DNA of 57,818 bases, from contig JAETOL010000026.1 of assembly GCA_021771755.1 (NCBI GenBank), forward strand, positions 1 to 57,818, given 5' to 3'. Shown piece after piece: positions 1-57,818 of this stretch. How positions within the stretch are numbered: the stretch's first letter is position 1; each line of letters opens with the position of its first letter. The stretch is from Lachnospiraceae bacterium (GTDB lineage: Bacteria > Bacillota > Clostridia > Lachnospirales > Lachnospiraceae). A program made the position numbers and the translations under genes. A model generated the notes under the pieces. The model was not told the DNA's origin and searched no databases. It saw nothing but the letters and a program-made list of their open reading frames with translations.

Positions 1-33
1 GATGGAGCCGATAATCGTGTTGTAGTCTTGCAT
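1..33 (-). CDS. N-terminal 11 codons of an IS21 IstA-like transposase (partial)
   Basis: On the minus strand an ATG at 33 opens MQDYNTIIGSI and runs off the window edge. A strong Shine-Dalgarno sequence (AAGGAGG, forward 41-47) sits seven bases upstream, so this is a real start. Its place directly downstream of the terminal repeats fits istA, the IS21 transposase with HTH and DDE domains. Eleven residues are too few to name the family from protein sequence alone. Confidence 0.5.
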   Translation of the reverse strand, partial: MQDYNTIIGSI

Positions 34-180
34 AGTTATGCCTCCTTTCGCAATCATTTGATGACTACGAAAGAACTATAACACGTTGAAAACTTATTGA
101 TCAGCTGAAGCGGAAACGCGTTCAGTTACATCTGGAAAGACTGATCAGCTCTTAGCGGAATGCGTGGTCAGATGAGCCGG
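1..180 (-). mobile_element. Left end of an IS21-like insertion sequence (partial)
   Basis: Two long near-identical direct repeats, 98-125 and 142-171, both begin TGATCAGCT and share the GCGGAA and GCGT blocks. Multiple terminal repeats of this kind are typical of IS21-family ends, where they bind the transposase. They lie just upstream of an ORF that leaves the window on the minus strand, as istA does at an IS21 left end. The outer boundary is near 172-185, where IS66 transposase homology stops, so the element appears to have landed in an IS66 remnant. The family call rests on architecture; the exact terminus and target duplication cannot be fixed because the other end is outside the window. 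Confidence 0.6.
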
Positions 181-545
181 AATTTGCAATTGCTGAAGAA
201 TGGGCACCATTGATTGTGTCAATCATCTGCCAGTTTTTCTTACCGATACAAAATCCTCGTATTGCTCGTTCACTGGCATTATTATCAATAGGAACTTCTC
301 CATCTTTCAGAAACACACGTAAATACTTTTCTTGATTTAAGATATATGTGTACGCTTTACGGAGCTGTCCACTTGTCGGAACAGTTGGTTCCATCTTTTT
401 TAGGTACGCAAATAAGGCATCAACTAATGGTTTTATAACCAGTTGTCGCTGCATAAGTCTTTCTTCCGAAGATAACTCATTAAGTTTACCTTCTTCGTGA
501 TAAATCGCTTGGATCTGCTTGATTACCAGAAAGGCATCGGATTTG
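175..545 (-). pseudogene. IS66-family transposase remnant (C-terminal part)
   Basis: The minus-strand frame encodes a segment of the IS66 TnpC transposase: a stretch with LVKPL-type helices (QLVIKPLVDALFAYL), then KDGEVPIDNNASERAIRGF and GKKNWQ, which are the conserved C-terminal DDE-domain blocks including the E of NNxxERAI. Homology ends after DTINGA..SAI, where intact IS66 proteins continue with YSIVETAKAN. From there the frame reads into the IS21-like end and stops. At the other side, homology fades near 545 although the frame stays open to 817. No catalytic N-terminal half or partner orf1/orf2 is present, so this is a dead fragment. Confidence 0.8.
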
Positions 546-931
546 TTTCGATGGGGAATGGCTCTTGGAAATATTGTCTTAGGGTGTATGTGGTGTATCA
601 CGATTGTAGGAATCCCGTTTGGGAAACAATTCTTTAAAATGGCGCGCTTGTCTTTTATGCCTTTTGGTGCAAATGTGCTTGGATAGGAGTGTGCTGTAAA
701 CGTGAGAGGACAGGTGAATATAACGCAGTGATTTAGTTGATATTCATAAGAAAAGAATGATATAATTTGAATTAATATTGATACTTGGTAGGGATATTTA
801 GAATACAAGTCATACATATTTCATTATGACAACATGAGTGAGATTTATATTGGTTCATCCAATAATTCCAGAAGTGCATTAACATCTGGAATTATCGTTT
901 TAATAATAATCAGGATAGTCAGAATTTTAAT
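546..931. other. Decayed intergenic stretch with a perfect hairpin
   Basis: No gene is supported here. The minus-strand frame stays open to 817 but its residues upstream of the IS66 homology resemble no transposase. At 863-872 and 885-894 there is a perfect 10-bp inverted repeat (TAATTCCAGA / TCTGGAATTA) around a 12-base loop. It is followed by T-rich sequence and could be a terminator or the end of a lost element. The helicase frame is open back to the stop codon at 863-865 but carries no recognisable helicase motif upstream of 932. Confidence 0.4.
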
Positions 932-2425
932 TTGTTTTATGAAACGTTTGAGGATTTGTTTGAGAATCATTCGTACGTGATCAATGATGCAGAATTAAAA
1001 GCGTATTCGAAGAACTGGCATAAACCTGCAGTTGCAAAAGATCTTGCACGATATGATCAGGTTGATCCAGATTACTTTACTTATTTGGTGATTGATGAGT
1101 TTCATCATGCAGTTACGGATCAGTACCAGCGAATTGTGAATTATTTTAAACCACAGTTTATGCTAGGCCTTACTGCCACTCCGGAAAGAATGGACGGGAA
1201 GTCTATTTATGAGATTTGTGACTATAATGTTCCATATGAGATCACATTGAAAGATGCAATTAATAAAGGGGCATTAGTTCCATTCCATTATTATGGTATT
1301 TACGATGAAACAGACTATTCGACACTCAAATTGGTAAAAGGCAGATACAATGAGAATGATTTGAATGATAAATATATCGGCAATGTAAAACGATATGATT
1401 TGATTTATAAATATTACAAAAAATATCATTCCAAACGTGCTTTAGGTTTTTGTAGTTCAAGAATGCATGCCGAAGAAATGGCAAAGGAATTTTGCAGGCG
1501 AGGCGTAAAATCCGTTGCTGTGTACAGCGATGCAGATGGGGAATTTTCCGAAGAAAGAAATGTAGCAATTGAACAGTTAAAGAATCAGGAGATAAAGGTT
1601 ATTTTCTCTGTAGATATGTTTAACGAAGGTGTGGATATTGCTTCTCTTGATATGGTTATGTTTTTGAGACCGACGGAATCACCTACTGTGTTTTTACAGC
1701 AGTTGGGACGTGGCTTGCGTATCAGCAAGGGTAAAGAGTATGTCAACGTACTTGATTTTATTGGAAATCACGAAAAAGCCGGGCGTGCACCGTTTTTATT
1801 AAATGGAGGTGCCTGTGTCGGAGAGAGAACCGCATATGACTATTCTGAAATTGAATATCCTGATGATTGTATCGTGGATTTTGATATGCGCTTGATCGAT
1901 CTCTTTCGGGAAATGGACAAAAAATCATTATCAATCAAAGAAAGAATCAAACAAGAATATTATCGTGTAAAAGAACTACTCGATGGAAAAGTTCCGACAC
2001 GAATGGAGCTTTTTCTGCAGTTGATTGAAACAACAGATATGCAGAAAGTATATAAGATGCCTATTTTATACAGCTTTTATAACGATGGTAATGTAAGACT
2101 GGCTGTAACGGATGAAGAAGTGGTGGAAAGTTGGAAAAGATTTTTTGATCGAGGCACGAACTGGAAAGATTTTCCACAAGTAACTTCTTATGAGGAATAT
2201 CAAAAGATAACAGACAAACAGCATTTAAGCAAAGCCAAAAGTATGCCGATTAAGTTTTTAAAAGCTTCCGGTAAAGGTTTTTTTATAGATAAGGATGGCT
2301 ATGCACTGGGAATTCGAGATGAATTGGCAGATGTAATTAAAATTGATGCTTTTAAGAAGCAGATGAAAGATATTATCGAGTATCGTACGATGGAATATTA
2401 TCGGAGACGGTATGTAGAGAAGTGA
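932..2425 (+). pseudogene. SF2 DEAD/DEAH-box helicase, 5'-truncated
   Basis: The frame holds the C-terminal three quarters of a superfamily 2 helicase of the restriction/YejH type. Visible motifs in order are the DEAH-like box II (IDEFHHA, near residue 52), motif III (GLTATPERMDG), motif IV/V region (FSVDMFNEGVDI) and motif VI (QQLGRGLRISKGK). The Walker A motif (motif I) and everything before it are missing, so ATP hydrolysis is not possible. The only start is a TTG at 932 with no ribosome site, right after transposon debris and a hairpin. Full-length relatives usually carry an N-terminal nuclease-like domain. I read it as a truncated remnant of a defence or repair helicase. Confidence 0.75.
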
Positions 2426-2506
2426 TCATAAGTATTATTTACAGAAGAAGTAACAGAGCAGATTGCGAGGTGGCTGACATGTTAAAGAATGTACTGATTG
2501 TAGTAG

Positions 2507-2920
2507 GAGGAAAAAAAGAAAAGAAAAACGCTTATTACAACGATTGGATATACTGTTTTTTATGGGGTGGCGGGATTGCTGCTGATATTTTTTTTCGGGG
2601 AAAATATTTTATCGCTGTTTGCAAACTCGGATAAAATTTACCAATTAGGAAACGGAATCCTTCTCATTGTATTTTCAACTTTTCCTTTAATGGGAATCTT
2701 TTATACGATCATGACGTTGTATGAAGTGACGAGACATGAAAGAAAAGCGGTCTTTTTGATTTTGACAAGGCAGGTTTTTCTGATGATCCCGCTGACATAT
2801 CTGCTGCCAAAAATCTTTCCGGAATTTCCATTTGCAGTATTTTGCGCCGTTCCGGCAGCAGATATAACAGCGACGATGATTGCAATAAAGAATAAGCGGG
2901 AATGGATTGACAGAAAATGA
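2507..2920 (+). pseudogene. MATE-family efflux transporter, C-terminal fragment
   Basis: From 2507 the frame reads KKRKTLITTIGYTVFYG and then about four hydrophobic helices ending NKREWIDRK. This matches the last third of MATE (multidrug and toxin extrusion) Na+/H+-drug antiporters, including the typical late-helix pattern GNGILLIVFSTFPLMGIFYT. A complete MATE protein has about 450 residues and 12 helices; here about 135 residues remain, there is no start codon with a ribosome site, and a stop codon lies at 2504-2506. It borders the truncated helicase and belongs to the same decayed block. Confidence 0.7.
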
Positions 2921-2982
2921 AGAAAAACATATCATGAGGACAAGACAGATTAGCTGATAAGAAAAAAGAGGAGAGTGAACAG

Positions 2983-3990
2983 ATGATCCGCCTTCAGGAT
3001 ATTGCAGATATGGCCGGTGTCAGCAGGACAACGGTGTCCAATGTTATCAACGGAAATACAAAACGGGTTTCTCAGGCAACGATAGATAAGATCACAGCAA
3101 TACTGAAAGAACAGAATTATGTTCCGCATATGGGCTCAATGATGCTGTCAGGCCATGGCTCAAAGATCATTGGCGCTGTTCTGGGTTTTGAACGTGCGCA
3201 TGGGATGCAGGTGCTGCAGGATCCTTTTGTAGGAGAGCTGATAGGAACCCTTCAGATGGAAGCGGAAGAAAAGGGTTATTACGTTATGCTCATAGGTGGA
3301 GAAGATATTCAGAATGTGGTTGACATAGCGTCCAGATGGAATGTGGAGGGGCTGATCATTCTTGGTTATGATGAAGAACGTTACAGACAGCTGTCCCGAA
3401 AGCTGAATAAAAAGATGATCCTGATCGATACATATCCCAGAGGGGCTTATGATTTTCAGAATGTAGGCGTAGATGATTATTCCGGCGGATATCAGATTGG
3501 AGAATATCTGGACAGCTGTGGATATCAGAAAGCGCTGTTTGTTTCAGAAACAGGCAAGGACAGTGACTATTATCGATGGATGGGTTTTAAACAGGCAATG
3601 GAAAAAAACGGACGATTCTGCAGTAAGTCCCGTCTGCTGGTGGTATCCAGTAAAAAAATACAAAGGCTTCATGAATATGAAGAATTGATTCCCCGCTTTC
3701 TGGAGGCAGGGGCACTTGCTTTTTCTTCTGATTTTTCCGCAATAGAGGCAATTAATTTTTTTGTAGATCATAAGATCAGTATTCCTGATCAGATATCGGT
3801 TACCGGATTTGACGACAGCATTTATGCCAGCCTGGTACGTCCCAAACTGACCACTGTTCATCAGGATGTTTCGCAAAAGGCACATATTGCTTTAAAAAGG
3901 CTTATGAAATTAATACGTGGAGATACGTTGGAAGAAATGAATGTAAAAAGTCCGGTGTATCTGGTTAAGAGAGACTCTGTCAGAGAATGA
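2983..3990 (+). CDS. LacI-family transcriptional regulator
   Basis: A 335-residue LacI/GalR repressor. Residues 3-48 form the HTH and hinge region (LQDIADMAGVSRTTVSNVIN, then NTKRVSQATIDKI). The rest is a periplasmic-binding-protein-like sugar sensor with the usual C-terminal FDDS and RPKLTTVHQD blocks. The ATG at 2983 is preceded by AAGAGGAGAG. It lies immediately upstream of two alpha-glucosidase genes, and the intergenic region holds a perfect 14-bp palindrome (4052-4065) like LacI-family operators. It probably represses the glucosidase operon and senses an alpha-glucoside or its phosphate; the ligand is not visible from sequence. A hairpin overlapping its stop codon ends its transcript. 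Confidence 0.92.
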   Translation: MIRLQDIADMAGVSRTTVSNVINGNTKRVSQATIDKITAILKEQNYVPHMGSMMLSGHGSKIIGAVLGFERAHGMQVLQDPFVGELIGTLQMEAEEKGYYVMLIGGEDIQNVVDIASRWNVEGLIILGYDEERYRQLSRKLNKKMILIDTYPRGAYDFQNVGVDDYSGGYQIGEYLDSCGYQKALFVSETGKDSDYYRWMGFKQAMEKNGRFCSKSRLLVVSSKKIQRLHEYEELIPRFLEAGALAFSSDFSAIEAINFFVDHKISIPDQISVTGFDDSIYASLVRPKLTTVHQDVSQKAHIALKRLMKLIRGDTLEEMNVKSPVYLVKRDSVRE

Positions 3991-4005
3991 CAGGGTTTTT
4001 CTTTT
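3975..4005 (+). terminator. Intrinsic terminator of the LacI gene
   Basis: CTCTGTCA (3975-3982) pairs with TGACAGGG (3988-3995) around a 5-base loop and is followed by GTTTTTCTTTT. The stem overlaps the last codons of the regulator gene. Confidence 0.7.
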
Positions 4006-4051
4006 GTTCAATATGCATAAAATTATCGAATAAAGTTTAGACAAAATATTA

Positions 4052-4065
4052 GTTTCTCGAGAAAC
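4052..4065. promoter_or_regulatory. Palindromic operator for the LacI-family regulator
   Basis: GTTTCTCGAGAAAC is a perfect 14-bp palindrome with a central CG, the form bound by LacI/GalR proteins. It sits just upstream of the promoter of the glucosidase operon and next to a LacI gene. The half-site context GAAACCTG recurs 21 bp downstream (4061-4068 and 4082-4089), two helical turns apart, so a second weaker contact is possible. Confidence 0.65.
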
Positions 4066-4068
4066 CTG

Positions 4069-4098
4069 TTGATTTTACAGGGAAACCTGATTTATAGT
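4069..4098 (+). promoter_or_regulatory. Promoter of the alpha-glucosidase operon
   Basis: TTGATT (4069-4074) and TTATAG (4092-4097) are separated by 17 bases; shifting one base gives TATAGT with an 18-base spacer. The LacI-type operator abuts the -35 side. Confidence 0.5.
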
Positions 4099-4216
4099 AA
4101 AACTACCGAAAGGAAACAGGACAGATATTTATATTTTCTGTCAGAAATGGATCATGAATGGTGTTGTCGCTGGTGCAGTGAGGTAAAATAAATATAGAAA
4201 TAACAGGAGGCTCAAC

Positions 4217-5887
4217 ATGGAGAAAAAATGGTGGAAAGAAAGCGTAGTCTATCAGATCTACCCAAAAAGCTTTAAAGACAGCAACGGAGACGGCATTGGA
4301 GACATTAAAGGAATTATAGAAAAGCTTGATTATCTGAAAGAACTTGGCGTAAATGTGCTGTGGATCTCGCCAATGCTTGAGTCTCCTCAGGACGATAACG
4401 GATATGACATTTCGGATTACCGCAGGATATATGAAGACTACGGAACTATGGAAGATTATGAAGAAATGCTTTCAGAGGCACATAAAAGGGACATTAAAGT
4501 TTTGATGGATCTGGTAGTCAATCATACGTCTGACGAACATAACTGGTTTATAGAAAGCCGTAAATCCAAGGATAATCCGTACCGTGACTATTATATCTGG
4601 AAAGACCCGGTCAACGGAAAAGAACCAAATAACTGGGGCGGAGTATTCGGCGGTTCTGCATGGGAATATGATGAGAAGACGCAGATGTATTATCTGCATC
4701 TGTTTTCAAAGAAGCAGCCGGATCTTAACTGGGAAAATGAAAAGGTGCGCCGGGAAGTTTATGATATGATGACTTTCTGGTGTGAAAAAGGGATTGATGG
4801 CTTCCGAATGGATGTTATCAGTATGATCTCAAAAAATCAGGCATTTCCGGATGGAGAGGTTAAGAACGGGCTTTATGGGGATTTTAATCCATATTGTGTG
4901 CATGGCCCAAGAATCCACGAATTTCTGCAGGAAATGAATAAAGAAGTGCTTTCCAGGTATGATATAATGACGGTTGGTGAGACTTCCGGTGTTACCATTG
5001 AAGAAGCTCAGAAGTATGCCGGAGAAGATCGGAATGAGTTAAACATGGTATTTCAGTTTGAGCATGTAGAAGATGCCTGCGGTGATCATGGAAAGTGGAC
5101 AACGGCAAAATTTAACTTCAGGGATTTTAAAAAGACCATGATCAAATGGCAGGAAGAACTGCAGGGAAAGGCATGGAACAGCCTGTTTCTGGGAAATCAT
5201 GACCAGCCAAGAAGTGTCAGCAGATTTGGAAATGATAACCCTGCCTACAGAGAAACATCTGCAAAAATGCTGGCAACCTGTCTGCACATGATGCAGGGAA
5301 CTCCGTATGTATATCAAGGAGAAGAGCTTGGAATGACCAATGCGTACTTTGATAAACTGGAAGATTATCGTGACATTGAAAGCATAAATTTCTTTACAGA
5401 GCTGACAGAAGCAGGGATTATGACACCTGAATATATGATGAAATGCCTGATGCTCAGAAGTCGTGATAATGCAAGGACGCCTATGCAGTGGAATGATTCT
5501 GTGCAGGGGGGCTTTACAAGTGGGGAACCATGGATCAGAATAAATCCCAACTATAAGGAAATCAATGCGGTGCAGCAGCTGGGTGATCCGGATTCAGTTT
5601 TTCATTATTATCAGAAACTGATCCGCCTTCGTAAAGAAAAAGATATCATTGTTTATGGATCCTTTGAGGCTCTTTGTCGTGATGACGATAAGATTTTTGC
5701 TTATACAAGAAAACTGGATCAGAAAAAGCTTCTGACAGTCTGCAACTTCAGTGATCAGGATGCTGAGATGGAGATCCCGGAAGAATTTGCAGGAGCGCAG
5801 TGTCTGATTACGAATCTGGGAAGAACTGTATTTGACAGAAATTTTGTTTTGAGACCTTATGAAGCATTTGTATTATACAAAGAATGA
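4217..5887 (+). CDS. malL: Oligo-1,6-glucosidase / alpha-glucosidase (GH13)
   Basis: A 556-residue GH13 enzyme that hydrolyses terminal alpha-glucosidic bonds of isomalto-oligosaccharides, sucrose or related substrates in the cytoplasm. It starts WWKESVVYQIYPKSF. The conserved regions are DLVVNHTS, GFRMDV with the nucleophile D199, the acid/base E255 in TVGETSG, and the transition-state stabiliser D329 in LGNHDQPR. These three positions coincide with the numbering of Bacillus oligo-1,6-glucosidase, and the length fits. No signal peptide. The ATG follows AGGAGG at a good distance. It shares an operon with the GH31 gene 15 bases downstream. Trehalose-6-phosphate hydrolase is a related alternative. 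Confidence 0.88.
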   Translation: MEKKWWKESVVYQIYPKSFKDSNGDGIGDIKGIIEKLDYLKELGVNVLWISPMLESPQDDNGYDISDYRRIYEDYGTMEDYEEMLSEAHKRDIKVLMDLVVNHTSDEHNWFIESRKSKDNPYRDYYIWKDPVNGKEPNNWGGVFGGSAWEYDEKTQMYYLHLFSKKQPDLNWENEKVRREVYDMMTFWCEKGIDGFRMDVISMISKNQAFPDGEVKNGLYGDFNPYCVHGPRIHEFLQEMNKEVLSRYDIMTVGETSGVTIEEAQKYAGEDRNELNMVFQFEHVEDACGDHGKWTTAKFNFRDFKKTMIKWQEELQGKAWNSLFLGNHDQPRSVSRFGNDNPAYRETSAKMLATCLHMMQGTPYVYQGEELGMTNAYFDKLEDYRDIESINFFTELTEAGIMTPEYMMKCLMLRSRDNARTPMQWNDSVQGGFTSGEPWIRINPNYKEINAVQQLGDPDSVFHYYQKLIRLRKEKDIIVYGSFEALCRDDDKIFAYTRKLDQKKLLTVCNFSDQDAEMEIPEEFAGAQCLITNLGRTVFDRNFVLRPYEAFVLYKE

Positions 5888-5902
5888 AAGGAATATTTTG
5901 AA

Positions 5903-7894
5903 ATGATCAGAAAGTACAGGTATGGTACACCTTTTGACACAGAGGCACTGACGGAAAAAATCGAGACTGCGGAAGGCGGTTTCCCTTATGGTAAAATCAG
6001 TCTGGAAAATGGATTTGTTTTTACTTATATCATGGATGAAGAGGATATTGTTTATGGGCTTGGAGAAGCGAACCGGGGAATCAACAAAAGGGGCTATTGT
6101 TATATCAGCAATTGTGCAGATGATCCGGAGCATACGGAGGACAAGCGCTCGCTGTACGGGGCGCACAATTTCATTGTTGTAAGTGGAAAAACAACGTTTG
6201 GACTGTTTTTTGATTATCCGGGAAAGCTGACATTTGATATCGGTTATACCAGAACGGATACAATGCATGTTTTCTGTGAAAATGCAGATCTGGATATTTA
6301 TGTGATCGAGGGTGAAACGGCATATGACATTGTGAAACAGTTTCGCCATGTGATCGGACACAGCTATATCCCGCCGAAGTTCGCTTTTGGATTTGGACAG
6401 AGCCGCTGGGGATATACGACAAAAGAAGATTTTTGCAAAGTGGCAAAGGGATACCGTGAGAACCATATTCCTATTGATATGATCTATATGGACATTGATT
6501 ATATGCAGGATTTTAAGGATTTCACAGTAAATGAAAAAAATTTCCCGGATTTTCAGGGCTTTGTTCAGGAAATGAAGGATCAGGAAATCCGAATGATCCC
6601 CATTATTGATGCTGGAGTGAAAGTGGAGCCGGGATATGAGGTTTACGAGGAAGGTGTCAAAAACAATTATTTCTGCAAGAGAGAAGACGGAAGTGATTTT
6701 GTGGCGGCTGTCTGGCCCGGCGATACACATTTTCCGGATGTATTGAACAAAGATGCCAGGAAATGGTTTGGGGATAAATACCGTTTCCTTACAGATCAGG
6801 GAATCGAAGGCTTCTGGAATGACATGAACGAGCCCGCAATTTTTTATTCTGCGGAAGGTCTGGCAGAGGCAAAAAAGCTTGCGGCAGAATTTGCAGAAGA
6901 TACCGAGGGCAGAGTGCATGCATGGACCATGCAGGCAAAAATGAAAGATATTGCGAATAATCCGGAGGATTACAGACGTTTTTATCATAATGCAGATGGC
7001 AAAAAGATTCGTCATGACAAGGTACATAATCTTTTTGGGTTTAATATGACAAGGGCAGCAGGAGAGGCATTTGAACGAATTGATCCGGACAAACGCTTTC
7101 TGATGTTCTCCAGATCTTCCTACATTGGGATGCACCGTTATGGCGGGATCTGGACAGGGGATAACAAATCCTGGTGGTCTCACATTCTTCTGAATCTGAA
7201 AATGCTGCCATCTTTGAATATGTGTGGATTCCTGTATACAGGCGCGGATCTCGGAGGATTTGGAGCGGACACCACCCGAGACCTTCTGCTACGTTTCCTG
7301 GCGCTTGGCGTTTTTACTCCGCTGATGCGTGATCATGCAGCTGCCGGAACAAGAGAACAGGAGTGCTATCAGTTTGAAAATGTGGAAGATTTCCGTCATG
7401 TGATCGGTGTGAGATATCGTCTTATTCCCTATCTTTACAGTGAATATATGAAAGCGGCGCTGAATGATGATATGTATTTCAGGCCACTGGGCTTTGTCTA
7501 TCCCAATGATAAAATGGCGGTTCGTGTGGAAGATCAGTTGATTCTTGGAAATGAGATCATGATCGCACCGGTTTATGAACAGAATGCAAGAGGCCGTTAT
7601 GTTTATCTGCCGGAAGAGATGAAATTTGTTAAATTTCTGCCGGATGGAACTATTTCAGAAGAAATTCTTGAAAAAGGAGTCCATTATGTGGAGGTGGCTC
7701 TGAACGAAGTACCGCTTTTTATTCGCAGTGGAAAATGCATTCCGATCGCAGAAACAGCAGAATGTGTAAAAGAGATTGATACAGAGCATCTGCAGCTGAT
7801 CGGATATGAGGAAAGCAGTTATACTTTATATGAAGATGACGGAATCCATAAAGAGTATGACAAAAAAGAAAATTACAGGGTGTTGAAGAATTAA
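5903..7894 (+). CDS. Alpha-glucosidase, glycoside hydrolase family 31
   Basis: A 663-residue GH31 enzyme. The barrel contains IDMIYMDIDYM, the nucleophile motif GFWNDMNEP (D307) and the acid/base region MRDHAAAGTREQE. The C-terminal beta-domain ends in TLYEDDG, as usual in the family. No signal peptide, so it acts on imported oligosaccharides. ATG at 5903 follows AAAGGAATATTTTG. It is cotranscribed with the GH13 gene and ended by a strong terminator at 7951. GH31 also includes alpha-xylosidases and sulfoquinovosidases, but the pairing with an oligo-1,6-glucosidase favours alpha-glucosidase. Confidence 0.88.
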   Translation: MIRKYRYGTPFDTEALTEKIETAEGGFPYGKISLENGFVFTYIMDEEDIVYGLGEANRGINKRGYCYISNCADDPEHTEDKRSLYGAHNFIVVSGKTTFGLFFDYPGKLTFDIGYTRTDTMHVFCENADLDIYVIEGETAYDIVKQFRHVIGHSYIPPKFAFGFGQSRWGYTTKEDFCKVAKGYRENHIPIDMIYMDIDYMQDFKDFTVNEKNFPDFQGFVQEMKDQEIRMIPIIDAGVKVEPGYEVYEEGVKNNYFCKREDGSDFVAAVWPGDTHFPDVLNKDARKWFGDKYRFLTDQGIEGFWNDMNEPAIFYSAEGLAEAKKLAAEFAEDTEGRVHAWTMQAKMKDIANNPEDYRRFYHNADGKKIRHDKVHNLFGFNMTRAAGEAFERIDPDKRFLMFSRSSYIGMHRYGGIWTGDNKSWWSHILLNLKMLPSLNMCGFLYTGADLGGFGADTTRDLLLRFLALGVFTPLMRDHAAAGTREQECYQFENVEDFRHVIGVRYRLIPYLYSEYMKAALNDDMYFRPLGFVYPNDKMAVRVEDQLILGNEIMIAPVYEQNARGRYVYLPEEMKFVKFLPDGTISEEILEKGVHYVEVALNEVPLFIRSGKCIPIAETAECVKEIDTEHLQLIGYEESSYTLYEDDGIHKEYDKKENYRVLKN

Positions 7895-7950
7895 ATACAG
7901 TTTTGAGAAATACTTAGTCCTCTGAAAATTATTTTGCTAAATAAATGTAA

Positions 7951-7977
7951 AAAGATGCGGTTTCCGCATCTTTTTTT
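7951..7977 (+). terminator. Intrinsic terminator of the glucosidase operon
   Basis: AAAGATGCGG (7951-7960) pairs perfectly with CCGCATCTTT (7964-7973) around a 3-base loop, followed by a T run. Confidence 0.92.
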
Positions 7978-8081
7978 ATAGGATAGATATAATGGGTTAT
8001 TATATACCAGATGTTGGAAAAAAGTATATATTTATAGTATAGATTTAATAATATAAAATAAATTGTCAGAAAATAAAAGAG

Positions 8082-8098
8082 TGTTTCAAAATGAAACA
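8082..8098. promoter_or_regulatory. TGT-N11-ACA dyad, candidate activator site
   Basis: TGTTTCA-AAA-TGAAACA is a perfect 7-bp inverted repeat. TGT-N10/11-ACA dyads placed about 100 bases upstream of a promoter are typical upstream activator sites for Fis-type HTH enhancer-binding proteins. This one is about 100 bases upstream of the -35, and the operon is followed by a regulator with exactly that type of HTH. The link is inference. Confidence 0.5.
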
Positions 8099-8197
8099 TG
8101 TACTACAAAAAAATGTACCAATTGAACAAGCGATATACATGTTGCATATATATAAGGTGTAAAATATGCCGAAAATAGTGCAATATGCATAAAACTA

Positions 8198-8226
8198 TTG
8201 AAAAAACGCAAGTGATACCATATAAT
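8198..8226 (+). promoter_or_regulatory. Sigma-A type promoter of the nine-gene operon
   Basis: TTGAAA (8198-8203) and TATAAT (8221-8226) are separated by exactly 17 bases, 35 bases upstream of the first ATG. Confidence 0.7.
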
Positions 8227-8260
8227 TTTAGACAGAAAGAAATACAAAGAGGTGTACGAA

Positions 8261-9529
8261 ATGAAACAGGGGATAAGTCAGAACATGGTTCATGTTTTAA
8301 AAGGTGAACTGGTAAAAGCATTAGGATGTACAGAACCTATTGCCATTGCATATGTGTCGGCAAAGGCCAGAGAAATTCTCGGGAGAATGCCGGAAAAGAT
8401 TATCATTGCATGTAGTGGAAATATTATTAAAAATGCAAAAAGTGTTATTGTCCCAATGACAGGATCTCTCAAAGGTATTGAGGCAGCAGCTGTTACAGGT
8501 GCAGTGGGAGGTGATGCCGGAAAAGAACTGGAGGTCCTTACGGGAGTGACTTCACAGGAACTGGAAACCGTACAGAAGCTTCTTGATGAAAAGATCTGTA
8601 AGGTAGAGTGTCTGGATACTACGGAGAAATTACATATTCTGGAAACTGTTTATGCAGGGGAAGATGTGGTACAGGTAGAGCTTATCAGAACACACCTGGG
8701 AATTATAAAAATCACGAAAAATGGAGAGGTATTGTTTGAAGATCAGCCGCAGGAAGACAAGGATGAAATTGATTATTCCTGTTTAAATGTAAAAAATATC
8801 CTTGAATTTGCAAATACAATTCCCGTTGATGAGGTAAAAGGTCTTATTGAAGAACAGATTCGCTGCAACACAGAGATCTCTCAAAAAGGTTTGCAGGAGA
8901 AATATGGAGCTAATATTGGAACTCTTCTTCTGAAACATTATGGAGATGATGTGAAGGTAAGGGCAAAAGCAAAAGCAGCAGCAGGTTCGGATGCCAGAAT
9001 GAGTGGATGTGAACTTCCGGTAGTGATTAATTCGGGAAGTGGAAATCAGGGAATGACAGTATCCCTTCCGGTTATTGAATATGCAGAATACTTAAAGGTA
9101 GATCATGAAAAGCTGATCAGGGCATTGATATTAAGTAATCTGATCGCCATATATCAGAAATGCCGGATCGGACGTCTTTCCGCATATTGCGGTGCTGTAA
9201 GTGCAGCAGCTGGAGCTGGTGCAGGGATCACCTATCTTTACGGAGGAGATGAAAAACAGATTTCGGATACAGTGGTGAATACACTTGCAAATATTTCCGG
9301 AATTATCTGTGACGGTGCAAGTGCTTCCTGCGCAGCAAAAATTGCCTCCAGTGTAGATGCGGCAATTATGGGAAGTATCATGGCCAGAGAGGCAAATGTG
9401 TTTGAATCCGGAGATGGAATTGTAAAAGACAACCTCCAGAAAACCATAGATGGAGTGGTAGAACTGGCACGCGATGGTATGAAAGAAACAGACGAAGTAA
9501 TTCTTCATATTATGGTAGATGAGAAATAA
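8261..9529 (+). CDS. UPF0597 / CyuA (YhaM)-like L-cysteine desulfidase family protein
   Basis: About 422 residues of the SDH-alpha-like UPF0597 family, whose characterised members (CyuA/YhaM, archaeal CDS) use a 4Fe-4S cluster to degrade L-cysteine to pyruvate, ammonia and sulfide. Conserved cysteines stand in GCTEPIAIAY near the N-terminus and later in AYCGAVSAAAGAG and CDGASASCAAK, the likely cluster ligands. A GTG at 8252 is in frame, but it overlaps the ribosome site AAAGAGGTG, so ATG 8261 is preferred. First gene of an operon with a Liv-type importer, DhaK, DhaL and an ATC-hydrolase homologue, which suggests catabolism of a cysteine- or serine-like compound. The true substrate is not shown by the sequence. 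Confidence 0.82.
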   Translation: MKQGISQNMVHVLKGELVKALGCTEPIAIAYVSAKAREILGRMPEKIIIACSGNIIKNAKSVIVPMTGSLKGIEAAAVTGAVGGDAGKELEVLTGVTSQELETVQKLLDEKICKVECLDTTEKLHILETVYAGEDVVQVELIRTHLGIIKITKNGEVLFEDQPQEDKDEIDYSCLNVKNILEFANTIPVDEVKGLIEEQIRCNTEISQKGLQEKYGANIGTLLLKHYGDDVKVRAKAKAAAGSDARMSGCELPVVINSGSGNQGMTVSLPVIEYAEYLKVDHEKLIRALILSNLIAIYQKCRIGRLSAYCGAVSAAAGAGAGITYLYGGDEKQISDTVVNTLANISGIICDGASASCAAKIASSVDAAIMGSIMAREANVFESGDGIVKDNLQKTIDGVVELARDGMKETDEVILHIMVDEK

Positions 9530-9584
9530 ACCAGGTGAAACCTGGAAAAATATATAAAATAAATAAACAAAAAGGAGAAACGAG

Positions 9585-10775
9585 ATGAAAAAAAGAATTT
9601 TAAGTGTTGTATTGGCTGGAACAGTCGTATTTAGCGGGTTATTAACTGGTTGCGGATCAACAGAAAAGAAAACAGAAAATACAGCAACAGAAAAAACAGA
9701 ATCAAAGGGAGAAGAAAAAGGCTCTGAGGATACGATTAAAATTGCAGTAGCCGGACCAATGACAGGTGATAACTCTGAGTACGGAATCGGATTTAATAAT
9801 GCAGCTACCATGATGGCAGAGCAGTGGAATGAGAAAGGCGGAGTGCTTGATAAAGAGATTGAGATCATTGCATATGATGATAAAAACACCTCTGAGGAAG
9901 CAACAACAATTGCACAGAAGATTGTTTCTGATAAAGAAGCTGCAGGAGTAATCGGACATTTTGCATCAGGTGTATGTATGACAGCAGCTCCTATTTATCA
10001 GGAAAATGGAATTATTGAGATCTCTCCATCTTCTTCACATCCGGATTATTCAGGAATCGGAGATTATATTTTCAGAAATAACACTATTATTTCCAAAGAA
10101 GCAGCGGCAAGTGTAGATATTGCAGTTAATGATCTTGGAAAGAAAAATGTTGGAATCATTTCTATTATGACGGACTGGGGAACAAATACTTCTCAGCTTA
10201 TCAAGGAAATGATCGAAGAAGATGATAGTCTTGGAGCAACAGTTGTAGCACATGAAGAGGTAATGGAAGGTTCTGACGATTATACACCGGCGATTACAAA
10301 ACTTAATGAGGCTGGAGCAGATGTGATTATCTGCTGTGGAATGTATAATCTGGTGGCACCTGTAGCAAAACAGGCAAAACAGATTAATCCGGATGTGGAA
10401 ATTGTAGGATTTTCTAATGCTTACAGCCAACAGCTGATCGAGTTAGGAGGAGAAGCAGTAGAAGGTGTATGTTTCCCGGTTATCTTCTTCTCTGAATCTG
10501 ATGATCCTGAAGTAAAAGAATATGTAGATACTTTTACAGAAAAATATGGTGCAGCTCCATCTGCTTTAACATCTCAGGCCTATGACTCTGTCGGACTTTT
10601 ATTAACTGCAATTGAGAAGGCCGGAACAACTGATTCAGAAAAAGTTAAAGATGCGCTGTATGAAATTGAGTATGAGGGTGTGACTGGACATACAAAATTT
10701 GATGAAAATGGTGATGTTGATAAAGAATTTGTTAAAGTAACAATCAAGGACGGAAAATTTGTAAAAATGGACTGA
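9585..10775 (+). CDS. livJ: Branched-chain amino acid-type ABC transporter, substrate-binding lipoprotein
   Basis: A 396-residue lipoprotein. The signal peptide ends in the lipobox LLTGC with C23 as the acylated residue, followed by a charged Lys/Glu/Thr linker. The mature part is a type I periplasmic-binding fold (PBP1_ABC LivJ-like): KIAVAGPMTGDNSEYG, VIGHFASGVCMTAAP, then ISPSSSHPDYS in the ligand cleft. AAAGGAG precedes the ATG. It delivers ligand to the LivHM channel encoded next. The family binds branched-chain amino acids but also amides, urea and other amino-acid-like compounds; the operon context leaves the ligand open. Confidence 0.9.
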   Translation: MKKRILSVVLAGTVVFSGLLTGCGSTEKKTENTATEKTESKGEEKGSEDTIKIAVAGPMTGDNSEYGIGFNNAATMMAEQWNEKGGVLDKEIEIIAYDDKNTSEEATTIAQKIVSDKEAAGVIGHFASGVCMTAAPIYQENGIIEISPSSSHPDYSGIGDYIFRNNTIISKEAAASVDIAVNDLGKKNVGIISIMTDWGTNTSQLIKEMIEEDDSLGATVVAHEEVMEGSDDYTPAITKLNEAGADVIICCGMYNLVAPVAKQAKQINPDVEIVGFSNAYSQQLIELGGEAVEGVCFPVIFFSESDDPEVKEYVDTFTEKYGAAPSALTSQAYDSVGLLLTAIEKAGTTDSEKVKDALYEIEYEGVTGHTKFDENGDVDKEFVKVTIKDGKFVKMD

Positions 10776-10788
10776 GAAAGGACTGAAT

Positions 10789-11664
10789 ATGTTAGCACAG
10801 CAAATATTTAATGGTTTGGCATTAGGAATGGGATATGCGCTGATTGCAGTTGGATATTCGTTGGTATTTGGTATTTTAAGACTGGTCAATTTCTCTCATG
10901 GAGCAATTTATGCTTTTGGTGCTGAAATGGCAATGGTTTTTATTGGTCTGAATTTTGGTATTGTGCCAGGTATCATTGCCAGTATGATTCTTACAGGTAT
11001 TCTTGGTATTGCAATTGATAAGATAGCTCTGGAACCTCTCAGAAAGAAACATTCCATGCCGATTGCTTCTTTGATCACTACGATCGGTGTATCAAATATC
11101 ATAACAAATCTTCTGATTGTTTTTCTGGGATCAGAAAAGAGAAACTTTCCGCAGTTATTCAATTTTGGTTCTGTAAAAATCGGTTCTGTTGTGATCTCAT
11201 CCACACAGATCATGATGTGCGTAGTATCACTGATCCTGATGGGTGTCCTGGTATTTATTGTTTATAAAACAAAGATCGGACTTGCGATGCGTGCAAGTGA
11301 ACAGAATGCAAAGGCAGCAAATCTGATGGGAATCAATGTAAACTTTGTTATTTCCTTTACTTTCTTTCTGGCGGGAATGTCAGCAACTATTGCCGGAGCT
11401 TTAGTAGGCGGATATTATCAGATCGTATATCCTAATATGGGATTTATGGCAGGCTTAAAGGCTTTTGCAGCGGCTGTTCTTGGCGGAATCGGAAGCTTAC
11501 CGGGAGCACTTTTGGGAGGACTGATCGTTGGGGTTTCAGAAAGTATGGCAGCATCATTTATGGGCTCTACATACAGGGATTCTATTGCATTTGTTATTCT
11601 GATCATTGTTCTTATAGTAAGACCGCATGGTTTATTTGGACGGAAAGGTATTACAAAGGTGTAA
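10789..11664 (+). CDS. livH: Branched-chain amino acid-type ABC permease LivH
   Basis: A 291-residue membrane permease with about eight hydrophobic helices. The LivH family blocks are visible: N-terminal FNGLALGMGYALIAVGYSLVFG and RLVNFSHG, and C-terminal KAFAAAVLGGIGSLPGALLGG, which contains the EAA-like loop contacting the ATPases. It starts 13 bases after livJ with AGAAAGGA as ribosome site. It forms the membrane channel with LivM. Confidence 0.92.
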   Translation: MLAQQIFNGLALGMGYALIAVGYSLVFGILRLVNFSHGAIYAFGAEMAMVFIGLNFGIVPGIIASMILTGILGIAIDKIALEPLRKKHSMPIASLITTIGVSNIITNLLIVFLGSEKRNFPQLFNFGSVKIGSVVISSTQIMMCVVSLILMGVLVFIVYKTKIGLAMRASEQNAKAANLMGINVNFVISFTFFLAGMSATIAGALVGGYYQIVYPNMGFMAGLKAFAAAVLGGIGSLPGALLGGLIVGVSESMAASFMGSTYRDSIAFVILIIVLIVRPHGLFGRKGITKV

Positions 11665-11667
11665 AGA

Positions 11668-12729
11668 ATGAGTAAGACAGGAAAGAAAATGAATTTTGTG
11701 CATACGATGGAAACCTTTGTAGAAGGAAAAAAGAAAATTCTGCTGATTCTTCTGGCCGTTTTTCTGATCGCTCTTCCATATATGCTGAATAGCCAATATC
11801 TGGTTACAGTTGCTGTAAAAATTGGATCTTATACGCTTCTGGCGCTTGGTCTGAATGTGCTGACAGGATATACAGGCCTGGTTTCACTGGGACATGCAGG
11901 ATTTGTTGCAATAGGAGCATATACATCATCCTTATGTGCTGTTAAGTTGGGAATGAATTTCTTTGCTTCCATGATTCTGGGAATGGTGGTGGCAGGTCTG
12001 GCAGGTGTGCTGCTCGGACTTCCCACCATGCGTGTAACAGGAACGTATTTATCTATTATTACATTAGGATTTGGTGAGATCATTAAAATGATCGCCATGA
12101 ACTGGTCTTCTGTCACCAATGGTACTTTGGGTGTGAAAAATATTCCTAGACCATCTATTTTTGGTTATGATCTTACAATTGCAAACAATGGACTTTACTA
12201 TCTCATGCTGGTACTTGTCCTCATTACAACACTGTTTTGTATTGCGGTTGTAAAATCAAAGACAGGAAGAGCATTTCAGGCAATTCGTGCAGATGAGCTG
12301 GCCAGTACAATGATGGGAATCAATATTACATCTTATAAAATTTTGTCCTTTGTGATTTCCGCATGTATCTGTGCTCTGGGAGGTGCACTATATGCTTCTC
12401 TTATCGGATATATTGATCCGAATACCTTTAACTTTGATGTATCTACATTAATTTTAAGTATTGTTATTTTAGGCGGAATGGGGACGATCCGGGGCATGTT
12501 TGTAGGCGCTGCGATTCTGATTGCATTCCCGGAAGTGTCAAGATTTTTGATGGAATACAGATTTGTATTGTATGGTGTAATACTTGTCTTAATGATGCGA
12601 TTCAGACCGCAGGGTATTATGGGATGGAAATCCACAATGCCTTATCGACTGTCAAAAAATGTGAAGGAACAAGTTGAAAAAATGGACAAAAACGCACCTT
12701 TGAATTTATTAAATGAAACAAAGGGGTGA
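11668..12729 (+). CDS. livM: Branched-chain amino acid-type ABC permease LivM
   Basis: A 353-residue permease starting three bases after livH. After a hydrophilic start, about nine helices follow, with the family blocks LNVLTGYTGLVSLGHAGFVAIGAY, then GTYLSIITLGFGEIIKM and near the C-terminus ILGGMGTIRGMFVGA and RFRPQGIMG. Together with LivH it forms the transmembrane pathway. The end overlaps the alternative upstream start of livG, indicating tight translational coupling. Confidence 0.92.
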   Translation: MSKTGKKMNFVHTMETFVEGKKKILLILLAVFLIALPYMLNSQYLVTVAVKIGSYTLLALGLNVLTGYTGLVSLGHAGFVAIGAYTSSLCAVKLGMNFFASMILGMVVAGLAGVLLGLPTMRVTGTYLSIITLGFGEIIKMIAMNWSSVTNGTLGVKNIPRPSIFGYDLTIANNGLYYLMLVLVLITTLFCIAVVKSKTGRAFQAIRADELASTMMGINITSYKILSFVISACICALGGALYASLIGYIDPNTFNFDVSTLILSIVILGGMGTIRGMFVGAAILIAFPEVSRFLMEYRFVLYGVILVLMMRFRPQGIMGWKSTMPYRLSKNVKEQVEKMDKNAPLNLLNETKG

Positions 12730-12733
12730 AGAA

Positions 12734-13525
12734 ATGGCTGAAAAAGAAGTTTTACTGAAAGTAGATAATATCACAAAACGCTTTGGCGGTATTGTAGCGG
12801 TAGATCATGTAAGCTGTACAGTAAGAAAAGGTGAAGTGGTCAGTATCATAGGACCGAATGGTGCCGGAAAAACGACGGTGTTTAATATGCTGACAGGTGT
12901 TTATGAGGTAGATGAAGGAGAAATCATATTTAACGGAAATCCTATTCACAATAAAGATCCAAAAGAAATAGTGGCAGCAGGTATTTCCAGAACTTTTCAG
13001 AATATCCGACTGTTTTCCGACCTGAGAGTTATAGAAAATGTATTGATCGGTGCACATATTAAGACAAAGTATAATTTTTTCCAATCTGTTTTCCGAACCA
13101 AAAAGTTCAGAGAAGAAGAGGACAAAAAGACAGCAGAGGCGATTCAGCTGTTGAAATCAATTGGTCTTGACTATAGAAGAGATGATTATGCGTCCAATCT
13201 GCCTTATGGCGAACAGAGAAAGCTGGAGATTACAAGAGCTATTGCTACAGGTGCGCAGTTGATCCTTCTGGATGAGCCGGCAGCAGGAATGAATCCACAG
13301 GAATCCGCAGAATTGATGGAATTCATTAACAAATTAAAGGATCAGGGTTATACCATTTTAATGATCGAACATGACATGAGTGTTGTTATGAATGTATCTG
13401 ACAGAATTTATGTTATCGACCATGGAAAACCTATTGCAGAAGGCCTTCCTGAAGAAATTGCAAATAACCCGAAAGTAATAGAAGCATATCTTGGAGGGGT
13501 TCAAAATGATGCTGAAGATCAATGA
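12734..13525 (+). CDS. livG: Branched-chain amino acid-type ABC ATPase LivG
   Basis: An ABC ATPase of about 263 residues: Walker A GPNGAGKTT, Q-loop, LivG-specific insert (NVLIGAHIKTKYNFFQSVF), a signature segment NLPYGEQRKLEIT in place of LSGGQ, Walker B LILLDEPAAGMNP and the H-loop EHDMSVVM. An in-frame ATG at 12713 lies inside livM; ATG 12734 has the ribosome site AAGGGGTG and gives the usual MAEKEVLLKV start. It pairs with LivF to power the importer. Confidence 0.92.
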   Translation: MAEKEVLLKVDNITKRFGGIVAVDHVSCTVRKGEVVSIIGPNGAGKTTVFNMLTGVYEVDEGEIIFNGNPIHNKDPKEIVAAGISRTFQNIRLFSDLRVIENVLIGAHIKTKYNFFQSVFRTKKFREEEDKKTAEAIQLLKSIGLDYRRDDYASNLPYGEQRKLEITRAIATGAQLILLDEPAAGMNPQESAELMEFINKLKDQGYTILMIEHDMSVVMNVSDRIYVIDHGKPIAEGLPEEIANNPKVIEAYLGGVQNDAEDQ

Positions 13526-14216
13526 TTTGAATACATATTATGGTGCAATTCATGCTCTTAAAGGAATTGACATGGAAGTAGATGAAGGAGAAATTGTTTC
13601 TCTGATTGGCAGTAATGGAGCTGGAAAGACTACACTTCTGAATACCATTACAGGTGTTGCAAGAGCTGCAAAGGGAACGGTGGTCTTTAAGGGCAGGGAT
13701 ATTACGAATATACCTTCTTATGCAATGACAAAATTGAAAATCAGTATTTCTCCTGAAGGCAGAGAAGTTTTTCCTGAACTGACAGTAGAAGAAAATCTTC
13801 GATTAGGAGCTTATATTGTAAAGGATAAGGGGGCAATCAGTGCAGGATATGACCGTGTGTATGATTTGTTCCCCCGATTGAAAGAAAGGTATAAACAGCA
13901 GGCAGGAACTCTGTCAGGAGGAGAACAGCAGATGCTGGCAGTAGGAAGGGCATTGATGTCAAGTCCGGAACTTCTTCTTTTGGATGAGCCTTCTCTTGGT
14001 CTTGCGCCGAACTTTGTCCTTATGATCTTTGATATGATCAAAGAGATCAATAAACAGGGTGTTACAATCCTTCTGATAGAACAGAATGCAAATATGGCAC
14101 TGTCTGCTTCTGACAGAGCGTATGTTCTGGAAAACGGAAAAGTGACAATGAGCGGAGAAGCAAAGAAAATTGCTTCAGATCCTAAAATTAAAAAAGCTTA
14201 TTTAGGTTTGGGATAA
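13506..14216 (+). CDS. livF: Branched-chain amino acid-type ABC ATPase LivF
   Basis: A 236-residue ABC ATPase: Walker A GSNGAGKTT, signature LSGGEQQMLAVGRAL, Walker B LLLLDEPSLGLAP and H-loop IEQNANMAL. The start ATG 13506 is preceded by GGAGGGG and overlaps the end of livG by 20 bases; an in-frame TTG at 13491 is less likely. Last gene of the complete Liv set. The next gene, dhaK, follows after 21 bases with no terminator, so the importer and the kinase are one transcript. Confidence 0.92.
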   Translation: MMLKINDLNTYYGAIHALKGIDMEVDEGEIVSLIGSNGAGKTTLLNTITGVARAAKGTVVFKGRDITNIPSYAMTKLKISISPEGREVFPELTVEENLRLGAYIVKDKGAISAGYDRVYDLFPRLKERYKQQAGTLSGGEQQMLAVGRALMSSPELLLLDEPSLGLAPNFVLMIFDMIKEINKQGVTILLIEQNANMALSASDRAYVLENGKVTMSGEAKKIASDPKIKKAYLGLG

Positions 14217-14237
14217 GTTAACAGAAAGGAATCGACT

Positions 14238-15224
14238 ATGAAAAAAATTATTAATAATCCGGCAGATGTTGTAAAAGAGGCACTACAGGGAATGCAGGCT
14301 GCCTATGAGGGAACATTAGACTATACTCCTGGTGCTGAGGTTATTTCCAGACACGAAAAAGGCGATAAGGTTGCTGTTATTTCAGGTGGCGGTGCGGGAC
14401 ATGAACCGCTGCATGCAGGTTTTGTTGGAAAAGGTATGTTGGATGCAGCAGTTTCAGGAAATGTATTTTCTTCTCCAAGTCCGGACAGAATCGGAGCTGC
14501 TATTGAAAAAATGGAAGCCGGAAAAGGTGTGCTTCTTGTAATTAAAAATTATTCTGGTGATGTTATGAATTTTGGTCTGGCAGCAGATCTTGCAGAGGCA
14601 GATGATGTTGAAGTAGAAACTGTTGTTGTCAAAGACGATGTTGCAGTTCCGGATAGCACATATTCTACAGGAAGACGAGGCATTGCAGGTACTGTATTTG
14701 TACATAAAATTGCAGGTGCCAAAGCAGAGGAGGGAGCTTCTCTTGCTGAAGTAAAAGCCGCAGCAGAGCATGCGATTCAGAACATCAGAAGTATGGGAAT
14801 GGCGATGTCTCCATGTATTCTTCCGGCAGTTGGAAAACCAGGTTTTGTGCTTGCAGAGGATGAAATTGAAATTGGAATGGGTATTCATGGAGAACCTGGA
14901 GTAGAACGGACAAAAGTAAAAACAGCAAAGGAAGTAGCAGAGATCTTATTGGATAAAATCCTGGCAGATTATGACTATGCTGATAGTGAAGTAGCTGTTT
15001 TGGTCAATGGTCTTGGTGGAACTCCTTTAATGGAATTATATATTCTGAATAAAGAAGTAAAAGAGCTTTTGGAGTCTAAAGGAATCAAAATTTATAAGAC
15101 CTTAGTAGGGAATTATACTACTGCATTAGACATGACGGGATGTTCTCTGACTTTAATGAAACTTGATGATGAATTAAAGAGACTGCTGGATGCGCCATGC
15201 GATACACCGGCATTAAAATGGTAA
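14238..15224 (+). CDS. dhaK: Dihydroxyacetone kinase-type subunit DhaK
   Basis: A 328-residue DhaK. In characterised enzymes this subunit binds dihydroxyacetone covalently to a histidine as a hemiaminal. The equivalents are visible: GHEP (H55), NYSGD (D108) and GIHGEPG (H217). The length matches the family. It follows livF by 21 bases and precedes dhaL by 12. No dhaM phosphodonor gene lies in the window, and the operon encodes an amino-acid-type importer rather than a glycerol or DHA system, so the substrate may be another small carbonyl compound. Confidence 0.88.
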   Translation: MKKIINNPADVVKEALQGMQAAYEGTLDYTPGAEVISRHEKGDKVAVISGGGAGHEPLHAGFVGKGMLDAAVSGNVFSSPSPDRIGAAIEKMEAGKGVLLVIKNYSGDVMNFGLAADLAEADDVEVETVVVKDDVAVPDSTYSTGRRGIAGTVFVHKIAGAKAEEGASLAEVKAAAEHAIQNIRSMGMAMSPCILPAVGKPGFVLAEDEIEIGMGIHGEPGVERTKVKTAKEVAEILLDKILADYDYADSEVAVLVNGLGGTPLMELYILNKEVKELLESKGIKIYKTLVGNYTTALDMTGCSLTLMKLDDELKRLLDAPCDTPALKW

Positions 15225-15236
15225 AGGAGACAAGAA

Positions 15237-15875
15237 ATGGCATTTGAACTGACAGCTGCAGATTATGCAGAATACATAAAAAAAGCATATGCGCTTATTC
15301 ATGAAAACGGCGATTATGTAACAGAGCTTGACCTGGCTACCGGAGACGGAGATCACTGGTCTAATATCAATATGGGTTTTGAAAAGCTTGTGGAAAACAG
15401 TGAAAAGCTGGCAGGAATGTCAGTGAGTGATGAACTGAAAGAAATTGGAAAAATTATGATGGCTGTTATTGGAGGCTCTTCAGGTGTTTTATATGGAAGT
15501 GCATATTTGGCAGCAGCGAAAAGTGTAAAAGGTAAAGAGACTCTTGGAAAAAAGGAACTCTGTGATGTTCTGGAAGCAATGCTCAATGCGATTATCAGCA
15601 GGGGGCAGGCGCAGGAAGGATTTAAAACAATGATCGACAGTCTTGCTCCGGCAGTGAAGGAATACAAGAAATGCCTGGAAGAGGACACAGATGATAAGAC
15701 CTTATGTGAGAGGGTTAAAAAAGCAGCAGTGGATGGTGCAGAAAATACAAAAAATATGGAAGCCGTGCGTGGACGCGCTACTTATCAGGCGAACAAAGGT
15801 GTAGGACATTTGGATCCGGGAGCCGTTACTATGTCTTATCAGATACAGAGCAACATGGATGTATTTAATGTATAA
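15237..15875 (+). CDS. dhaL: Dihydroxyacetone kinase-type ADP-binding subunit DhaL
   Basis: A 212-residue all-helical DhaL. The nucleotide and Mg site is the acidic motif TELDLATGDGDHWSN at residues 25-39, where most DhaL proteins have GDGDHG. The GGSSGVLYGS and RGRATY blocks, as well as the C-terminal HLDPGAVTMS, are present. DhaL carries ADP/ATP and phosphorylates the substrate held by DhaK; it is normally recharged by DhaM, which is absent here. Its stop overlaps the start of the next ORF, indicating coupled translation. Confidence 0.88.
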   Translation: MAFELTAADYAEYIKKAYALIHENGDYVTELDLATGDGDHWSNINMGFEKLVENSEKLAGMSVSDELKEIGKIMMAVIGGSSGVLYGSAYLAAAKSVKGKETLGKKELCDVLEAMLNAIISRGQAQEGFKTMIDSLAPAVKEYKKCLEEDTDDKTLCERVKKAAVDGAENTKNMEAVRGRATYQANKGVGHLDPGAVTMSYQIQSNMDVFNV

Positions 15876-16257
15876 GGAAGCAAAAAAACAGGGACTCAGC
15901 GATGAATTTGCTCATGAGGCAATCAGAGAATGCGGACGTTTCCACGGTGAAACAAAATATACTCACACAGATGATTTCAGTGTGTTCCATAAAGAATTTA
16001 TTAATGATAACGTAAAGGGCGTATTCCAGATGGAGGATACCTGTGAAGATGGAAAATTAAGTGTAGATTTCCATTACTGTCCATTAGTTGCGGCATGGAA
16101 AAAGCTGGGCGCTACAGACGAAGAGTGTGCTGTACTTTGCGATATTGCAATGGACGGAGACAGAGGAATCTGTGAGAAAATGAATTTTGATTTCTATCTT
16201 GGAAAGACGATCGCAAAAGGCGATGATATCTGTGAAGTAAGAATCACAAAGAAATAA
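15859..16257 (+). CDS. L-2-amino-thiazoline-4-carboxylic acid (ATC) hydrolase-like protein
   Basis: A 132-residue protein resembling the ATC_hydrolase family, whose namesake opens the ring of L-2-amino-thiazoline-4-carboxylate on the way to cysteine. Family traits are an N-terminal helix pair (DEFAHEAIRECGRFHGE), the core FHYCPLVAAWKKLG, a CDIAMDGDRG segment and the C-terminal GDDICEVRI. The start overlaps dhaL by 17 bases with no ribosome site of its own; the second Met at 15868 is an alternative. Together with the CyuA-like desulfidase at the operon's front it suggests processing of a cysteine-yielding compound. Most clostridial members of this family have no tested activity. Confidence 0.72.
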   Translation: MYLMYKEAKKQGLSDEFAHEAIRECGRFHGETKYTHTDDFSVFHKEFINDNVKGVFQMEDTCEDGKLSVDFHYCPLVAAWKKLGATDEECAVLCDIAMDGDRGICEKMNFDFYLGKTIAKGDDICEVRITKK

Positions 16258-16277
16258 ATTCTTAGAATAGCGAGGTC

Positions 16278-16325
16278 AGGTCTTTATATTGTTTGAGCAA
16301 TCAAATGATATAAGGACCTTTTTTG
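16278..16325 (+). terminator. Intrinsic terminator of the nine-gene operon
   Basis: AGGTCTTTATAT (16278-16289) pairs with ATATAAGGACCT (16308-16319) with one G-U pair, followed by TTTTT. It separates the operon from the regulator gene, which starts 17 bases later. Confidence 0.88.
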
Positions 16326-16341
16326 TTTAAGGAGACATTAT

Positions 16342-17979
16342 ATGCATACAATGCTTGGAAAAATCAAAAATTTTGTAGATAATTTTGCAGAAGTTATTTC
16401 AGATGTTCTGGATATAGATGTAATTATAACAGATTCTAATATGAATATAGTGGGAAGTGCATTTCGGTATTTTTCACTTTATAATGATATAAAAATAGGA
16501 ACATTGCTGGCAGATGTACTGATTAATAATCATAATCTTGTGATTCGGAATAAAGCTCAGATAGAAAGCTGTAGAAAATGCAGAGAATATAAAAAATGTA
16601 AAATGAAAGGGTTTGTTGGAGTGCCTATTCATTATGGAAATCAGACGTTAGGAGCAATAGGTTTGATACTTCCGAGTTCCAAGGTGAAAGCCTTATTTGA
16701 AAATATAGATTCTACAGTTATTTTTATGGAAAGAATGGCTGAGCTTGTTGCTAACAGGATTCATTATCATACGGAAAAGAAAGCTTTATCAAAAAAAATG
16801 GCAGAATTTGAGTTAATTCTTGATCTTATGGATGAAGCTCTGGTTCACACAGATGTATATGGTAATGTAATTTACTTTAATAAAAAATTTGAACAGGATT
16901 TTGGAGCTGATAAAGACCTTATAGGTGAAAATATTACCTATGTATATCCGGAGTTGAGAGAATGGTATGAAAAAGAAAATGTTTTTAAGGATTTTAAAAT
17001 CTGTATACAAAATGACAGATGCAGTTTCTATGGAATCGTAAACAGTAAACGAATTTACCAGACAGAAGATGAATATACGGTTATCCTGTGTTTTCAGCCA
17101 TATAAGAATATTTATAAATCATCCAAAATTTTTATGCCGGGGACTCAGGTTACGTTTCAATGGCTCAGAAAGTTTTGTGATGTGGAAACCCTGGCAATTG
17201 CAGAATATTATGCAGAGTTGGATGAGCCAGTTTTAATCTGTGGATGTGATGATACTTTAAATGAAATGCTGGGAAAAGCAATTTATAATCAGTCACCAAG
17301 AAGACTGGAGAATGTAGAGGTTCTCCAAATTAGAAATTCTTACAGAAATCTCCTGAATTCGTATTTAAGTGTAGAAACAGGAATTTTAAGGAAACTACAA
17401 AATGGAACTATTATTATTATGCAGCCGGAAAAAATTCCTATGTATATTCAGGAGTATTTATTAAGCTTCATTGAAAAAAAGAATACAGTTAACAATCAAA
17501 AAGGATCTGATCTGGATATTCGATTTATTTTCTGTACGACATCCGACTTAGAAGGACTTGTGAAAGAAAAGAAATTCAATGAAGAATTGTACCACATCAT
17601 TTCAAAAAATAAAATTAATATGACAAAAACACTTCATGAAGATTTTGGTGTGTTTTACAGGTATATGCAAAGTGGACTGGAATATTACGGTAATATTTAT
17701 AAAAAAGAGATTGTGGAATTAAGCATTGATCGAAAAAAGGAAATATGGAGAAAATGCAGAGGGAATTTGTTGGTTGATCTGGAAATGATGATTGAAAGGA
17801 TCGCAAAAAACGGAGATTATATTGAAGAAGAAAAAATAGAAAATTCTATTAATGAATTGGAAAAAATGCAGCTTCAGAAGCTTATCAAGGATGGGTACAG
17901 CAAGCAGGATATGGCAAAAATTATGAATATTTCCAGAACTACATTATACAGACACCTGAAAGAATACAATCTTCAGTAA
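16342..17979 (+). CDS. DhaR-like regulator (GAF-PAS-degenerate AAA+-Fis HTH)
   Basis: A 545-residue regulator with the order of enhancer-binding proteins such as DhaR: an N-terminal sensory domain with a cysteine cluster (ESCRKCREYKKCKMKG, near residue 75), a PAS domain (residues 155-215), a region aligning by eye with a sigma-54 AAA+ domain (residues 292-430) and a C-terminal Fis-type HTH (DMAKIMNISRTTLYRHL). The AAA+ part is degenerate: Walker A GESGTGKE reads GCDDTLNE (301-308), Walker B LFLDEI reads IIIMQP (358-362) and GAFTGA is missing. It therefore cannot hydrolyse ATP or act on sigma-54 in the usual way. E. coli DhaR likewise acts at a sigma-70 promoter. AAGGAG precedes the ATG. Confidence 0.78.
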   Translation: MHTMLGKIKNFVDNFAEVISDVLDIDVIITDSNMNIVGSAFRYFSLYNDIKIGTLLADVLINNHNLVIRNKAQIESCRKCREYKKCKMKGFVGVPIHYGNQTLGAIGLILPSSKVKALFENIDSTVIFMERMAELVANRIHYHTEKKALSKKMAEFELILDLMDEALVHTDVYGNVIYFNKKFEQDFGADKDLIGENITYVYPELREWYEKENVFKDFKICIQNDRCSFYGIVNSKRIYQTEDEYTVILCFQPYKNIYKSSKIFMPGTQVTFQWLRKFCDVETLAIAEYYAELDEPVLICGCDDTLNEMLGKAIYNQSPRRLENVEVLQIRNSYRNLLNSYLSVETGILRKLQNGTIIIMQPEKIPMYIQEYLLSFIEKKNTVNNQKGSDLDIRFIFCTTSDLEGLVKEKKFNEELYHIISKNKINMTKTLHEDFGVFYRYMQSGLEYYGNIYKKEIVELSIDRKKEIWRKCRGNLLVDLEMMIERIAKNGDYIEEEKIENSINELEKMQLQKLIKDGYSKQDMAKIMNISRTTLYRHLKEYNLQ

Positions 17980-18023
17980 AATATATTTACACATAATTAT
18001 TATGTAAGCAGAAGGAGGAACAC

Positions 18024-18956
18024 ATGGAACTCAGTTTATTATTGATGCAGCAGATTATAAAATTATTTATTATGATCTTTATGGGATATCTGATCGTGAA
18101 AACGGGAATTTTAAAAGCAGAGGACAGCAGAGTTCTTTCTGCAGTTGTTCTTTACCTGATCGTTCCCTGTGTAATCCTGAATGCATTTCAGGTAGAATAT
18201 TCACCTGAAAAAGCCAGCGGGCTTTTTCTCGCTTTTGTGGCATCTCTGCTGCTTATGTTTGTAACGCTCCCGGCAGTAAATCTTGTGGGAAGATTTTTGA
18301 AACTGAATGAAGTGGAGAGGACTTCGGTTTATTATTCCAATGCCGGAAATCTGATCATTCCGCTGGTGACTTTTATTCTGGGCGAGGAATGGGTTTTATA
18401 TGCATGTGTATATATGAGTATCCAGATTGTTTTTTTCTGGACTCACTGTAAAAAAGAACTGAGCAGGGAAAAAGGGATTGATTTAAAAAAGATCTTTACA
18501 AATATTAATATTATTTTGGTTGTGATCTCAGTAGCGCTGTTTTTTATGAGAATCCGTCTTCCGAAACTGATGACGGAAACTTTTGCATCGGTATCGGGTA
18601 TGGTAGGACCTGCAAGTATGTTTGTGACCGGAATGTTGATGGCAGGCGCTGATCTGAAAAAAATATTTACAAATAAGAGAGCTTATCTGGTAACAGGTAT
18701 GAGACTGATCGCCGTACCGCTGTTTTCCCTTTTGATTCTTAAAATCAGCAGATTAGCCGGCTTTCATGCGGACGGCCGTCAGATCCTGCTGATCGTATTT
18801 CTTGCAGTGACAACACCGGCAGCATCAACGGTGACACAGATGAGCCAGCTTTATGGGAATGATTCAGAATATGCCAGTGCGATCGGCGTACTGACAACTC
18901 TGGCGTCAGTTCTCACAATGCCATTGATGGTATTATTGTTCCAGTCAGTTATTTAA
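18024..18956 (+). CDS. AEC (auxin efflux carrier) family transporter
   Basis: A 310-residue membrane protein with about ten hydrophobic helices in two halves. It starts with the AEC-type first helix (IIKLFIMIFMGYLIVKTGILK) and contains the mid-protein YYSNAGNLIIPLV and, near the end, TTPAASTVTQMSQLYG, all typical of the family. AEC proteins export or import organic anions such as malate or amino-acid derivatives. AGAAGGAGG precedes the ATG. It follows the DhaR-like gene by 44 bases, without a clear terminator between, so it may belong functionally to that locus. Confidence 0.88.
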   Translation: MELSLLLMQQIIKLFIMIFMGYLIVKTGILKAEDSRVLSAVVLYLIVPCVILNAFQVEYSPEKASGLFLAFVASLLLMFVTLPAVNLVGRFLKLNEVERTSVYYSNAGNLIIPLVTFILGEEWVLYACVYMSIQIVFFWTHCKKELSREKGIDLKKIFTNINIILVVISVALFFMRIRLPKLMTETFASVSGMVGPASMFVTGMLMAGADLKKIFTNKRAYLVTGMRLIAVPLFSLLILKISRLAGFHADGRQILLIVFLAVTTPAASTVTQMSQLYGNDSEYASAIGVLTTLASVLTMPLMVLLFQSVI

Positions 18957-19014
18957 AAAGGTTTTTCTGTAAAAAAACTCCCGGGATCTTATGGAAGTAA
19001 CAGTGACATTATCA

Positions 19015-19030
19015 CAGACAGATCTGTCTG
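19015..19030. promoter_or_regulatory. 16-bp perfect palindrome upstream of the SDR gene
   Basis: CAGACAGATCTGTCTG is a perfect palindrome 43 bases before the SDR start. It is not followed by a T run, so an operator is more likely than a terminator. The protein that would bind it is unknown. Confidence 0.4.
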
Positions 19031-19073
19031 GAACGTGTATGATACAGACATAAAGTACAAGGAGGTATCCCAT

Positions 19074-19820
19074 ATGAGGTTAAAAGATAAAGTAACGATC
19101 ATTACAGGTGGAAGCAGAGGAATTGGTTATGCAACAGCAGATGCATTTCTGAGAGAGGGAGCTACTGTAATTCTGGCAGCCAGTTCTCAGGAATCTGCAG
19201 ATAAAGCAGTGGAAAGCCTGAAGGAAAAATATCCGGACAGGATCATTGCAGGCATCAGCCCGGATCTCAGCAGTCTGGAAAGCGTGAGAAAGGAATTCAA
19301 GGAAGCAACCTCCAAATATGGATGTGTGGATATTCTGGTAAATAATGCAGGGGTATCAGAAAGCACCCCGTTTGTTGAGTATACAGAGGAAGCCTTTGAC
19401 AAGGTTATGGATCTGAATGTAAAAGGCGTATTTAATGCAACGAGAGCCGCGTCTGAGTGTATGGTGGCAAGAGGAAATGGCGTAATCCTGAGCACTTCTT
19501 CTATGGTAAGTCTTTATGGACAGCCAAGTGGAATCGCGTATCCGGCATCTAAATTTGCAGTAAATGGACTGACCGTTTCACTGGCAAGAGAACTGGGACC
19601 AAAAGGAATCCGGGTGAATGCAGTGGCGCCGGGCATCACGGAAACAGATATGATGAAGGCAGTGCCAAAGAGCGTGATCGAGCCAATGATCCAGCAGATT
19701 CCACTTCGCAGGCTGGGACAGCCGGAAGATATTGCAAACGCTTTTGTGTTCCTTGCTTCTGACGAGGCATCTTACATTACCGGCGTGGTACTCAGCGTAG
19801 ATGGAATGGCAAGAACCTGA
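19074..19820 (+). CDS. SDR-family NAD(P)-dependent oxidoreductase
   Basis: A classical short-chain dehydrogenase of 248 residues. Visible are the cofactor motif TGGSRGIG, NNAG, the catalytic Ser (LSTSSMVS) and YPASK tetrad, and the post-catalytic RVNAVAPGITETDM. It ends LSVDGMART. The upstream in-frame ATG at 19035 lacks a ribosome site; ATG 19074 has AAGGAGG at the right distance. The fold resembles FabG and glucose or hydroxysteroid dehydrogenases; the substrate cannot be told. It lies 44 bases ahead of the rhodanese gene and may be cotranscribed with it. Confidence 0.88.
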   Translation: MRLKDKVTIITGGSRGIGYATADAFLREGATVILAASSQESADKAVESLKEKYPDRIIAGISPDLSSLESVRKEFKEATSKYGCVDILVNNAGVSESTPFVEYTEEAFDKVMDLNVKGVFNATRAASECMVARGNGVILSTSSMVSLYGQPSGIAYPASKFAVNGLTVSLARELGPKGIRVNAVAPGITETDMMKAVPKSVIEPMIQQIPLRRLGQPEDIANAFVFLASDEASYITGVVLSVDGMART

Positions 19821-19864
19821 AGATAAGAAAAGACAGCAGATAAAAGGCTGGAGGAGGAAATAGA

Positions 19865-20182
19865 ATGGGATTATTTGATTTCTTAAAGGGAACAGATTTT
19901 AATGAGGGAATCGAAACTTATAAAAATACAGAGGATGCGGTTCTTCTGGATGTAAGGACACCGGAAGAATATCTGGAGGGAAGAGTACCGGGAAGCTGGA
20001 ATATCCCTCTTCAGGAACTGAAAAAAGTAGAACGGCTTATAGATAAAGCAGCTCCTCTTTTTGTTTACTGTCTGAGCGGAGCCAGAAGCCGGATGGCAGT
20101 GGCGCAGCTTCAGCAGATGGGATATGCAAGGGTTACAAATCTTGGCGGTATCAACAGCTACCGCGGAAAGGTGGAAAGATAA
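19865..20182 (+). CDS. Single-domain rhodanese-like protein
   Basis: A 105-residue rhodanese domain: LLDVRTPEEYLEGRVPGSWNIPL, then the active-site loop YCLSGARS with the persulfide-forming cysteine, and the C-terminal YARVTNLGGI. It would carry sulfane sulfur or act as thiosulfate or polysulfide sulfurtransferase. Ribosome site GGAGGAAAT. It ends one base before the start of the flavoprotein gene, which has its own C-terminal rhodanese domain; the pair looks like one sulfur-handling unit. Confidence 0.9.
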   Translation: MGLFDFLKGTDFNEGIETYKNTEDAVLLDVRTPEEYLEGRVPGSWNIPLQELKKVERLIDKAAPLFVYCLSGARSRMAVAQLQQMGYARVTNLGGINSYRGKVER

Positions 20183-20183
20183 A

Positions 20184-21881
20184 ATGAAGGTTGTCATTAT
20201 CGGAGGTGTTGCGGGAGGAGCAACTGCTGCAGCAAGAATACGCAGACTGGATGAAAAAGCACAGATCACTGTTTTTGAAAAATCAGGATATGTTTCCTAT
20301 GCAAACTGCGGACTTCCCTATTATATAGGAGGGGTGATCACTGATCCGGAAGAGCTGACATTGCAGACACCGGAAAGCTTCTGGAAGCGTTTTCAGATTG
20401 ATATGAAGGTAAGACATGAGGTTACACGGATTTATCCGGAAAGAAAAACGGTGGAAGTCAGAAATCTGAATACAGGTGTATTCTTTGAGGAAAAATACGA
20501 TAAGCTTTTGATCGCTACAGGTGCAAAGCCGGTATGGCCTGATCTTCCCGGAACAGATCTGGACAATCTTTTTACTCTTCGTACGGTGGAAGATACGCTG
20601 AGGATCCGTGAATTTGTGGACAAAAACCATCCCCGGTCTGCAGTTCTGGCAGGCGGTGGTTATATTGGACTGGAACTTGCGGAAAATCTTCGGGAACTGG
20701 GAATGGAGGTAACCATTGTTCAGCGTCCGAAGCAGCTGATGAATCCTCTGGATTCTGATATGGCAGCTTTTGTACATGGAAAAATGAAAAGCCGCGGAGT
20801 GAAGCTGATGCTTGGGCATACGGTAGCTGGTTTTGAAAAAGGAGAAACAGGAACCAGAGTACTTCTGAAGGATGAACAGCCCTTGGAAGCAGATATGGTG
20901 ATCCTTGCGATTGGAGTCTCTCCGGATTCTCATCTTGCCAGAGAGGCCGGGCTGGAACTTGGCCTGAAGGGAAGTATTGTAGTAAATGACAGAATGGAGA
21001 CTTCAGCCCCGGATATTTTTGCAGCAGGCGATGCGGTAGAGGTGAAACATTACATCACCGGAGAAAGAGCGCTGATCTCTCTTGCAGGACCGGCAAACAA
21101 ACAGGGACGTATTGCTGCAGACAATATCTGCGGAGGAGACAGCCGTTACCCGGGCTCTCAGGGTTCATCCGTGATCAAAGTATTTGATATGACTGTGGCA
21201 TCTACAGGAATCAACGAACGTACTGCGCAAAAAGCCGGAATTGATTATGATAAGGTTTACTTATCTCCGGCAAACCATGCGTCCTATTACCCGGGCGGAA
21301 AGCTTATGACCATGAAGGTGATCTTTGAGAAGGGCAGCTACAGACTTCTGGGAGCGCAGATTGTTGGCTATGACGGAGTCGATAAGCGGATTGACGTTCT
21401 TGCTACAGCAATGTATGCAGGCGTTACGGCAATTCAGCTGAAAGAACTGGATCTGGCTTATGCGCCGCCGTATTCCTCTGCAAAAGATCCTGTGAACATG
21501 GCAGGATTTATGATCGAAAATATTGCAGAAGGCAGACTGAAACAGTTTTTTACAGAGGATGTGGAAAAGCTTCCGCGGGATGGAAGTGTGATCCTTCTGG
21601 ATACAAGGACACCATGGGAGTATAACAGAGGGCATATTGAAGGGTTTATCAATATTCCGGTAGACGAACTTCGCGACAGACTTTCGGAACTGGACAAAAA
21701 TAAAAAAGTATACATTATCTGTCAGAGTGGACTGAGAAGCTATATTGCATACAGGATACTGACACAGGAAGGCTTTGACTGCAGGAATTTCTCAGGAGGT
21801 TTTCGTTTGTACGAGACTGTGACAGGCGATCGTGAGGCAGCCGGAGAAGCGCTTCCGTGTGGAATGGAGATCAGCAGATAA
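20184..21881 (+). CDS. CoA-disulfide reductase-like flavoprotein with C-terminal rhodanese domain
   Basis: About 565 residues. The N-terminal FAD domain starts KVVIIGGVAGGATAAARIRR and carries the single redox cysteine in SYANCGLPYY typical of CoA-disulfide, NADH-peroxidase and persulfide reductases. The NAD domain (LAGGGYIGLELAENL), the second FAD motif (IFAAGDAVEV) and a dimerisation domain follow. The last ~90 residues are a rhodanese domain with active Cys in ICQSGLRS. Such fusions reduce CoA persulfides or polysulfides with NAD(P)H. The frame is open from 20124, but ATG 20184, one base after the rhodanese stop, gives the canonical start. Confidence 0.9.
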   Translation: MKVVIIGGVAGGATAAARIRRLDEKAQITVFEKSGYVSYANCGLPYYIGGVITDPEELTLQTPESFWKRFQIDMKVRHEVTRIYPERKTVEVRNLNTGVFFEEKYDKLLIATGAKPVWPDLPGTDLDNLFTLRTVEDTLRIREFVDKNHPRSAVLAGGGYIGLELAENLRELGMEVTIVQRPKQLMNPLDSDMAAFVHGKMKSRGVKLMLGHTVAGFEKGETGTRVLLKDEQPLEADMVILAIGVSPDSHLAREAGLELGLKGSIVVNDRMETSAPDIFAAGDAVEVKHYITGERALISLAGPANKQGRIAADNICGGDSRYPGSQGSSVIKVFDMTVASTGINERTAQKAGIDYDKVYLSPANHASYYPGGKLMTMKVIFEKGSYRLLGAQIVGYDGVDKRIDVLATAMYAGVTAIQLKELDLAYAPPYSSAKDPVNMAGFMIENIAEGRLKQFFTEDVEKLPRDGSVILLDTRTPWEYNRGHIEGFINIPVDELRDRLSELDKNKKVYIICQSGLRSYIAYRILTQEGFDCRNFSGGFRLYETVTGDREAAGEALPCGMEISR

Positions 21882-21898
21882 TATAAGGACATATGAAA

Positions 21899-21930
21899 AA
21901 CAGCCATCACTTTCGGTGCTGGCTGTTTTT
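21899..21930 (+). terminator. Intrinsic terminator after the CoADR-rhodanese gene
   Basis: AACAGCCATCAC (21899-21910) pairs with GGTGCTGGCTGTT (21915-21927) around a short loop, followed by T residues. Confidence 0.85.
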
Positions 21931-21962
21931 GTCTGCAGATTTTAAATCATCATGGAAATTTC

Positions 21963-21992
21963 TTGCGGCAGCTTCTGCTTTTATGTTAGAAT
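21963..21992 (+). promoter_or_regulatory. Weak promoter candidate of the AGCS pseudogene
   Basis: TTGCGG (21963-21968) and TAGAAT (21987-21992) with an 18-base spacer, upstream of the AGGAGGT ribosome site. Confidence 0.3.
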
Positions 21993-22033
21993 ACAGATGC
22001 TTTACACACAATAAAAACAGGAGGTACTGAAGA

Positions 22034-23327
22034 TTGTTTTCAGGAATTATTGAAGCATACGGCAAGGTCGTAGGTGTGCTGAGCAACTGGATGTACAGTT
22101 ATATTCTGATCATTCTGCTGGTTGGAGCAGGGATTTATTTTACTATAAGGACAAAGGGAATCCAGTTTCGTGCATTAAAAGAGGCGATTCGGGTGGTTAT
22201 GGAACCAAAGGAGGATGAAAAATCCATTTCTTCTTTTCAGGCATTGATGATCTCTACCGCATCCAGAGTGGGAACCGGAAATATCGCGGGGATTTCCACG
22301 GCTCTTTGTATTGGAGGTCCGGGAGCTATGTTCTGGATGTGGCTGACTGCACTTCTGGGAAGTGCATCTGCGTTTATCGAAAGCTCATTGGCTCAGATTT
22401 ATAAAAGAAAGGCGGCAGACGGAAGCTCTTACGGAGGACCGGCTTATTATATTCAGGCTGTTCTGAAAAAAAGATGGCTGGGCATTGTATTTGATTTTCG
22501 GTATTTGCATTTTTGGAGGAAGCAGACGTATTTCCAGGATCACGGAAGTGATTGTTCCTTTGATGGGGATCTTCTATATCGGAGTTTCTCTTTTTATCGT
22601 GATCACACATTTGAACCTTCTTCCCGGAGTGATTGCATCGATTTTCAAAGGAGCATTTAACCTTTCGGCTATTTTTGGCGGATTTGCAGGCTCCGCGATC
22701 ATGCAGGGAATTAAAAGAGGACTGTTTTCTAATGAAGCCGGTGTGGGTTCTGCACCAAACGCCTCTGCTTCTGCAGGAGTATCCCATCCGGCCAAACAGG
22801 GACTGGTTCAGATGCTTTCCGTTTATATTGATACGATCGTGATCTGCAGTGCAACCGGGTTTATGCTGCTTTGCTCCGGAGTTGCTCCGGAAGGCGGAAT
22901 TGCGGGAATGCCTTATGTTCAGGAGGCGGTTGCAGGATCACTGGGAAGTTTTGGAAGTGTATTTATAACAGTGGCATTGTTTATGTTTGCTTTTACAACG
23001 CTGATCGGAAATTTTTACTATGCAGAAATGGGGCTTCGCTATATTTGTGATAAAGCTCCGGGAAAAGCTCTTTTGAATACGTTTCGGGTGGCGGCAGCGC
23101 TGATCGTATGCCTGGGCGCGACCATGGACTTCAGTGTTGTATGGGATACGGCAGATGTTCTGATGGGATTGATGGCTCTGATCAATCTTCCGGTGATCGT
23201 GATTTTATCAAAACCGGCGATCCACTGTATGCAGGATTATTTCCGGCAAAAAGTGCAGGGAAAGAATCCTGTGTTTAGAGCAAAGGATATTGGGTTGAAA
23301 ACAAAAACAGACTTCTGGAATGATTGA
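22034..23327 (+). pseudogene. AGCS sodium:alanine/glycine symporter, internal deletion and frameshift
   Basis: The first frame (TTG 22034 after AGGAGGT) encodes the N-terminal part of an AGCS symporter: ISTASRVGTGNIAGISTAL, then SSYGGPAYYIQAVL and KKRWLGIVFDF. Family homology resumes in another frame near 22491 with IFGICIFGGSRRISR and goes on through GIKRGLFSNEAGVGSAPNA to the normal C-terminus at 23327. Intact AGCS proteins have roughly 50-60 residues (about one and a half helices) between these blocks, so a segment was deleted and the frame lost at the joint near 22485-22495. The two frames together give about 430 residues. A simple one-base sequencing error does not explain it. Confidence 0.85.
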
Positions 23328-23377
23328 TATCCAAAAAAGTTTGTATTGTAGATATAATAAATAAAAAGCAATGGATC

Positions 23378-23422
23378 ATCCGGGGATTTTCAGGCAGCCT
23401 GCCAGCTTGAGAATCCCCGGAT
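23378..23422 (+). terminator. Strong hairpin after the AGCS pseudogene
   Basis: ATCCGGGGATT (23378-23388) pairs perfectly with AATCCCCGGAT (23412-23422). The following sequence has only a short T stretch, so termination efficiency is uncertain. Confidence 0.6.
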
Positions 23423-23441
23423 TGTACTTTATCTAGAACAT

Positions 23442-23459
23442 GTGTTAAAGAATTGACAA
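23442..23459. promoter_or_regulatory. Rex-like operator on the pflBA promoter
   Basis: GTGTTAA-AGAA-TTGACAA matches the clostridial Rex consensus TTGTTAA-N4-TTAACAA at 12 of 14 defined positions. It overlaps the -35 box of the pflB promoter. Rex represses fermentation genes when NADH/NAD+ is low, which fits pyruvate formate-lyase. The match is by eye. Confidence 0.55.
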
Positions 23460-23481
23460 TCCACTAAATCTGGTATAAACT
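23453..23481 (+). promoter_or_regulatory. Promoter of pflB-pflA
   Basis: A perfect TTGACA at 23453-23458. The -10 is either TAAACT (23476-23481, 17-base spacer) or the extended TGG-TATAAA (23474-23479, 15-base spacer). The 5' leader is about 95 bases. Confidence 0.6.
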
Positions 23482-23578
23482 TGGCTTGTAAAAAAGGAAT
23501 TACACTAAATAACCATTAACACAGTCCTGCAGGAAAAGAGAGAAACCCGCAGGACATTTATATGAAAGAGGTGCTGAA

Positions 23579-25834
23579 ATGAAAGATTTTACACAGTGGG
23601 AAGGCTTTAATGGAAAGCGCTGGAAAGAAAAAATTGACGTTCGTAACTTTATCAGAATGAACTATACACCATATGATGGAGATGCTTCTTTCCTGGAAGG
23701 ACCGACAGAGGCAACAGATAAGCTCTGGGGTAAACTTCAGGAACTCCAGAAGGAAGAACGTGCAAAAGGCGGCGTTCTGGATATGGAAACAGAGGTTGTG
23801 ACTTCTCTTACCGCATATGGCCCTGGATATATTGATGAAAATCTGAAAGACCTGGAAACTGTTGTAGGTCTTCAGACTGACAAGCCGCTGAAACGTGCAT
23901 TTATGCCTTACGGCGGTATCAAAATGGCTGAAAAAGCATGTGAAACTTACGGCTATGAAGTAAGTGACAAAATTAAAGATATCTTTAACAACTATGAGTT
24001 CAAAACACATAATCAGGGTGTATTTGACATTTACACACCGGAAATGAAGGTTGCCCGTCACAACAAGATTCTTACCGGTCTTCCGGATACCTATGGCCGT
24101 GGACGTATCGTAGGCGATTACAGACGTGTGGCTCTTTATGGTATCGATGCTCTGATTGAAGGTAAGAAAAAAGACTTTGCAGCAAGCGACCGTCAGGGTA
24201 TGAGACGTTATGACTTCCAGCTTCGTGAGGAGATCGCAGATCAGATCCGTGCTCTTGAGGGAATGAAGGCTATGGCTCAGGCTTATGGTTTCGATATTTC
24301 TCAGCCGGCTAAGGATGCAAGAGAAGCATTCCAGTGGCTGTACTTCGGATATCTTGCAGCAATCAAGACTCAGAACGGTGCTGCAATGAGTGTTGGACGT
24401 ATTTCTACTTTCCTTGATATCTATATTGAAAGAGATCTTAAGAACGGTACTCTTACAGAGAAAGAGGCTCAGGAGCTTGTTGACCATATGGTAATGAAAT
24501 TCCGTATGGTAAAATTTGCACGTATTCCGTCTTACAATCAGCTGTTCTCCGGTGACCCGGTATGGGCAACTCTGGAAGTAGCAGGTATGGGAATCGACGG
24601 ACGTCATATGGTAACCAAGAACGATTTCCGTTTCCTTCATACTCTGGAGGATATGGGACCGGCTCCGGAACCAAACCTTACCGTACTGTATTCTTCCAGA
24701 CTGCCTGAGAACTTTAAGAAATATGCAGCAAATATTTCTATTACAACAAGTTCTATCCAGTATGAGAATGATGATGTGATGCGTCCGGTATGGGGCGATG
24801 ACTACAGCATTTGCTGCTGTGTATCTGCTACAGAGACAGGTAAAGAGATTCAGTTCTTCGGCGCTCGTGCAAACCTTGCAAAATGTCTTCTTTACGCGAT
24901 CAATGGCGGTGTTGATGAGAAGACAAAACAGCAGGTAGGACCTCAGTATCAGCCGATCACTTCCGAATACCTTGACTATGATGAGGTAGTGAAGAAATAC
25001 GATCAGATGATGGACTGGCTGGCTCATCTGTATGTTGGAACACTGAACATGATCCACTACATGCATGACAAATATTATTATGAAGCAGCAGAGATGGCTC
25101 TGATCGATACAAAGGTTGACCGTTCTTTTGCAACAGGTATCGCAGGATTTTCTCATGTAGTAGACTCTCTGTCTGCAATTAAATATGCAAAGGTGAAAGC
25201 AATCCGTGATGAGGATGGAATTACAACAGACTTTGAGGTAGAGGGTGACTTCCCACGCTACGGAAACGATGACGACAGAGCAGATGAGATTGCAACAAAT
25301 CTTCTGTCCACCTTCCTTGGCAAACTGAAACACATCCATACATACCGCGATTCCAAACCGACCACATCTATTCTTACCATTACTTCTAACGTTGTTTATG
25401 GTAAGGCTACAGGATCTCTTCCGGATGGAAGAAAAGCAGGCGAGCCTCTGGCCCCTGGTGCTAACCCGTCTTATGGAGCAGAGCAGAACGGACTTCTTGC
25501 TTCCCTGAACTCTGTTGCAAAACTTGACTATGAGGATGCCCTTGACGGTATTTCCAATACACAGACGATCAACCCGGATGCTCTGGGTCATAACGATGAG
25601 GAGCGTACAGACAATCTGGTTCATGTACTGGACGGATACTTTGATCAGGGTGCGCACCATCTGAACGTAAACGTATTTGGAAAAGAAAAGCTGATCGATG
25701 CTATGGAGCATCCGGAAAAAGAAGAGTACGCAAACTTTACGATCCGTGTTTCCGGATATGCGGTTAAATTCATCGACCTTACAAGAGAGCAGCAGATGGA
25801 TGTTATTTCCAGAACCTGCCACGCAGAAATGTAA
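23579..25834 (+). CDS. pflB: Formate acetyltransferase (pyruvate formate-lyase)
   Basis: A 751-residue glycyl-radical enzyme that converts pyruvate and CoA into acetyl-CoA and formate. The thiyl-radical cysteine pair is C413-C414 in [17 protein letters not shown], and the radical-bearing glycine is G726 in [13 protein letters not shown] near the C-terminus. Length and both motifs match PflB rather than the diol-dehydratase or choline-lyase relatives. Ribosome site AAAGAGGTG. The activase gene follows after two bases. Codon use is visibly more biased than that of the neighbours, as expected for a highly expressed fermentation gene. Confidence 0.96.
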
Positions 25835-25836
25835 GA

Positions 25837-26574
25837 ATGGAAAAAAAAGAGATCAAAGGATATGTTCACTCACTGGAAAGCTTCGGGTCGGTTGACGGCC
25901 CGGGCGTCCGGTATGTGATCTTTTTAAGCGGATGCGGGATGCGCTGCCAGTTCTGCCATAATCCGGATACCTGGAAAATGGGACAGGGACAGGAGTATAC
26001 ACCTGCCGGGCTTTTGAAAAAAGCTCTCCGCTATAAAAATTACTGGGGAGAAAAAGGCGGGATCACAGTCAGCGGAGGTGAGCCTCTTCTGCAGATCGAT
26101 TTCCTGACAGAATTTTTCCGTCTGGCAAAAGAAGCGGGAGTTCATACAACGCTGGATACCAGTGCGAATCCCTATACAGAGGAAGAACCTTTTTACTCCA
26201 AATGGCAGGAGCTTATGAAGTACACAGACCTTGTTCTTCTGGATATCAAACAGATCGATGAGGAAGAGCATGTGAAGCTTACCGGATGTACCAATCGGAA
26301 TATTCTTGCCATGGCAGAAAAGCTTTCCGAGATGCATAAGCCTGTATGGATCCGCCATGTGCTTGTGCCCGGCGGAAGCGATAAGGATGAGTATCTGCAC
26401 AGACTTGCGGATTTCATCCATACTCTGGAAAATGTGGAAAGAGTAGAAGTCCTTCCCTACCATACGCTTGGAACCTTTAAGTGGAAAAAACTCGGGATTC
26501 CATATCCTCTGGAGGGAGTGAAACCTCCTGCAGAGGAAAGGATAAAAAATGCCAGAGAAATCCTGGGTGCATAA
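25837..26574 (+). CDS. pflA: Pyruvate formate-lyase activating enzyme
   Basis: A 245-residue radical SAM enzyme that abstracts hydrogen from the PflB glycine. The 4Fe-4S cluster motif is CGMRCQFC (C33, C37, C40), followed by HNPDTW and the SAM-binding VSGGEPLLQ. No additional ferredoxin domain, as usual for PflA. It starts two bases after the pflB stop, so the two are translationally linked, and it is ended by a strong terminator at 26598. Confidence 0.95.
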   Translation: MEKKEIKGYVHSLESFGSVDGPGVRYVIFLSGCGMRCQFCHNPDTWKMGQGQEYTPAGLLKKALRYKNYWGEKGGITVSGGEPLLQIDFLTEFFRLAKEAGVHTTLDTSANPYTEEEPFYSKWQELMKYTDLVLLDIKQIDEEEHVKLTGCTNRNILAMAEKLSEMHKPVWIRHVLVPGGSDKDEYLHRLADFIHTLENVERVEVLPYHTLGTFKWKKLGIPYPLEGVKPPAEERIKNAREILGA

Positions 26575-26597
26575 GCGTTTTCTATTATAAAAGAATA

Positions 26598-26646
26598 CCC
26601 CTTGTCCTTGTATCATCAAAATGGATACAGAGACAAGGGATTTTTT
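26598..26646 (+). terminator. Intrinsic terminator of pflBA
   Basis: CCCCTTGTC...TGTATC pairs with GGATACA..GACAAGGG (26598-26639), with a small internal mismatch, followed by ATTTTTTG. Confidence 0.88.
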
Positions 26647-26714
26647 GTTTTACAACATCCTTAAAAATATCTGCAAAAACCCTGTATGAAAATGAAAAAA
26701 AACGGTGAATAGAG

Positions 26715-26743
26715 TTGGCAGAAATATTTTCGTCTGCTACAAT
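26715..26743 (+). promoter_or_regulatory. Promoter of the Rpn-like gene
   Basis: TTGGCA (26715-26720) and TACAAT (26738-26743) with a 17-base spacer, 33 bases before the ATG. Confidence 0.7.
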
Positions 26744-26776
26744 AAGGGTGAAAACATTATAAAGGTGGTGGTACAT

Positions 26777-27340
26777 ATGGAGAAAACCAGTATAAAAACA
26801 AATACCACTACAAAAGATAAAGCAGGATTTACCTCCGCAGAACTTGAGGAAAAATTCCTGAAAATTGCAAAACATACTACCAAAGATAGCATAAGATTTA
26901 CCAGAATCTTTAATGATCAGGTGAAAATTTTTGGATACACCAGAAAAGCAGTTATGGAGACCATAAGTATTTGTAAAAACAGGAATTTATTAAAAGAATA
27001 TCTGGAATCCAGGGAAAAGGAGGTTGTAGATATTATGTCTTTTTTGTTTGATGATGAGTACATTATGAGATTATATGTGGAAGACAAGGTTCAGGAGGCA
27101 AGAGAGGAAGCGGAAAAAGAATTAAAGGAAGCTGCGAAGAAAGCCGCGAAGGAAGCTGCGGAAGAAGCCGAGAAGGAAGCTACGAAGAAAGCGGTGGAGG
27201 AAGCAAAAAGAAAAAACATAGAAGTGGCACAGAGGCTTTTTTCAATGGGCATGGAAGTGCAGAAGATATCGGAGGTTATTGATGTGGAACCTTCTCAGGT
27301 GGAAGAATGGATCAGAGAAGTTCAGAACGAAAAACATTAA
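26777..27340 (+). CDS. Rpn-like protein lacking the PD-(D/E)XK nuclease domain
   Basis: 187 residues. The stretch NLLKEYLESREKEVVDIMSFLFDDEYIMRLY resembles the region that follows the nuclease domain in Rpn-family recombination-promoting nucleases (PD-(D/E)XK transposase-like) of Lachnospiraceae. An Ala/Glu/Lys coiled coil (residues 110-150) and an HTH-like tail (MEVQKISEVIDVEPSQVEEWI) follow. The ~200-residue nuclease domain is missing; a short unrelated N-terminus (MEKTSIKTN) takes its place. Own promoter and the ribosome site AAAGGTGGTGG suggest it is expressed. It could be a decayed paralogue or a stand-alone regulator or inhibitor of full-length Rpn proteins. The upstream in-frame ATG at 26705 overlaps the promoter and is not used. 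Confidence 0.6.
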   Translation: MEKTSIKTNTTTKDKAGFTSAELEEKFLKIAKHTTKDSIRFTRIFNDQVKIFGYTRKAVMETISICKNRNLLKEYLESREKEVVDIMSFLFDDEYIMRLYVEDKVQEAREEAEKELKEAAKKAAKEAAEEAEKEATKKAVEEAKRKNIEVAQRLFSMGMEVQKISEVIDVEPSQVEEWIREVQNEKH

Positions 27341-27360
27341 AAATAGAAACTCAGTAAAAA

Positions 27361-27398
27361 GGATCCCTCGGTTCTGTATGAGCAGTGCCGGGGGATTC
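27361..27398 (+). terminator. Hairpin after the Rpn-like gene
   Basis: GGATCCCTCGG (27361-27371) pairs with CCGGGGGATTC (27388-27398) with G-T pairs. No T run follows, so it may only be a weak terminator. Confidence 0.4.
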
Positions 27399-27415
27399 GG
27401 TATACAGGAGGCGGT

Positions 27416-28567
27416 ATGAAGATATTTCATTTGTCAGATCTGCATATAGGTCTGAAGTTAATAAACAGGGACCTGAGAGAAGATCAGGAATATATTTTTG
27501 ACCAGATTGCAGACTATGTAAAAAAAGAAAACCCGCAGGCGCTGGTGATTGCCGGGGATATTTACGATAAGGCAGTTCCGTCTGCAGAGGCAGTGGAAGT
27601 ATTTGACCATCTGATAGCGGAGCTGACAGAGGCTGTTCCGGATATGACCATTATGATTATCAGTGGAAACCATGACAGTGGTCCCAGGATCAATTGCTTC
27701 CGCGGTGTACTTTCCCGACAGAATGTGCATATGATCGGATTTCCTCCACGGAAAGAAACAGAAAAAATAGAAAAAGTAATCCTACAGGATTCTTATGGTC
27801 CGGTGAATTTTTATCTGCTTCCATTTGTGAAGCCCTCTATGGTGAAGGAAATCACAGGGACAGATGAAAATGGAAATAATCTTTCTTATAACGAAACCCT
27901 TCACCGACTGATCGAGAGGGAAGAAATCGATCAGGAGCAGAGAAATATCCTGGTAAGCCATCAGTTTTATCTTCCTGTTGGAAAAACAGCAGAAGATGTG
28001 GAAAGAATGGATTCAGAGATTCGTACGGTGGGGAATATCGATGAGATTTTTGCGGATATCCTGGAAAGATTTGATTATGCAGCGTTGGGACATATCCATA
28101 AACCAATGAAAGTGGGGAAAGAGATTTTTCGGTATTGTGGAACACCTTTGGCATGTTCAGTAAGCGAGGCGGAGCAGCAGAAAGGAATACTTATGGTGGA
28201 TATTTCCGAAAAGGAGAAGCAGCCTGATATCACTGTTCTTCCTCTGAATCCTCTGCGTCAGGTGCGGGTGATCAGAGGAAAGCTGGAAGAGGTTCTGAAG
28301 CAGGGATGTGAGGATTATGTAACGGTAATTCTTACGGATAAGGTGGATCTGAATGTGATCGATATGCAGGATCGACTGAGGCTTGCTTTTCCAAAGATTC
28401 TGGAAATCCGAAGAGAAGGAACGAGAAATTCTGCCACGCAGATGCGTGTGACAGAGCAGAAAATTCTGGATCCTTTTGAACTGTGCTGTGCATTTTTACA
28501 GGATACAGATGAGGCAGAAAAAGAACTTCTTAAAGATGTGATCCATACGGTTCAGGAGGTGAAGTAG
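27416..28567 (+). CDS. sbcD: Exonuclease subunit SbcD
   Basis: A 383-residue Mre11-type calcineurin-like phosphoesterase, the nuclease subunit of the SbcCD complex that opens hairpins and trims blocked DNA ends. Metal-binding motifs in order are DLHIG, GDIYD, GNHD, SHQF and GHIH. The start FHLSDLHIG is typical. Ribosome site AGGAGGCGGT. It ends one base before sbcC, with the ribosome site of sbcC inside its 3' end. Confidence 0.95.
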   Translation: MKIFHLSDLHIGLKLINRDLREDQEYIFDQIADYVKKENPQALVIAGDIYDKAVPSAEAVEVFDHLIAELTEAVPDMTIMIISGNHDSGPRINCFRGVLSRQNVHMIGFPPRKETEKIEKVILQDSYGPVNFYLLPFVKPSMVKEITGTDENGNNLSYNETLHRLIEREEIDQEQRNILVSHQFYLPVGKTAEDVERMDSEIRTVGNIDEIFADILERFDYAALGHIHKPMKVGKEIFRYCGTPLACSVSEAEQQKGILMVDISEKEKQPDITVLPLNPLRQVRVIRGKLEEVLKQGCEDYVTVILTDKVDLNVIDMQDRLRLAFPKILEIRREGTRNSATQMRVTEQKILDPFELCCAFLQDTDEAEKELLKDVIHTVQEVK

Positions 28568-28568
28568 A

Positions 28569-31500
28569 ATGCGTCCCTTAAAGTTAAAAATGCAGGCGTT
28601 TGGCTCTTATGGAAGAGAGACGGTCATAGATTTTAAAAAGCCGGAACAGAACCTGTTCCTTATCACAGGAGATACGGGTGCGGGAAAAACGACAGTTTTT
28701 GATGCCATTGTATTTGCCCTGTATGGAGAAGCCAGTTCTTCATTAAATAAAAAAGAAGGTGTGGTGCTTCAGAGCCAGTACGCAGAATTGAATCTTGAGC
28801 CGTACGTGGAGCTGGAATTTATGGAAGGGGAGGATCAATATACCGTCCGGCGTGTTCCAAGACATTTAAAGACCATTACAAGAGGTGCGGCCAAAGGGAC
28901 AGGAACCCGAGAAATCACCGGATCTGTTGCTCTTTTTATGCCGGATGGAACAGAATATCCCCCTAAAGAAGTTAATGCAAAACTTCAGGAAATCACAGGC
29001 CTTACCAAAAGCCAGTTCATGCAGGTAGCTATGATCGCTCAGGGAGAATTTATGGAACTTCTGAGAGCGAAATCTGATGATAAAAAGAAAATTTTCCGGA
29101 AATTATTTAATACGGAAATGTATGAACAGATTGCCAATGAGCTGGGAAACAGAAAAAGGGCTCGGGAAAAAGATATCGCAATCATCAAAACACAATGTCG
29201 GAGTGAAGTGGCGAGGCTGAAGTTTTTTTCTCCGAAAGAAGAAAATGAAAGTATATTCGGCTGTACAGAACATCTGAAAGAACTGAAAAACAGGATTGCA
29301 GACGGTGAGATCACAGTGATGGCGGAGCTTCTGGAAGCGTTAGAAATATACCAGGCCTGTCTGAAAAAAGAACAGAAAAAGGCAGAAAAAAACAGTGAAA
29401 AGGCAGCAGAACAGAGAGATCAAAGAAGGGATGAATATACAGAAGCCCAGCAGCTGACCCGATTATTTCAGCAGCTGCAAGAAGCGGAAAAACAGCTTGA
29501 AGAATACAGACAAATGTCTGACTCTATGGCAAAAAGGGAAGTTCTTGCCGGAAAAATCGCAGACGCTTATGAGCTAAAACAGGTTTATGAATACTTTAAA
29601 GCCGCAGTCAGTGAGGTGGAGCGAAAACAGTCAGAGCTGAAAAAACAAAAGGAAATCCTTCCGGAACAGATTAAAAAAGAACAGGTGACTTTGGCGGAGG
29701 AAACCAGTATGCAGAAGGAGCTGGACGGAGCCCGGGAAGAATTCAGCAGGGTTTCTGAAAAGGCAGAAAAGGCCCTGCAGCTGTTTCAGCAGATTGATCA
29801 GGCGCAAAAAAAAGTTTCGGAAGGTGAACAGAAGCTTCAAACAGCACAGGCACAGGAACAGACCTGCAAACAGGTTTCTGAAGAGCTGGAAAAAACAGAG
29901 AGCAGCCTTCGGGAGCAGGCGGAGCAGCTTGCTGATGCAGGAGAAAAGCTGGCAGTCTGTAATGGACAGATGACAGAGATCAAGGGAATGAAAGAAACTC
30001 TGAAAGCGCTTGCGATTATTTATGGGGAAATAAAGCAGTATGGGGAAAGGGAAAATAATCTGAAGCAGAAATACAGAACTGTCAGGGGAAATTACGAAAA
30101 AAAGCAGGAAGAATATCAGCGGCTGCGGCGTGAATTTCTGGATGGACAGGCGGGATTTCTGGCTGCAGAGCTCGTACCGGGAAGTCCCTGTCCGGTGTGC
30201 GGCTCTACAGAGCATCCCAATCCCTGTAAAGTAAAAAAAGAGCATCAGGAGCTTTCACAGGAAATCATTGACGATCTTGAAAAACAGACCGATATGCTTC
30301 GCAGAGAGCAGGAAACACTGGCGACAGAAGCACAGTCAAACAGAAATTTAAGAGAAACAAGAGAAAAGGATTTTCAGGAAGATTTTAAAGGCCTTCAACA
30401 GAAAATGAGAAAGAATATTCCAGAACTTCCGGAAAAATTTTCCCCTGGGGAAGCACAGGAACTGCTGCGTAGCTGGATGCAGAAGGTTCAGGAAAATGGG
30501 CGGAAATATGAGCGCGAAGTGGCGCATCTGAAAAAAATCCAGAAAGAGATGAAAGAAATTCAGGAGCAGAAGATAACTTCCAGAAAACGGACAGAGGATG
30601 CCGAAAAGCTTGTGCGAGAAGCGCAGGCAGCTTATGAAGGGGCAAAAGCAGAGCTTGCAAGTTATGCAGTAACTTCTGATTTCCAATCCCGGGAAGAAGC
30701 GGTAAAAGCAAGAGAAATGGCTTTCCGGAAGAAAGAACAGTGGAAAAGCCGTTATGAGGAAGCGAAAGAAGGAAGAGAAAAAGCGGCAAGAGAACGGGTT
30801 CATTCCGAGACGCTGATCCGGAAGCTTGAAACAGAGCTTCCGCGTTATGAAACAGAAGCCGCAGTCCGCAAAAAAGCCTGTGAATCTGTAGCAGAGGAAA
30901 AAAAGCTTACAGAAATACAATGGAAAAAGCTTACAGAAGAATACAGCAGGGAAGCGGCGGAAAGCTTCCGAAAAGAAGTTCAGGCCTTCCGCGAAAAACA
31001 GACAGCGGCAGAAAGCCGTGCAGAATCCATGCAGTCAGCGATTGGCAAAAGAACAGAGCCTGCACTGGAAGAGATTCAGAGACAAATGGAACTGGAAGAA
31101 ACAGGATTAAGAGAAGCGGAGGCTGTAAGGGATCAGATTCGCTCGGTATATAAGGACAATCAGGGGGTTTATGATACTCTTGCGCCAAAGCTTCAGGAAC
31201 GGCAGAAGCTGGTGGAGGAACATGCAAAGCTGGACCATCTTTACCGTCTTGTTTCCGGGAATGTCAGCGGTTCCAGAATGGATCTGGAAACCTACGTTCA
31301 GAGATATTACCTGGAAAAAATTCTTTATGCGGCTAACAGGCGTTTTCAGGATATGTCTGCCGGTCAGTTTGAACTTCGGATGTACGATCTGGAAAAGGCA
31401 GGAGAAGGAAAAAACAGGGGATTGGATCTCATGGTCTACTCTGCAGTTACCGGAAAGGAACGGGAGGTACGAACGCTTTCCGGAGGAGAATCGTTTATGG

Positions 31501-31769
31501 CGGCGCTGGCTCTTGCACTGGGAATGGCAGATCAGATCCAGGAAAGCTCTGCGGCTGTAAATCTGGATATGATGTTCATTGACGAGGGATTTGGTTCACT
31601 GGATGAACATTCCAGAAATCAGGCTGTAAAGGTTCTTTTAGAAATGGCAGAGGGTTCAAAACTGATCGGAATCATCTCCCATGTGACAGAGTTAAAGCAG
31701 GAGATTGAAGATCAGCTGATAGTGACAAAGGATGAGACTGGCAGTCATGTAAGATGGCAGATCAGTTAA
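28569..31769 (+). CDS. sbcC: Exonuclease subunit SbcC (SMC/Rad50-like ATPase)
   Basis: A 1066-residue Rad50-like protein. The N-terminal Walker A is GDTGAGKTTVFDAI. Long Glu/Lys/Gln-rich coiled-coil arms (about residues 180-500 and 560-900) flank the zinc hook CPVC at residues 541-544. The C-terminal half of the ATPase has LSGGESFMAALALALGMAD and the Walker B FIDEGFGSLD. Partner of SbcD in ATP-dependent hairpin and end processing. ATG 28569 overlaps no other gene and follows GAGGTGAAGTAGA. Confidence 0.95.
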   Translation: MRPLKLKMQAFGSYGRETVIDFKKPEQNLFLITGDTGAGKTTVFDAIVFALYGEASSSLNKKEGVVLQSQYAELNLEPYVELEFMEGEDQYTVRRVPRHLKTITRGAAKGTGTREITGSVALFMPDGTEYPPKEVNAKLQEITGLTKSQFMQVAMIAQGEFMELLRAKSDDKKKIFRKLFNTEMYEQIANELGNRKRAREKDIAIIKTQCRSEVARLKFFSPKEENESIFGCTEHLKELKNRIADGEITVMAELLEALEIYQACLKKEQKKAEKNSEKAAEQRDQRRDEYTEAQQLTRLFQQLQEAEKQLEEYRQMSDSMAKREVLAGKIADAYELKQVYEYFKAAVSEVERKQSELKKQKEILPEQIKKEQVTLAEETSMQKELDGAREEFSRVSEKAEKALQLFQQIDQAQKKVSEGEQKLQTAQAQEQTCKQVSEELEKTESSLREQAEQLADAGEKLAVCNGQMTEIKGMKETLKALAIIYGEIKQYGERENNLKQKYRTVRGNYEKKQEEYQRLRREFLDGQAGFLAAELVPGSPCPVCGSTEHPNPCKVKKEHQELSQEIIDDLEKQTDMLRREQETLATEAQSNRNLRETREKDFQEDFKGLQQKMRKNIPELPEKFSPGEAQELLRSWMQKVQENGRKYEREVAHLKKIQKEMKEIQEQKITSRKRTEDAEKLVREAQAAYEGAKAELASYAVTSDFQSREEAVKAREMAFRKKEQWKSRYEEAKEGREKAARERVHSETLIRKLETELPRYETEAAVRKKACESVAEEKKLTEIQWKKLTEEYSREAAESFRKEVQAFREKQTAAESRAESMQSAIGKRTEPALEEIQRQMELEETGLREAEAVRDQIRSVYKDNQGVYDTLAPKLQERQKLVEEHAKLDHLYRLVSGNVSGSRMDLETYVQRYYLEKILYAANRRFQDMSAGQFELRMYDLEKAGEGKNRGLDLMVYSAVTGKEREVRTLSGGESFMAALALALGMADQIQESSAAVNLDMMFIDEGFGSLDEHSRNQAVKVLLEMAEGSKLIGIISHVTELKQEIEDQLIVTKDETGSHVRWQIS

Positions 31770-31808
31770 AAAACAGACGGCCGGGAATCCGGCAGAAAGG
31801 AATGTATA

Positions 31809-32744
31809 TTGATATCAAAAACAATGCGCGCGATTTTACATGCATTATCCTACAGTAATGTGGAAGTAGATGCTGCCAGAAAGCTGGCAGATCTGAAAAA
31901 GCTCGATGCAATGCGGATCTTTTTGAAAAAACTGGATACAAAGGTATATAACGGAGACCATGAGGTTCCGGTGCGTCTTTATTTTCCAGATGAGGAAGCT
32001 ATGAAAACAGAGATGTCTCAGGGATTGTTGTATCCTATTCTTTTGTTTTTTCACGGCGGAGGCTGGGTGACAGACAGTGTGGAAAACTATGACCGGGTGT
32101 GCTCCCGGATGGCGCAGGACACCGGACATATTGTGATTTCCGTAGAATATCGTCTTGCTCCGGAGCATCGTTTCCCTACAGGACTGGAGGACTGCTATGC
32201 AGCAGCCAGAACGCTTTATATGGATCTGCTGAGAGAAGATCAGGACAAGATTACGATTATGGGCGACAGCGCCGGCGGAAATCTGGCTGCGGCAGTATGT
32301 CTGCTTGCCAGAGCCAGAGGAGAGTTTATGCCAAAAAGACAGATCCTGATCTATCCGGCTCTGGGAAACTGCTATACAGAGGAATCCCCTTATAAATCTG
32401 TCCATGAAAATGGAACCGACTATCTTCTGACTTCAGAGAGAATGGAAAATTATCTGCTTCTTTACGAAAACAGCAAAGAAGACCGGCAGAATCCGTATTT
32501 TTCTCCTCTGATGGAGAAGGATCTGTCCAATATGCCGGACACCCTGATTCTGACTGCGGAATTTGATCCTTTGCGGGATGAGGGTGAAGAGTATGGAAAG
32601 CGACTGGAAGAAGCAGGAAATTATGTGGAGGTTCACAGGATTCCCAATGCTCTTCATGGATATTTTGCTCTGGGAATCCGGTTTTTTCATGTGCAGGAAA
32701 GCTTCCGCCATATGAACACGTTTCTGGAAAAAAGAAAAAGCTGA
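31809..32744 (+). CDS. Alpha/beta hydrolase, HSL-type esterase
   Basis: 311 residues of the hormone-sensitive-lipase family. The oxyanion-hole motif is FFHGGGW, the nucleophile serine lies in GDSAGG, and the catalytic Asp and His are in EFDPLRDEG and NALHGYF. No signal peptide, so an intracellular carboxylesterase or deacylase is likely. The start is a TTG at 31809 placed seven bases after AAAGGA; ATG 31824 is an alternative. The gene lies alone between sbcC and the ROK regulator. Confidence 0.88.
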   Translation: MISKTMRAILHALSYSNVEVDAARKLADLKKLDAMRIFLKKLDTKVYNGDHEVPVRLYFPDEEAMKTEMSQGLLYPILLFFHGGGWVTDSVENYDRVCSRMAQDTGHIVISVEYRLAPEHRFPTGLEDCYAAARTLYMDLLREDQDKITIMGDSAGGNLAAAVCLLARARGEFMPKRQILIYPALGNCYTEESPYKSVHENGTDYLLTSERMENYLLLYENSKEDRQNPYFSPLMEKDLSNMPDTLILTAEFDPLRDEGEEYGKRLEEAGNYVEVHRIPNALHGYFALGIRFFHVQESFRHMNTFLEKRKS

Positions 32745-32747
32745 TTC

Positions 32748-32776
32748 TTGCTTGTTTTTATAAAAAGATTTATAAT
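32748..32776 (+). promoter_or_regulatory. Promoter of the ROK regulator gene
   Basis: TTGCTT (32748-32753) and a perfect TATAAT (32771-32776) with a 17-base spacer. AT-rich sequence just downstream (TTTTTAATAAAATAAA) resembles the candidate ROK operator at 34103, suggesting autoregulation. Confidence 0.55.
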
Positions 32777-32814
32777 ATTTTTAATAAAATAAAAACCGGT
32801 ATGGAGGAACAGGT

Positions 32815-33927
32815 ATGAGGGCAAATATACTGGAAATAAAAAAACAGAATAAGATCCGTATCCTTAAATATATCTCCAGAAAAGGAAGTACATCCAAATC
32901 CGAAATTTCCACAGAGCTGAAGCTGAGTATGCCTACAACCCTACAGTATGTAAAGGAATTGATGGAGTCGGGACTGATAGAGGAGACCGGCAGCTATGAA
33001 TCCACAGGGGGGAGAAAGGCAAAGGCACTGTCGGTTGTGGGTGATCTGGGATATGTAGCCGGTGTGGATATTACTGCCAATCATCTGACCGTAGTGCTGG
33101 TAAACACCAGAAAAGAGATTGTTGCCGCTGAGCGTTTCCGAATGTGCTATGCAGGTGATATGGAATATAACAGAGCGGTCTGTGAAAAGGTTTTTTCTCT
33201 GGCAGAGCAGAAGGAAGTTTCCCGGGAAAAACTGATGGGTGTGGGATTTTCTTATCCGGGTATTATTGACAGTGATCAGGAGATTCTTTTGCGGTCTCAT
33301 ATACTGGGGATTTCGAATGTAAGCCTGAGAAACTGGAAGCCGCTTTTTCAGATTCCCTGCAGCTTTGAAAATGATGCCAATTGTGCAGCCTGTGCAGAGC
33401 TGGATGACGCTTCAGAAAATGCAGTGTATCTTTCTCTGAGCAATACTGTAGGTGGTGCGGTTTATATGCATGGGCAGCTGTTTCCAGGAGAAAATCATAA
33501 AAGTGCCGAGTTTGGGCATATGGTAATAAAAAAAGACGGAAAAACCTGTTACTGTGGAAAAAAAGGCTGTGCAGATGTCTATTGTTCAGCGGCTGTGCTT
33601 CAGAAAGCAGGAGAGGGTAATCTGGAGGACTTTTTTGAAAAGCTTCGGAGAAAGGATGAAAAGATCCTTGAAGTATGGAATGACTATCTGGAAGATCTAG
33701 CTGTGATGATTGTTAACCTCCGAATGGCTTTTGACTGCGATATTGTTCTTGGCGGCTATGTGGGAGGCTACCTTGAGGAATTTCGTACAGAGCTGGATCT
33801 GAAGATACTGGAACAGAACAAGTTTGACCTTGATACTTCTTATGTAAAGATTGGCAGATATAAGCTGCTTTCTTCGGCATATGGAGCTACACGGAAGCAT
33901 ATTGATTCTTTTTTTGAGACAATCTGA
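32815..33927 (+). CDS. ROK-family (NagC/XylR-type) transcriptional repressor
   Basis: 370 residues. The N-terminal winged HTH (ILKYISRKGSTSKSEISTELKLSMPTTL) is followed by a ROK sugar-kinase-like domain with the zinc-binding signature CYCGKKGCADVYCS. As in ROK repressors, the kinase fold is likely used only to sense a sugar. Ribosome site GGAGGAACAGGT. It is followed by a terminator and then by a polyol dehydrogenase and a GPH symporter with an AT-rich partly palindromic promoter region, its probable target. Confidence 0.9.
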   Translation: MRANILEIKKQNKIRILKYISRKGSTSKSEISTELKLSMPTTLQYVKELMESGLIEETGSYESTGGRKAKALSVVGDLGYVAGVDITANHLTVVLVNTRKEIVAAERFRMCYAGDMEYNRAVCEKVFSLAEQKEVSREKLMGVGFSYPGIIDSDQEILLRSHILGISNVSLRNWKPLFQIPCSFENDANCAACAELDDASENAVYLSLSNTVGGAVYMHGQLFPGENHKSAEFGHMVIKKDGKTCYCGKKGCADVYCSAAVLQKAGEGNLEDFFEKLRRKDEKILEVWNDYLEDLAVMIVNLRMAFDCDIVLGGYVGGYLEEFRTELDLKILEQNKFDLDTSYVKIGRYKLLSSAYGATRKHIDSFFETI

Positions 33928-33948
33928 TACAGAACAATTCTGAAATAC

Positions 33949-34004
33949 AAAGAGAAGAGATTTCTTATCATCGGGAAGATGAAAGAAATCTCTTCTCTTT
34001 TTTT
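33949..34004 (+). terminator. Intrinsic terminator after the ROK gene
   Basis: AAAGAGAAGAGATTTCTT (from 33949) pairs with GAAAGAAATCTCTTCTCTTT (from 33981), followed by a T run to 34004. Confidence 0.9.
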
Positions 34005-34066
34005 GTGCAGTTTTCATAATTCCGGGAAATAAAAATTGTGGATAACAGGGAAGTTTTGAAAATCTA

Positions 34067-34095
34067 TTGACAAATAAGAAAAACAGGATAATAAT
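34067..34095 (+). promoter_or_regulatory. Promoter of the dehydrogenase-symporter operon
   Basis: TTGACA (34067-34072) and AATAAT (34090-34095) with a 17-base spacer; a better TATAAT lies at 34095-34100 but is spaced 22 bases. Confidence 0.5.
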
Positions 34096-34102
34096 ATAAT
34101 TA

Positions 34103-34126
34103 CTTTAATAAAACAATTAATAAAAG
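34103..34126. promoter_or_regulatory. Candidate ROK operator
   Basis: CTTTAAT and ATTAATAAAAG form an AT-rich imperfect dyad; most positions of the 24 bases are symmetric. XylR/NagC-type ROK repressors bind such AT-rich sites, and a ROK gene lies directly upstream. It is placed just downstream of the -10 box, where binding would block transcription. Confidence 0.4.
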
Positions 34127-34151
34127 ATAATAAAAAAAGGAGAGAAAAACA

Positions 34152-35198
34152 ATGGAAGGTAAAATGAAAACAGCAGTTATGCTTGGTATCGGAAAAATGG
34201 GATTTGAAGAGCGTGACATCCCACAGCCTAAAGATAATGAAGTTCTGGTACAGCTGGAATATGTAGGTATCTGCGGAAGTGACCTTCATTATTATGAAAC
34301 GGGAGCTATTGGAGATTATGTGGTGAAACCTCCTTTTGTACTGGGACATGAACCGGGCGGAACAGTGGTTGAAGTCGGAAAGAATGTAAAGCACCTGAAG
34401 GCAGGCGACAGAGTTGCACTGGAACCGGGCAGAACCTGCGGACACTGTGAATTCTGTAAAGAAGGAAAATATAATCTCTGTCCTGAGGTGGTATTTTTTG
34501 CGACTCCTCCAGTAGACGGTGTGTTTCAGGAATATGTAGCTCATGAAGCAGATCTTTGCTTCAAGCTTCCGGACAATGTAAGCACTCTGGAAGGCGCACT
34601 GATCGAGCCGCTTGCCGTAGGATTCCATGCAGCGATTCAGGGAGATGCACATCTGGGGCAGAAGGCGGTAGTCATGGGAGCAGGATGCATCGGGTTGGTT
34701 TCCATGATGGCATTAAAGGCAAGAGGAGTGTCTGAGGTATATGTGGTGGATATTATGGAAAAACGTCTGGAGAAAGCGCTTGAGCTGGGAGCAGCAGGTG
34801 TGATCAACGGGGCAAAGGAAGATGTGGTACAGAAAGTAAATGAAATCACAAATGGCAGAGGAATGGATCTGGTCATTGAGACGGCAGGTACAGAAATTAC
34901 TACAAGACAGGCCATTCAGATTGCCAGAAAAGGCTCCAATATCGTTCTTGTAGGATACAGCAAAACAGGAGAAATGACTCTTCCAATGAGCCTTGTTCTG
35001 GATAAAGAACTTACCTTTAAAACAGTATTCCGCTATCGTCATATTTATCCAATGGCTATTGAAGCGGTAGCTGCGGGCAAGGTTGACCTGAAGGGAATCG
35101 TTACAGATATTTTTACATTGGATGAGGCTCAGAAAGCAATGGATTACAGTGTGAATAATAAGGCGGATATCGTGAAGGCTGTGATAAAAATCAAGTAA
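34152..35198 (+). CDS. Zinc-dependent polyol dehydrogenase (sorbitol/xylitol dehydrogenase-like)
   Basis: A 348-residue MDR-superfamily zinc alcohol dehydrogenase. Catalytic zinc ligands lie in VGICGSDLHYYE and GHEPGG, and the structural zinc cysteines in CGHCEFCKEGKYNLC. The Rossmann motif is GAGCIGL followed by VDIMEKRL. The GSDLHYYETGAIG block is characteristic of L-iditol/sorbitol 2-dehydrogenase and xylitol dehydrogenase. ATG 34152 follows AAAAGGAGAG. It is cotranscribed with a GPH-type symporter and preceded by a ROK repressor, so it probably oxidises the polyol that the symporter imports. Confidence 0.85.
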   Translation: MEGKMKTAVMLGIGKMGFEERDIPQPKDNEVLVQLEYVGICGSDLHYYETGAIGDYVVKPPFVLGHEPGGTVVEVGKNVKHLKAGDRVALEPGRTCGHCEFCKEGKYNLCPEVVFFATPPVDGVFQEYVAHEADLCFKLPDNVSTLEGALIEPLAVGFHAAIQGDAHLGQKAVVMGAGCIGLVSMMALKARGVSEVYVVDIMEKRLEKALELGAAGVINGAKEDVVQKVNEITNGRGMDLVIETAGTEITTRQAIQIARKGSNIVLVGYSKTGEMTLPMSLVLDKELTFKTVFRYRHIYPMAIEAVAAGKVDLKGIVTDIFTLDEAQKAMDYSVNNKADIVKAVIKIK

Positions 35199-35234
35199 TT
35201 TCCATAAAAAAAGAAAAGAACAGGAGTTATGATT

Positions 35235-36596
35235 ATGGGAGAAAATACAAACGTTAAAGTGCCATTGATAAGCAAAATCGCCTATGGTATGGGTGACGTA
35301 GGCTGTAATTTCAGCTGGATGTTTGTAAGCAATTTTCTTATGATCTTTTATACAGATGTATTTGGGATCAGTATGGGAGCAGTTGCTGCACTGATGTTAT
35401 TTTCACGGTTTTGGGATGCGGTCAATGATCCGGTCATCGGTGCCTTAAGCGATAAAACACATTCACGATGGGGAAGATATCGCCCATGGCTACTGATCGC
35501 GGCGCCTCTGACCGCAATCGTACTGATCCTGACATTCTGGGCACATCCGCACTGGAGCAGTACGGCGAAGATTGTATATATGGCAGTTACCTACTGTATT
35601 CTGGTTCTTGGTTATACCTGCGTCAATATTCCTTACGGAACCCTGTGCGGAGCAATGACTCAGAATATAGAAGAGCGTGCAAAGATCAACACCTTCCGTT
35701 CCGTCAGCGCTATGATCGCTATTGGTGTGATCAATATTGTAACGGTTCCACTGATCACTGCACTGGGAAATGGAAACGATAAACGGGGATATCTGCTGAT
35801 TGCCGTTCTTTATGGCTGTATTTTTGCAGGCTGTCATATATTCTGCTTTTCCAAAACAAAAGAAGTGGTGACGATTCCAGAAAAGGAAAAGATCTCTCTC
35901 AGGAGACAGCTGTCTGCAGTTATGCAGAACAAGCCCTATCTGATTGCAGCGGCGGGACAGCTTTTGTTTGGTCTTACTTTATATGGAAGAAATGCAGATG
36001 CTCTTTATTATTTTACTTATGTGGAAGGAGACAAGGCTCTGTTCAGTGTTTATTCTCTGTGCATTATTATTCCGTCCATAATTGGTGCAGCCTGTTTTCC
36101 TGTTCTGTTTCGTATTACTAATAATAAGGGAAGAGCGGCGTCTATTTTTGCATTATTTACAGGATTAAGCATGTTTGGCATGTATTTCTTTACGGTAAGG
36201 ACTTCACCGGTTCCCTTTTATATTCTTTCCTGTCTGGCACAGTTCTTTTTCTCCGGATTCAATACGGCTATTTATGCGATTATTCCGGATTGTGTGGAGT
36301 ATGGAGAATGGAAGACCGGACTGAGAAATGACGGGTTCCAGTATGCGTTTATCTCTCTTGGGAATAAAGTGGGTATGGCGCTTGGGACTGCGCTTCTGGC
36401 AGCTGTTCTGGGTCATTTCGGATATGTGGCAAACCAGCCGCAGAATGCAGTGGTTACTGCTGTTATGAAACATTCCTTTACGACGATCCCGGGAGTTTTA
36501 TGGATCATTACTGCGGCGGTTCTGTTTTTCTACAGACTGAACAAACGATATTACAATCAGATCGTAAAGGAAATTCAGGACAGAAAAAAAGCCTGA
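35235..36596 (+). CDS. GPH (glycoside-pentoside-hexuronide):cation symporter
   Basis: About 453 residues and 12 helices of the MelB-like GPH family. Landmarks are KIAYGMGDVGCNFSWM at the start, the cation-site region FSRFWDAVNDPVIGALSDKT and SRWGRYRPWLL in the first cytoplasmic loop. There is no C-terminal EIIA domain. Of the two in-frame ATGs, 35235 is placed eight bases from AGGAG, whereas 35229 is too close, so 35235 is chosen. It lies 36 bases after the polyol dehydrogenase and probably imports its substrate or the parent glycoside with Na+ or H+. Confidence 0.88.
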   Translation: MGENTNVKVPLISKIAYGMGDVGCNFSWMFVSNFLMIFYTDVFGISMGAVAALMLFSRFWDAVNDPVIGALSDKTHSRWGRYRPWLLIAAPLTAIVLILTFWAHPHWSSTAKIVYMAVTYCILVLGYTCVNIPYGTLCGAMTQNIEERAKINTFRSVSAMIAIGVINIVTVPLITALGNGNDKRGYLLIAVLYGCIFAGCHIFCFSKTKEVVTIPEKEKISLRRQLSAVMQNKPYLIAAAGQLLFGLTLYGRNADALYYFTYVEGDKALFSVYSLCIIIPSIIGAACFPVLFRITNNKGRAASIFALFTGLSMFGMYFFTVRTSPVPFYILSCLAQFFFSGFNTAIYAIIPDCVEYGEWKTGLRNDGFQYAFISLGNKVGMALGTALLAAVLGHFGYVANQPQNAVVTAVMKHSFTTIPGVLWIITAAVLFFYRLNKRYYNQIVKEIQDRKKA

Positions 36597-36621
36597 ACAG
36601 AAACATCTCCCAAATCCTTTC

Positions 36622-36650
36622 TTGCCTGATTTCAGAGTCTGTGATATATT
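36622..36650 (+). promoter_or_regulatory. Promoter of the condensation-like/DUF6320 gene
   Basis: TTGCCT (36622-36627) and TATATT (36645-36650) with a 17-base spacer, 33 bases before the GTG start. Confidence 0.5.
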
Positions 36651-36683
36651 TGAAACATCAAATGTGGATAAGGCGGGCAGATC

Positions 36684-38495
36684 GTGAAATCAGGATATTC
36701 AAAATGGAGAAAGCTGGATAATGCAGCGCTGGCATTTCCGCCGGCAACAGATAAAAACGATACCAGAGTCTTTCGGATGTATTGTGAACTGACGGAAGAA
36801 ATAAGCCCCCGGATCCTCCAGGACGCACTTGACAGGACAATGGAAAAATATCCATTGTTCCAGGTGGTTCTGAGGAAGGGGCTTTTTTGGTTTTATCTGG
36901 AGAGAAGAGACATCCGGGCTGTGGCAAAAGAGGAAAAAAAGCCTCCCTGCAGCAGACTGTATATCCCGGATAAAAAGTCACTTCTCTTTGAGGTTTCCTA
37001 CTATGAAAACCGCATTAATTTTGAAGTTTATCATGCACTTACAGATGGTACAGGGGCAAGGAATTTTTTGCAGGAGCTGGTACAGAATTATCTGCTTCTC
37101 CGGCATCCGGAGGCAGAATTTCCCCATATAAAAACAGAGGAAAAAGCCACTTTCCGGGATCACGAGGAGGATAGTTTTTCTCAGTATTATTCCTCGGAAA
37201 CCCCTAAAAATAAAGACAAAAATCCGCGGGCAGTACCCCTGAGAGGTGCTATGCTCAGTCATGAGGAAATGGAGATCCTGGAGATATCCATACCTGTAAA
37301 AGAGATTCTGGCAAAAGCCCGGGAATACGGAGCATCACTTACAGCGTATCTGTCAGCTGTATTTATCTGTTCCATCCATGAGGAGATCCCGAAAAGCCGG
37401 CAGAAACGGCCGGTGACCCTGATGGTTCCTGTAAATCTGAGGAATTTTTTTCCGTCAGAGTCCATGGCAAATTTTTTTGGCTGGATCGAGGTAGGATATA
37501 CGTTTACAGATACCACTACCTTCCGGGATGTGCTGGAAGGTGTAAAAAAACAGTTTGAAGAAGAGCTGGTAAAAGAAAAGATCGCCATGCATATGAACGG
37601 TTATGTGCGTCTGGAAAAGAATCCTCTGATCCGTGCGGTTCCTCTTGAAGTCAAGAAGTATTTTCTGATGGTGGGTGCAGCCTGGGGAAGCCGGAGGATT
37701 ACGACAGTATATTCCAATATTGGCGTGGTCCGGTTCCCGAAAGAATATGAACCTTATATCAGAAGATTTGGATTTTTTACCTGTACGGAAGCTTTGCAGC
37801 TCTGTTCCTGTTCCTATGGAGACGAGCTTCTTCTGGGATTTACTTCAAAGATTCCAGGAGAGAGTATTCAGAGAAATTTCCTCAGATACCTGAGAGAAGA
37901 TGAAATATCGTTTACAGAAGAACGAAATGATTTTCCGGGATGCCAGGAGGAACAGAAGCAGGAAGGAAGAAAGGCTTATCAGATTTTTTCTTTTCTCTGT
38001 CTGGCAGTAGCAGTGATCTGCGGAATGGTCAATTACATGATCTGGGATACGCTGAACTGGTTCTGGTTTGCGGCGGCGGGAAGCTTCTGCGCCTGGCTTG
38101 TTGTTTCTGTGGGATATACCAAACGGAGAAATATTTTGAAGAATGAAATGTGGCAGCTGATCCTGATTACGGTGATTGCTGTTTTGTGGGATAATTTTAC
38201 AGGATGGAGAGGCTGGTCGATTGATTTCGTGCTTCCATTTGGGGCTATGGCAGTACTGGGTTCCATGCCGGTGATCGCCAAGGTGAACCATTTGGAAAAA
38301 GAAGAATATCTGTTTTATCTGATCCAGGCAGGTATCGCAGGATGCATTCCCATGATTCTGGTATGGATCGGGCTGATCCGCTTCCCGTATCCTTCGGTAA
38401 TCTGTTCAGGAATCAGTTTTCTGGTTCTGGCAGGCCTGTTTATCTTTCAGAAAAAAAGTACAGTCAGGGAATTTCATAAGAAACTGAGAATGTAA
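36684..38495 (+). CDS. Condensation-like acyltransferase fused to DUF6320-type membrane domain
   Basis: 603 residues. The first ~415 resemble the alcohol-acetyltransferase/condensation superfamily: N-terminal KLDNAALAFPPA, TMEKYPLFQVVLRKG and the catalytic-type HALTDGTG (HxxxDG, near residue 116), then NLRNFFPSESMANFFG. The C-terminal ~160 residues hold about six hydrophobic helices (starting FSFLCLAVAVICGMVNYMIW), matching DUF6320. The architecture suggests acyl transfer to a hydroxyl compound at the membrane; neither substrate is known to me. GTG start 36684 has only a weak ribosome site. It is transcribed alone and followed by a terminator. Confidence 0.7.
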   Translation: MKSGYSKWRKLDNAALAFPPATDKNDTRVFRMYCELTEEISPRILQDALDRTMEKYPLFQVVLRKGLFWFYLERRDIRAVAKEEKKPPCSRLYIPDKKSLLFEVSYYENRINFEVYHALTDGTGARNFLQELVQNYLLLRHPEAEFPHIKTEEKATFRDHEEDSFSQYYSSETPKNKDKNPRAVPLRGAMLSHEEMEILEISIPVKEILAKAREYGASLTAYLSAVFICSIHEEIPKSRQKRPVTLMVPVNLRNFFPSESMANFFGWIEVGYTFTDTTTFRDVLEGVKKQFEEELVKEKIAMHMNGYVRLEKNPLIRAVPLEVKKYFLMVGAAWGSRRITTVYSNIGVVRFPKEYEPYIRRFGFFTCTEALQLCSCSYGDELLLGFTSKIPGESIQRNFLRYLREDEISFTEERNDFPGCQEEQKQEGRKAYQIFSFLCLAVAVICGMVNYMIWDTLNWFWFAAAGSFCAWLVVSVGYTKRRNILKNEMWQLILITVIAVLWDNFTGWRGWSIDFVLPFGAMAVLGSMPVIAKVNHLEKEEYLFYLIQAGIAGCIPMILVWIGLIRFPYPSVICSGISFLVLAGLFIFQKKSTVREFHKKLRM

Positions 38496-38507
38496 AAATA
38501 TTATAAA

Positions 38508-38582
38508 AAGGCTGCTGTAAGAGCTGTGTCAGATAGGAGAAAATTTCCTCTGGTAAGGGATTACAGCAGTCTTTTGTTTTTT
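38508..38582 (+). terminator. Intrinsic terminator after the DUF6320 gene
   Basis: GGCTGCTGTAA (38510-38520) pairs with TTACAGCAGTC (38561-38571), with a second small hairpin inside, and is followed by TTTTGTTTTTT. Confidence 0.8.
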
Positions 38583-38685
38583 GAAATTCTGTCGTTTAGT
38601 ACATGATTTTTGTCTCTTGTGTATACTGTATTTACAATTTCAGGTATAATGATTATAGTAAAAACAACAGGAGAGAGTGGCTGAA

Positions 38686-39399
38686 ATGTACAGAATTGCA
38701 GTTTGTGATGATGAAAAAAATGTCCGGGATGAAATCAGAAATCTTATTCTGGAATGGAATTCAGAAGTAGAGCTAAAGGTGTTTTCTTCCGGAGAGGATT
38801 TGTTGGAAAATTATCTGCCTTATGACGCGGTTTTTCTTGATATCGATATGCAGGGAATGAATGGCATTGAGACAGGCAAGGCGCTTCGTATCATAGACCG
38901 GGAGGTAAAAATTGTGTATGTGACGGCTTACAGGGATTATGTGGCAGGAGCTTTTGGAGTTCATGCATTTCAGTATCTTCTGAAGCCTGTAAACAGACGG
39001 GAGATCATAAATATTCTGGAAGAGATATTCCGATATATGGAAATCTCGGACAAAAAGATCATCCTTGATTTTCACACGGTGGATGGAATTGTCTGTCTTC
39101 CTGTGGAGTCCATTTATTTTTTTGAGTATGAGAACAGAAAGATACGGATTGTGACAGATAAAGAAGAATATTATATGGTAGAACGAATTGGGAGTGTGGC
39201 AAAACGGATGGAGAACTTCGGGTTTTCCATGCCCCATCAGAGTTTTTCCGTGAATATGCTCCATGTGAAAAATGTAAAAGGGCAGCACATTTATCTGGAT
39301 AATGGAATGGAAGTTCCTCTTTCCCAGAAAAAACAGAAAATATGGAAACAGGAGCTGACGGCCTGGCTGTCGGCGCGCCTGGAATACCGGAGAGGATGA
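38686..39399 (+). CDS. LytTR-family response regulator
   Basis: About 237 residues: a receiver domain starting YRIAVCDDEKNVRDE with the phosphoacceptor D52 in VFLDIDM and the switch lysine in YLLKPV, then a LytTR DNA-binding domain (IYFFEYENRKIRIVT, FSMPHQSFSVNMLHVKNV). Regulators of this type (AgrA/VirR/ComE) control peptide, bacteriocin or cell-envelope genes. An in-frame GTG at 38677 overlaps the ribosome site AGGAGAG, so ATG 38686 is the better start. A TATAAT lies at 38645-38650. The kinase gene overlaps its 3' end. Confidence 0.9.
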   Translation: MYRIAVCDDEKNVRDEIRNLILEWNSEVELKVFSSGEDLLENYLPYDAVFLDIDMQGMNGIETGKALRIIDREVKIVYVTAYRDYVAGAFGVHAFQYLLKPVNRREIINILEEIFRYMEISDKKIILDFHTVDGIVCLPVESIYFFEYENRKIRIVTDKEEYYMVERIGSVAKRMENFGFSMPHQSFSVNMLHVKNVKGQHIYLDNGMEVPLSQKKQKIWKQELTAWLSARLEYRRG

Positions 39400-39404
39400 G
39401 CGAA

Positions 39405-40664
39405 ATGGATTATGTATTATATTACTTTTTTCAGATCATTGAACTGATTATCCATACAGGAAGCTTCATCTGGTTTCTGTATTCCATGCCAAGAGAGACA
39501 GAGTCGAAACCATGGGTAAGATACTGTGTCTGGGGAATCTTTATGGTACTTACTTTTTTGCTCCCGGCATTATGGTGGAATGACATCATTACAATGTCCG
39601 TGCTTACAGTATATTACATTGCCGTCTGCTGGCTTTTTTATCACAGAAGCAGAACCTGGATTCTGTATTCTCTGATTTATGGAATGGCAAATTACGGAGC
39701 TCAGGTAATCGGTATCTACTTTACCGTATATATCAGTAAAAAATTTGGTTTTTATCAGGAGATGCTCTCTTATTATACGCTTGTACTGGCAAAGACGATA
39801 TGTCTGTTTTCCGTGACTTATCTTATGAGGCGGATTGTTCGGAAACGTATGGTAAAAGATCAGACGGAACTGCATATCAGAGGAATGATCCTGGTACCTT
39901 TGTTTAGCATGATTCTTGTATATTTGTATTGTGTTTCCGGGGAAAGTTTTTTTCTGGAGCATGGATTTTGGGGAGTTATTCTCTGCATGATCCTTTTGCT
40001 GGTTATCAATATTTACTGTCTTTATGTGTGGTATGATCTGGCAGAAAACAGAGAGCTGAAGCACAAGGTAGAATTGATGAAACAGCAGAATGAACTGACA
40101 CATCAGTATTATGCGGATATGGAAAATAATTATAACAGATCCAGAAGAATCATTCATGATATCAGGAATCATCTGAATATGCTGGAGCAGTCAGTAAAGA
40201 CGGATAATACTGATTATTTTGAAGATGTTCATGGAATGCTGAATTCTCTTGGGTTGAAATTTTATTCAGACAACAGAATGTTGAACATGATCCTGAATGA
40301 CAAATTGAAAAAGCTGGAACCGGGACAGGCAGAATGTAATATGGGCGGTGTCAGCCTGGATTTTCTGACGGACATGGATGTGACAACAATTTTTGCAAAT
40401 CTTCTGGATAATGCTATAGAGGCAGGCGAAAATAAAAAGAATTTCTGGATAAAAATAAGAGGAGAACAGATACAGGATTTTACAATAGTAAAAATATGGA
40501 ATCCATCTTCAGAGATGTATGCCCCGGGGCATTCCGGCAAGCAGGGGCATGAAGGAATTGGCCTGGAAAATGTGCGCCATACAGTAGAAAAATATCACGG
40601 TGCACTGAATATAGAAACAAAGGACGGGATTTTTTCCGTGACAGTAGTATTTCCGGGAGAATAA
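39405..40664 (+). CDS. GHKL sensor histidine kinase (AgrC/NatK-like)
   Basis: About 419 residues. Six or seven hydrophobic helices (residues 1-215) form the sensor. A coiled linker (MKQQNELTHQYYADMENNY) and the phosphoacceptor segment RRIIHDIRNHLNML follow. The ATPase has DNAIEA as N-box and GIGLENVRHTV as G-box. This is the partner class of LytTR regulators, usually sensing peptides. Codon 39396 forms an ATGA overlap with the regulator stop but sits on the ribosome site GGAGAGG, so the next ATG at 39405 is chosen. Confidence 0.88.
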   Translation: MDYVLYYFFQIIELIIHTGSFIWFLYSMPRETESKPWVRYCVWGIFMVLTFLLPALWWNDIITMSVLTVYYIAVCWLFYHRSRTWILYSLIYGMANYGAQVIGIYFTVYISKKFGFYQEMLSYYTLVLAKTICLFSVTYLMRRIVRKRMVKDQTELHIRGMILVPLFSMILVYLYCVSGESFFLEHGFWGVILCMILLLVINIYCLYVWYDLAENRELKHKVELMKQQNELTHQYYADMENNYNRSRRIIHDIRNHLNMLEQSVKTDNTDYFEDVHGMLNSLGLKFYSDNRMLNMILNDKLKKLEPGQAECNMGGVSLDFLTDMDVTTIFANLLDNAIEAGENKKNFWIKIRGEQIQDFTIVKIWNPSSEMYAPGHSGKQGHEGIGLENVRHTVEKYHGALNIETKDGIFSVTVVFPGE

Positions 40665-40675
40665 GGAGGAGAATT

Positions 40676-41716
40676 ATGAAATTTACGCAGACAGAGAAAA
40701 AACAGCTTATGATTTATGTGATCGTAGCATATGGGATCACTTATATACTGGGGCTTCTGATGTGGTATGGGTATGGAAAGGGACTTGATCTCAGCGCTTT
40801 TCCCAACGCGCAGATGCTGTATCCGGCAGCTGGTGTGATGCTGGCTTATTTAATTACCAGAAAGGGGGATAAAAATCTTCCAAAAGCTTTTTACATATTC
40901 TTTGTGGTGCTTACGGCAGTGCTGGTTGTCTGTACGGCGGCCTCTGCTCTGGTGCCGAAAAATATTGATCTGATGGGCACACCGTTTTCTCAGTGGATGC
41001 TGATCCTGCAGTACGTTATGATAGGCGGCAGTATTGTTTTTTGGATCCTTCTTCTGGTATCCGGTAAAGAAAAGCGCAGAACCTATGGACTGAACAGCAG
41101 TCATTGGAATACATCTGTTCTTATGATACTGTTGTTTATTGGATTATATCTTCTCAGATTTGTACTTGCCAGCGCTCTGGGCGGCCAGCTTTCTGAATTT
41201 GGAAAAATAATGGCAAATCCGACTACCTGGATCATGTTTTTTACTGTTTTGGTGAACTTTTTCCTGTCAGTAGTGGCGTTCTTTGGGGAGGAATACGGAT
41301 GGAGATATTATCTTCAGCCTCTTCTTCAGAAGCGTTTCGGCCTGAAAGGCGGCGTGATCCTCCTGGGCTGTGTGTGGGCTGTATGGCATCTGCCAATAGA
41401 CTTTTTTTATTACACTACGCCGGATATGGGACTGGCGGCTCTGGCGAGTCAGTTTGTTACCTGTATTACAATCGGGCTTTTTATGGCATACGCTTATATG
41501 AAAACCCAGAATATCTGGGTTCCGGTAATTATTCATTTTCTGAATAATAATATGGCGGTAGTCTTTTCGGGAACATATTCTGCTGAGGTGCTTCAGAATC
41601 AGCAGATTCACTGGGGAGACATTCCTGTGGCACTGGTAATGAATCTGCTGATCTTTGGATGGGTGATCTTTTTGAAGCCATTTAAGGAGAAGGAAGAAAA
41701 AATGCAGTCTGACTGA
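40676..41716 (+). CDS. CPBP-family intramembrane metalloprotease
   Basis: A 346-residue protein with about eight hydrophobic helices and the ABI/CPBP motifs: EEYGWRYYLQPLL (EExxxR), HLPIDFFYY and HFLNNN. Members cleave within membranes; several sit in bacteriocin loci as processing or immunity proteins. Ribosome site AAGGAGGAG. It starts 11 bases after the histidine kinase, so the three genes form an operon, and the protease may be its effector or process the signal peptide. Confidence 0.88.
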   Translation: MKFTQTEKKQLMIYVIVAYGITYILGLLMWYGYGKGLDLSAFPNAQMLYPAAGVMLAYLITRKGDKNLPKAFYIFFVVLTAVLVVCTAASALVPKNIDLMGTPFSQWMLILQYVMIGGSIVFWILLLVSGKEKRRTYGLNSSHWNTSVLMILLFIGLYLLRFVLASALGGQLSEFGKIMANPTTWIMFFTVLVNFFLSVVAFFGEEYGWRYYLQPLLQKRFGLKGGVILLGCVWAVWHLPIDFFYYTTPDMGLAALASQFVTCITIGLFMAYAYMKTQNIWVPVIIHFLNNNMAVVFSGTYSAEVLQNQQIHWGDIPVALVMNLLIFGWVIFLKPFKEKEEKMQSD

Positions 41717-41750
41717 ATGAAGCGCATGTAAAAAATTAAAACAGAAAAAT

Positions 41751-41797
41751 AAAAATACGGGAGGAACGGATGATGATTCTGGCTTTCCTGTATTTTT
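41751..41797 (+). terminator. Intrinsic terminator of the two-component operon
   Basis: AAAAATACGGGAGG (41751-41764) pairs with the segment ending CTTTCCTGTATTTTT (41783-41797), with a large loop. The arm itself ends in a T run. The remaining bases to 41926 hold only AT-rich sequence before the next ribosome site. Confidence 0.65.
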
Positions 41798-41926
41798 GCT
41801 TAATGTCTGTTTTTTGTATTTATTTCTGTCCTGCAAAACACTGTTGTGTGTTTGAGAAATATGAAGTAGAATAGAAGAAATGAAAAGAAGAAAGATAAAC
41901 AGAAAGACAGATACAGGAGAAAAAAC

Positions 41927-43699
41927 ATGGAATTTTATCAGCTTAAAATTATAAGAAAAGGAACAAAGCCGCCGGTTTGGAGAAGATGCCTTGTTCCTTC
42001 CGATATTACTTTTGCACAGATGGCAGTGATTCTGGAAGAAATCCTTGAGTACACATTTACAGACAGATATGAGTTTGAATTTTATCAGGAAAAGGTTCAG
42101 GTCAGAGAATATAAAGAAGATGAACTTCAGGTGACTTCCTATCAGTATGACTTTTCAAATGCTTCCGATACATTTGTAAATGATCTGCTGGATAAGATGA
42201 CATGGTTTACCTTCCGGGTAAAGACGGATGAGCAGAAACTGCCGGAATACAGGGCAGAGGTGGAAAAAAAGCTTCCCGCAGTCAGTGAGGATGGAAGGGC
42301 TCTTTGTCCTGTAATTTTGAAAGAAAAAACAGGCGCAGAGGAAGAGTTCTGGTCGGATACAGAGCAGAAAAATAAACGTCTGGCGGAGCTGTTCACACTG
42401 GAGGCAGGAGAACCGGATTACAGAATCAGCAAAGAGATTCATGAGGACATCTGTCAGGGAAAAGCTTCTCTGATTTTCAGCGAAAATGCGGAAAGCAAAA
42501 CAGAAAATAATAAAAAATGTGTAAAGTCACTTTTGAAGGATATGACAGAAACCATAACAAAAGCGCTTTTTAAAGAAATGAAAAATATGCCTGGAAGCAG
42601 AAATCCCAAAACTGCAGAGTATCTTCAGGCATACGACGAAGAGGATCTGGTTTTTCTTGCCGGAGAAATAGGAATTTCCGGTGCAGAAGAACTGAAAAAT
42701 CCGGAGCTTGCAATCAGGTTTGCAGAGGAAGTTTTAAAACCGGAGGTTATGGAAAAAGAGCTTCTGAGGTTGAACGAATGGGAATTCCGGGCTTTTGAAG
42801 AAGCAACAAAAAAAGGACTTTTTTATGTGGAAGAGAATGAATGGGAAAATCTGGAATGGGCCAGTGACATCGGATATCTTGTAGCTTACGATGACGGATA
42901 TGCGGAGGTTCCGTCAGAAGTCTCTGCTGTCTTTAAGAAGATCTGTACACCGGAATTTTGTGAACTTCAGAAAAAAAGAAGCTGGCTGTCGGCATGTATG
43001 GTTATGGTGGAATATCTTTATGGTACAGCGCCGGCAAGAGTGGTATACAGAATGTACCGCAGGAGAAAAGAGTGCAGAGTAAGCTTCGAAGAATTTATAG
43101 AATTGTTCCAGTCTGTTCCGAAAGAGGAAAATATCTGCGTGCTTGACGGGGACAGGATAAGTCTGCGGGGGTTACTGGAAGAAAAAGAAATTTACCATAT
43201 GCTTCTGGAGTACCAGGGAGACAGAGAGTTTTATATTCCTTTTGAGGAAGAGATCGTTGACTGCACATACCATGGATATCCTTCTCAGGCGCCGGTTTAC
43301 AAAAGGATTCAGCATCTTCTGACAGAGGAACTTGAAATGGATATTGTGCTGGCGGAAGCCTATCTCTGTGAAATTTACAGAGTCTATTATACAGGTGGAC
43401 TTATGTCTGAGGCCATGGATCAGCTGAACAAAAACGACGTTATTTTTGAGACACAGAAGCAGGCCAGAGAAATGGCAGAGCTTTTGATGGAGGCATATAA
43501 TACAACCAGAAAAGTGGAACTGTGCGGACATACCCCCGATGAGGAAGGTATGGGAAACAGAAGAAACGAGACGGTATTTCCGGGGATGTTCCAGAATAAT
43601 ATGCCGGTGAGCAGCAATAAAAAAGTTTATCCCAATGATCCATGCCCTTGCGGAAGCGGGAAAAAATATAAAAAATGCTGTGGGAGAAACGGAAAGTGA
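41927..43699 (+). CDS. pRiA4b ORF-3-like / SEC-C motif protein
   Basis: 590 residues. The first ~140 match the plasmid pRiA4b ORF-3-like fold ([29 protein letters not shown] reads like its start, broken here at [14 protein letters not shown]). A long middle part (220-560) has no domain I can name. The C-terminus is a SEC-C zinc motif, [19 protein letters not shown], as in SecA and many nucleic-acid- or protein-associated proteins. Function unknown. ATG 41927 follows ACAGGAG. The stop overlaps the acylphosphatase start (TGATG), so the two genes are translated together. Confidence 0.8.
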
Positions 43700-43977
43700 T
43701 GAAGCAAAAAATACGCAGGAGATTCTGCTTTAAGGGACATGTTCAGGGCGTAGGATTTCGATATAAGATGTATTATCTGGCACAGAAATATAATGCAACC
43801 GGATGGGTACAAAATGAATTTGACGGTTCTGTTACCTCGGAGGTTCAGGGAGATGAGATCTCCGTGGATATGATCCTTCAGGCACTTTTTAATGACAGGT
43901 ATATCCGAATTGATGATATGGAGACAAAGGCTCTTCCGCTGGAAAAAAACGAACGGGGATTTGCTATGAGAAACTAA
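43699..43977 (+). CDS. acyP: Acylphosphatase
   Basis: A 92-residue acylphosphatase, which hydrolyses acyl phosphates such as acetyl phosphate. The signature is FKGHVQGVGFRY with the phosphate-binding R21 and GWVQNEFDGSV with the catalytic N39. The ATG overlaps the stop codon of the SEC-C gene by one base, implying coupled translation; an upstream in-frame ATG at 43675 lies inside that gene and is not needed. The C-terminal part is slightly shortened relative to the family. Confidence 0.92.
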   Translation: MKQKIRRRFCFKGHVQGVGFRYKMYYLAQKYNATGWVQNEFDGSVTSEVQGDEISVDMILQALFNDRYIRIDDMETKALPLEKNERGFAMRN

Positions 43978-43992
43978 AAAGGAGGGACTGCT

Positions 43993-44772
43993 GTGATCTT
44001 TTATTTTTCCGGAACAGGAAACAGTGCATATGCTGCCAGTCAGATAAGCAGAAAAACAGGAGATCAGATCTGCTCAATAAATGAAAGGATAAAATCCCAT
44101 AGATTTTATTCAGGAAAGGAACTGGAGACAGCGGTTTTTGTGGTGCCTACTTATGCCTGGAGAATACCAAGACTGGTGGAACAGTGGATCCGGAAATCGG
44201 ATTTTCCGTCCGGAGTGAAGGCATATTTTGTAATGACCTGTGGTGACGGAATCGGAAATGCACCGAAATATGTAAGGAAGCTGTGCAGGGAAAAGGACTT
44301 TGTTTATATGGGATGCGCCCAGATCATCATGCCGGAAAATTATCTTGCCATGTTCCCGGTTCCGTCTGAGAAAGAAGCCTGCAGAATTATCCAGAATTCC
44401 CAGGAAAAACTTCAGGCTACGGCGCAAAGAATTGCAGAAGGGAAAGAACTGAAGCCGGAAAAAGACAATATGGCAGGCGCTGTGTGCAGTGGCCCGGTCA
44501 ATGAGATCTTTTATCCACTTTTTGTGCATGCAGGGAAATTTCATGTGGATAACACCTGTATCAGCTGCGGAAAATGTGTAAAAGTCTGTCCGCTGGATAA
44601 TATCAGCATGGCAAAGGGCAAACCGGAATGGGGAAAGAAATGCACCCACTGTATGGCATGTATTACTCAGTGTCCTGCAAAAGCGATAGAATATGGGAAA
44701 AAATCTCTTGGAAAGCCAAGATACCGCTGTCCTTATGAGAACCAGAATACCGAATACAGCAAGAGCTTATGA
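43993..44772 (+). CDS. EFR1-family flavodoxin-ferredoxin protein
   Basis: 259 residues. The N-terminal flavodoxin-like domain starts MIFYFSGTGNSAYAA, the FMN phosphate loop. The C-terminus carries two 4Fe-4S motifs, CISCGKCVKVCP and CTHCMACITQCP. This order defines EFR1 proteins, common in anaerobic Firmicutes and thought to carry out low-potential electron transfer. The start is GTG 43993 after AAAGGAGGG, 15 bases after acylphosphatase, so it belongs to the same transcript. Confidence 0.9.
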   Translation: MIFYFSGTGNSAYAASQISRKTGDQICSINERIKSHRFYSGKELETAVFVVPTYAWRIPRLVEQWIRKSDFPSGVKAYFVMTCGDGIGNAPKYVRKLCREKDFVYMGCAQIIMPENYLAMFPVPSEKEACRIIQNSQEKLQATAQRIAEGKELKPEKDNMAGAVCSGPVNEIFYPLFVHAGKFHVDNTCISCGKCVKVCPLDNISMAKGKPEWGKKCTHCMACITQCPAKAIEYGKKSLGKPRYRCPYENQNTEYSKSL

Positions 44773-44814
44773 TGCGCTACATCAGGAAATTTTATAACAG
44801 GAGAGGTAATTAAT

Positions 44815-45072
44815 ATGGAAGAATTATATCAGGCAATTGAAAATAAGATCAAAAGCTCCGGCTATCCAAGACCGATTTCCGGAGAGGCGGTTTATGAGGA
44901 TATCTGTGATCAGATCGATGGGAAAGAGAACGGTTCTTATGTACTTTTGTCCAAGTTTGAGGATGATGTGATCTTTGAATATCACATTACGGTCATGGAT
45001 GATGAGTTTAATCTGGGAGTGCTGACCATGCGGCTTCCGGAGGGTGTTTTTGAAGTGAATTTTGATGAATAA
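44815..45072 (+). CDS. Small hypothetical protein
   Basis: 85 residues, acidic, with no membrane segment or signal peptide. I do not recognise a family. It has a good ribosome site (AGGAGAGGT), ends at a strong terminator and follows the EFR1 gene by 42 bases, which supports a real gene. The pattern is an N-terminal helix, then alternating hydrophobic strands (YVLLSKFEDDVIFEYHITV), compatible with a small alpha/beta domain. Confidence 0.65.
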   Translation: MEELYQAIENKIKSSGYPRPISGEAVYEDICDQIDGKENGSYVLLSKFEDDVIFEYHITVMDDEFNLGVLTMRLPEGVFEVNFDE

Positions 45073-45077
45073 AAAGC

Positions 45078-45118
45078 AGAACCACAGTGCCGGATAAGAC
45101 ATTGTGGTTCTTTTTTTT
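45078..45118. terminator. Bidirectional terminator between convergent genes
   Basis: AGAACCACAGTG (45078-45089) pairs with CATTGTGGTTCT (45100-45111) and is followed by eight T. It separates the plus-strand hypothetical gene from the minus-strand MFS gene. Confidence 0.85.
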
Positions 45119-45128
45119 ATGTAATGAA

Positions 45129-46370
45129 TCATGCCAGCGGGATTTTGTCCGCCTTGCGGAAAAAGAAAATACCGATGAGGAACATAATGGAAAGCGCTCC
45201 TACACCCAGATTTACGCTGCCGGTAATCTGACTGATCATGGATACGACCATTGTTCCTGCAAAGGAAGCTCCCTTGCCGCAGATATCATAAATTCCAAAA
45301 TATTCGCCGGACTTATTTGCCGGGATGATTTTTACAAAATAAGATCGTGAAAGGGACTGCACTGCACCCTGGAACATACCTACAGCAATGGCCAGAAGCC
45401 AGAACTGATACTGCTCTTTCAGAATGATCCCGTACATGGCGATCAGGAAATAAGCGCCGATACAGACCGTGATCAGTCGTGAGGAGTTGACCTTTCGGGA
45501 TAATTTACCGAAGATCAGAGCTGCCGGGAAGGCAACGATCTGGGTTACCAGAAGCGCCAGCAGAAGACCGGTAGAATCCAGTCCCAAAGCAGTTCCATAG
45601 GCAGTTGCCATGTCTATGATGGTATAGACACCATCAATATAAAAGAAGAATGCAATCAGGAAAAACAGGATCTTTTTATTTTTCTTCAGCTCAGAGAAAA
45701 TCCCACCCAGACGTTTAAAGCTTGCGGCAAGATTGTTTGCGGAGCCTGTTGCCTGGTAGTGTGTCTGCTCATAATGTCTGAGCAGCGGAAGACTCATCAT
45801 GATCCACCAGATCGCTACCAGAAGAAAAGCCAGTCCCATGGCTGCTTTCATGGTGAGTCCGATCTTGTCATAAAAAAGAACAAGGACAAGACTCAGGATA
45901 AAGGGGATACAGCTTCCGATATACCCCCAGGCATAGCCCTGGGCGGAAACCTCATCTGCACGGTCATCAGAGGTTACATCCGGAAGCATGGAGTCATAAA
46001 CCACAAGGCTCAGAGAGTAAGCGGATTTTGCAATGACAAAAAGCAGCAGGAACCAGATCCATGACTGGCTGAAACCAAGAAAGACACAGCCTATGGCTCC
46101 GATCAGAAGCGCTGCAAGGAAAATCTTTTTTCTCCGGCCCTTTGTGTCAGAGGCAGTCCCTACAATGGGACCCAGAACAGCAACGATGATGGTGGCGATG
46201 GAGACTGCATAGCCCCAGTAGGCAAGATAATTTACTTCCGAAATCCCTGCCTGATCTGCAAGATAGTTGAAATAGATGGGCATGATGGTGGAGACAAGAA
46301 GCGTAAAGGCGGAATTTCCAACATCATACAGGATCCATTTCTTTTCCATACTGTTTAGTTTAAATTTCAT
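45129..46370 (-). CDS. MFS transporter, UMF1 (Atg22-like) type
   Basis: 413 residues and about 12 helices. The N-terminus EKKWILYDVGNSAFTLLVSTIMPIYF (WxxYDxxNSAFxxxxxTxxxP) is the hallmark of the UMF1/Atg22-like branch of the major facilitator superfamily, whose bacterial substrates are mostly unknown. The A-loop reads GTASDTKGRRKKIF. Ribosome site on the minus strand is AAGGAGG before the ATG at 46370. It is a single-gene unit, convergent with the EFR1 operon and divergent from tcdA. Confidence 0.85.
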   Translation of the reverse strand: MKFKLNSMEKKWILYDVGNSAFTLLVSTIMPIYFNYLADQAGISEVNYLAYWGYAVSIATIIVAVLGPIVGTASDTKGRRKKIFLAALLIGAIGCVFLGFSQSWIWFLLLFVIAKSAYSLSLVVYDSMLPDVTSDDRADEVSAQGYAWGYIGSCIPFILSLVLVLFYDKIGLTMKAAMGLAFLLVAIWWIMMSLPLLRHYEQTHYQATGSANNLAASFKRLGGIFSELKKNKKILFFLIAFFFYIDGVYTIIDMATAYGTALGLDSTGLLLALLVTQIVAFPAALIFGKLSRKVNSSRLITVCIGAYFLIAMYGIILKEQYQFWLLAIAVGMFQGAVQSLSRSYFVKIIPANKSGEYFGIYDICGKGASFAGTMVVSMISQITGSVNLGVGALSIMFLIGIFFFRKADKIPLA

Positions 46371-46556
46371 AAGTATCCTCCTTCAGCAGCTGTATCTTCT
46401 GTTATAAGTGAAAACTGCTGTTTCTGTATCCTATTTTATCAGATTTTGGTAAGTATAGCACGTATAATTGTGATTCTTACCAGAAAAAAGTCAAAATCAG
46501 GTAAAATCTTGTTGAATTTATCAAAGGTAAATCTTTCATATGCCTGTATCAGATTC

Positions 46557-46585
46557 TTGTGGACAAAAATAGGATATGCTATAAT
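46557..46585 (+). promoter_or_regulatory. Promoter of tcdA
   Basis: TTGTGG (46557-46562) and a perfect TATAAT (46580-46585) with an extended TGC and a 17-base spacer. The rest of the 291-base divergent region with the MFS gene holds no ORF. Confidence 0.7.
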
Positions 46586-46661
46586 ACGAATCTGGATATC
46601 AGAAGGATAAAAAATATTTAGAAAGTAACGAAAATCACAGAAAAGTAATGGGGGAAGTAAA

Positions 46662-47396
46662 ATGGAAAATCAGTTTTCGAGAACAGAACTTCTTCTTGGA
46701 ACAAAAGCCATAGAGAAGCTTGCCGGAGCACGAGTGGCAGTTTTTGGCATTGGCGGTGTAGGTGGATATACAGTGGAGGCTCTGGTGCGGAGCGGTATCG
46801 GAGAGATTGATTTGATCGACAGTGATACAGTAAGCCTTACTAATCTGAACCGTCAGATTATAGCGACAAAAAGTTCCATAGGAAAATATAAAGTGGATGT
46901 AATGCAGGAAAGAATCATGGATATCAGTCCGGATGTGAAAGTGCATGTACACAAATGCTTTTATCTTCCGGAAACGAAGGATGAGTTTGATTTTTCTCAG
47001 TATGATTATGTAGTGGATGCTGTGGATACAGTGACAGCGAAACTGCAGATCGTTGAGGAGGCGGAAGCGGCAGGAGTTCCTGTCATCAGCAGTATGGGAG
47101 CCGGAAACAAGCTGGATCCGACGGCTTTTCAGGTGGCAGATATTTATAAAACATCCGTGTGTCCGCTGGCTAAAGTCATGCGTCGTGAGCTGAAAAAAAG
47201 AGGGATAAAAAAGCTGAAGGTGGTTTATTCCCAGGAACTTCCGGTGATGCCTGATCCGGAACTTCTCCGCTCCTACAGCGAGGAAACCTCCTCTACGGCA
47301 CCGCAAAAAAGGTCTGTTCCGGGTTCTGTGGCCTTCGTGCCATCGGTTGCAGGGCTGATTCTTGCCGGAGAGGTAATCAGGGATCTTGCAAAATAG
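46662..47396 (+). CDS. tcdA: tRNA threonylcarbamoyladenosine dehydratase TcdA
   Basis: A 244-residue ThiF/HesA/MoeB-like E1 enzyme. The ATP-binding motif is VAVFGIGGVGGYTVEALVR, followed by the LIDSDTVSLTNLNRQ adenylation segment and the later DAVDTVTAKL. It lacks the zinc CxxC pairs of MoeB/ThiF, has the CsdL/TcdA length and ends after the TcdA-like GSVAFVPSVAGLILAG. It cyclises t6A in tRNA to ct6A at the ANN-decoding anticodon loop. The ATG follows GGGGGAAGT. Confidence 0.88.
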   Translation: MENQFSRTELLLGTKAIEKLAGARVAVFGIGGVGGYTVEALVRSGIGEIDLIDSDTVSLTNLNRQIIATKSSIGKYKVDVMQERIMDISPDVKVHVHKCFYLPETKDEFDFSQYDYVVDAVDTVTAKLQIVEEAEAAGVPVISSMGAGNKLDPTAFQVADIYKTSVCPLAKVMRRELKKRGIKKLKVVYSQELPVMPDPELLRSYSEETSSTAPQKRSVPGSVAFVPSVAGLILAGEVIRDLAK

Positions 47397-47465
47397 GAGA
47401 AAGATTTTTTGCAAAACACATTAAATTTTTTTGGAAAATCTTCAAAATTTTTTACAGAAATCTGC

Positions 47466-47493
47466 TTGTACAATACCCTGTACTTGTTATAAA
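47466..47493 (+). promoter_or_regulatory. Promoter of pyk
   Basis: TTGTAC (47466-47471) and TATAAA (47488-47493) with a 16-base spacer. Confidence 0.5.
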
Positions 47494-47534
47494 ATAAATA
47501 TATATTTCGTAAAATTTGAGGAGGAGAGTTGTAT

Positions 47535-48965
47535 ATGCGCAAAACAAAAATCATTTGTACTATGGGTCCGTCGACAGATAAAGAAGGAATACTTGAACAG
47601 CTTGCTATAGAAGGAATGGACGTTGCCAGATTTAATTTTTCTCATGGAGATCATGAGGAGCAGAAAGGCCGTCTGGACCGTCTGAAAGCTATCCGCACAA
47701 AGATCAACAGACCCATTGCTGCGCTGCTCGATACAAAGGGACCGGAGATTCGTATCCGGGAGTTTGCCAAAGGAAAAATAACCCTGACAGAAGGTCAGAA
47801 ATTTACTTTGACAGCAGACGAGATCCAGGGGGATGAAGAGAGAGTTTCCGTTACTTATAAGGATCTTTATAAGGATGTGAAACCAGGTGACAGCATCCTT
47901 ATCGACGACGGTCTGATCGGTCTGGAAGTAGAAGAGATCGAAGGTTCCGATATCCACTGTGTGGTAATCAATGGCGGTGTTGTTTCCAATAAAAAAGGCA
48001 TTAACCTTCCGGGTGTCAATGTGAATATGCCTTTTATCAGCCAGAAGGACAGAGAGGATATCCTGTTTGGTATCCAGGAAGAATTTGATTTTATTGCGGC
48101 TTCTTTCACCAGAACGGCAGATGATGTTCTGGAGATCCGCAAGATCCTTGATGAGAACGGCGGACGTGATCTGAATATTATCGCAAAGATTGAAAACCAG
48201 CAGGGAGTAGACAATATCGACAGTATTATTGAGGCTGCAGACGGCATTATGATCGCCCGCGGAGATATGGGCGTGGAGATTCCGCTGGAGGACGTTCCGG
48301 TGATCCAGAAAGAGATCATCAACAAGGTTTATAATGCAGGAAAACAGGTTATTACAGCAACTCAGATGCTGGATTCCATGATGAAAAACCCGCGTCCGAC
48401 CCGTGCAGAGACAACAGATGTTGCCAATGCCATCTATCAGGGAACAAGCGCCATCATGCTTTCTGGAGAGACTGCGGCGGGCAAGTATCCGGTGGAAGCG
48501 CTCCGTACTATGGTGAAGATTGCTCTTCGTACAGAAAGCGATATTGCATATAATAAAGAATTCAGTATTCTCTCCAGAGAACACGCATCTGCTATCAATA
48601 TGACTACCGCGATTTCTCATGCAACCTGTATGACAGCCATTGATCTGGGCGCGAAGGCGATCATTACAGTAAGCCGTTCCGGAAATACGGCGCGGATGAT
48701 CTCCAAATACCGTCCGGGTTGCATGATCGTAGGATGTTCTCCGGAAGAACATACCTGCAGACAGCTGAACATGTCCTGGGGCATCACTCCGGTTCACATC
48801 AAAGAGGAGTACAGCATGGAAATCCTCCTGCTTCATGCAACAGAGGCGGCAGAGAGAGCCGGATATGTGGAAAAAGGCGATGTTGTGGTTCTTACCGCAG
48901 GCGTTCCTCTGGGACGTTCCGGAAATACAAATCTTATTAAGGCAACAGTCGTAGGAGAATATTAA
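47535..48965 (+). CDS. pyk: Pyruvate kinase
   Basis: A 476-residue pyruvate kinase making pyruvate and ATP from phosphoenolpyruvate and ADP. Motifs in order are RKTKIICTMGPS, ARFNFSHG, LDTKGPEIR, IAKIENQQGV with the catalytic lysine, MIARGDMGVEIP and ATQMLDSMMKNPRPTRAE. It lacks the extra C-terminal PEP-utiliser domain of bacilli. An in-frame TTG at 47529 exists, but ATG 47535 fits the ribosome site GAGGAGGAG better and gives the normal start. Its product feeds pflB in the same window. A strong terminator follows. Confidence 0.96.
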   Translation: MRKTKIICTMGPSTDKEGILEQLAIEGMDVARFNFSHGDHEEQKGRLDRLKAIRTKINRPIAALLDTKGPEIRIREFAKGKITLTEGQKFTLTADEIQGDEERVSVTYKDLYKDVKPGDSILIDDGLIGLEVEEIEGSDIHCVVINGGVVSNKKGINLPGVNVNMPFISQKDREDILFGIQEEFDFIAASFTRTADDVLEIRKILDENGGRDLNIIAKIENQQGVDNIDSIIEAADGIMIARGDMGVEIPLEDVPVIQKEIINKVYNAGKQVITATQMLDSMMKNPRPTRAETTDVANAIYQGTSAIMLSGETAAGKYPVEALRTMVKIALRTESDIAYNKEFSILSREHASAINMTTAISHATCMTAIDLGAKAIITVSRSGNTARMISKYRPGCMIVGCSPEEHTCRQLNMSWGITPVHIKEEYSMEILLLHATEAAERAGYVEKGDVVVLTAGVPLGRSGNTNLIKATVVGEY

Positions 48966-48973
48966 AAATAATA

Positions 48974-49025
48974 AAAGCCCTTTCAAGGCAGTGTATTGAC
49001 TGTCTGAAAGGGCTTTGGCTTTTTT
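48974..49025 (+). terminator. Intrinsic terminator of pyk
   Basis: AAAGCCCTTTCA (48974-48985) pairs perfectly with TGAAAGGGCTTT (49005-49016); an inner stem AGGCAGT/ACTGTCT extends it. A T run follows at 49020-49025. It also separates pyk from the converging M56 gene. Confidence 0.92.
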
Positions 49026-49044
49026 GGGGAACTTGAGATAAATG

Positions 49045-50772
49045 TTATTCCGTATAGGTATTTCCGTTTTCATCTGTCCAGGTTCCATCCCCATTGTCAG
49101 TATAGCCTACGCCATTTGCATCGCGGTAAAAATAATCCCCGTTTGTGGTTTCTTTTATATCGACGGTGCCGTTGCTGCCCTGGAGCTCATGCTGCCCCAG
49201 CTGGATTCCGAAATAGTAATCTTCATCGTTCCAGGTATGGTAGGAATTTCCATTGGCATCTGCCCAGGTTCCCTCTCCCTGATAACTGTATTGGGTTCCG
49301 TAATCGTCGGAATAGGTTCCGTCTCCGTTATCATAAAGGACTCTGGATTCGTCCTCGTCCTCACCTGGTGCTACAATTGATGCTACACCGGAAGCATTAC
49401 TGAATCCACTGGTGTACGGCACGCCTTCTGGAAGAGTGTCATAATTTGATACAGACCCGTCACTGTCAGAATCACTGTCATAGTCTGTGGCTCCGCTTAC
49501 CTGTCCACTATTTTCTATAAGGGATTCAGGAGTTATTTCTGTCTCTGCATTTTCTGCTGCGGCATTCTCTGTCGGGTTCTCTTCAATCGGGGGCGCTGTG
49601 GTTTTCTGCATGTTTACCAGTTGAGAAAATGGCGCATAATCCGGTGCGTTCTTTTCTTCTGAATCTGTATTCTTTTCCAGAGCAGTTTTTTCTGTATTCA
49701 CTGGTACTGCGGTTGTTCCGGCAGAAACATTAAATACCAGGTTACCGCCTGCAAGGAGCGCCGTTACAAGAATTCCCGGCAGGATTCCTCTGCGAAGCTT
49801 CCGCAGGTTCACCATATACAGGATTCTGTCCTTAAACACCATCCCGCTGTCATTGAGGCTTGCCGTCACATAGGGGATCTGATTTTCCATGGCTACTGTC
49901 CGAAGAAGTAGTTGTCTGTAAAGCCTGTGGTCTTTTTTGGTTACCCGGTTCACAACTGCTGTGTCACACAGATTCTCAATATCCTTATCCGCTTCTTTCA
50001 GCATAATAAGAAGGAATGGATTGAACCAGTATATTGATGCGCAGACTCGAAGAAGCATCTTATACCAGAGATCCCGGTGACAATAATGGGTAAGTTCATG
50101 ATAAAAAACAAGTTTCCTTTCCTCTGCTGAATATCCGGTTGCAGGAAGATACAGCTTTGTATGAAAAAGTCCTGCAAGAAGCGGTGTGGTAAGACCTGCA
50201 TTTCGCCTTAGTTCCGGCATTTTTCGTACATGCTTCCTTCGACACGCCTCTCTGTACATCTGAATACTCACCGGATCACTGACCTGAATACTCATCCGTT
50301 TCAGATTCCTCATGGAAAGATAATATGACAGCAGTTCGCCTGCCAGTTTAAGCGCTGCCACGCTCAGCCAGATTACTGTAACAATTACAGCTGCAATTCT
50401 TGTCCATTTACCTGACTCATAGGTGATATATCCTTTTGGAGCTGAGCCCCCGGTCTGACTTTCCATATTATTGCTCACAGACGGCACAGCTTCTGTCAGC
50501 TGCTGACTCTCCTTGGGTCTGACAGCATGATTCTCTGTCTTCGGATCTTGTGCCTCCAAATGACTGCTTCTCTGCACTTTAAAATTTACCAGTGACAGAG
50601 TTGATGGCAGCTGTATTGGAATCATAAGACTGATTGTTACAAACAGCCAGGTAAAATATTTCCATCTGGCAGATACTTTACCTTTCGATAAAGCCGCAAA
50701 CACTTTGACCAGCAAGATTACAACTGCTGCAATAATATTCAGTTTCAGAATATGCAGAACAAAAACTTCCAT
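49045..50772 (-). CDS. BlaR1/MecR1-type M56 sensor protease with C-terminal NGDGTW-repeat domain
   Basis: 575 residues. Four membrane segments (about 8-28, 38-58, 125-150, 328-350) embed an M56 zinc protease: HELTH at 225-229, with the further glutamate in DIENLCD (residue 266). BlaR1 and MecR1 then have an extracellular penicillin-binding domain. Here the outside part is a Ser/Glu/Asn-rich linker (about 355-470, with an Asp-Ser run at 430-440) and a terminal domain (477-575) built on YDNGDGTYSDD, ADANGNSY and YTDNGDGTWTDENGN units. That domain matches the C-terminus of the secreted protein encoded first in this cluster. It probably senses an envelope or ligand signal and inactivates the BlaI-type repressor next door. 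Confidence 0.85.
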   Translation of the reverse strand: MEVFVLHILKLNIIAAVVILLVKVFAALSKGKVSARWKYFTWLFVTISLMIPIQLPSTLSLVNFKVQRSSHLEAQDPKTENHAVRPKESQQLTEAVPSVSNNMESQTGGSAPKGYITYESGKWTRIAAVIVTVIWLSVAALKLAGELLSYYLSMRNLKRMSIQVSDPVSIQMYREACRRKHVRKMPELRRNAGLTTPLLAGLFHTKLYLPATGYSAEERKLVFYHELTHYCHRDLWYKMLLRVCASIYWFNPFLLIMLKEADKDIENLCDTAVVNRVTKKDHRLYRQLLLRTVAMENQIPYVTASLNDSGMVFKDRILYMVNLRKLRRGILPGILVTALLAGGNLVFNVSAGTTAVPVNTEKTALEKNTDSEEKNAPDYAPFSQLVNMQKTTAPPIEENPTENAAAENAETEITPESLIENSGQVSGATDYDSDSDSDGSVSNYDTLPEGVPYTSGFSNASGVASIVAPGEDEDESRVLYDNGDGTYSDDYGTQYSYQGEGTWADANGNSYHTWNDEDYYFGIQLGQHELQGSNGTVDIKETTNGDYFYRDANGVGYTDNGDGTWTDENGNTYTE

Positions 50773-50778
50773 AATTCG

Positions 50779-51168
50779 CTATTCCTCCCTGTCCTCCAGT
50801 TCCCTGAGAAAATTACTGAGATCCTGGATTTCTTCTGAACTGATCTTTTTTCCATGATATAGTGTTGTTACAAATTTTTTCAGTGAATTTCCATAAAGTT
50901 TTTCAAGAAGACTCTGACTTTCATGGGTCTGATAATCCGACTGCGAAACCAGTGGTGTATATAGATTCATTTTTCCCTGTTTCGTCACTTTTACAAAATT
51001 TTTGTTCTCCAGTCTGGTCAGTAACGACAGGATCGTTGTTGACGCAAGCTTTTTCTTCGTATTGATTACTTTTTCAATCTCCGGTCTGGTCATTGGAGGA
51101 GTGCCATTCCAAAGAACAAGCATAATATCCAGTTCTGATTCGGGTAGTCTCTGATATGTTTTTTTCAC
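50779..51168 (-). CDS. BlaI/MecI-type transcriptional repressor
   Basis: A 129-residue BlaI/MecI winged-helix repressor: ESELDIMLVLWNG start, TRPEIEKVI, the recognition helix STTILSLLTRLENKNFV, the wing KQGKMNLYTPLVS and a C-terminal dimerisation helix region. In known systems BlaR1 triggers cleavage in this last region; the equivalent here is around LKKFVTTL. The start is GTG 51168 with GGAGGG upstream. It ends six bases before the M56 gene. Its likely targets are the three TACA-NN-TGTA boxes at 52233-52310 ahead of the secreted-protein gene. Confidence 0.9.
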   Translation of the reverse strand: MKKTYQRLPESELDIMLVLWNGTPPMTRPEIEKVINTKKKLASTTILSLLTRLENKNFVKVTKQGKMNLYTPLVSQSDYQTHESQSLLEKLYGNSLKKFVTTLYHGKKISSEEIQDLSNFLRELEDREE

Positions 51169-51323
51169 CTTTTTTCAGCCCTCCTGTTACATATTCTCTA
51201 TAAATCCAGTATTCGTTGTACTGGGAATAATTTTCTGATAATTTTATTTTACCATGATTTACGGAAATAACAAGGACTTCTGCATATTTTACAGAAGCCC
51301 TTTGTTTCAGCTGCTGACCGCTG
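51169..51323 (-). other. Intergenic region between the secreted-protein gene and blaI-like gene
   Basis: It holds a hairpin at 51271-51302 and, on the minus strand, the dyad CCAGTA-N7-TACTGG (forward 51217-51235) just upstream of a TATAGA box. The dyad does not match the TACA-NN-TGTA operators, so separate control of the regulator pair is possible but unproven. Confidence 0.35.
51271..51302 (-). terminator. Hairpin after the secreted-protein gene
   Basis: On the minus strand AAGGGCTTCTG pairs with CAGAAGTCCTT (one G-U pair), followed by GTTATTT. It is probably a partial terminator, letting some transcription reach the repressor and sensor genes. Confidence 0.5.
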
Positions 51324-52208
51324 TCAGTCTATCTCCGTATAACTGCTGCCGTTTTCATCGTACCATGTCCCGTCTCCATTGTTGGTAAATCCGGTGCCGT
51401 TTTCATCGGCGAAATAGTAATCGCCATTTGTAGTCTGGGTAACCGTTACAGTATTGCCCTCCACATCCTGAAGATGGTGCTGTTCCAGCGGATATCCCAT
51501 ATGATGTGTAGCATCATTCAGAGCTGAATACGTATTTCCGTTTTCGTCCGTATAGGTTTCATCCCCATTATCGGTATATTTCATTCCATCATCTCCACGA
51601 TATTCATAAGAGTAGTCTTCGTAAAGAATATAATTGATTTCAATTGTATTTCCATTACTGTCAGTTAATGTCATAGGCGTAGTAGAAATAACAGCCAAAT
51701 CATCACTGTTATCTTCGGAATTTGAAGAATTATTTTCTTCTGTATCGGAAGAATTTGAATCTTCCTCTGACTGCTGAACGGAAGCATCAGAATTTCCTGC
51801 TGCATTTTCCTCTGTCTGTCTGGTAAAAGATGGGTTTCCAGGGTAGGAGATATATTCTATAAATTTCCTGACATCACCTATATCAGCTGCGTCTTTTGCA
51901 TATCCTACTGCCATATACAGGCTGTTTCCTTCTGAATAAATTGTCTGGTAGCAGGCCTCATAAGTGTCGTTGCATTTGGCAATTCCTGTTTTGACATCCT
52001 CCAGCGAATATTTATAAATATTTACATAATCACTTCCATTGGTATAGCTGGCATAAGTACCTTCCGTATCTGCATTCTCCCAGGCAGAACCAGTCGGCGG
52101 CTGCGTATAAAAATCATTATTTCCAGCTGCCATAACAGTTCCTGCTGAAAAAATCCCAAGTGTTGCTGCAGTCATAAGTGTCATAAACTTTGTTGTTCTT
52201 TTCTTCAT
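51324..52208 (-). CDS. Secreted protein sharing its C-terminal domain with the M56 sensor
   Basis: 294 residues. The signal peptide (1-28) ends VMA-AG. A first domain (30-130) contains ANNDFYTQPP-like polar sequence and two cysteines (C79, C86), then a Ser/Asn/Glu-rich linker (131-172). The C-terminal domain (about 200-294) has KYTDNGDETYTDENGNTY, TTNGDYYFADENG and NNGDGTWYDENG. By eye 41 of about 76 aligned positions are identical to residues 500-575 of the M56 sensor. The Asp/Asn/Gly pattern recalls calcium-binding or beta-repeat folds. No cell-wall anchor, so it is released. Its promoter carries three BlaI-type boxes, so it is the probable output gene of the system. Function unknown to me. 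Confidence 0.78.
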   Translation of the reverse strand: MKKRTTKFMTLMTAATLGIFSAGTVMAAGNNDFYTQPPTGSAWENADTEGTYASYTNGSDYVNIYKYSLEDVKTGIAKCNDTYEACYQTIYSEGNSLYMAVGYAKDAADIGDVRKFIEYISYPGNPSFTRQTEENAAGNSDASVQQSEEDSNSSDTEENNSSNSEDNSDDLAVISTTPMTLTDSNGNTIEINYILYEDYSYEYRGDDGMKYTDNGDETYTDENGNTYSALNDATHHMGYPLEQHHLQDVEGNTVTVTQTTNGDYYFADENGTGFTNNGDGTWYDENGSSYTEID

Positions 52209-52232
52209 AGTGGATTCTCCCTGAATTTTATT

Positions 52233-52248
52233 TTCTACATCTGTAGAA
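52233..52248. promoter_or_regulatory. BlaI-type operator 1
   Basis: TTCTACA-TC-TGTAGAA is a perfect 7-bp inverted repeat containing TACA-NN-TGTA, the core bound by BlaI/MecI repressors. It lies just downstream of the transcription start region of the secreted-protein gene. Confidence 0.8.
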
Positions 52249-52257
52249 GTTTATTTT

Positions 52258-52286
52258 ATTCTACATCTGTAGAAGATAAAAGTCAA
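52258..52286 (-). promoter_or_regulatory. Promoter of the secreted-protein gene
   Basis: On the minus strand TTGACT (forward 52281-52286) and TAGAAT (forward 52258-52263) are separated by exactly 17 bases. Operator 2 fills most of the spacer and overlaps the -10 box; the -35 lies in the arm of the large palindrome. Confidence 0.75.
52259..52274. promoter_or_regulatory. BlaI-type operator 2
   Basis: A second exact copy of TTCTACA-TC-TGTAGAA, 26 bases centre to centre from operator 1. It sits between the -35 and -10 boxes, so a bound repressor would block RNA polymerase, as in the staphylococcal bla and mec promoters. Confidence 0.85.
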
Positions 52287-52322
52287 CCATTATTTCTACA
52301 TTTGTAGAAATAATGGTTGACT
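52281..52322. promoter_or_regulatory. 42-bp palindrome: BlaI-type operator 3 and clC terminator
   Basis: Arms 52281-52300 and 52303-52322 are perfect 20-bp reverse complements around TT. The centre, TTTCTACA-TT-TGTAGAAA (52293-52310), is a third TACA-NN-TGTA box. On the minus strand the hairpin is followed by TTTATCTT, so it can also end clC transcripts. It additionally supplies the -35 of the secreted-protein gene. Confidence 0.75.
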
Positions 52323-52385
52323 AGACATTGACCAATGCCATGAGAAACGCAGCTAAAATATCCGAAGACACAGCAATACCGCAAT

Positions 52386-53678
52386 TTACTTTGTCTGGCG
52401 ATTGATATATTTCGCCTTATATTTGGAGTATACGATGGTCTGATCTTTGTACAGACCATAATAGCCGGATACGGCATAGCTGACCACCACGGCAATCAGA
52501 TAAAAAGATACACCCTCAAATCCAAACAGCTCAAAGGCAATAAGGATAGAGGTAATGGGGCAGTTGGTCACACCGCAGAACAGAGCGGCCATCCCGGAAG
52601 CGGCACAGAGAGAAGGAGAAAGTCCCACAAGCTGCCCCATGACACAGCCGAAGGTGGCACCGATACAGAAAGAGGGAACGATCTCGCCGCCTCGGAAGCC
52701 TGCTTTCATAGTAATGGCTGTAAGAAGCAGCTTCCAGAAAAAATCGAAAGGACGGGCCTGTCCTTCTTCTACAGCTAACTGGATCAGTTCATTTCCTGCG
52801 CCCATGAAATCCTTTGTCTGAAGAAGGAGGGTGATCAGGATCAGAGCGGCAGAGGCGACAAGGATCCTGAAATAAGGATTTTTCAGAAAACGCTTATAAA
52901 AATCTCCTATGCCTTTCAGGGTTACACAAAACAGAATACTGACAAGTCCGCAGCCCACAGCCACAAGAAGCATTTTTAAGCCGGTAAAAGCGGTCAGCTC
53001 CGGGATACCGTATACATGGAAGCTTTCCGGGTGTATGCCGATGCCGGCGGCAAATTTAGCTGCAATCAGAGAGGAAATCACACAGGGAAGCAGGGCGGCA
53101 TAGTACATGATCCCTACGCTGACGACCTCCAGAGAAAAAACGGCGGCAGCCATGGGAGTTCCGAAAACAGCAGAAAAAGCGGCGCTCATGCCGCACATAA
53201 TAATCACATGCTGATCCTCTTCGTCCAGATGAAACCAGGAACCAAGCTGATTTCCGATACTGCCCCCAAGCTGAATGGCGGCTCCCTCACGTCCTGCAGA
53301 GCCTCCTGTCAGGTGAGTCAGAAGTGTGGAGACAAAAATCATAGGGGCAGAACGGAGACGGATATTATCCTGGGAACGAATGGCAGAAAGAACCTGATTG
53401 GTGCCGCCGTCGTCTTTTCCGAATTTCTGGTAAAGGAATACAATGCATAAGCCTGCAATGGGAAGCAGAAGAAAGACCTGGAGATTTTCCATGCGGAACA
53501 GGGTGACCGTCTTCAGTGCATGAGCAAAAATACTGCTTACCGCGCCTACGACCAGCCCGGTGATAACAGCCAGAGCCAGCCACTTAAGAAGATGTACCGT
53601 GTACTTCCATATCTGATTCCAATAGAAAAGGACCCTATCCAGTCCTTTTTTATCCTGTATGTTCTGTTGTGTATCCAT
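52386..53678 (-). CDS. ClC-family anion channel/antiporter
   Basis: 430 residues with the ClC fold. The second signature GSAGREGAAIQLGG keeps the gating glutamate (REG), and the third, KAGFRGGEIVPSF, is present. The first signature, GSGIPE in chloride antiporters, is replaced by DDGGTNQVL, as in the branch that includes fluoride-specific ClC proteins. It could thus be a Cl-/H+ or F-/H+ antiporter. I saw no fluoride riboswitch upstream. ATG 53678 follows AAGGGGGAG. It lies downstream of copA on the same strand, separated by a strong GC-rich hairpin. Confidence 0.85.
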   Translation of the reverse strand: MDTQQNIQDKKGLDRVLFYWNQIWKYTVHLLKWLALAVITGLVVGAVSSIFAHALKTVTLFRMENLQVFLLLPIAGLCIVFLYQKFGKDDGGTNQVLSAIRSQDNIRLRSAPMIFVSTLLTHLTGGSAGREGAAIQLGGSIGNQLGSWFHLDEEDQHVIIMCGMSAAFSAVFGTPMAAAVFSLEVVSVGIMYYAALLPCVISSLIAAKFAAGIGIHPESFHVYGIPELTAFTGLKMLLVAVGCGLVSILFCVTLKGIGDFYKRFLKNPYFRILVASAALILITLLLQTKDFMGAGNELIQLAVEEGQARPFDFFWKLLLTAITMKAGFRGGEIVPSFCIGATFGCVMGQLVGLSPSLCAASGMAALFCGVTNCPITSILIAFELFGFEGVSFYLIAVVVSYAVSGYYGLYKDQTIVYSKYKAKYINRQTK

Positions 53679-53710
53679 GATTTCTCCCCCTTATGTGTCA
53701 GAATAAAGTC

Positions 53711-53745
53711 CGGCGGTCGGGAATGATCCTCAGTCCCGGCCGCCG
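53711..53745. terminator. GC-rich hairpin between copA and clC
   Basis: CGGCGGTCGGGA (53711-53722) pairs with TCCCGGCCGCCG (53734-53745) with one G-T pair. On the minus strand, the direction of copA, it is followed by GACTTTATT, so termination may be incomplete. Confidence 0.65.
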
Positions 53746-53753
53746 TTTCTGAC

Positions 53754-53972
53754 TTATTCCTGTGTAATTCCGGTTACTTCATATCCTGCGTTTTTGATTA
53801 CTTCGCGGATCTTATCCTCGTCTACACGCTCCGGCGCTGTAAAGACAGTCGTCTTTTTTTCGTGGGAGGAAACAACATCCTCTGCCTGAAAAGCGGCTTT
53901 GACAGCTTCGTTTACATGAGCCTCACAGTGGGGGCACATCATACCTTCTACATTTACAGTGATCTTTACCAT
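53754..53972 (-). CDS. Internal CopZ-like copper chaperone reading frame within copA
   Basis: Inside the 3' end of copA an ATG (minus strand, 53972) in the same frame is preceded by AAAAGGAGA at eight bases, a ribosome site as good as those of real genes here. Starting there gives a complete 72-residue heavy-metal-associated protein with the metal motif MCPHC, the size of CopZ. The preceding linker ([14 protein letters not shown]) is just the translated leader. A separate copZ gene seems to have lost the stop codon ahead of it. Both a fused and a free chaperone may be produced. Confidence 0.55.
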
Positions 53973-56315
53973 AGTCTGATTCTCCTTTTCATTCTTATTT
54001 TCATTATAAGGGTTTTCTGTGTCAATGGAAACCATTTGTTTGATTTTTTTGTCTTTTGAGGCATCATGGATCTTAAAAAGATTCAGCCGCAGGGCATTTG
54101 TTACCACGCAGAAGCTGGAAAGGCTCATTGCCGCAGCCCCGAACATAGGATTCAGCGTCCAGCCGAAAATGGGGATCCACACACCTGCGGCAAGGGGGAT
54201 GCCGATGATGTTGTAGAAAAATGCCCAGAAAAGATTTTCGTGGATACTGCGCAGGGTAGCCCGGCTTAAACGGATGGCGGCAGGAACATCGCTGAGCCGG
54301 CTTTTCATCAGAACTACATCTGCCGCGTCTATGGCAATGTCTGTTCCGGCGCCGATGGCAATGCCGATATCTGCCCTGGTAAGAGCCGGCGCATCATTGA
54401 TCCCGTCTCCGACCATGGCAACCTTGCCTTTTTCTTTGAGGGAGCGGATCACACTTTCCTTTCCGTCCGGAAGGACTCCGGCGATCACCTGATCCACGCC
54501 TGCCTGCCTGCCGATGGCGTTGGCGGTTTTCTCATTATCGCCGGTAAGCATCACAACCCGGATGCCCATATTCTGGAGCTCCTTTACTGCCCGGGGACTG
54601 TCTTCCTTAATCACATCCGCAACAGCAATGATACCTGCCAGCTGGTTTCCTCTGGCAAAGAGAAGGGGCGTTTTTCCCTGCTCTGCCAGGTCCTCGGCTT
54701 TTTTGCGAAGAGAGGTGGGAACTGTTACACGGCTGCTGATAAATTTCATATTTCCTCCGGTAAGTGTTTCTCCGTTTACTTTCCCGGAAAGCCCATTGCC
54801 CGGAAGCGCCTGGAAATCTTCTGCGTCAGCGGCAGTAAGAGACAGGGCTTCTGCTTTTTTCAGGACAGCTCTGGCAAGAGGATGCTCGCTTTTTTTCTCA
54901 AGGGAAAGAGCAAGGGTGAGAAGCTCTTTTTCGGTAAATCCTTCAGCTGGATGGATATCGGTCACTTCCGGCTGACCGCTGGTGATCGTGCCTGTTTTAT
55001 CAAGGGCAACGATCTGAACTCTGCCTGTTTCTTCCAGAGAAACGGCGGTTTTAAACAGGATCCCATGTTTGGCGCCCATTCCGTTGCCAACCATGATGGC
55101 TACCGGGGTGGCAAGTCCAAGGGCGCAGGGACAGCTGATTACCAGAACAGAGATTCCTCTTGCAAGGGCATAGCCGAAGGTCTGTCCGGCAAGCAGCCAT
55201 ACAAGGGTGGTGATCACGGCGATGGCAATCACAGCCGGAACAAAGATTCCGGAAACTTTGTCGGCGATTTTTGCGATGGGAGCCTTGGTAGCGGCTGCGT
55301 CGCTGACCATTTTAATGATCTGGGAAAGGGTGGTATCCTCGCCTACATGAGTGGCCTCACAGCGGATGAAGCCGGACTGGTTTACTGTAGCTGCGGAAAC
55401 CGTATCTCCGGCAGCCTTGTCAACGGGGATGCTTTCTCCTGTAAGAGCGGATTCATTTACCGCGCTGGAGCCTTCCAGAACAATCCCGTCTACCGGGATA
55501 TTTTCTCCGGGGCGGACAACGAAGATATCTCCTTTTCTTACCTGTTCAATGGGAACCGTGGTTTCCTGCCCGCTGCGGATCACCACGGCTGTTTTCGGCG
55601 CCAGCTTCATGAGACTTTTCAGGGCGTCGGTGGTTTTTCCCTTGGAACGGGCTTCCAGCATTTTTCCTACAGTAATAAGAGTCAGGATCATGGCGGCGGA
55701 CTCAAAATAAAAGTCCATCATATAATCCATGACAGCGTCCATGTTGCCGTCCACCTGAGCCCTTGTCATGGCAAACAGCACATACACGCTCCATACAAAG
55801 GACGCCATGGAGCCAAGGGCTACCAGGGTATCCATGTTGGGGGCTTTGTGCCAGAGGCTCTTAAAGCCGCTGATAAAAAACTTCTGGTTGATGACCATGA
55901 CAATACCTGCCAGAAGCAGCTGGAGAAGCCCCATGGCAATGTGATTATCCTCAAACCAGGCGGGAATCGGCCATCCCCACATCATATGTCCCATGGAAAA
56001 GTACATCAGTACCAGCAGAAAGCCAACAGATGCGATCAGACGTTTCTTAAGCACAGGTGTTTCGTGGTCGGCCAGGGCTTCCGCAGCTTCGGAAGGGGAT
56101 ACCTTCTGACCGGCAGAGCCTTTTACAGAAGCGCCGTAGCCTGCTTCCTCCACTGCAGCGATGATATCTGCCTCAGAAGCAGTTCCTTCCACACCCATGG
56201 AGTTGGTGAGGAGGCTTACGGAGCAGGAAGTGACTCCCGGCACATGAGAGACTGCTTTTTCTACCCGGGAGCTGCAGGCTGCACAGCTCATTCCGGTTAC
56301 ATTATATTGTTCCAT
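53754..56315 (-). CDS. copA: Copper-exporting P1B-type ATPase CopA with C-terminal CopZ fusion
   Basis: 853 residues. The N-terminal heavy-metal domain has [15 protein letters not shown]. Eight membrane helices carry the CPC metal motif in [12 protein letters not shown]. The soluble part has TGES, DKTGTIT with the phosphorylated Asp, SEHPLA (HP motif) and [10 protein letters not shown]. After the last helix a polar linker leads to a second heavy-metal domain, the last 72 residues, with [17 protein letters not shown]. Most CopA proteins end before this. The added part equals a CopZ-type copper chaperone and begins at a Met with its own ribosome site. It is preceded by csoR in an operon and exports Cu(I). 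Confidence 0.93.
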
Positions 56316-56338
56316 TCAGATTCCTCCTTTTCGGATTT

Positions 56339-56644
56339 TTATTTCATCAGCTTCTGCAGAGTTGTCATCAGTTCGTCAACGGTCTCGTCCTTTCCTTCCC
56401 GGATATCCCGGGCTACACAGGTATGGATATGTGCGGAAAGCAGCTCTCTGTTAAAAGCATTTATGGCTGCGTTTACGGCAGCGGACTGGATCAGGATATC
56501 GTTGCAGTAGGTATCGTTTTCTACCATTTTTATGATTCCCCGCACCTGTCCTTCAATACGCTTCATCCGGTTGATAAGCTTTTTCTTCTCTTCCGGAGAA
56601 CGGTGGGTGGATCTGGTGCAGCAGCATGTGGTCTGGTCTGACAT
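56339..56644 (-). CDS. csoR: CsoR-family copper-sensing repressor
   Basis: 101 residues of the CsoR/RcnR (DUF156) all-helical family. The Cu(I) ligands C47, H72 and C76 are in the canonical Cys-x24-His-x3-Cys spacing (TYCNDIL, AHIHTC). The start helix is INRMKRIEGQVRGI, which carries DNA-contacting basic residues. A cysteine-rich N-terminus (TTCCCT) is unusual and may add metal binding. It heads the csoR-copA operon and very likely binds the two TACC-type boxes in its own promoter, releasing them when copper is bound. Ribosome site AAAGGAGG. Confidence 0.93.
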   Translation of the reverse strand: MSDQTTCCCTRSTHRSPEEKKKLINRMKRIEGQVRGIIKMVENDTYCNDILIQSAAVNAAINAFNRELLSAHIHTCVARDIREGKDETVDELMTTLQKLMK

Positions 56645-56669
56645 ATAAGTTGCCTCCTTTTATTGAAAT

Positions 56670-56686
56670 ATACCTCACAGGGGTAT
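56670..56686. promoter_or_regulatory. CsoR-type operator, proximal copy
   Basis: ATACCTCACAGGGGTAT is a GC-cored inverted repeat of the CsoR class (TACC-N-GGTA). It lies between the -10 box and the csoR start, with one imperfect position relative to the upstream copy. Confidence 0.65.
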
Positions 56687-56699
56687 TGATTATGTGGAT

Positions 56700-56728
56700 A
56701 ATATATACCCCTACAGGGTATTTGTCAA
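56700..56728 (-). promoter_or_regulatory. Promoter of csoR-copA with embedded CsoR operator
   Basis: On the minus strand a perfect TTGACA (forward 56723-56728) and TATATT (forward 56700-56705) are spaced 17 bases. The operator ATACCCCTACAGGGTAT (56705-56721) fills that spacer, so a bound repressor excludes polymerase. Confidence 0.8.
56705..56721. promoter_or_regulatory. CsoR-type operator, promoter copy
   Basis: ATACCCCTACAGGGTAT matches known CsoR sites closely (TACCC/GGGTA arms around a 5-base centre) and lies exactly between the -35 and -10 boxes. Confidence 0.8.
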
Positions 56729-56900
56729 GAGGGAAAACCATATATATAGTATATAAGCCTTATAACACAGCTGAATAGCTTTATACAGGGCAGATATGGA
56801 AAAACAGAACATAAGTTTGCTATCATAATTCATGTAAAACAGAACCGGAACTGAATTACAGGTAATAAAAAATATAATTTTGATAAAGGAGAACAAACTT
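56729..56900 (+). other. AT-rich leader of the terminal plus-strand gene
   Basis: No ORF. The stretch begins with TATATATAGTATATAAG repeats and ends with the ribosome site AAAGGAG. A promoter for the plus-strand gene should lie here, but I find no pair of boxes with good spacing. Confidence 0.3.
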
Positions 56901-57707
56901 ATGAAGCAGAAAAGAAACAAAAATCGAAGAGAAATTGCAGATATGCGTACGGCAAACCGTAAAGTATTTGAGAATCAGGATCATTCCAGAACAGTGGAGA
57001 TTTATCTGGAGCCGATTCACTACCAGGATCTGGACGGAGCCTGGAAAGACATGGACGATTCTCTGGAGGAGGATACAGATTTCCGTAACCGTAAGGGTGC
57101 GCTGGATATCTCCCTGCACCGTATGGCAAAGGAATCCCGCACAGTTTCCATGAAGAAGGAAAAGACCTCTCTTTCCTGGGGAATGGAGGGATGCCATGGG
57201 GCAAAAGCCCGGAAACAGCAGAAAAACATGGTGATCTATCCGGAAATTTTTGAAGGGGCGGATCTTCGCTGCCGGATACATGGAGAAGGGGTAAAGGAAG
57301 ACCTGATCCTTCATGATCCGAAAGCCATCAGAGAAAGCTATCGTTATATTTACAGGATGAAAGGGCTGCAGCCGATACTGAAAGACAATAGGGTATATTT
57401 CCTGGACGATGAGGGAAATGAAGTCTTCTGCGTCCATGCACCCTGCATGAAGGATGCCGGAGGCGAAAAGTCAGAAGCCATCCGTCTTTCCCTGGAAGTA
57501 CTTCGCACCGGTGATAAGGAGCAGGCAAAAGAATGCAGGATCACTTTTGTTCCGGATATGGCATGGCTGGGAAGTACGGCTCGTCTGTTCCCGGTTATCA
57601 TCGACCCTGTCACCACCACTTCCAAGAAAAGAACAGATATTGCAGATGCTCATGTAGACTCCCTGTACGAGGAGGATAATTTCCAGCAGAGCATTATTCT
57701 GAAATAA
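56901..57707 (+). pseudogene. N-terminal part of a DNRLRE/RHS-type surface protein, truncated
   Basis: 268 residues, no signal peptide. The end (VIIDPVTTTSKKRTDIADAHVDSLYEEDNFQQSIILK) resembles the beginning of the DNRLRE domain found in large wall-associated or YD-repeat (RHS-like) proteins of Lachnospiraceae, where an 'I-D-P ... T-S-K' strand leads into the domain. Here the frame stops after SIILK, and the following 111 bases give no continuation in any frame. The large C-terminal part is therefore missing, either truly lost or displaced by a rearrangement. ATG 56901 follows AAAGGAG; the upstream TTG 56880 is not needed. Confidence 0.55.
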
Positions 57708-57818
57708 TCTCTCGGAATCCTGAGTGATTATAGCCAGCATAGCTGGCATTGAACTTTGAAAAGTAAATATTATCTGAAAAGAATTAAAATAGACATGAGA
57801 AACAGACATAACTATCGC
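57708..57818. other. Terminal non-coding stretch
   Basis: No coding continuation is visible. A short perfect hairpin, GCCAGC-ATA-GCTGGC, lies at 57733-57747. AT-rich sequence follows to the window end. Confidence 0.4.

Follow-up and report, generated by a model that had tools for sequence, protein, structure and literature searches.

A BlaR1/BlaI-type cassette of Blautia whose sensor and secreted output protein carry tails of one class

The window, that is, the whole 57,818-nucleotide stretch of DNA analyzed here, carries on its minus strand, at positions 49045-52309, the genes for a secreted protein, a BlaI-type repressor and an M56 (BlaR1-type) sensor, together with a predicted promoter and operators, as follows:

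52294..52309, no strand assigned: operator dyad upstream of the -35 element
52281..52286, minus: -35 element TTGACT
52259..52274, no strand assigned: operator dyad covering the -10 element
52258..52263, minus: -10 element TAGAAT of the secreted gene promoter, with the same geometry in 13/13 modules
52233..52248, no strand assigned: operator dyad closest to the secreted gene
51324..52208, minus: open reading frame of the secreted output gene, 294 aa
52125..52208, minus: Sec-type signal peptide, about residues 1-28 (read by eye)
51831..52109, minus: N domain, residues 34-126, with a weak fold likeness, tied between PsbP, MucB/RseB and Tsi3
51699..51830, minus: low-complexity linker, residues 127-170 (pLDDT below 50 over 128-168)
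51333..51698, minus: secreted NGDGTW tail, residues 171-292, two tandem hairpin units (BLASTP, structure model)
50779..51168, minus: BlaI/MecI-type repressor gene, 129 aa, GTG start (Penicillinase_R, E 8e-26; phmmer to BlaI 1sd4, E 7e-11)
50860..50865, minus: predicted repressor cleavage site between Thr102 and Leu103 (aligned to Asn101-Phe102 of BlaI)
49045..50772, minus: sensor gene, M56 (BlaR1-type) membrane metalloprotease, 575 aa
49735..50772, minus: sensor residues 1-346, membrane segments and cytoplasmic zinc protease domain (structure model, BlaR1 fold match)
50086..50100, minus: HELTH zinc motif, residues 225-229
49855..49860, minus: predicted self-cleavage site between Ser305 and Leu306 (aligned to Ser283-Phe284 of BlaR1)
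49342..49734, minus: low-complexity acidic extracellular linker, residues 347-477 (pLDDT mostly below 50 over 344-446)
49048..49341, minus: NGDGTW tail of the sensor, residues 478-575 (matches the secreted tail by BLASTP)

BlaR1/BlaI is the textbook one-step path from an outside signal to repressor cleavage; its known inducers are beta-lactams, and it is with such a sensor-repressor switch that staphylococci detect penicillin. In line with the preliminary description, which had read the locus as a module of this type with a sensor tail other than a penicillin-binding domain, M56 was the sole Pfam family above cut-off on the sensor, and a C-terminal Transpeptidase-like domain was not found there by the same search that detects Transpeptidase in true BlaR1/MecR1-type members of the genus. 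The NCBIfam model blaR1_generic reached 109 bits (cut-off 400) over residues 13-325 only, and BlaR1 was the sole match of the sensor model in a Foldseek search of the PDB. The sensor has the HEXXH motif and the BlaR1 membrane fold of an M56 zinc metalloprotease, with Glu266, inside ENLCD, as third zinc ligand, and by homology we infer its membrane topology and its zinc protease function. The sequence SLNDS was found at its predicted self-cleavage site in 13/13 modules.

The repressor has the Penicillinase_R winged helix of BlaI/MecI repressors, and its cleavage by the partner M56 sensor is predicted by homology. Phenylalanine at P1', nearly invariant in BlaI according to the available part of PMC9834060, if not strictly defining, was not found; leucine occupies the position, as placed by the BlaI alignment, at the predicted cleavage sites of sensor and repressor alike in 13/13 modules. 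The NCBIfam model CopY_TcrY also matched the repressor, at 60 bits. A copper switch resembling CopY might be read from this match, from the copper ATPase-like and CsoR-like frames (named by eye) at 53754-56644 of the window and from the TACANNTGTA core common with CopY, and the repressor superfamily and operator core are indeed those of the CopY/TcrY copper repressors (PMC7253601, as far as the accessible part goes). Such a switch is hardly credible, however: the score lies below the cut-off of 122 bits, the copper genes adjoin the module in its nearest relative only, the repressor is paired with an M56 protease, and its translation is without any cysteine and hence without the C-terminal Cys-X-Cys metal site that the portion of PMC7253601 available describes for CopR-CopY repressors. 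Copper regulation was accordingly rejected.

Three exact TACA/TGTA dyads of the BlaI/MecI type are predicted as operators at the secreted gene promoter. At least two dyads with at most one mismatch were found in 13/13 modules, and three dyads in 7; the 26-bp dyad spacing and the promoter likewise recur in 13/13 intact modules. The only clustered boxes of the module's own genome are those at this promoter. The earlier proposal that BlaI-type boxes cover the promoter of the secreted gene is upheld, with predicted dyads lying over the -10 element and beside the -35 element.

The same cassette was found at 13 intact loci across Blautia and is confined to this genus within the collections searched; two scans of a viral contig collection for the tails gave 0 relatives. 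A scan of the genome contig collection yielded 12 loci, all with module genes, nine of them complete with three genes, two being halves of one contig-split module and one a remnant that keeps the sensor with a damaged repressor. Among the intact genus loci, no conserved flanking genes were detected beyond the nearest relative (G329) and one chloride-channel homologue, downstream of the module in L071. That the module forms one operon together with the genes for the chloride channel, the copper ATPase and the CsoR-like protein was also rejected, as such neighbours adjoin the module in G329 only.

As in the BlaR1-BlaI-blaZ and MecR1-MecI-mecA systems of Staphylococcus, the cassette combines an M56 protease that has four membrane helices and the BlaR1 fold with a BlaI-family repressor encoded next to it; TACA/TGTA dyads lie across the promoter of the target gene, and the self- and repressor-cleavage sites align. 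In contrast with BlaR1 and MecR1, its sensor has a linker of ~110-200 residues followed by a hairpin tail of no Pfam family, leucine stands at P1' of both predicted cleavage sites, and the output, unlike BlaZ or MecA, is a secreted, non-enzyme-like protein. Neither Pfam nor NCBIfam gave a family above cut-off on this protein, nor any family supporting a beta-lactamase or resistant-PBP identity, and its model had no match in the PDB at E 0.001 or better by Foldseek.

The sensor and the secreted protein do end in the same domain, as had been noticed by eye: 47/99 positions of the NGDGTW tails are identical (BLASTP, E 3e-19). When 64 Blautia genomes were searched with the tail, 27/27 strong matches lay in module proteins, two of these in decayed modules, while three weak matches (E 4e-7 to 4e-4) were other secreted proteins or ORFs. 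In these searches the tail recurs on M56 proteins beside BlaI genes, 12/12 scanned loci holding module genes, and did not prove to be a common tail of unrelated proteins lacking BlaI. As a comparison, 41 distinct other Blautia M56 proteins were assembled from 113 M56 matches (19 in L086-L102 and 29 more, minus 7 duplicates), many of the 29 added loci having flanks of only 1.5 kb. None of the 19 in L086-L102 shares its tail with a neighbour; 3/41 in total do so, weakly: one is a MecR1-type sensor whose neighbour is a MecA-type gene, and the other two resemble it, with Transpeptidase on both sides according to Pfam in two of the three pairs and by eye in the third (L035). In MecR1/MecA-type pairs, sensor and output both bind beta-lactams. 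Such pairs in this genus (L125 = G329:C7 and L042 = G303:C259) also comprise an M56 sensor, a BlaI-family gene and an output-type gene and have a domain common to sensor and neighbour, there Transpeptidase (the neighbouring gene in L125 being of the MecA_N type); they differ in that the two copies of the shared domain have little similarity (26-28% across some 100 residues) and in that the class of ligand is known.

What is newly seen is that the tail classes of sensor and secreted protein agree in 12/13 modules, including one (G335) in which sensor and secreted protein alike carry a different, unrelated tail, "YSWD". In the related G336, an NGDGTW sensor is paired with a YSWD secreted protein. 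Seven further sensors with a YSWD tail (P0242, P0246, P0248, P0249, P0251, P0261 and P0264) were detected on metagenome contigs. The idea that sensor and output share a ligand other than a beta-lactam was borne out in part: the different but common tail of the G335 pair suggests a shared target, while a matching tail is not indispensable, since G336 keeps its module with a mismatched pair. The matched swap counts as one event, and the 11 NGDGTW modules, being of common descent, are not independent cases.

The tails might instead be mere attachments to the wall or surface, shared because both proteins must stay in the same place, with sensing left to the extracellular loop between membrane helices 1 and 2, or to an SH3 domain where present. 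We consider this somewhat unlikely. It would suit the G335 sensor, which has a bacterial SH3 domain in addition to its YSWD tail, the presence of YSWD tails on solo lipoproteins in 8 Blautia genomes, which makes this tail at least a reusable surface module, and the build of the tails from repeated beta-hairpin units, the tail being present twice in tandem, as an almost exact copy, in a longer database relative of the secreted protein (P0001). However, those lipoproteins already have a lipid anchor of their own (lipobox by eye), and a general anchor would be expected on many secreted proteins, whereas the module's own genome has two NGDGTW copies, both in the cassette, and the strong genus matches all lie in module proteins.

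Structure prediction, which had been proposed for both domains, resolved the tails into these hairpin units, but the two models (mean pLDDT 66.5 and 61.3, built from 19 and 27 sequences) are of modest confidence and draw on few sequences, so that their fold matches serve as hints. For each tail model the fold search selected lysozyme inhibitors, and for the N domain several proteins including the muramidase inhibitor Tsi3; none of these matches was strong enough to be trusted. The ectodomains are strongly acidic (charge -38 for the sensor of the window and -42 for the secreted protein), though ectodomains of other Blautia M56 proteins are acidic as well. That a muramidase, host lysozyme for instance, is what both tails recognize, with the secreted acidic protein as its inducible inhibitor, has only a very slight chance of being correct. 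The lysozyme inhibitors MliC and PliC are recognized by the sequence motifs SGxxY and YxxxTKG; with loose regular expressions, YxxxTKG was absent from seven module proteins, and SG..Y occurred in three, never at a conserved position. No Pfam family was above cut-off on the NGDGTW tail. On P0001, the phage tail-tube C-terminal family PF20608 scored 1.8 bits above its cut-off along 33 residues, and a PDB sequence search with the tail profile gave an Fc-receptor-like match at E 0.0025, with no stretch passing alone, and CofJ at E 0.16; these matches were set aside.

Both tails are under strong purifying selection while the linkers drift. In comparisons of the window with four relatives, dN/dS was 0.05-0.14 for the sensor tail, 0.14-0.23 for the sensor core and 0.30-0.79 for the linkers (sensor 0.30-0.39, secreted protein 0.40-0.79). 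In the G335 pair, the YSWD tails are identical at 41/48 residues (85%), with dS 2.1 and dN 0.07, and the same codon is used at 20/38 identical residues (chance from codon usage, 0.42), which argues for a match held by selection and not for a recent copy. This bears on a reading without any functional link, by which the tails are akin through duplication or gene conversion between neighbours. Modular tails and the near-exact tandem copy in P0001 would agree with it, as would exchange in the MSJ-9 and B. wexlerae sensors, whose tails group with secreted tails in the tail tree and whose codon identity (53/80) is above the 0.48 expected; a single origin of all sensor tails is nevertheless not rejected (AU p 0.17; 0.11 when G336 is left out), and clean tail replacement in these sensors is not established. 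Given the purifying selection on both tails and the G335 identity despite saturated synonymous sites, we regard this reading as quite improbable: recombination may have produced the tail match, yet something maintains it. Repeated switching of the sensor tail class is suggested (4 changes, with one change in 0% of bootstrap trees), but a single clade is not rejected (AU p 0.092).

The agreement of tail class in nearly all modules could also reflect homotypic sensing, an idea of the preliminary description, in which the sensor tail would bind that of the secreted protein and the cassette would gauge its own product outside the cell. This is improbable, as the tails of the window are only 48% identical with synonymous change saturated, tails from one locus resemble each other no more than do tails from different loci of one class (identity matrix), and the mismatched G336 pair persists.

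Read from the DNA, the circuit is well supported, its gene content, the sharing of a domain, the predicted operators with their conservation and the matching of tail classes being directly apparent at that level. We give about even credence to a proteolytic switch of the BlaR1/BlaI type in which sensor and effector recognize the same target. The repressor would sit on the dyads across the secreted gene promoter, and the M56 sensor would display its tail outside the cell via the long flexible linker. Once the tail engaged its target, the cytoplasmic zinc protease would cut the Thr102-Leu103 bond of the repressor, allowing the secreted protein to be made; bearing a tail of the same class on a linker of its own, this protein would reach the sensor's target, mask or sequester it, and so end induction. 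The tails would bind a target, both of them the same one, the likeliest being a constituent of the wall or surface, or else a protein outside the cell. It is possible, though we hold it tentatively, that the two proteins form a re-targetable receptor-decoy pair, with the recognition domain exchanged on both when the target changes; the lysozyme reading above would be one concrete case of this.

According to the available part of PMC5957439, the BlaR1 sensor domain is structurally homologous to class D beta-lactamases, so that there, too, a sensor domain resembles one class of output enzymes. The RsiV-SigV lysozyme response, in which a membrane protein directly senses an extracellular protein and controls a defence output (PMC4183432 and PMC5014341, in their accessible portions), involves unrelated proteins and is a parallel in logic only. 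The cassette thus presents, in a common human gut genus, the BlaR1/BlaI machinery with a different recognition domain; because the output carries the sensor's domain, it hints at the ligand, and the G335/G336 pair makes the need for sensor-effector matching testable.

The module is encoded on the minus strand by three genes, listed here in the order of transcription:

51324–52208, minus strand, secreted protein gene, first
50779–51168, minus strand, BlaI-family repressor gene, second, 155 bp past the secreted protein gene
49045–50772, minus strand, M56 sensor gene, third, 6 bp past the repressor gene

In Pfam searches, Peptidase_M56 covered sensor residues 8–318 (E 9e-45) and Penicillinase_R matched the repressor (E 8e-26); no Pfam family matched the secreted protein above the cut-off. 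The generic BlaR1 model of NCBIfam, whose cut-off is 400 bits, scored the sensor at 109 bits and aligned with its protease part only. The C-terminal 98 residues of the sensor aligned with residues 194–292 of the secreted protein with 47 identities in 99 positions (E 3e-19). The shared terminal domain noticed in the preliminary description stands as an observation. This NGDGTW tail consists of two tandem units. P0001, a relative of the secreted protein with 398 residues, carries two nearly exact tandem copies of the tail.

The preliminary description placed BlaI-type boxes over the promoter of the secreted protein gene. Three exact TTCTACANNTGTAGAA dyads lie there, starting at 52233, 52259 and 52294. 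The promoter TTGAC(A/T)-17 bp-TA(G/T)(A/T)AT is present in all 13 modules that are intact, those of the window and of 12 relatives, and in each of them one dyad covers the -10 element and a second follows 26 bp further on. Seven of these modules have a third dyad, with at most one mismatch, 35–36 bp upstream. Genome-wide, CTACANNTGTAG occurs at five places, namely the three window dyads and two within coding frames, and the reversed pattern at two. According to an excerpt of PMC7253601, the core TACANNTGTA is common to CopY and BlaI repressors. A dyad also precedes the repressor gene in 11 of the 13 modules, the window and genome G336 being the exceptions; at this place (51169–51323) the window has an inverted CCAGTA...TACTGG.

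Excerpts of PMC9834060 place BlaR1 self-cleavage between Ser283 and Phe284, and BlaI cleavage between Asn101 and Phe102. By alignment, the corresponding predicted sites in the module are Ser305|Leu306 in the sensor and Thr102|Leu103 in the repressor, with Leu at both places in 13/13 modules. Phe is nearly invariant at the cleavage place of BlaI, whereas the module repressors have Leu; a functional pair would be expected to show such a joint change in protease and substrate.

With regard to distribution, the window's genome encodes a single M56 protein. Searches with the secreted protein, weak and tail-only matches counted, gave matches in 20 of 64 genus genomes and in 4 of 299 across the family. 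The tail profile matched 17 of the 64, and the recurrence of the domain in such modules, for which a profile search had been suggested, was borne out: all 27 strong matches (E below 1e-37) were module sensors or secreted proteins, two of them from decayed modules. Two additional matches were first tail units of module secreted proteins, and three weak ones were other ORFs. Across the family, five of 299 genomes matched, the three outside the genus weakly (E 2e-8 or worse). Scanning 84,980 species genomes yielded 12 loci (11 Blautia, one Eubacteriales), of which nine are annotated with all three genes, two are halves of one split module and one is a remnant.

Two decayed modules lie at L073:4174-6495 and L076:7227-10138. 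The decayed module of G360:C41 has a damaged repressor frame and has lost the secreted protein gene; in that of G359, a sensor without a start adjoins a gene resembling, by eye, that of an IS605 OrfB protein. Flanking genes are in common only with the nearest relative, G329, apart from one chloride-channel homologue, which in locus L071 is located some 1.6 kb downstream of the module. In the window, chloride-channel-like, copper ATPase-like and CsoR-like genes (named by eye) adjoin the module at 52386–56644. Residues 34–126 of the secreted protein form its N domain, which also occurs, without BlaI or M56 matches, in further secreted proteins from the genus (L079, L080, L081, L082, L083 and L148), some of which have hairpin repeats and an SH3 domain as well. 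A lipoprotein of the window's genome (G000:C88, L122:300-1388) combines a weak N-domain match with a NGNGSWVDFDGNTY-like end.

Selection on the tails was estimated from dN/dS between the window and four relatives, the ratios being rough because synonymous change is near saturation. Sensor values were 0.05–0.14 for the tail, 0.14–0.23 for the core and 0.30–0.39 for the linker; those of the secreted protein were 0.05–0.07 for the N domain, 0.40–0.79 for the linker and, in three comparisons, 0.06–0.14 for the tail, which was saturated in the fourth. At identical residues of the tail pair, identical codons numbered 23/47 in the window (codon usage predicts 0.44) and 20/38 in G335 (0.42), indicating an old likeness kept at the protein level, and 53/80 in L071 (0.48), where the likeness is younger.

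Both proteins carry NGDGTW tails in 11 of the 13 modules. In G335, both end in GWYYYDS.SGSYLPW (YSWD), which is unrelated to NGDGTW, with 41/48 identities; an SH3 domain is additionally present in the sensor. The sole mismatch is G336, with an NGDGTW sensor and a YSWD-terminated secreted protein, in which a stretch like one NGDGTW unit (by eye) precedes the end. This ending is also found on solo lipoproteins of eight other genus genomes, a likely source of it. G335 and G336 were mutually nearest in a 17-row sensor-core tree (95/99 support), and in a 29-row tree both fell within one 12-member group of unresolved inner order. Among the best 120 of 919 sensors nearest G335 by protease core, 110 had NGDGTW tails, eight YSWD tails and two were truncated. 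Tail matching holds at the level of class: among the NGDGTW tails, those of sensors are no closer to their own partners than to other partners.

Small lipoproteins with a YSWD end form a family (L163, L164, L165, L166, L167, L168, L169 and L170); at least six of them share neighbours resembling, by eye, a TraX-type acyltransferase and a hexapeptide-repeat transferase. A decayed copy of the YSWD tail region with one TGA stop is present in the window's own genome (G000:C24:323933-324076, L171), adjoining genes that flank intact YSWD lipoproteins in other genomes.

As controls, we used 41 distinct non-module proteins drawn from the 113 M56 matches in the genus. Thirty-eight had no tail in common with any fetched neighbour and three shared one, weakly; in the two of these three that were analyzed with Pfam, an M56 plus Transpeptidase sensor adjoins a Transpeptidase gene. 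The neighbour in one of them, a Blautia locus, also has MecA_N and PBP_dimer:

L125:3997-7934 (G329:C7), MecR1-type sensor, BlaI-family gene and MecA_N-type PBP gene

These pairs have the MecR1-MecA arrangement, in which the beta-lactam is met by a fold common to sensor and output. This arrangement provides the strongest argument from analogy for reading a shared tail as a shared ligand. The ligand-sharing idea of the preliminary description gains from the MecR1-type controls and from the shared YSWD tails of G335, but is weakened by the mismatched pair of G336; its homotypic version is hypothetical.

Among top-ranked results of the open-access literature, in which subscription papers are mostly absent, we found no description of the cassette, nor of any M56 sensor that has a domain other than a penicillin-binding one in common with its output. 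Since PMC9834060 mentions that a BlaR1 homologue of M. tuberculosis lacks the sensor domain, the novelty lies in the paired tail on sensor and output and not in an M56 protein without a penicillin-binding sensor.

In the mechanism that we propose, a target would meet the sensor tail, the protease would then cleave the repressor, and the secreted protein would be made and meet the same target. A BlaR1/BlaI-type circuit very probably operates here. Given the circuit, a target common to sensor and secreted protein is slightly favoured, and the chances that circuit and shared target hold together are about even.
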